Shown: positions 1-14,492 of the stretch, piece after piece
Position numbering within the stretch: position 1 is the stretch's first letter
Layout: every line of letters starts with the position of its first letter
NCBI GenBank assembly: GCA_001820675.1
Contig: MHQO01000024.1
Location: 8,457-22,948, forward strand
Direction of reading: 5' to 3'
From: Candidatus Sungbacteria bacterium RIFCSPLOWO2_01_FULL_47_10
GTDB lineage: Bacteria; Patescibacteriota; Minisyncoccia; Sungbacterales; GWA2-42-14
DNA length: 14,492 nt
Notes under the pieces: generated by a model
Seen by the model: only the letters and a program-made list of their open reading frames with translations
Told to the model about the DNA's origin: nothing
Databases searched by the model: none
Program-made: the position numbers and the translations under genes

Positions 1-2
1 TT

Positions 3-67
3 CCGTGTCCGAAAAAAATTTCCCCCATGCCGCACGGACACTAAAACGGTTTTTGTGCGGTAGGGGG
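3..67. other. Non-coding leader with two competing hairpins
   Basis: Positions 1-211 hold no gene that I can support. Two inverted repeats compete here. CCCCC (22-26) plus CCGCAC (30-35) can pair with GTGCGG (55-60) plus GGGGG (63-67). Alternatively GTGTCCG (5-11) can pair with CGGACAC (35-41), which takes a base of the first stem and encloses its 5' arm. On the minus strand the large stem is followed by a T-rich run (12-20), so it could end a leftward transcript, but no leftward gene is seen to its right. It could also be the leader of the aminotransferase. A TTGACT at 139-144 has no convincing -10 partner. Confidence 0.35.
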
Positions 68-211
68 CTTTAGTCTGGCTGATGTGCTCTGGATGAAATA
101 TATATGGATTTTCGGGCATGGCAAATATTGGGCGGATGTTGACTTTTTCGGCAATTTTATGGTACGGATTGGGTACGTTCTCTGAAAAATTACAAAAAAA
201 AGAGGATAAAA

Positions 212-1594
212 ATGGGAATTAAGCCATTTTCACTGATGGATGATGAGCTGTTTTTGGAGTATTACCACCAGATTGTGGCTCCGACAACCATGGACCGGAA
301 ACTTGAGCTCGTTTTTGAACGGGCGTCGGGAACCCGGTTGTGGGATTCGCGGGGTAAGGAATATCTTGAGTTCGGCGCGAGTGTTGGCGTGACCGGTGTC
401 GGCCAACTGCATCCGAAGATTGTAGAAATGGCCGCAAAAATGCTTGAAAAAATCGGTTTCATTGAAGGAACCGGATTTGCGTACCGCGTGCCGGTAACCG
501 TTGCGGGAAAGCCCTACGAAGTTTCAAATGCTGCGCTTGCCGATACGATTCTTCCGCTCATGTTTCCCGGAAGAGCGCTTCGCGACCTGCGTTTTCTCCC
601 GGAAATTACTGGCGGAACCGCCATTAATGCTTCAGTAAAACTCTGTATGAAAGCGAATACGGGACGGCGTTATTTCCTTCCGTTTGAACGCGCTTTTCAT
701 GGAAGGCACGGATATAGCAACGAGCTTACAAACTCCAAAGAAATTCAGAAAAAGGGATATGTTTTTTCCGGCACGGTTCAGAATCAGGTCCCGTTTCCGG
801 ATTCTTACGAAAGCATGAAAAGGGCTTTTGAGTTGTTTCACCGTATTCCCATGGGAGATGTTAATGCCTTTGTTTTAGAGTATTTGCAGGGAGAAGGAGG
901 GTTTCGCTGGCCGAATGTACAGTGTATGGATAAACTTCTTAAGTCTTTGCGGTCCCATGGAATTTTTATTGTGCCCGATGAGATCCAGTCAGGTTTGGGA
1001 AGAACCGGCAAATGGTTCGCTCATCAGCATGGAAACGTTGCGCCCGATGTGGTCGTTGTTTCCAAGACATTCGGAGGCGGCATTTGCCCTGTTGCCGGTA
1101 TTGGGTACGATCGGGCGATGTTTGATTACAAAGACGATTCCATTCTTGAAACAGGGTGGCACTCGGGGACGTGGCCGGGGTATCCTTTTGGAACTGCGCT
1201 TGCGATCATGTTCCTTGATATCATGGAAGAGGAACATCTGGTTGAAAATGCGGAAAAAATGGGAAAGAATCTTACAGAAATTCTTCAAAAATACTGCATT
1301 CACAAATATGATTCGCGGGCGGACGACCTTGTTGACTACTGCGTCCGAACCGGTTACGGCCTGATGCAGGGCCTTGAATTTCGAAAATATAACGGAGAGC
1401 CACACCCTGAATGGCGCAATGTTGTTTTGAAAAATCTGCGGGAAGCAGACCCAATCGGCATTCTTGCGTCCGGCGCGGGACATGAAAAAATTAATCCGGT
1501 CATTCGTTTTGAGCCAAGTCTTACGGTTACTAAAGAAGACATTGATTGCCTTGATAACGCTCTTTCGCAAGCGTTATACAAAAACAAACCCTAA
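212..1594 (+). CDS. Class III PLP-dependent aminotransferase
   Basis: A PLP enzyme of fold type I, class III (the family of acetylornithine, ornithine, GABA and similar omega-aminotransferases), 460 residues, the usual length. Visible family features are an N-terminal cofactor-binding region with TGGTAINA (133-140), AFHGRHGY (161-168, aromatic/His stacking on PLP), the PLP-contacting Asp256 in VPDEIQSGLGRTG, and the Schiff-base lysine Lys285 in VVSKTFGGG. The start is supported by an AGAGGA ribosome-binding site at 201-206, 5 nt before the ATG. The gene stands alone, with a terminator directly after it. The amino donor and acceptor cannot be read from the sequence. The C-terminal half has YGLMQGLEF and RFEPSLTVT, matching the class III small domain. 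Neighbours give no pathway clue: there are no other amino-acid biosynthesis genes here. Confidence 0.93.
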   Translation: MGIKPFSLMDDELFLEYYHQIVAPTTMDRKLELVFERASGTRLWDSRGKEYLEFGASVGVTGVGQLHPKIVEMAAKMLEKIGFIEGTGFAYRVPVTVAGKPYEVSNAALADTILPLMFPGRALRDLRFLPEITGGTAINASVKLCMKANTGRRYFLPFERAFHGRHGYSNELTNSKEIQKKGYVFSGTVQNQVPFPDSYESMKRAFELFHRIPMGDVNAFVLEYLQGEGGFRWPNVQCMDKLLKSLRSHGIFIVPDEIQSGLGRTGKWFAHQHGNVAPDVVVVSKTFGGGICPVAGIGYDRAMFDYKDDSILETGWHSGTWPGYPFGTALAIMFLDIMEEEHLVENAEKMGKNLTEILQKYCIHKYDSRADDLVDYCVRTGYGLMQGLEFRKYNGEPHPEWRNVVLKNLREADPIGILASGAGHEKINPVIRFEPSLTVTKEDIDCLDNALSQALYKNKP

Positions 1595-1620
1595 CCATAT
1601 TTTATCATATAATTCATGCG

Positions 1621-1650
1621 CGCAGTCTTAATTGAGACTGCGTTTTTTTT
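1621..1650 (+). terminator. Rho-independent terminator after the aminotransferase
   Basis: A perfect 8-bp stem, CGCAGTCT (1621-1628) with AGACTGCG (1635-1642), has a 6-nt loop and is followed by eight T residues (1643-1650). It lies 26 nt after the aminotransferase stop and separates that gene from recG. Confidence 0.92.
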
Positions 1651-1660
1651 ATGTTAGCGT
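1632..1660 (+). promoter_or_regulatory. Possible recG promoter overlapping the terminator (leaderless start)
   Basis: TTGAGA (1632-1637, 5 of 6 to the -35 consensus) is followed after 17 nt by TAGCGT (1655-1660, which keeps TA---T). The recG ATG is 6 nt after the -10, so transcription would start at or next to the start codon. There is no Shine-Dalgarno sequence before this ATG. The -10 is weak, so the call rests mainly on spacing and on the same geometry seen at 6577-6604. Confidence 0.35.
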
Positions 1661-1666
1661 TAAACC

Positions 1667-3931
1667 ATGTCTCTTGATGGCCCAATTGAAAACGCCACGA
1701 GGATCACACCCGTTAAAAAGCGGGCGCTCTATAAGCTTGGCTTGAGAACGGTGCGGGATATGCTGTATTATTTTCCATTTCGTTACGTCGACTTTGCATG
1801 CGCAAAAAAAATTACCGATCTCGTTGCCGGAGAGCTTGCTTCCGTAATAGGAGAATTGACTCATGTCGATGCGGAAAAAACATGGAAGAAAAAGATGAAT
1901 CTTGCCGAGGGTACCGTTCGCGACGATACCGGCGCGATTTCCGTTGTTTGGTTCAACCAGCCATATATTGCGCGCGTGCTCAAGCCGGGAACCCATATCA
2001 TGGTTTCCGGAAGGGTTTCGATACGAAGAGGGGAAAAATATTTTGCGAATCCGAAATGGGAAATTATTAATAATCCACAACCTTCTGTTTACAACATGCG
2101 GCAGTCGACGCTCGTGCCGGTATATTCGGAGACATACGGAGTTTCGTCGGAGTGGATTCGGTGGCAAATAAAAAAAGTATTGAACGAAATCCGCGACATT
2201 CCCGAATTGATTCCACCCGACATTTTAAAAAAATACCATTTGCCGGGAATACGGCAGGCAATCAGGGCCGCGCATTCTCCGAAAAACCTTGCAGAAGCGG
2301 AAGTCGCAAAAAAAAGGTTTTCGTTCGAAGAAATTTTTTTCATACAGCTCGATCGTCAAAAAGAAAAGAAAAAAAACAAAGAAAACCGCGGGGCGGCGAT
2401 TCGGCCCGACGAATCGCTCGTCCGAGAATTCAAAACGTCACTTCCGTTTTCACTTACATCCGCTCAGGAGCGGGTTTTGCAAAATATTTTCGAGGATTTT
2501 GAAAAGCCGTATCCGATGTCGCGTCTTCTTGAGGGGGATGTCGGGTCCGGCAAGACCGTTATTGCGGCTTTTGCCGCGCTTGCCGCGGTTAAAAGCGGGT
2601 ACCAGGCGGCACTCATGGCGCCGACAGAAATCTTGGCCCGCCAGCATTTTGAAGAGTTCATGCGGCGACTCAAGGGGTTTCGCATCTCCGTCGCGCTTCT
2701 TACTTCGGCTGAATCAAAAAAATTTCCCTCAAAAATCTCGTTCCAAAAGACCGCGGATATTTCGAAAAACCAGCTTTTGAAATATGTCGCATCCGGCGAT
2801 ATACAGATTCTCATCGGAACCCACGCGCTTATTCAAGACAGGGTGCGGTTTAAAAAACTCGGATTTGTCGTTATTGACGAACAGCACCGTTTCGGAACAG
2901 AACAGCGTGCGCGACTTGCAAAAAAGAAAAAGGAAATCGAGAGCCATCGCGATTCGCTGAAACTTTTGAAAAAATCCCAGATCGGATATATGACTGCCGC
3001 TCCGCACCTCTTATCCATGACCGCAACCCCGATTCCGCGGACGCTGGCCCTTACCGTTCATGGCGACCTCGACCTTTCCGTGCTTGACGAGATGCCTCCT
3101 GGCAGAAAAAAAATTATCACCCATGTCGTATCCCCGAAAGATAGAGAAAAAACATATGAATTTATCCGCAGCGAAATAGAAAAAGGGAGACAGACATTTG
3201 TTGTTTGTCCGCGGATAGAACCAACAACCAACCCCTCGACGCGGCTCGGGGTGAGCAACCAACCCCTCGACGCGGCTCGGGGTGAGCAATCGACAACCAA
3301 TAGTTCCAATTTTACTGATAGGCGGCAACGGCTGAAGTTGAGCGAAATGAAGGCCGTAAAAGAAGAGTTTAAAAAATTAAATGAGCATGTGTTTCCGGAA
3401 TTCAATATTGCGATGCTTCATGGGAAACTAAAACCCAAAGAAAAAGAACATATAATGAACGATTTTAAGTCTGGAAATATCCGCATACTCGTCTCAACGT
3501 CCGTCATCGAAGTCGGCGTAGATGTTCCGAATGCCACAATCATGATGATCGAGGGGGGTGAACGATTCGGACTTGCCCAGCTCCACCAGTTTCGAGGAAG
3601 AGTCGGAAGAGGAGAACATCAATCATACTGTTTTGTTTTTACTGACAAAACAACGGCAAAAATTCAGGACCGGTTAAAAGCGCTACAAGAGTCGAAAAAC
3701 GGTTTTGAACTTGCGGAATACGATCTGATGTTTCGGGGGCCCGGCGAGCTTTCGGGAAAGAACCAGTGGGGCATGACGGATACGGGAATGGATGCGTTAA
3801 AAAACATTAAAATGGTCGAGGCCGCGCGCGCTGAAGCCGAACGCATGATCGGAGAAGACCCCGAATTAAAAAAGTACCCGCTTCTGAAAAAACGGGTTGA
3901 GGAACTATCTCAGAAAATTCATTTTGAATAA
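1667..3931 (+). CDS. recG: ATP-dependent DNA helicase RecG
   Basis: RecG remodels stalled replication forks and branched DNA in the cytoplasm, using ATP. The protein is 754 residues, longer than the roughly 690 usual in the family. Seen in order: an N-terminal wedge/OB region with VSGRVSIRRGEKYF (113-126), Walker A GDVGSGKT (290-297), the diagnostic DEQHRFG box (404-410), SMTATPIPRTLALTVHGDLD (motif III region, 450-469), STSVIEVGVDVPNA, QFRGRVGRGEH (motif VI), and the C-terminal FRGPGELSGKNQWG hook. Two insertions explain the extra length: a Lys-rich stretch around residues 419-437, and residues about 519-549, which are encoded by a tandem palindromic repeat plus a Ser/Thr/Asn-rich tail and replace the short linker after FVVCPRIE. 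The reading frame stays intact. No ribosome-binding site is seen before the ATG. Confidence 0.97.
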   Translation: MSLDGPIENATRITPVKKRALYKLGLRTVRDMLYYFPFRYVDFACAKKITDLVAGELASVIGELTHVDAEKTWKKKMNLAEGTVRDDTGAISVVWFNQPYIARVLKPGTHIMVSGRVSIRRGEKYFANPKWEIINNPQPSVYNMRQSTLVPVYSETYGVSSEWIRWQIKKVLNEIRDIPELIPPDILKKYHLPGIRQAIRAAHSPKNLAEAEVAKKRFSFEEIFFIQLDRQKEKKKNKENRGAAIRPDESLVREFKTSLPFSLTSAQERVLQNIFEDFEKPYPMSRLLEGDVGSGKTVIAAFAALAAVKSGYQAALMAPTEILARQHFEEFMRRLKGFRISVALLTSAESKKFPSKISFQKTADISKNQLLKYVASGDIQILIGTHALIQDRVRFKKLGFVVIDEQHRFGTEQRARLAKKKKEIESHRDSLKLLKKSQIGYMTAAPHLLSMTATPIPRTLALTVHGDLDLSVLDEMPPGRKKIITHVVSPKDREKTYEFIRSEIEKGRQTFVVCPRIEPTTNPSTRLGVSNQPLDAARGEQSTTNSSNFTDRRQRLKLSEMKAVKEEFKKLNEHVFPEFNIAMLHGKLKPKEKEHIMNDFKSGNIRILVSTSVIEVGVDVPNATIMMIEGGERFGLAQLHQFRGRVGRGEHQSYCFVFTDKTTAKIQDRLKALQESKNGFELAEYDLMFRGPGELSGKNQWGMTDTGMDALKNIKMVEAARAEAERMIGEDPELKKYPLLKKRVEELSQKIHFE
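3226..3287 (+). repeat. Two tandem copies of a 31-bp palindromic repeat inside recG
   Basis: The unit, with core CCCCTCGACGCGGCTCGGGG, occurs at 3226-3256 and again identically at 3257-3287. The core is an imperfect palindrome with CCCC/GGGG ends. It resembles the dispersed REP-like palindromes of many bacteria whose translation reads HPELVEG; here the minus strand reads AHPEPRRGV. The period of 31 is not a multiple of three, so the two copies are read in different frames (NPSTRLGVSNQ, then PLDAARGEQ), yet neither introduces a stop and the helicase frame is restored afterwards. Confidence 0.85.
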
Positions 3932-3935
3932 CAAC

Positions 3936-4208
3936 TCATTCAAATTCAGTAGCAGTAATTTTAACGAGCTTCGGCTTCCCAATAAGAATTCTGGTTTCAT
4001 TCCGTAAATCCTTTTGCGCCGTTAACCGCGAAACTGCGCCGGCATAAGCGACAAACGCTTGTTTGTTGTTTTTTACATCTAATCGAACTCTGTGTTCTGT
4101 CGGCAACCCTCTCAAATCAGGCAGGTATGTTCCATCAATGAGAGCGTTTTTACCGGGCAGCGTGTAGTAAACCAAAAAGTATTCAGTCGCGGTCTTTGAA
4201 GCTCGCAT
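3936..4208 (-). CDS. Small hypothetical protein, 90 residues
   Basis: I do not recognise this protein. It reads MRASKTATEYFLVYYTLP at the N-terminus, has alternating hydrophobic and charged stretches that suggest beta strands (HRVRLDVKNN, KPKLVKITATEFE), and no signal peptide, membrane segment or cysteine. It ends 4 nt past the recG stop, convergent with it. A GGGG-rich Shine-Dalgarno-like stretch lies about 12 nt before the ATG, rather far. An alternative is that translation begins at an ATG at 4294 overlapping the dsbA-like stop (ATGA) and that the two reading frames belong to one gene separated by a -1 shift near 4209-4216. Being last in the leftward glycosyltransferase/dsbA-like run fits an accessory role, but no function can be given. 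Confidence 0.5.
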   Translation of the reverse strand: MRASKTATEYFLVYYTLPGKNALIDGTYLPDLRGLPTEHRVRLDVKNNKQAFVAYAGAVSRLTAQKDLRNETRILIGKPKLVKITATEFE

Positions 4209-4290
4209 TTCTTTTTCGTGTCCCCTTGTTTAAATATGGTTTCAACAATCACGCATGTAGCGTAGCACACCGACGATTTTTCTTCAAGCA

Positions 4291-5004
4291 TCATTCAGGC
4301 AGAAGGATTTCAACAACTTGGCGAATAGTCTCATACGGTTGGGCACCCGAAAGGCCCATTTTTTTATTATTTGGGGCGATGATGACCATGTAGGGAGTGC
4401 CGGAGCCGCCGGAGGAGACGGCGTCCTGAAGATCTTTTTCGATATGATCGGCAAATTTTCCTGAAGCAAGGCATTCTTCAAACACCTCGCGATCAAGTCC
4501 GACATATCCGGCGATTCGCGGCAATTCGGCGGTATCAAGAAGATCATTTGACGGCGTTATTTCAAAAAGGCGATCAAGGTATTTCCAAAATTTTTCGTTG
4601 CCCCCGAGTTCTCCTGCGCATTCAAGGGCCGCCGCTTCGCGGCGCGCTTTCCGGTGAATGGCATCGAGCGGAAAGTGGCGATACACCCAAGCGACCCTGC
4701 CGTTATATTCTTCAAAAATCTGTTTGAGGGACGGATGAAGGCGCCTGCAAAACGGGCATTCTGGATCGGAAAATTCAATAATAACTATGGAAGCATCCGC
4801 ACTGCCGCGGATATGATCGCTCCCGGTCACCGGTTGTACGTTTTCCGCAAGAGACGATCCCAAAGACCCGACCGGAAGCGACGGCGGCTTATAGTATTTT
4901 TTTATCATAGCGCCGGCATAAAAGACGGCTCCGGCAAGAAGTATAATCGAGAGGACAACAAGACCGGGAATAATATATTGTGAATAATCTTTTTTATTTT
5001 CCAT
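4291..5004 (-). CDS. Membrane-anchored DsbA-family thiol:disulfide oxidoreductase
   Basis: A thioredoxin-fold protein of the DsbA/DSBA-like family (237 residues) that would form or shuffle disulfides outside the cytoplasmic membrane. One hydrophobic segment at residues 11-34 follows a short charged N-terminus, giving an N-in anchor with the catalytic domain outside. The active site is CPFC (Cys83, Cys86) in SDPECPFCRRLHP, and the cis-proline loop is GTPYMVI (Thr203-Pro204). A helical insertion between them contains two further cysteines (129 and 178). The start is well supported: AGGAAA lies inside the last codons of the upstream glycosyltransferase gene, and the ATG is 3 nt after that stop, so the two are translationally coupled. 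The stop overlaps a downstream ATG (ATGA). Confidence 0.9.
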   Translation of the reverse strand: MENKKDYSQYIIPGLVVLSIILLAGAVFYAGAMIKKYYKPPSLPVGSLGSSLAENVQPVTGSDHIRGSADASIVIIEFSDPECPFCRRLHPSLKQIFEEYNGRVAWVYRHFPLDAIHRKARREAAALECAGELGGNEKFWKYLDRLFEITPSNDLLDTAELPRIAGYVGLDREVFEECLASGKFADHIEKDLQDAVSSGGSGTPYMVIIAPNNKKMGLSGAQPYETIRQVVEILLPE

Positions 5005-5007
5005 ATT

Positions 5008-6570
5008 TTATTTCCTAAATTTCGGCGTTACCCAGAATCCCATATACTTTCCGAACATGAGGCGGCTTTGGGCGTCCAATCCCGGGATTGCGCCGAATAT
5101 AACAATAGTAAGCGGAACGAGAATCCACTGGAGAACCATCCAAAAATATTTTCTTACGGAGTGCCCAGACGGACGCGGCGGAAGAAGCATTGTTGATATG
5201 ATTGCGGACGTAACGAGCCCAAACATTGCAAGGGTCATGATGATCCTCGTTACCGAAGGGAGGTTATGTGCAAGCACGGAGGAACCGAATTCTTTTCCGC
5301 CGATCATTGGAGGAAGCCAGCCGAGAAGAAAAATCAAAAACGGATTTGTTGCCCACGCCCAAAACCCTTCAAGCTGGTTGAATGCAAAAAACATTTTTTT
5401 TCTCAAAGAAATTTTTTTGTTTTTTACAAAACCGAACAGAAGGTACGGGATATTTTCCACGCCCCACCCCCATCGTCTTTGCTGGCGGTAGACATTTATC
5501 GCTGTTTTTAAAAAAGTGGGCGCAATGTTCGCATCCATCGATATCGGGTAAAAGAGCGGTACGGTCCGATAGTCTCCGTCATACCACAAAAGCGCCTGCC
5601 AGAATATGCGGGAATCTTCCGACACGATGTTTGTGTGCCAATAATTCATATCAACAAGGGCGGCCATGCTTACGGAGTGAGACGAAAAAGTCGCAAGCCG
5701 TTCGGGCCGCGCCTGCTGCATCATCTGCCAGAAGGTTCCGGATGAGGCGACAACGCGGGAAAATGCGGGCGCCTCCCATATGTTGTTGTTATACACGGGG
5801 ATGGGCTGGAAAGAAGAACGGAGCGGGCGATCTGCCGTGAGATAGTGATAGGTAAGACATGAAAAATATGCGGGGTAGACGCGCGAATCAACATCAAACG
5901 ACGAAACGAGTATCTCGTGATACGGTATTCCGAGCGGGTCGATAACTTCTTTTTTTGCATTTTTTACCGCCCATGTCTCGTTTGATCCCTTTCCGGGAAG
6001 TTCGCCTCCAATTGAACCGGGATGGATACTTATGAGAAAGGCGAAGAAATTATTTTCAAATTCTTCCTTGAGTTTTTTCGCAACGCGTAACGCCTCGTCA
6101 CCCGCTCGTTCTTCAACCCCCAAAACCAGGATGAAATTTTTTTGTCCGGCACTATCGCTCTTCGCAATTGCCGCGATGGAATCCCGCAGGACATCGATCG
6201 GTTCTTTGAAAAAAGGAAGAATGACCAGGTGGCGGATGTCCGACCAGTGCCGGACGCGTACCTGAAAATCTTCGGCCGGTAGCATCTCAAGTTTTTTTAT
6301 CCAATTTTCGCGCATTCTCCGTTTCATCTCTTTGTGCGTTGCGCGAAGATGTATCGACAAAAAGCCGGTTTTAATAAGCCAATATATATCAAATGCGATA
6401 ATGAATATACTTGCCGCAACCGGGAGAAATCGCGCAAGCGCAATGGTGCCAAGAATCGTTGTCCACGCAATGAATCCCGGAAGAATTTCAAAAAAACGGT
6501 AGAGCGCCCGATCATGTGGCCCGGCGATATCGGATGCCCGCCCCGCTTTGATGTAGTGGTTCCCTTCCAT
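5008..6570 (-). CDS. Membrane GT2 glycosyltransferase, cellulose-synthase-like
   Basis: A 520-residue integral membrane family 2 glycosyltransferase. Two hydrophobic segments near the N-terminus (about 33-72) precede a large cytoplasmic GT-A domain. About three more follow (about 409-424, 441-464 and 475-497), the usual processive layout. Catalytic signatures are visible: DVDSR (226-230, the metal/sugar-nucleotide DxD), SEDSR (317-321, the base-carrying ED), and RQQRRW (362-367, the QxxRW-type acceptor motif). It would polymerise or transfer sugars onto a surface glycan; donor and product cannot be read. It is the first gene of a leftward unit with the dsbA-like gene. No Shine-Dalgarno is seen. 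A strong promoter ends 6 nt before the ATG, and no other start codon lies before residue 82, so a leaderless message is likely. Confidence 0.88.
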   Translation of the reverse strand: MEGNHYIKAGRASDIAGPHDRALYRFFEILPGFIAWTTILGTIALARFLPVAASIFIIAFDIYWLIKTGFLSIHLRATHKEMKRRMRENWIKKLEMLPAEDFQVRVRHWSDIRHLVILPFFKEPIDVLRDSIAAIAKSDSAGQKNFILVLGVEERAGDEALRVAKKLKEEFENNFFAFLISIHPGSIGGELPGKGSNETWAVKNAKKEVIDPLGIPYHEILVSSFDVDSRVYPAYFSCLTYHYLTADRPLRSSFQPIPVYNNNIWEAPAFSRVVASSGTFWQMMQQARPERLATFSSHSVSMAALVDMNYWHTNIVSEDSRIFWQALLWYDGDYRTVPLFYPISMDANIAPTFLKTAINVYRQQRRWGWGVENIPYLLFGFVKNKKISLRKKMFFAFNQLEGFWAWATNPFLIFLLGWLPPMIGGKEFGSSVLAHNLPSVTRIIMTLAMFGLVTSAIISTMLLPPRPSGHSVRKYFWMVLQWILVPLTIVIFGAIPGLDAQSRLMFGKYMGFWVTPKFRK

Positions 6571-6576
6571 AGCTCA

Positions 6577-6604
6577 ATAGTATCATACTTTTTGAGATGG
6601 ACAA
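6577..6604 (-). promoter_or_regulatory. Extended -10 promoter giving a leaderless glycosyltransferase message
   Basis: Read on the minus strand: TTGTCC (6604-6599), a 16-nt spacer, then TACTAT (6582-6577) preceded by TGA, which makes an extended -10 (TGnTAnnnT). The gene's ATG begins at 6570, 6 nt after the -10, so the expected transcription start falls on or beside the start codon. Confidence 0.65.
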
Positions 6605-6640
6605 CGGACATATCAATATGCGGAACGGTTCGCATAAAAT

Positions 6641-6671
6641 AAAAAACCGCACGGCTATGAATACCGTACGG
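6641..6671 (-). terminator. Rho-independent terminator of the PafA-type gene
   Basis: On the minus strand CCGTACGG (6671-6664) pairs with CCGTGCGG (6654-6647; one G-T wobble) across a 9-nt loop and is followed by six T residues. The 5' arm lies inside the last codons of the PafA-type gene and the loop contains its stop codon. Confidence 0.85.
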
Positions 6672-8307
6672 CGTCGAGTTTGCTTTTCAGGTCCGCGGTC
6701 ATTTCACACCACGGGTCGTCATTTTTAAACAGGGTATCACTATCCTGCTCGCGCTGTCGAAACCGGCATATGGACCAATCAATCCCTATACTGAAGACGG
6801 GCTCAATTCGGTTTATTGTTTCAGCAAACTCAATGAATGCTCCCCTCCATCGGCCTCTGCCTTCGGGGGGATACCACCACGCAGTTTCGATGTCGGCATC
6901 GGTAAAAAATTCGTTCGCGAGAAACGGCAGTCTGGTTGAAAATTTTTTTCGCTCCTCGCGGCAAAGAGAGGTGTTCTGGAATTTCGCATACACGCTTTCG
7001 CGCCGGAGCACGCGGTGATACATCAGGTCAAGTGATTTTAGCCGATCGAACGGAATCTCAAGGAATTTTTTTCTCTCCGAAGAAGATCTGTCATGTGCGG
7101 GTTTTTTGAATGAAAGACCGGTTTCCTGGATAATGGTATCGAAAAGACAAAGCTTGGCGAAATTATCAAGAAACGGGGCAAGGAGGGCTATGTCGGACCG
7201 CTCGATTGCGTCGAGAACCGCCTGCCAAAACGCGATAGCGTTGCGGATTTCCTGGGTTGCTTCGCGCCGTTCTTCCACAAGATAGTAGCGTTGAACGAGG
7301 TCAAGATAAAATCGTTGGAGAGAAACTGCCGTGTGGAGCTTCGGTCCCATGAAGAAGGGGGTTGAAAACGTGGTGTCTTTGCAGATATCCCGGAGGAGCG
7401 TGATTGGGTTGTTCGGCGGCGAAAAATCCAATCCTTCGAGAAACATTTCATCTTCGACAAGATCAAGCACCAGCGATGTTGCGGCAAGTTTCAGCCACTG
7501 CGCCCAGGGCGACATGTTTGCGTCTCCGATGATGATATGAAGCCGTCGAAGAAGATCGCCTGCGGCATGCGGCTCATCCCGCGTGTTGATAAGTGGGCGG
7601 TTTGAGGTTGTTCCGCTCGACATGGTTAGCTGCATGACCAGCGGGCGCTGGGCAAGACAGAGTGAGGGACCTGTTTTGTTATTTGTGATGAGCCATCCGG
7701 AACCTCCGTACAATTGCCGTGTGATGAAAAACGGTATCATGACTTTTTCGATTTTCGCAAGCTCGATCCGGGAAGGAATCGAATAGTTTTCGTGGAAACC
7801 CCACGAGACATAATCGGGCGTAGTCGGGAGAGTCTCAAGCGTCATGTTGTTGCGAAAGATTCTGACGGGAAAATATTTTTTGTTCAGTTTCTCGGCGAAT
7901 GCGTCCCGGTATGCGTCAAATGCGGGATCGGAGAGATATTCGCGCGCAAGATCCTGATTGCGCATGCACGCGTTGAGAAACTCTTCCGCCTGTTCCATCA
8001 TGTATTGCCCCGCGCGTTCATATATCACGGCCGTTCGGGCGCTTTGACATTCGGGTGTTGCGTATTCCGGATGGAAGCCGGTGTCGATATATACCCTGCC
8101 GCCGTTATAGAGAAAACCGGTGTAGTTTGGACGCGCAAGCGATGGGCGTGGAAATGTTTCAAGAAAAATATGGAAATTGCTGATATATGTCGGGGCCGCT
8201 TTCGGGTCCAAAAACATATTCTGCATTCCGGAAAAAAGCGCATATTCGGTTTCGGTTCCTATGATTCGAGGTTTTATATCTTTTCGGTCCGACGGCGGCT
8301 TGGCCAT
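6655..8307 (-). CDS. pafA: PafA-type Pup/UBact ligase homologue
   Basis: A member of the Pup ligase/depupylase family (glutamine-synthetase-like carboxylate-amine ligase fold), here 550 residues against about 450-480 usual for PafA. PafA uses ATP to join the C-terminal Glu of the small modifier Pup to a lysine of a target protein. Visible: the ATP/metal motif GTETEY (17-22), NGGRVYIDTGFHPEYATPE (68-86) with the catalytic Asp75, GFHENYS (170-176), and NTRDEPHA (241-248) followed by RRLHIIIGDANMS. Three residues separate Asp75 from HPEY, as in PafA; Dop has two. The C-terminal PPEGRGRWRG and IDW segment also matches the PafA C-domain. I chose the ATG at 8307 because GGGGTG precedes it; a TTG at 8331 is the alternative. 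No proteasome subunit gene is nearby. Confidence 0.83.
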   Translation of the reverse strand: MAKPPSDRKDIKPRIIGTETEYALFSGMQNMFLDPKAAPTYISNFHIFLETFPRPSLARPNYTGFLYNGGRVYIDTGFHPEYATPECQSARTAVIYERAGQYMMEQAEEFLNACMRNQDLAREYLSDPAFDAYRDAFAEKLNKKYFPVRIFRNNMTLETLPTTPDYVSWGFHENYSIPSRIELAKIEKVMIPFFITRQLYGGSGWLITNNKTGPSLCLAQRPLVMQLTMSSGTTSNRPLINTRDEPHAAGDLLRRLHIIIGDANMSPWAQWLKLAATSLVLDLVEDEMFLEGLDFSPPNNPITLLRDICKDTTFSTPFFMGPKLHTAVSLQRFYLDLVQRYYLVEERREATQEIRNAIAFWQAVLDAIERSDIALLAPFLDNFAKLCLFDTIIQETGLSFKKPAHDRSSSERKKFLEIPFDRLKSLDLMYHRVLRRESVYAKFQNTSLCREERKKFSTRLPFLANEFFTDADIETAWWYPPEGRGRWRGAFIEFAETINRIEPVFSIGIDWSICRFRQREQDSDTLFKNDDPWCEMTADLKSKLDAVRYS

Positions 8308-8315
8308 GCTGAATA

Positions 8316-8321
8316 CACCCC
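8316..8321 (-). promoter_or_regulatory. Ribosome-binding site deciding the PafA-type start
   Basis: GGGGTG ends 8 nt before the ATG at 8307. The alternative TTG at 8331 has no such site, but its first two bases overlap the stop of the small reading frame 8328-8480 (TTGA). Confidence 0.55.
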
Positions 8322-8327
8322 GTTTTT

Positions 8328-8480
8328 TCAATGTGAATGTGCTGATTCAAGCGTATCAACGTTGACGGGAAATAGCAAAACATCTTGAATGACACAATTC
8401 AGTTTCTGCGTTTGTTTGCGCAACAATCTGTGATTATCCACAAAGTCCTGACGCAGATTTGTAAGAATAGTTTCGCACAT
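8328..8480 (-). CDS. Possible 50-residue protein between the Dop-type and PafA-type genes
   Basis: An open frame begins at ATG 8480 and ends in TGA, reading MCETILTNLRQDFVDNHRLL at the N-terminus and VDTLESAHSH at the C-terminus. The middle is predicted helical and basic (RLLRKQTQKLN), and there are two cysteines. It sits where actinobacterial genomes keep pup, between dop and pafA, and its stop overlaps the alternative TTG start of the PafA-type gene (TTGA), as in coupled genes. Against it: it lacks the Gly-Gly-Glu/Gln (Pup) or Arg-Thr/Ser-Gly-Glu/Gln (UBact) C-terminus, it has no ribosome-binding site, and a candidate pafA promoter lies inside it. It may be a real small partner, a divergent modifier, or chance. 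Confidence 0.3.
   Translation of the reverse strand: MCETILTNLRQDFVDNHRLLRKQTQKLNCVIQDVLLFPVNVDTLESAHSH
8350..8378 (-). promoter_or_regulatory. Candidate promoter of the PafA-type gene
   Basis: On the minus strand TTGCTA (8378-8373) is followed after 17 nt by TACGCT (8355-8350), with a TGA just before it giving an extended -10. The start site would lie about 36 nt before the ATG at 8307. The preceding gene is closed by its own terminator, so a separate promoter is expected here. Confidence 0.45.
8434..8442 (+). other. Perfect DnaA-box sequence
   Basis: TTATCCACA matches the DnaA-box consensus exactly, in the gap between the Dop-type and PafA-type genes. It is a single copy with no cluster around it, so an origin is not indicated. 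It is about 60 nt upstream of the candidate pafA promoter and may be chance. Confidence 0.25.
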
Positions 8481-8520
8481 GAATGCAAAATATTTGTGGT
8501 TGAGAGGCGAGGGGAGGATA

Positions 8521-8545
8521 ACAAAAAAGTCCCGCTAAGGACTTT
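8521..8545 (-). terminator. Rho-independent terminator of the Dop-type gene
   Basis: On the minus strand AAAGTCC (8545-8539) pairs with GGACTTT (8532-8526) across a 6-nt loop, and the T run continues to 8523. It lies 13 nt after the Dop-type stop and separates it from the PafA-type gene. Confidence 0.85.
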
Positions 8546-8558
8546 GGTGGTATTGTGG

Positions 8559-10328
8559 TTAGGAATGCAATGCGTCGGAACTTGTATCAATCGGGAAAAA
8601 TTCGTTCAACCACGCATCGCATCGCAAGATTTCCGACTCAAGCGTTTCGTCTCCGAATGGTTCGTGCGCAGTAAATTTGGCAATAAGCGAGTTGTTGGCC
8701 GCACAGAGGCCCTCAATGTACTCCCATTGAAAAACATTCGCGCGATATCCCCGTTTGCGCAATTCCATCCTCGCGTATTCCCGAAGAAGCGCTCGTGTCC
8801 ACGGCGGATAGCGTATCGCTTGTTTGATTTCGGTTTCTGTGAAAAGCCGCTTGATTTTACCCGCTCGCGCGAGTTTCCAATAAACACTTTTCTTTTTATC
8901 GATATTCGCATACTGTATTGACGCCGCGGTGAGGATACTTCCCAGGGTTTCTTCTTTTCCGTTTTTTCTTCGGACTTTTTGGTTCCAAAGAGATGGGTGC
9001 GTAAGGCCGTGTCGTTCGATTGCGTCGGGGTCGACTCCGTACCGTCGGATACCTGTTTGTTTGAGCATGTCGTATTTTACAACCCACTCGATGTACCTGC
9101 CCCGTTCGGGATCATTTTGAGAAATGAGGTTTAACACGAATCTCCAGTTTTTTAAAATTTCTTTTTCCCAGGCATGAGGATTTCTAAACGTGAGAAAATA
9201 CTCCTCCGCCCGCTTGAGGAATTCGTATTGGATCTCACACACCGTGAGATTTCTCGGCTCGCCCCCGATGCACATCGGAATGGTGATATGGGGGTCGGAA
9301 AGAAAAAGGCGCGAGATATCTTTGAAACAGCCAATCGTTTTTATATCTTCAGCGAATAATTCCGCCTGTTTCCGGTACTTCGGGCCGCGGTTCCATGCGA
9401 AGATGAGATATTCGTCAAGCCAGCCGTCCTCAATCATGGAAAGAACGATTGATGTCGTCCCGAGCGAAAGGTATGTCGCGAATTCCGACATAAGCGCATC
9501 CCCGGAACAAACTTGAATGCGGAAATATTTTTCGTGCGACGCAAGGGGTTCATCGCGAAGAGAAACGCATGGCTTGCTTTCCATCATTGACATGTTGACT
9601 ATTTTTTTAAGAGCCATTGCCCTTTGTGAAAGAATATAGCGCCAGTGCGGCTTTTCTCCGAAATTCCAAAAACCGCCCGATCCGGAAAAAATTTGCCGTG
9701 TTGCAAGAAAAGGAATGAGATTTATGCGGATATTATCCCACCCGGCCATGTATGGAAGGAGAAGCTTGTTTCGGTCGCAGAGATAATTCTCGTGAACTCC
9801 GTATGAATGCCCCATAGTATCGCACGAGTCTTTAAATATACTAATAGGGTCAGGTCCTTCATGTTCGGGCGGTCCGGACGTGTTCTCAAAATATTTTTGC
9901 CGAATCGCGTGTACTATCTCTTCCCTACTGCTTCCCGAAATTCTCTGGTTCAGACCGCGGAGAACAATCTCAAAAAGATATTCCCCTGCTTTTATATACA
10001 GTGCGGCATTTCTCGGGTCGCCGGTTTCCGGTGTTGCATATTCCGGATGGCTCAAATCCGGATATATCCGTGAACCATTCACATGCCATACCGAAATATT
10101 GGGCGACATCCATGGAAATTCAAATTTATCGGACACAAAAGGGGCTGGTCGTTCCAGGGCGTATTTAAGATAATTGGTAAACAATAATGTGGCTTGATAC
10201 GCGGGGGTGTCTTGAGCATACTGATTTTGCCTTTCTATGCCCATGAGACGGAAAAAGGAAGGCCAGTGGATTCCATATTCATTTTCAACGCCGATGACGG
10301 TTTTCCTCGGTTCTTTGTCGGGGGGCAT
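8559..10328 (-). CDS. dop: Dop-type deamidase/depupylase homologue
   Basis: The second Pup ligase/depupylase-family protein, 589 residues (Dop is usually about 500). Dop deamidates the C-terminal Gln of Pup and removes Pup from substrates. Visible: GVENEYGIH (13-21), a long segment before NGSRIYPDLSHPEYATPE (84-101) with the catalytic Asp91, GVHENYL (177-183), and RDEP (258-261). Only two residues lie between Asp91 and HPEY, the Dop spacing. Departures from the family: SLRDEPLA replaces NTRDEPHA, and CSGDALMS replaces the usual IIGDANLx. The start at 10328 is chosen because GGAAG precedes it and the protein then begins 12 residues before GVENEY as in relatives; an in-frame ATG at 10409 would add 27 residues with no family counterpart. 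It has its own promoter, attenuator-like leader and terminator. Confidence 0.8.
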   Translation of the reverse strand: MPPDKEPRKTVIGVENEYGIHWPSFFRLMGIERQNQYAQDTPAYQATLLFTNYLKYALERPAPFVSDKFEFPWMSPNISVWHVNGSRIYPDLSHPEYATPETGDPRNAALYIKAGEYLFEIVLRGLNQRISGSSREEIVHAIRQKYFENTSGPPEHEGPDPISIFKDSCDTMGHSYGVHENYLCDRNKLLLPYMAGWDNIRINLIPFLATRQIFSGSGGFWNFGEKPHWRYILSQRAMALKKIVNMSMMESKPCVSLRDEPLASHEKYFRIQVCSGDALMSEFATYLSLGTTSIVLSMIEDGWLDEYLIFAWNRGPKYRKQAELFAEDIKTIGCFKDISRLFLSDPHITIPMCIGGEPRNLTVCEIQYEFLKRAEEYFLTFRNPHAWEKEILKNWRFVLNLISQNDPERGRYIEWVVKYDMLKQTGIRRYGVDPDAIERHGLTHPSLWNQKVRRKNGKEETLGSILTAASIQYANIDKKKSVYWKLARAGKIKRLFTETEIKQAIRYPPWTRALLREYARMELRKRGYRANVFQWEYIEGLCAANNSLIAKFTAHEPFGDETLESEILRCDAWLNEFFPIDTSSDALHS

Positions 10329-10335
10329 GGGAATT

Positions 10336-10340
10336 CTTCC
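10336..10340 (-). promoter_or_regulatory. Ribosome-binding site deciding the Dop-type start
   Basis: GGAAG lies 7 nt before the ATG at 10328. The longer in-frame start at 10409 has only a weak GAG nearby and sits 13 nt after the terminator T run. Confidence 0.6.
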
Positions 10341-10422
10341 GGTTGTCAAAAAACGCCTGTATTCATGCGTACCATGATTTGAACGCGGATGCAAAAAATC
10401 ATACGGCATGTTTTCTCAAAAT

Positions 10423-10447
10423 AAAAAAGCCCTGAACAGGACTGTTC
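10423..10447 (-). promoter_or_regulatory. Terminator/antiterminator (attenuator-like) in the Dop-type leader
   Basis: On the minus strand AGTCCT (10443-10438) and AGGGCT (10433-10428) form a 6-bp stem (one T-G wobble) with a GTTC loop, followed by a T run (10428-10423): an intrinsic terminator. GAACA (10447-10443) can instead pair with TGTTC (10438-10434), taking the loop and parts of the terminator arms. The two folds exclude each other. It lies between the candidate promoter at 10540-10568 and the start codon. Confidence 0.5.
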
Positions 10448-10539
10448 CTGTGGAGCGCGTTTCGGGAAGCCGATTATCAAAGTTCCCCCCGCCTCGGGCG
10501 AGACGGTCTCTCGATAAAAAATGTTGTCAATGAGGTGAA

Positions 10540-10568
10540 ATTATATTCTTTGCGCGAACCTTTTTCGA
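10540..10568 (-). promoter_or_regulatory. Candidate promoter of the Dop-type gene
   Basis: On the minus strand TCGAAA (10568-10563, 4 of 6 to the -35 consensus) is followed after 17 nt by a perfect TATAAT (10545-10540). The transcript would have a leader of about 200 nt before the ATG at 10328, containing the attenuator-like element. Confidence 0.5.
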
Positions 10569-10659
10569 GGGATGATGCCGCCTCGCACATGGAAACTATA
10601 AAATTTATGAAAGTCCAATCTCCACAAATGTCGATAATGGTGTCAGGTGCCTTTTTTCG

Positions 10660-10800
10660 TTCACTTGTTTACAGTGAGATTCGAACTCACGATGCCGTTT
10701 CCAATATAATGGTTTTTCCGCCGAAAGCGGATCCTCTTCCGGAGGACAAGACTCAAGAACAAAACGGTACCTTTTGGTTAAAATCCGAACCTACTTTGAC
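10660..10800 (-). other. Hairpin-dense segment with a tRNA T-arm-like stem
   Basis: No gene is supported in 10410-11076; this part of it is rich in structure. On the minus strand, in order: GGTT/AACC (10791-10776), CAAAA/TTTTG (10776-10760), TCCTC/GAGGA with a 5-nt loop (10746-10732), CCGC/GCGG with a 5-nt loop (10730-10718), and GTGAG-TTCGAAT-CTCAC (10690-10674), which is a textbook T-arm. CCGTTT (10767-10762) can pair with AAACGG (10700-10695), closing a multibranch loop around the middle hairpins. The sequence after the T-arm-like stem (TGTAAAC) has no matching 5' acceptor strand, so this is not a normal tRNA. It may be a tRNA-derived remnant or an unrecognised structured RNA. Confidence 0.25.
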
Positions 10801-10854
10801 GAACATCCGGACGAGGAATGAACCGCCCCGCCGCCGCTCGCTCCGCTCGCGTGC

Positions 10855-10938
10855 CCCGCAGAAAAATATTCTCCGCTTTTCTGATTTTGCGCGCGCCCGA
10901 TTTTTTCTTCTAAAAGGATGAGAACATTTTTCTGCGGG
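10855..10938. repeat. 13-bp inverted repeat with extended imperfect pairing
   Basis: CCCGCAGAAAAAT (10855-10867) is the exact reverse complement of ATTTTTCTGCGGG (10926-10938). Pairing continues inward imperfectly through TTCTC and CTTTT blocks. The 58-nt interior is not coding in any convincing way. It lies just left of the cassette boundary. Confidence 0.8.
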
Positions 10939-10941
10939 TCT

Positions 10942-10961
10942 CTGCCGAGAGCGTTCGGCAG
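10942..10961. repeat. 7-bp GC-rich hairpin
   Basis: CTGCCGA (10942-10948) and TCGGCAG (10955-10961) pair perfectly around a 6-nt loop. It falls between the larger palindromes at 10855-10938 and 10984-11030. Confidence 0.7.
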
Positions 10962-10983
10962 GCGGCGCGGCTTCGGACGGCTC

Positions 10984-11030
10984 GCAGGCAAAAAGTTTCC
11001 TCCCCCCAACCCCCTCCACTTTTTGCCTGC
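10984..11030. repeat. 13-bp inverted repeat at the cassette edge
   Basis: GCAGGCAAAAAGT (10984-10996) is the exact reverse complement of ACTTTTTGCCTGC (11018-11030). After a 2-nt mismatch, CGGC and GCCG add four more pairs. The loop is almost pure pyrimidine (TTTCC, a run of C, then CCCCC TCC). The right arm is part of the 48-bp repeat that recurs inverted at 14445-14492. Confidence 0.8.
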
Positions 11031-11056
11031 TCGCCGGAAAGAAAATCGCTTCTATA
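11009..11056 (+). repeat. Left copy of a perfect 48-bp inverted repeat
   Basis: These 48 bases, starting ACCCCCTCCACTTTTTGCCT and ending AAAATCGCTTCTATA, are the exact reverse complement of 14445-14492. Identity stops at 11057 on the inner side. The outer limit cannot be set because the other copy runs into the end of the window. It ends 20 nt before the dikinase ATG. Confidence 0.95.
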
Positions 11057-11076
11057 AAGTCTAAAAAACTGCTAAA

Positions 11077-13587
11077 ATGCAATTGATTATGGAACTCCTA
11101 CGAAATATTGACCAAACAAGTAAAAACGATGTCGCGCTTGCCGGTGGTAAAGGAGCTTCGCTTGGTGAGATGACACAAGCTGGTCTTTCAGTACCACCTG
11201 GTTTTGTAATCCTCTCAAGTGCTTTTGAAAAGTTTTTGGAAGAAACCGATCTGAATGTTGAAATTGAGGCAATTCTTGATTCAGTCAATCACAAAGAAAT
11301 GCACACTGTTGAAAATGCGTCGGAGAAAATCCAGGCGCTTATTCTGGAAGCTGAAATGCCAAAAGATTTAGCTCAAAAGATAGAAAAGTTTTTCAAAAAT
11401 CTAGGCGCAAAACATGTAGCAGTCAGATCATCGGCTACCGTCGAAGATTCAGCAAGCGCGGCATGGGCTGGTCAGCTTGAAAGTTATCTCAATACGACAG
11501 AAGAAAGTTTGCTTGAAAATATAAAGAAATGTTGGGCTTCTCTATTCACGCCGCGCGCTATTTTTTATCGTTTCGAAAAAGATTTGCACAAACAAAAAAT
11601 ATCCGTCGCGGTTGTTGTGCAAAAAATGGTTGACAGCGAAAAATCAGGTATTGCTTTTTCCGTTCATCCGGTAACGCAAGATAAAAACCAGTTAATCATT
11701 GAAGCGGGCTTTGGACTTGGCGAAGCAATCGTTTCTGGACAAATTACACCGGATAGTTATGTGGTAGAAAAACAACCGCGACGGATTATTGATAAAAATG
11801 TTCAGCTACAATCACGCGGGCTTTATCGTGCAGAAAAAGCCGGAAACGAATGGCGCGATATTCCAAAAGAGCGAGGAGAAAAACAGGTTTTATCTGATAA
11901 GGAAATTTTTGAACTTTCCGAAATTATACTCCATATTGAAAATCATTACGGTTTTCCCTGCGATGTTGAATGGGCTTTTGAACAGGGAAAGTTTTATATT
12001 GTCCAAAGTAGACCTATTACTACCCTCGATACTACGAGCAAAGCGAGCAAGGTAAGCGCGGAGTATTTTATAACAACACAATATAAAGGTTCGCCTCCAC
12101 TCTACCTTGCTGATTTGTATATTAACGAAGCACAAAGAAGATTTTTTCATAATTTGATCGGCTACTTTTTCGCCATCCTGCACATTTCCTTAATGAAAGA
12201 CGGGGCAACCAACTATGTGGCAATCCAAGATGAAAATGCCGTTGGATTAGATGAAAATTATGGTTATAAATTCTGGCAAAAAGAAGATAATTATAAAAGA
12301 TATATTCTTGAAATCAAAAAAATAATCTCCGAAACGCATACTTTGTACAAGAAATACGAGCAAGAGTATAAAGGAAAAGAAAGCGGTGTTTTTCTCAAAG
12401 AACCAAAAAATATTGCCGAGTTTCTTTCTCAGATAGTTTCTCTAAATGCTAGGGCTGCCGCGCTTCACTTTGCAACAGAAGAAAAATTACTCGAAAGTAT
12501 CCAGCGCGACTTACTCAATGAAAATATAGACAATAGTCTCCTTGCGGAATACCTTGGTGTTGCCGACCACATAATTACAGCCACCGATATTGATAACAGA
12601 ATCAACATATTGATTCTGGACGCGCAAAGAGACAAATCACTAGCCACTTATTTTGATAAAAATCCCACTGCAAGGAAAAATATAGAAGAAATGATTGATG
12701 AGCATGGATACATCAATTGGACTCTTTTGGGTGGCGAAATTATATCTATTGATACTATCGCAAAGCTTTATAATCAGTCGAAACAAGACAAAAAATATCT
12801 TGAACATTTGAAAGATGGTATTGAAAAGTATAAGGAACTTTTGAGTAAAGTTAGCAAAAAACAAAAAGCCTATGAATCTTTACGAGGCAGGGCGCGCTAC
12901 TTATTCGAAGTATTGAGCAATTTGCCATATTTCAGATTTGAAAACCAAACAAGAATGTTGATACTGGCAAATATATTTAACCAGTTCAACGCTATGCTCA
13001 TCAGAAATTATAATATTGATGAAAATGACTTTAAGTTTTATAAAATTGAAGATGTTTTTAATCTCTTAACTAAAAGTGTAAAACTGTCGCCGCAAGAAAT
13101 TGATGAGCGAAAATCTGCGTGGTGTTATATGCTTAGTGAAGATGGTGAGAAAATAGAATTTTTAAGTGGCAACGAGGTAATCAAAAACAGGGTCGTCAGC
13201 GACGCTTTGGGGTATCTTCACAACCTCGAAGCTGCTCTTAAAAAATTGAGAGGGACTGTCGGAAGTTTTCCAGACAAGAATCGGAAAATCATTGACGGTG
13301 AAGCATGTGTAGTGTCAGATATGTACAGCCCCGAAGAGGAATTAAAGAAGATGCCGAACGATAAAGTTCTGGTTATAACGCAAACATACCCCAGTTATGT
13401 GCCCTACATGAGAAAAGCACGTGCAATCGTCGCCGACGTAGGAGGTATTACTTCACACGCGGCAATAGTAAGCAGGGAGTTAAAAATTCCTTGCATTGTA
13501 GGAACAAAGCTCGCTACCAAAAAATTAAAGAATGGCGATAATGTGCGGATTAATTTGGAAGACGGCACGATAGAAAAAGTAGAATAA
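11077..13587 (+). CDS. PEP-synthase-like phosphohistidine dikinase with rifampin-phosphotransferase layout
   Basis: An 836-residue member of the PEP-utilising enzyme superfamily. Residues 1-315 are the PPDK N-terminal ATP-grasp domain: GGKGASLGEM (23-32), VRSSATVEDSASA (116-128), GFGLGEAIVSGQITPDSYVV (211-230) and VQSRPITTL (309-317). Residues about 330-740 are helical and match no domain I can name. Residues about 745-836 are the mobile phosphohistidine domain, ADVGGITSHAAIVSRE with His794. The C-terminal PEP/pyruvate barrel of true PEP synthase is absent, so the order matches rifampin phosphotransferase (about 865 residues), which moves the beta-phosphate of ATP via His to a small molecule. 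The substrate is unknown. No clear ribosome-binding site; TATAAA (11053-11058) may be a -10. Met5 is an alternative start. A low-complexity stretch (TSKASK, 320-325) marks the first domain border. Confidence 0.85.
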   Translation: MQLIMELLRNIDQTSKNDVALAGGKGASLGEMTQAGLSVPPGFVILSSAFEKFLEETDLNVEIEAILDSVNHKEMHTVENASEKIQALILEAEMPKDLAQKIEKFFKNLGAKHVAVRSSATVEDSASAAWAGQLESYLNTTEESLLENIKKCWASLFTPRAIFYRFEKDLHKQKISVAVVVQKMVDSEKSGIAFSVHPVTQDKNQLIIEAGFGLGEAIVSGQITPDSYVVEKQPRRIIDKNVQLQSRGLYRAEKAGNEWRDIPKERGEKQVLSDKEIFELSEIILHIENHYGFPCDVEWAFEQGKFYIVQSRPITTLDTTSKASKVSAEYFITTQYKGSPPLYLADLYINEAQRRFFHNLIGYFFAILHISLMKDGATNYVAIQDENAVGLDENYGYKFWQKEDNYKRYILEIKKIISETHTLYKKYEQEYKGKESGVFLKEPKNIAEFLSQIVSLNARAAALHFATEEKLLESIQRDLLNENIDNSLLAEYLGVADHIITATDIDNRINILILDAQRDKSLATYFDKNPTARKNIEEMIDEHGYINWTLLGGEIISIDTIAKLYNQSKQDKKYLEHLKDGIEKYKELLSKVSKKQKAYESLRGRARYLFEVLSNLPYFRFENQTRMLILANIFNQFNAMLIRNYNIDENDFKFYKIEDVFNLLTKSVKLSPQEIDERKSAWCYMLSEDGEKIEFLSGNEVIKNRVVSDALGYLHNLEAALKKLRGTVGSFPDKNRKIIDGEACVVSDMYSPEEELKKMPNDKVLVITQTYPSYVPYMRKARAIVADVGGITSHAAIVSRELKIPCIVGTKLATKKLKNGDNVRINLEDGTIEKVE

Positions 13588-13593
13588 AATTTT

Positions 13594-14433
13594 ATGGAAC
13601 GCTCACAATATCCAGAAAAATATTATCAAAGAGTCGAAAAAATTGCCGAGGAATCGGAGATATTTCAACACCCAGAAAGATTTGTCCAAGTACGAGGCAA
13701 AGAGTTTTCTCTCCAAGAAGAAGGCAATCCGACTGCTCTGATTTTATATATGCGCCACGGAAAGTCAGAATACAAAGAAGACGTGAACGCCGGATTTAAT
13801 CCGGCCACTGATGTTGATTTGACAGAGCAAGGGCAACAAGAAGTACATAGTGGAGCTCAAAAGATTTCCAGCGTTCTAGAGGGTCTTGAGTTGAAGGATG
13901 TACCCGTAACCATGATCACTTCAAATAAAGCCAGAGCAAAAGCATCAGGGCAAATAGTAAGAAAGGATTTAAACGCGGGAGGATTTACATTTTCTGAACC
14001 AGAACAAAAAGTATCTCAAGCTACTGGTGGCGTAAAGACATTTAATAGGTCACCGAAAGAAGTTTTTGAAACCATTGAGTCGTTATGTGATGACAAAGAC
14101 ATTGATAGATACTGGCGGTCGGGAAAATTGCAAGAAGAACATGCGGATTTTAGAGATATTGAATCACCGGAAGAACTTGAGAACCGGATACTCAAAACAT
14201 TCTTACAGAGCGTAGACATATTACGTAAAATGAGCCAGAAAGACAATCGAACAGAAGTCGTTGTTGCTGTTGGTCATGATGAAGTGTTAGGCGCGTTATT
14301 GGCGAAGTTTAAGTTAATAAATTTTGAGAGTAAAGATGGTAGATTGGGATACGGTGAAGTGGCAAAGTTTTACATTCTTAATGATAAAGTCGTTATAGAA
14401 TACGCTGGAAAAAATTACGAATTCAGGATATAA
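13594..14433 (+). CDS. Histidine-phosphatase superfamily (phosphoglycerate-mutase-like) protein
   Basis: A 279-residue branch 1 histidine-phosphatase-fold protein, a family that removes or transfers phosphate through a phosphohistidine. Seen: YMRHGKSEY with the catalytic RHG (His55), the conserved Arg114 in TSNKARAKASG (in place of the usual SPLxRAxxTA), and the second catalytic His228 in VAVGHDEVLG. An N-terminal extension of about 48 residues, charged and helical, is unusual for the family, as is a long insertion (about 140-200) with acidic and aromatic residues that could form the substrate lid. It starts 6 nt after the dikinase stop, so the two are almost certainly one transcript; no Shine-Dalgarno is seen. 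Its substrate may be the product of the dikinase or an unrelated phosphoester. Confidence 0.85.
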   Translation: MERSQYPEKYYQRVEKIAEESEIFQHPERFVQVRGKEFSLQEEGNPTALILYMRHGKSEYKEDVNAGFNPATDVDLTEQGQQEVHSGAQKISSVLEGLELKDVPVTMITSNKARAKASGQIVRKDLNAGGFTFSEPEQKVSQATGGVKTFNRSPKEVFETIESLCDDKDIDRYWRSGKLQEEHADFRDIESPEELENRILKTFLQSVDILRKMSQKDNRTEVVVAVGHDEVLGALLAKFKLINFESKDGRLGYGEVAKFYILNDKVVIEYAGKNYEFRI

Positions 14434-14444
14434 TCCGATTCTCA

Positions 14445-14492
14445 TATAGAAGCGATTTTCTTTCCGGCGAGCAGGCAAAAAGTGGAGGGGGT
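14445..14492 (-). repeat. Right copy of the 48-bp inverted repeat, cut by the window end
   Basis: The exact reverse complement of 11009-11056, starting 11 nt after the phosphatase stop. Inner identity ends at 14445. The repeat may continue past 14492; the left side suggests what would follow (a purine run, then CTTTTTGCCTGC). Confidence 0.95.

Follow-up and report, generated by a model that had tools for sequence, protein, structure and literature searches.

The window analysed here (a stretch of 14,492 nucleotides from Candidatus Sungbacteria bacterium RIFCSPLOWO2_01_FULL_47_10) carries two neighbouring minus-strand genes of the Dop/PafA family, and the genome to which it belongs encodes all four of Pup, the ARC/Mpa ATPase, Dop and PafA: the system is a known one, although its genes are unusually scattered and its paralogues have multiplied. 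In the account that we consider the best, and rather more probable than not, 6655-8331 would be PafA, retained on the ancestral locus and using the Pup of this genome, and 8559-10409 would most likely be a second, specialised Pup amidase.

Both open reading frames were confirmed to be present, and PF03136 (Pup_ligase; cut-off of 25 bits) covers both over almost the entire model (267 bits for 6655-8331 and 250.7 bits for 8559-10409), making them Dop/PafA-family proteins as the preliminary description had proposed. The distances between the catalytic Asp and HPEY by which it had sorted them into Dop and PafA were also read correctly: two residues in the upstream gene (D118-LS-HPEY, 8559-10409) and three in the downstream gene (D83-TGF-HPEY, 6655-8331). 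This spacing is a useful but imperfect marker, because a 71-row family set holds exceptions on both sides: spacing 2 was found in 18 of the 20 Dop-group rows and spacing 3 in one (the other is a fragment without a reading), and among the PafA-like rows (32, including two fragments) spacing 3 occurs 16 times and spacing 2 seven times. Each row was labelled manually as Dop, PafA-like, X or C9 on the basis of a tree of 68 of the 71 rows; three rows shorter than 380 residues, including the C. glutamicum PafA segment, were left out of this tree, and the reference chains 4b0r and 4b0t were entered as aligned segments, not as full proteins. Relatives in named genomes were found with a three-sequence alignment scan (54 loci); the single-protein scan gave none.

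The downstream gene (6655-8331, minus strand, 558 amino acids as listed, probable start at ATG 8307) encodes PafA, as judged from its sequence. It scores 256.1 bits against the NCBIfam PafA model and 216.9 bits against the Dop model, and groups in a 100/100 clade with one G004 gene and with the PafA of a related genome, G003 (L071:2079-3755), which belongs to a complete mpa-dop-pup-pafA cluster and lies beside a canonical pup; the grouping with the G003 PafA was kept in two further trees. ExE, the catalytic Asp and HPEY are all present in a full-length Pup_ligase domain. According to the insert-length and alpha-loop criteria separating PafA from Dop in the available text of PMC7947786, applied here to sequence only, the protein is of the PafA type: the ExE-to-NG distance is 49, with no insert of Dop-loop size, and the alpha-loop reads MSSGTTSNRP (VMQLTMSSGTTSNRP, compared to VWEGVSSATTRSRP in C. 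glutamicum). Orthology to the G003 cluster PafA, these motifs and the ancestral gene position thus bear out the PafA assignment made earlier. The equivalog cut-off of TIGR03686 (551.3 bits) is missed by 6655-8331 (256.1 bits) and also by the PafA of the G003 pup cluster (238.4 bits), and is passed by the Roku (639.9 bits) and Nitrospirales (554.6 bits) proteins; more generally, the NCBIfam equivalog cut-offs are missed by both window genes and likewise by the G003 cluster PafA and Dop. The TIGR03686 cut-off is a naming threshold, no biological criterion.

As part of the same best explanation, and with the same better-than-even probability, the ancestral locus of the class (Parcubacteria-type Patescibacteria) would be mpa-dop-pup-pafA-GT2|recG, of which the window holds the pafA part. 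In six relatives (G003, G005, G012, G044, G079, G156) pup immediately precedes a pafA-type gene, in the slot corresponding to the gap at 8332-8558; in G001, pup is found downstream of pafA instead. Neither a Pup nor a Pup relic was seen in this gap by six-frame translation and tblastn. The slot in which relatives carry dop or pup is occupied by 8559-10409. On the other side of pafA lies a GT2-like membrane protein gene (5008-6570, minus strand; named by eye, without a Pfam or NCBIfam match), a class-wide core gene found at E ≤ 1e-60 in 47 of 55 genomes, including this one. A functional link between GT2 and PafA was rejected because the gene is present in 11 of 14 genomes having Pup_ligase genes and in 36 of 41 lacking them; it is part of the ancestral gene order and not evidently of the conjugation system. 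Further along, recG (1667-3931, plus strand, identified by Pfam) flanks the ancestral cluster locus in convergent orientation. It faces the GT2 side of the cluster in the same way in G021, G044, G054, G066, G079, G119 and G156 and, at a distance of at least two genes, in G012. The gene context is indeed unlike that of actinobacteria.

The preliminary description had found no Pup, UBact, 20S or Mpa/ARC within the window, which agrees with our scans: no reading frame ends in GG[EQ] or [RK][ST]G[EQ] (six-frame scan), the best tblastn match of the window with two Pups has only E = 6, and neither 20S nor ARC was detected among the window proteins (nine compared with Pfam, eight with NCBIfam, and two small ORFs with Pfam, one of which repeats the earlier nine-protein set). 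Neither a missing modifier nor a new type of modifier is supported by the rest of the draft genome (1.10 Mb, 87% complete). A canonical Pup with the tail YVQRGGQ, the only one found in this genome, is encoded on contig C62 (79.2 bits with PF05639; 63.7 bits with TIGR03687, cut-off 41.45); contig C39 encodes an ARC/Mpa proteasomal ATPase with both proteasomal OB domains and the tail GQYL, adjoined by a canonical Dop. Five PF03136 genes are present: two in the window, the Dop on C39 and two on contig C9. The protein-conjugation system that the pair had been taken to imply has its parts, of the Pup type, at hand in the genome; PafA needs no new tag since Pup and its partner enzymes are encoded elsewhere, and our verdict is that the pair requires no new modifier. 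It is very improbable that the pair serves a non-Pup modifier encoded elsewhere: the two genes are unlinked to pup within the window, and certain genomes in which neither Pup nor UBact was found also carry members of the wider family, but this genome has canonical Pup, ARC and Dop, and 6655-8331 is orthologous to a PafA adjoining a canonical pup.

Because the genes lie on three contigs, we only infer that Pup, ARC/Dop and PafA work together. By homology, PafA would phosphorylate the C-terminal glutamate of Pup and attach Pup to lysine residues of its targets. The Pup used by 6655-8331 would most likely be that of C62, whose terminal Gln requires prior deamidation; the C39 Dop could deamidate it and could also strip Pup off, the C39 ATPase would unfold or sort pupylated proteins, and 8559-10409 may act as the second, specialised Pup amidase, of the deamidase or depupylase type.

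Of the pup and proteasome genes whose presence elsewhere had been expected to make the system ordinary, pup and ARC/Mpa were found but not the 20S: neither the PF00227 HMM nor a search with the G005 subunit gave a match in the 87% of this genome that is estimated to be present. The better subunit reached at least 48.5 bits with PF00227 in 5/5 of the 20S-like clusters tested. The 20S was also not found in three relatives that encode Pup and have a completeness rating of 100%; their ATPases still end in GQYL or GHYL.

The upstream gene (8559-10409, minus strand, 616 amino acids as listed, probable start at ATG 10328) is an orphan paralogue, by its sequence a strongly diverged additional Dop/PafA-family copy. 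Its assignment to Dop in the preliminary description held in part. Spacing, insert length (ExE-to-NG distance of 69, a Dop-loop-sized insert; 69-112 in the fully readable Dop-group rows, except one at 46) and HMM scores (200.1 bits with the NCBIfam Dop model, 178.1 bits with the PafA model, a 22-bit preference) favour it; the AU tests against three Dop groups, and the other, canonical Dop of the genome, do not. The HMM preference is weak evidence, because both C9 proteins, which fall outside the Dop clade, also prefer the Dop model (213.9 versus 185.0 bits; 201.7 versus 199.7 bits). In AU tests with groups chosen partly after inspecting the trees, joining 8559-10409 to the Dop of its own genome (p = 6e-20), to own-family Dops (p = 0.009) or to the actinobacterial/Roku/Nitrospirales Dops (p = 0.026) was rejected, and joining it to the window PafA clade (p = 0.373), to the X group (p = 0.393) or to the Cglu/Roku/Nitrospirales PafA (p = 0.124) was not rejected.

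These test outcomes, together with an X-group gene of G079 that immediately precedes pup and a pair of pafA-type genes, make it possible, if clearly less probable, that 8559-10409 belongs to the PafA side, as a second or target-specific ligase, and that its Dop-like spacing and N-terminal insert are convergent. A grouping with the X group points the same way, weakly: it has an SH-aLRT of 92 in the 68-row tree and was not recovered in the two other trees. However, spacing, length and the 22-bit preference are of the Dop type, the alpha-loop is modelled without a helix, and tree placement is unsure because the end branch is long (1.6-2.5 across three trees). The structure model has a pLDDT of 81.4, and the predicted alpha-loop (residues 269-279; block pLDDT of about 78-93) consists of strand and coil; sequence and model confidence together suggest the Dop/PafA fold for this protein.

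Catalytic competence was the other point to weigh. The alpha-loop of 8559-10409 reads MSMMESKP, with Met at both Thr positions, the first of which is Thr in 20/20 Dop-group rows; RIQ replaces RLH; and the WD[PS]xxR stretch of the Dops in G000, G001, G003, G005 and G012 is missing from the insert. In the available part of PMC7947786, single Thr-to-Ala mutants of PafA are considerably slower and the double mutant is less active still. The loss of both Thr and the RLH-to-RIQ change would fit a weak or inactive enzyme serving as a Pup-binding regulator or decoy, which we consider unlikely: the protein retains ExE, the catalytic Asp, HPEY, HENY and RDEP, the RDEP Arg being equivalent, by count from the table in PMC7947786, to PafA R193, whose change to Ala leaves PafA without detectable activity in that source; moreover, other family members also show variants at these sites (Met or another residue replacing the second Thr, Lys replacing the Arg before Pro, and Gln replacing the His). 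On balance, the Dop spacing, insert length, Dop score, non-helical alpha-loop and kept catalytic motifs make an amidase-like role most likely, as far as sequence and model can indicate, against the three AU rejections, the alpha-loop Thr-to-Met changes and the missing WD[PS]xxR.

No orthologue of 8559-10409 was recognised in 383 class genomes, a sample drawn from the larger class, with scoring limited to three candidates in each genome; a phage collection (50,697 records) gave one distant match, of 28.3% identity, in an unannotated record. Codon usage (GC3 of 0.502) gives no support to a recent foreign origin. The synonymous divergence of the gene, 0.03 per codon, is the second lowest among 14 genes.

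Outside the window, contig C9 carries two Pup_ligase genes (508 and 482 amino acids), not one fused gene, as four stops separate them within what had been taken for a 1071-codon open frame. They belong to a lineage-specific Pup_ligase clade of 14 rows, from the own family and G012, only five of which keep the RDEP Arg. G002 (98% complete) has four copies of this clade, and no Pup, UBact, PafA-group or Dop-group gene was found in it; no small modifier was recognised by eye beside C9-clade genes (ORFs of at least 25 amino acids, stretches of ten loci). UBact was not found in place of Pup: NF033388 matches none of the 24 Pup_ligase genomes of the class sample, this one included (E ≤ 0.1), and does match Poribacteria, S1 and Fraserbacteria loci. 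Given family members in genomes where Pup and UBact were not found, we tentatively raise, as a rather doubtful reading, that the Dop/PafA fold radiated in these Parcubacteria into enzymes acting on something other than Pup, with 8559-10409 a cluster-resident member having a modifier or target of its own.

Several described systems resemble this one. Corynebacterial pupylation, in the available part of PMC3511204, is likewise made up of Pup, PafA, Dop and a proteasomal ATPase and does without a 20S, for which no match was seen here in a genome 87% complete; here, unlike there, the genes are spread over at least three contigs, five Pup_ligase genes are present and the host is not an actinobacterium. 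The same partial source states that the C-terminal motif is absent from the ATPase when an organism has no 20S genes, whereas the ATPase here retains its GQYL tail. A figure legend in it describes duplicated pupylation loci (L1/L2) in Leptospirillum ferrooxidans, similar in having diverged extra copies of pupylation enzymes within one genome; here, in contrast, single ligase-family genes and not whole loci are multiplied, and one Pup was found. The single Planctomycetes homologues that PMC7947786, as far as available, reports to be 29-31% identical to Dop and PafA alike recall 8559-10409 by description (31.5% and 30.0% identical to the 4b0r and 4b0t segments), but the latter shares its genome with a canonical Dop and PafA. 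UBact systems (NF033388) have the enzyme family in common and a similar cluster layout, but no UBact was found in this genome or in the 23 further ones of the class sample that carry Pup_ligase. In a search that left most subscription journals outside its scope, no literature joining pupylation or the proteasome with Patescibacteria or Parcubacteria was found.

These results place parts of the pupylation system in small Patescibacteria-type genomes. The 100%-complete genomes having Pup, an ATPase with a GQYL or GHYL tail and no 20S found would test the docking partner of the ATPase. Beyond the window, the broader surprise is the C9 clade with its four copies in a genome where no Pup was found. 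With as many as seven Pup_ligase genes in a single genome, the set also offers a natural test of the way in which a common fold gives rise to Dop, PafA and additional activities.

Both minus-strand reading frames of the window, 6655-8331 and 8559-10409, encode genuine Pup_ligase proteins (PF03136, 267 and 250.7 bits, respectively). The spacing between the catalytic Asp and HPEY given in the preliminary description was right, as was its statement that none of the window's reading frames carries a Pup-like or UBact-like tail (UBact is also named in PMC11354881); no pup relic was seen within the window. The source genome (G000; 1,097,321 bases, 84 contigs), in which the window spans C24:8457-22948, harbours five PF03136 genes: the window pair, one on contig C39 and two in tandem on contig C9. 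Contig C39 encodes a proteasomal ATPase (L006:2064-3902; AAA plus PF17758 and PF16450 OB domains, tail GQYL) with a Dop-like gene immediately after it; in the trees this gene falls among the Mpa-linked Dops of the family. Contig C62 encodes a Pup with the C-terminus YVQRGGQ (PF05639, 79.2 bits; TIGR03687, 63.7 bits). No 20S subunit was found in this genome, whose completeness is rated 87.28%, with either the PF00227 profile or the subunit of G005, a genome of the same family, as query. A Pup and a proteasomal ATPase are encoded outside the window, and the suggestion that the window pair serves a new type of modifier was not supported, given the Pup on C62 and the ATPase and Dop on C39. The PEP-synthase-like and histidine-phosphatase genes at 11077-14433 are AT-richer (GC 0.38-0.39, GC3 0.33-0.34) whereas GC is 0.44-0.50 in the other window genes; they were possibly acquired.

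The assignment of the downstream gene, 6655-8331, as PafA was borne out with high confidence: a 38-row tree joins it at 100/100 support to one G004 gene and the PafA from the mpa-dop-pup-pafA cluster of G003, a grouping kept in later trees, and its motifs are PafA-type (spacing 3, ExE-to-NG distance 49, alpha-loop MSSGTTSNRP). The gene order in four relatives (G012, G044, G054, G079) is mpa, dop and/or pup, a pafA-type gene, the GT2-like membrane-protein gene (5008-6570 in the window; a class-wide core gene, 47/55 genomes) and convergent recG (1667-3931), with further genes separating the last two in G012, as in the window. Upstream of mpa, G012, G066 and G119 carry an ftsH gene (Peptidase_M41 plus AAA), as does G137 by BLAST likeness. 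Of this order the window retains pafA-GT2 and convergent recG; mpa-dop is found on C39 and pup on C62. The gene 8559-10409 occupies the slot of dop or pup in other genomes, and G079 has a gene of the X group of the Pup_ligase tree in that slot.

The different kinds of evidence on the class of 8559-10409, which had been described as a Dop, conflict. By criteria drawn from PMC7947786, its spacing (2) and ExE-to-NG distance (69) are Dop-type, and it scores higher with the Dop than with the PafA model (200.1 versus 178.1). Applied to six control Dops and PafAs, this comparison of scores gave the expected class each time, and it classed the C39 gene as a Dop; it is not decisive, however, because both C9 proteins, though outside the Dop clade, also prefer the Dop model. 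AU tests, in contrast, reject a sister relationship of the gene with the C39 Dop (p = 6e-20), with the own-family Dops (p = 0.009) and with actinobacterial/Roku/Nitrospirales Dops (p = 0.026); none of the three PafA-side groupings tried was rejected. Its alpha-loop has Met at both Thr positions, the first being Thr in 20/20 Dop rows; the RDEP Arg is present and RLH is changed to RIQ. The AlphaFold2 model (pLDDT 81.4, pTM 0.87) shows residues 269-279 as strand and coil, not helix; for this region, PMC7947786 describes Dop as having a loop and PafA a helix. No orthologue was recognised in 383 sampled class genomes (matches other than itself, 26-39% identity), and 8559-10409 is a real orphan gene. 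A distant Pup_ligase-like stretch (28.3% identity to 8559-10409 as query, across 74% of its length) was observed in an unannotated phage record (MT835496.1, about 42240-43292), which contains a second such place.

PF03136 matches occur in 14/55 genomes and in 24/383 class genomes (source genome counted in both), with 5, 2, 4, 7, 3 and 3 genes in the own-family genomes G000-G005 and four in the one-contig genome G012. Pup matches were found in 7/55 genomes, six of them with Pup_ligase genes; the remaining match, in G041, lies close to the cut-off, and that genome lacks Pup_ligase genes. Two more Pups were found by tail (G079, confirmed by model; G156, by tail alone), and the tails of the resulting eight Pups (G041 not counted) are GGQ (G000, G079) or GGE (six). 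PF00227 matched 4/55 genomes, among the six Pup genomes only G005; no 20S was found in Pup genomes G003, G012 and G044, each rated 100% complete. Since the profile recognised the better subunit (at least 48.5 bits) in 5/5 tested 20S-like clusters (the other subunit was below cut-off in four), this silence carries weight, short of proof; a G216 cluster that was also hit lies outside these five, and the control would have missed any cluster whose subunits have diverged further. GQYL or GHYL ATPase tails occur in six genomes where 20S was not found (G000, G003, G012, G044, G054, G079), GHYL accompanies 20S in G005, and the G001 tail is PSYL. The ATPases of the 20S-bearing clusters of G119, G175 and G249 have other tails. 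According to PMC3511204, corynebacteria retain pupylation genes without 20S, and the ATPases of organisms of this kind lack the C-terminal motif, whereas those of the six genomes named above have GQYL or GHYL.

A new modifier is possible for the C9 clade, outside the window. This clade comprises 14 Pup_ligase rows, seen in the own family and G012 only: the C9 pair (L007, minus strand, 6312-7760 and 7980-9506) and relatives at L067-L070, L072, L074, L076, L078 and L080. The RDEP Arg is kept in 5/14 rows, and some copies adjoin S12 and S7 genes and an M50 peptidase (G000, G002, G003, G004). Four copies are present in G002 (98% complete), together with a 533-codon frame matching the ARC query at 36%; Pup, UBact and a PafA/Dop-group gene were not found in this genome. 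Small, highly polar proteins ending in KSGE or KGGQ were observed inside four Dop/PafA clusters (L123:2840-3034, L128:5126-5311 and L121:1459-1698, minus strand; L126:8490-8669, plus strand), three of which have 20S-like genes. None matched the NCBIfam Pup or UBact models, which three UBact controls did; selected by tail and composition, they may be chance frames, or possibly unnamed Pup-like modifiers.

The literature search returned no paper joining pupylation with Patescibacteria, or Parcubacteria with proteasome and Pup. Overall, the system is a known one found in an unusual host, its genes scattered and its paralogues expanded.
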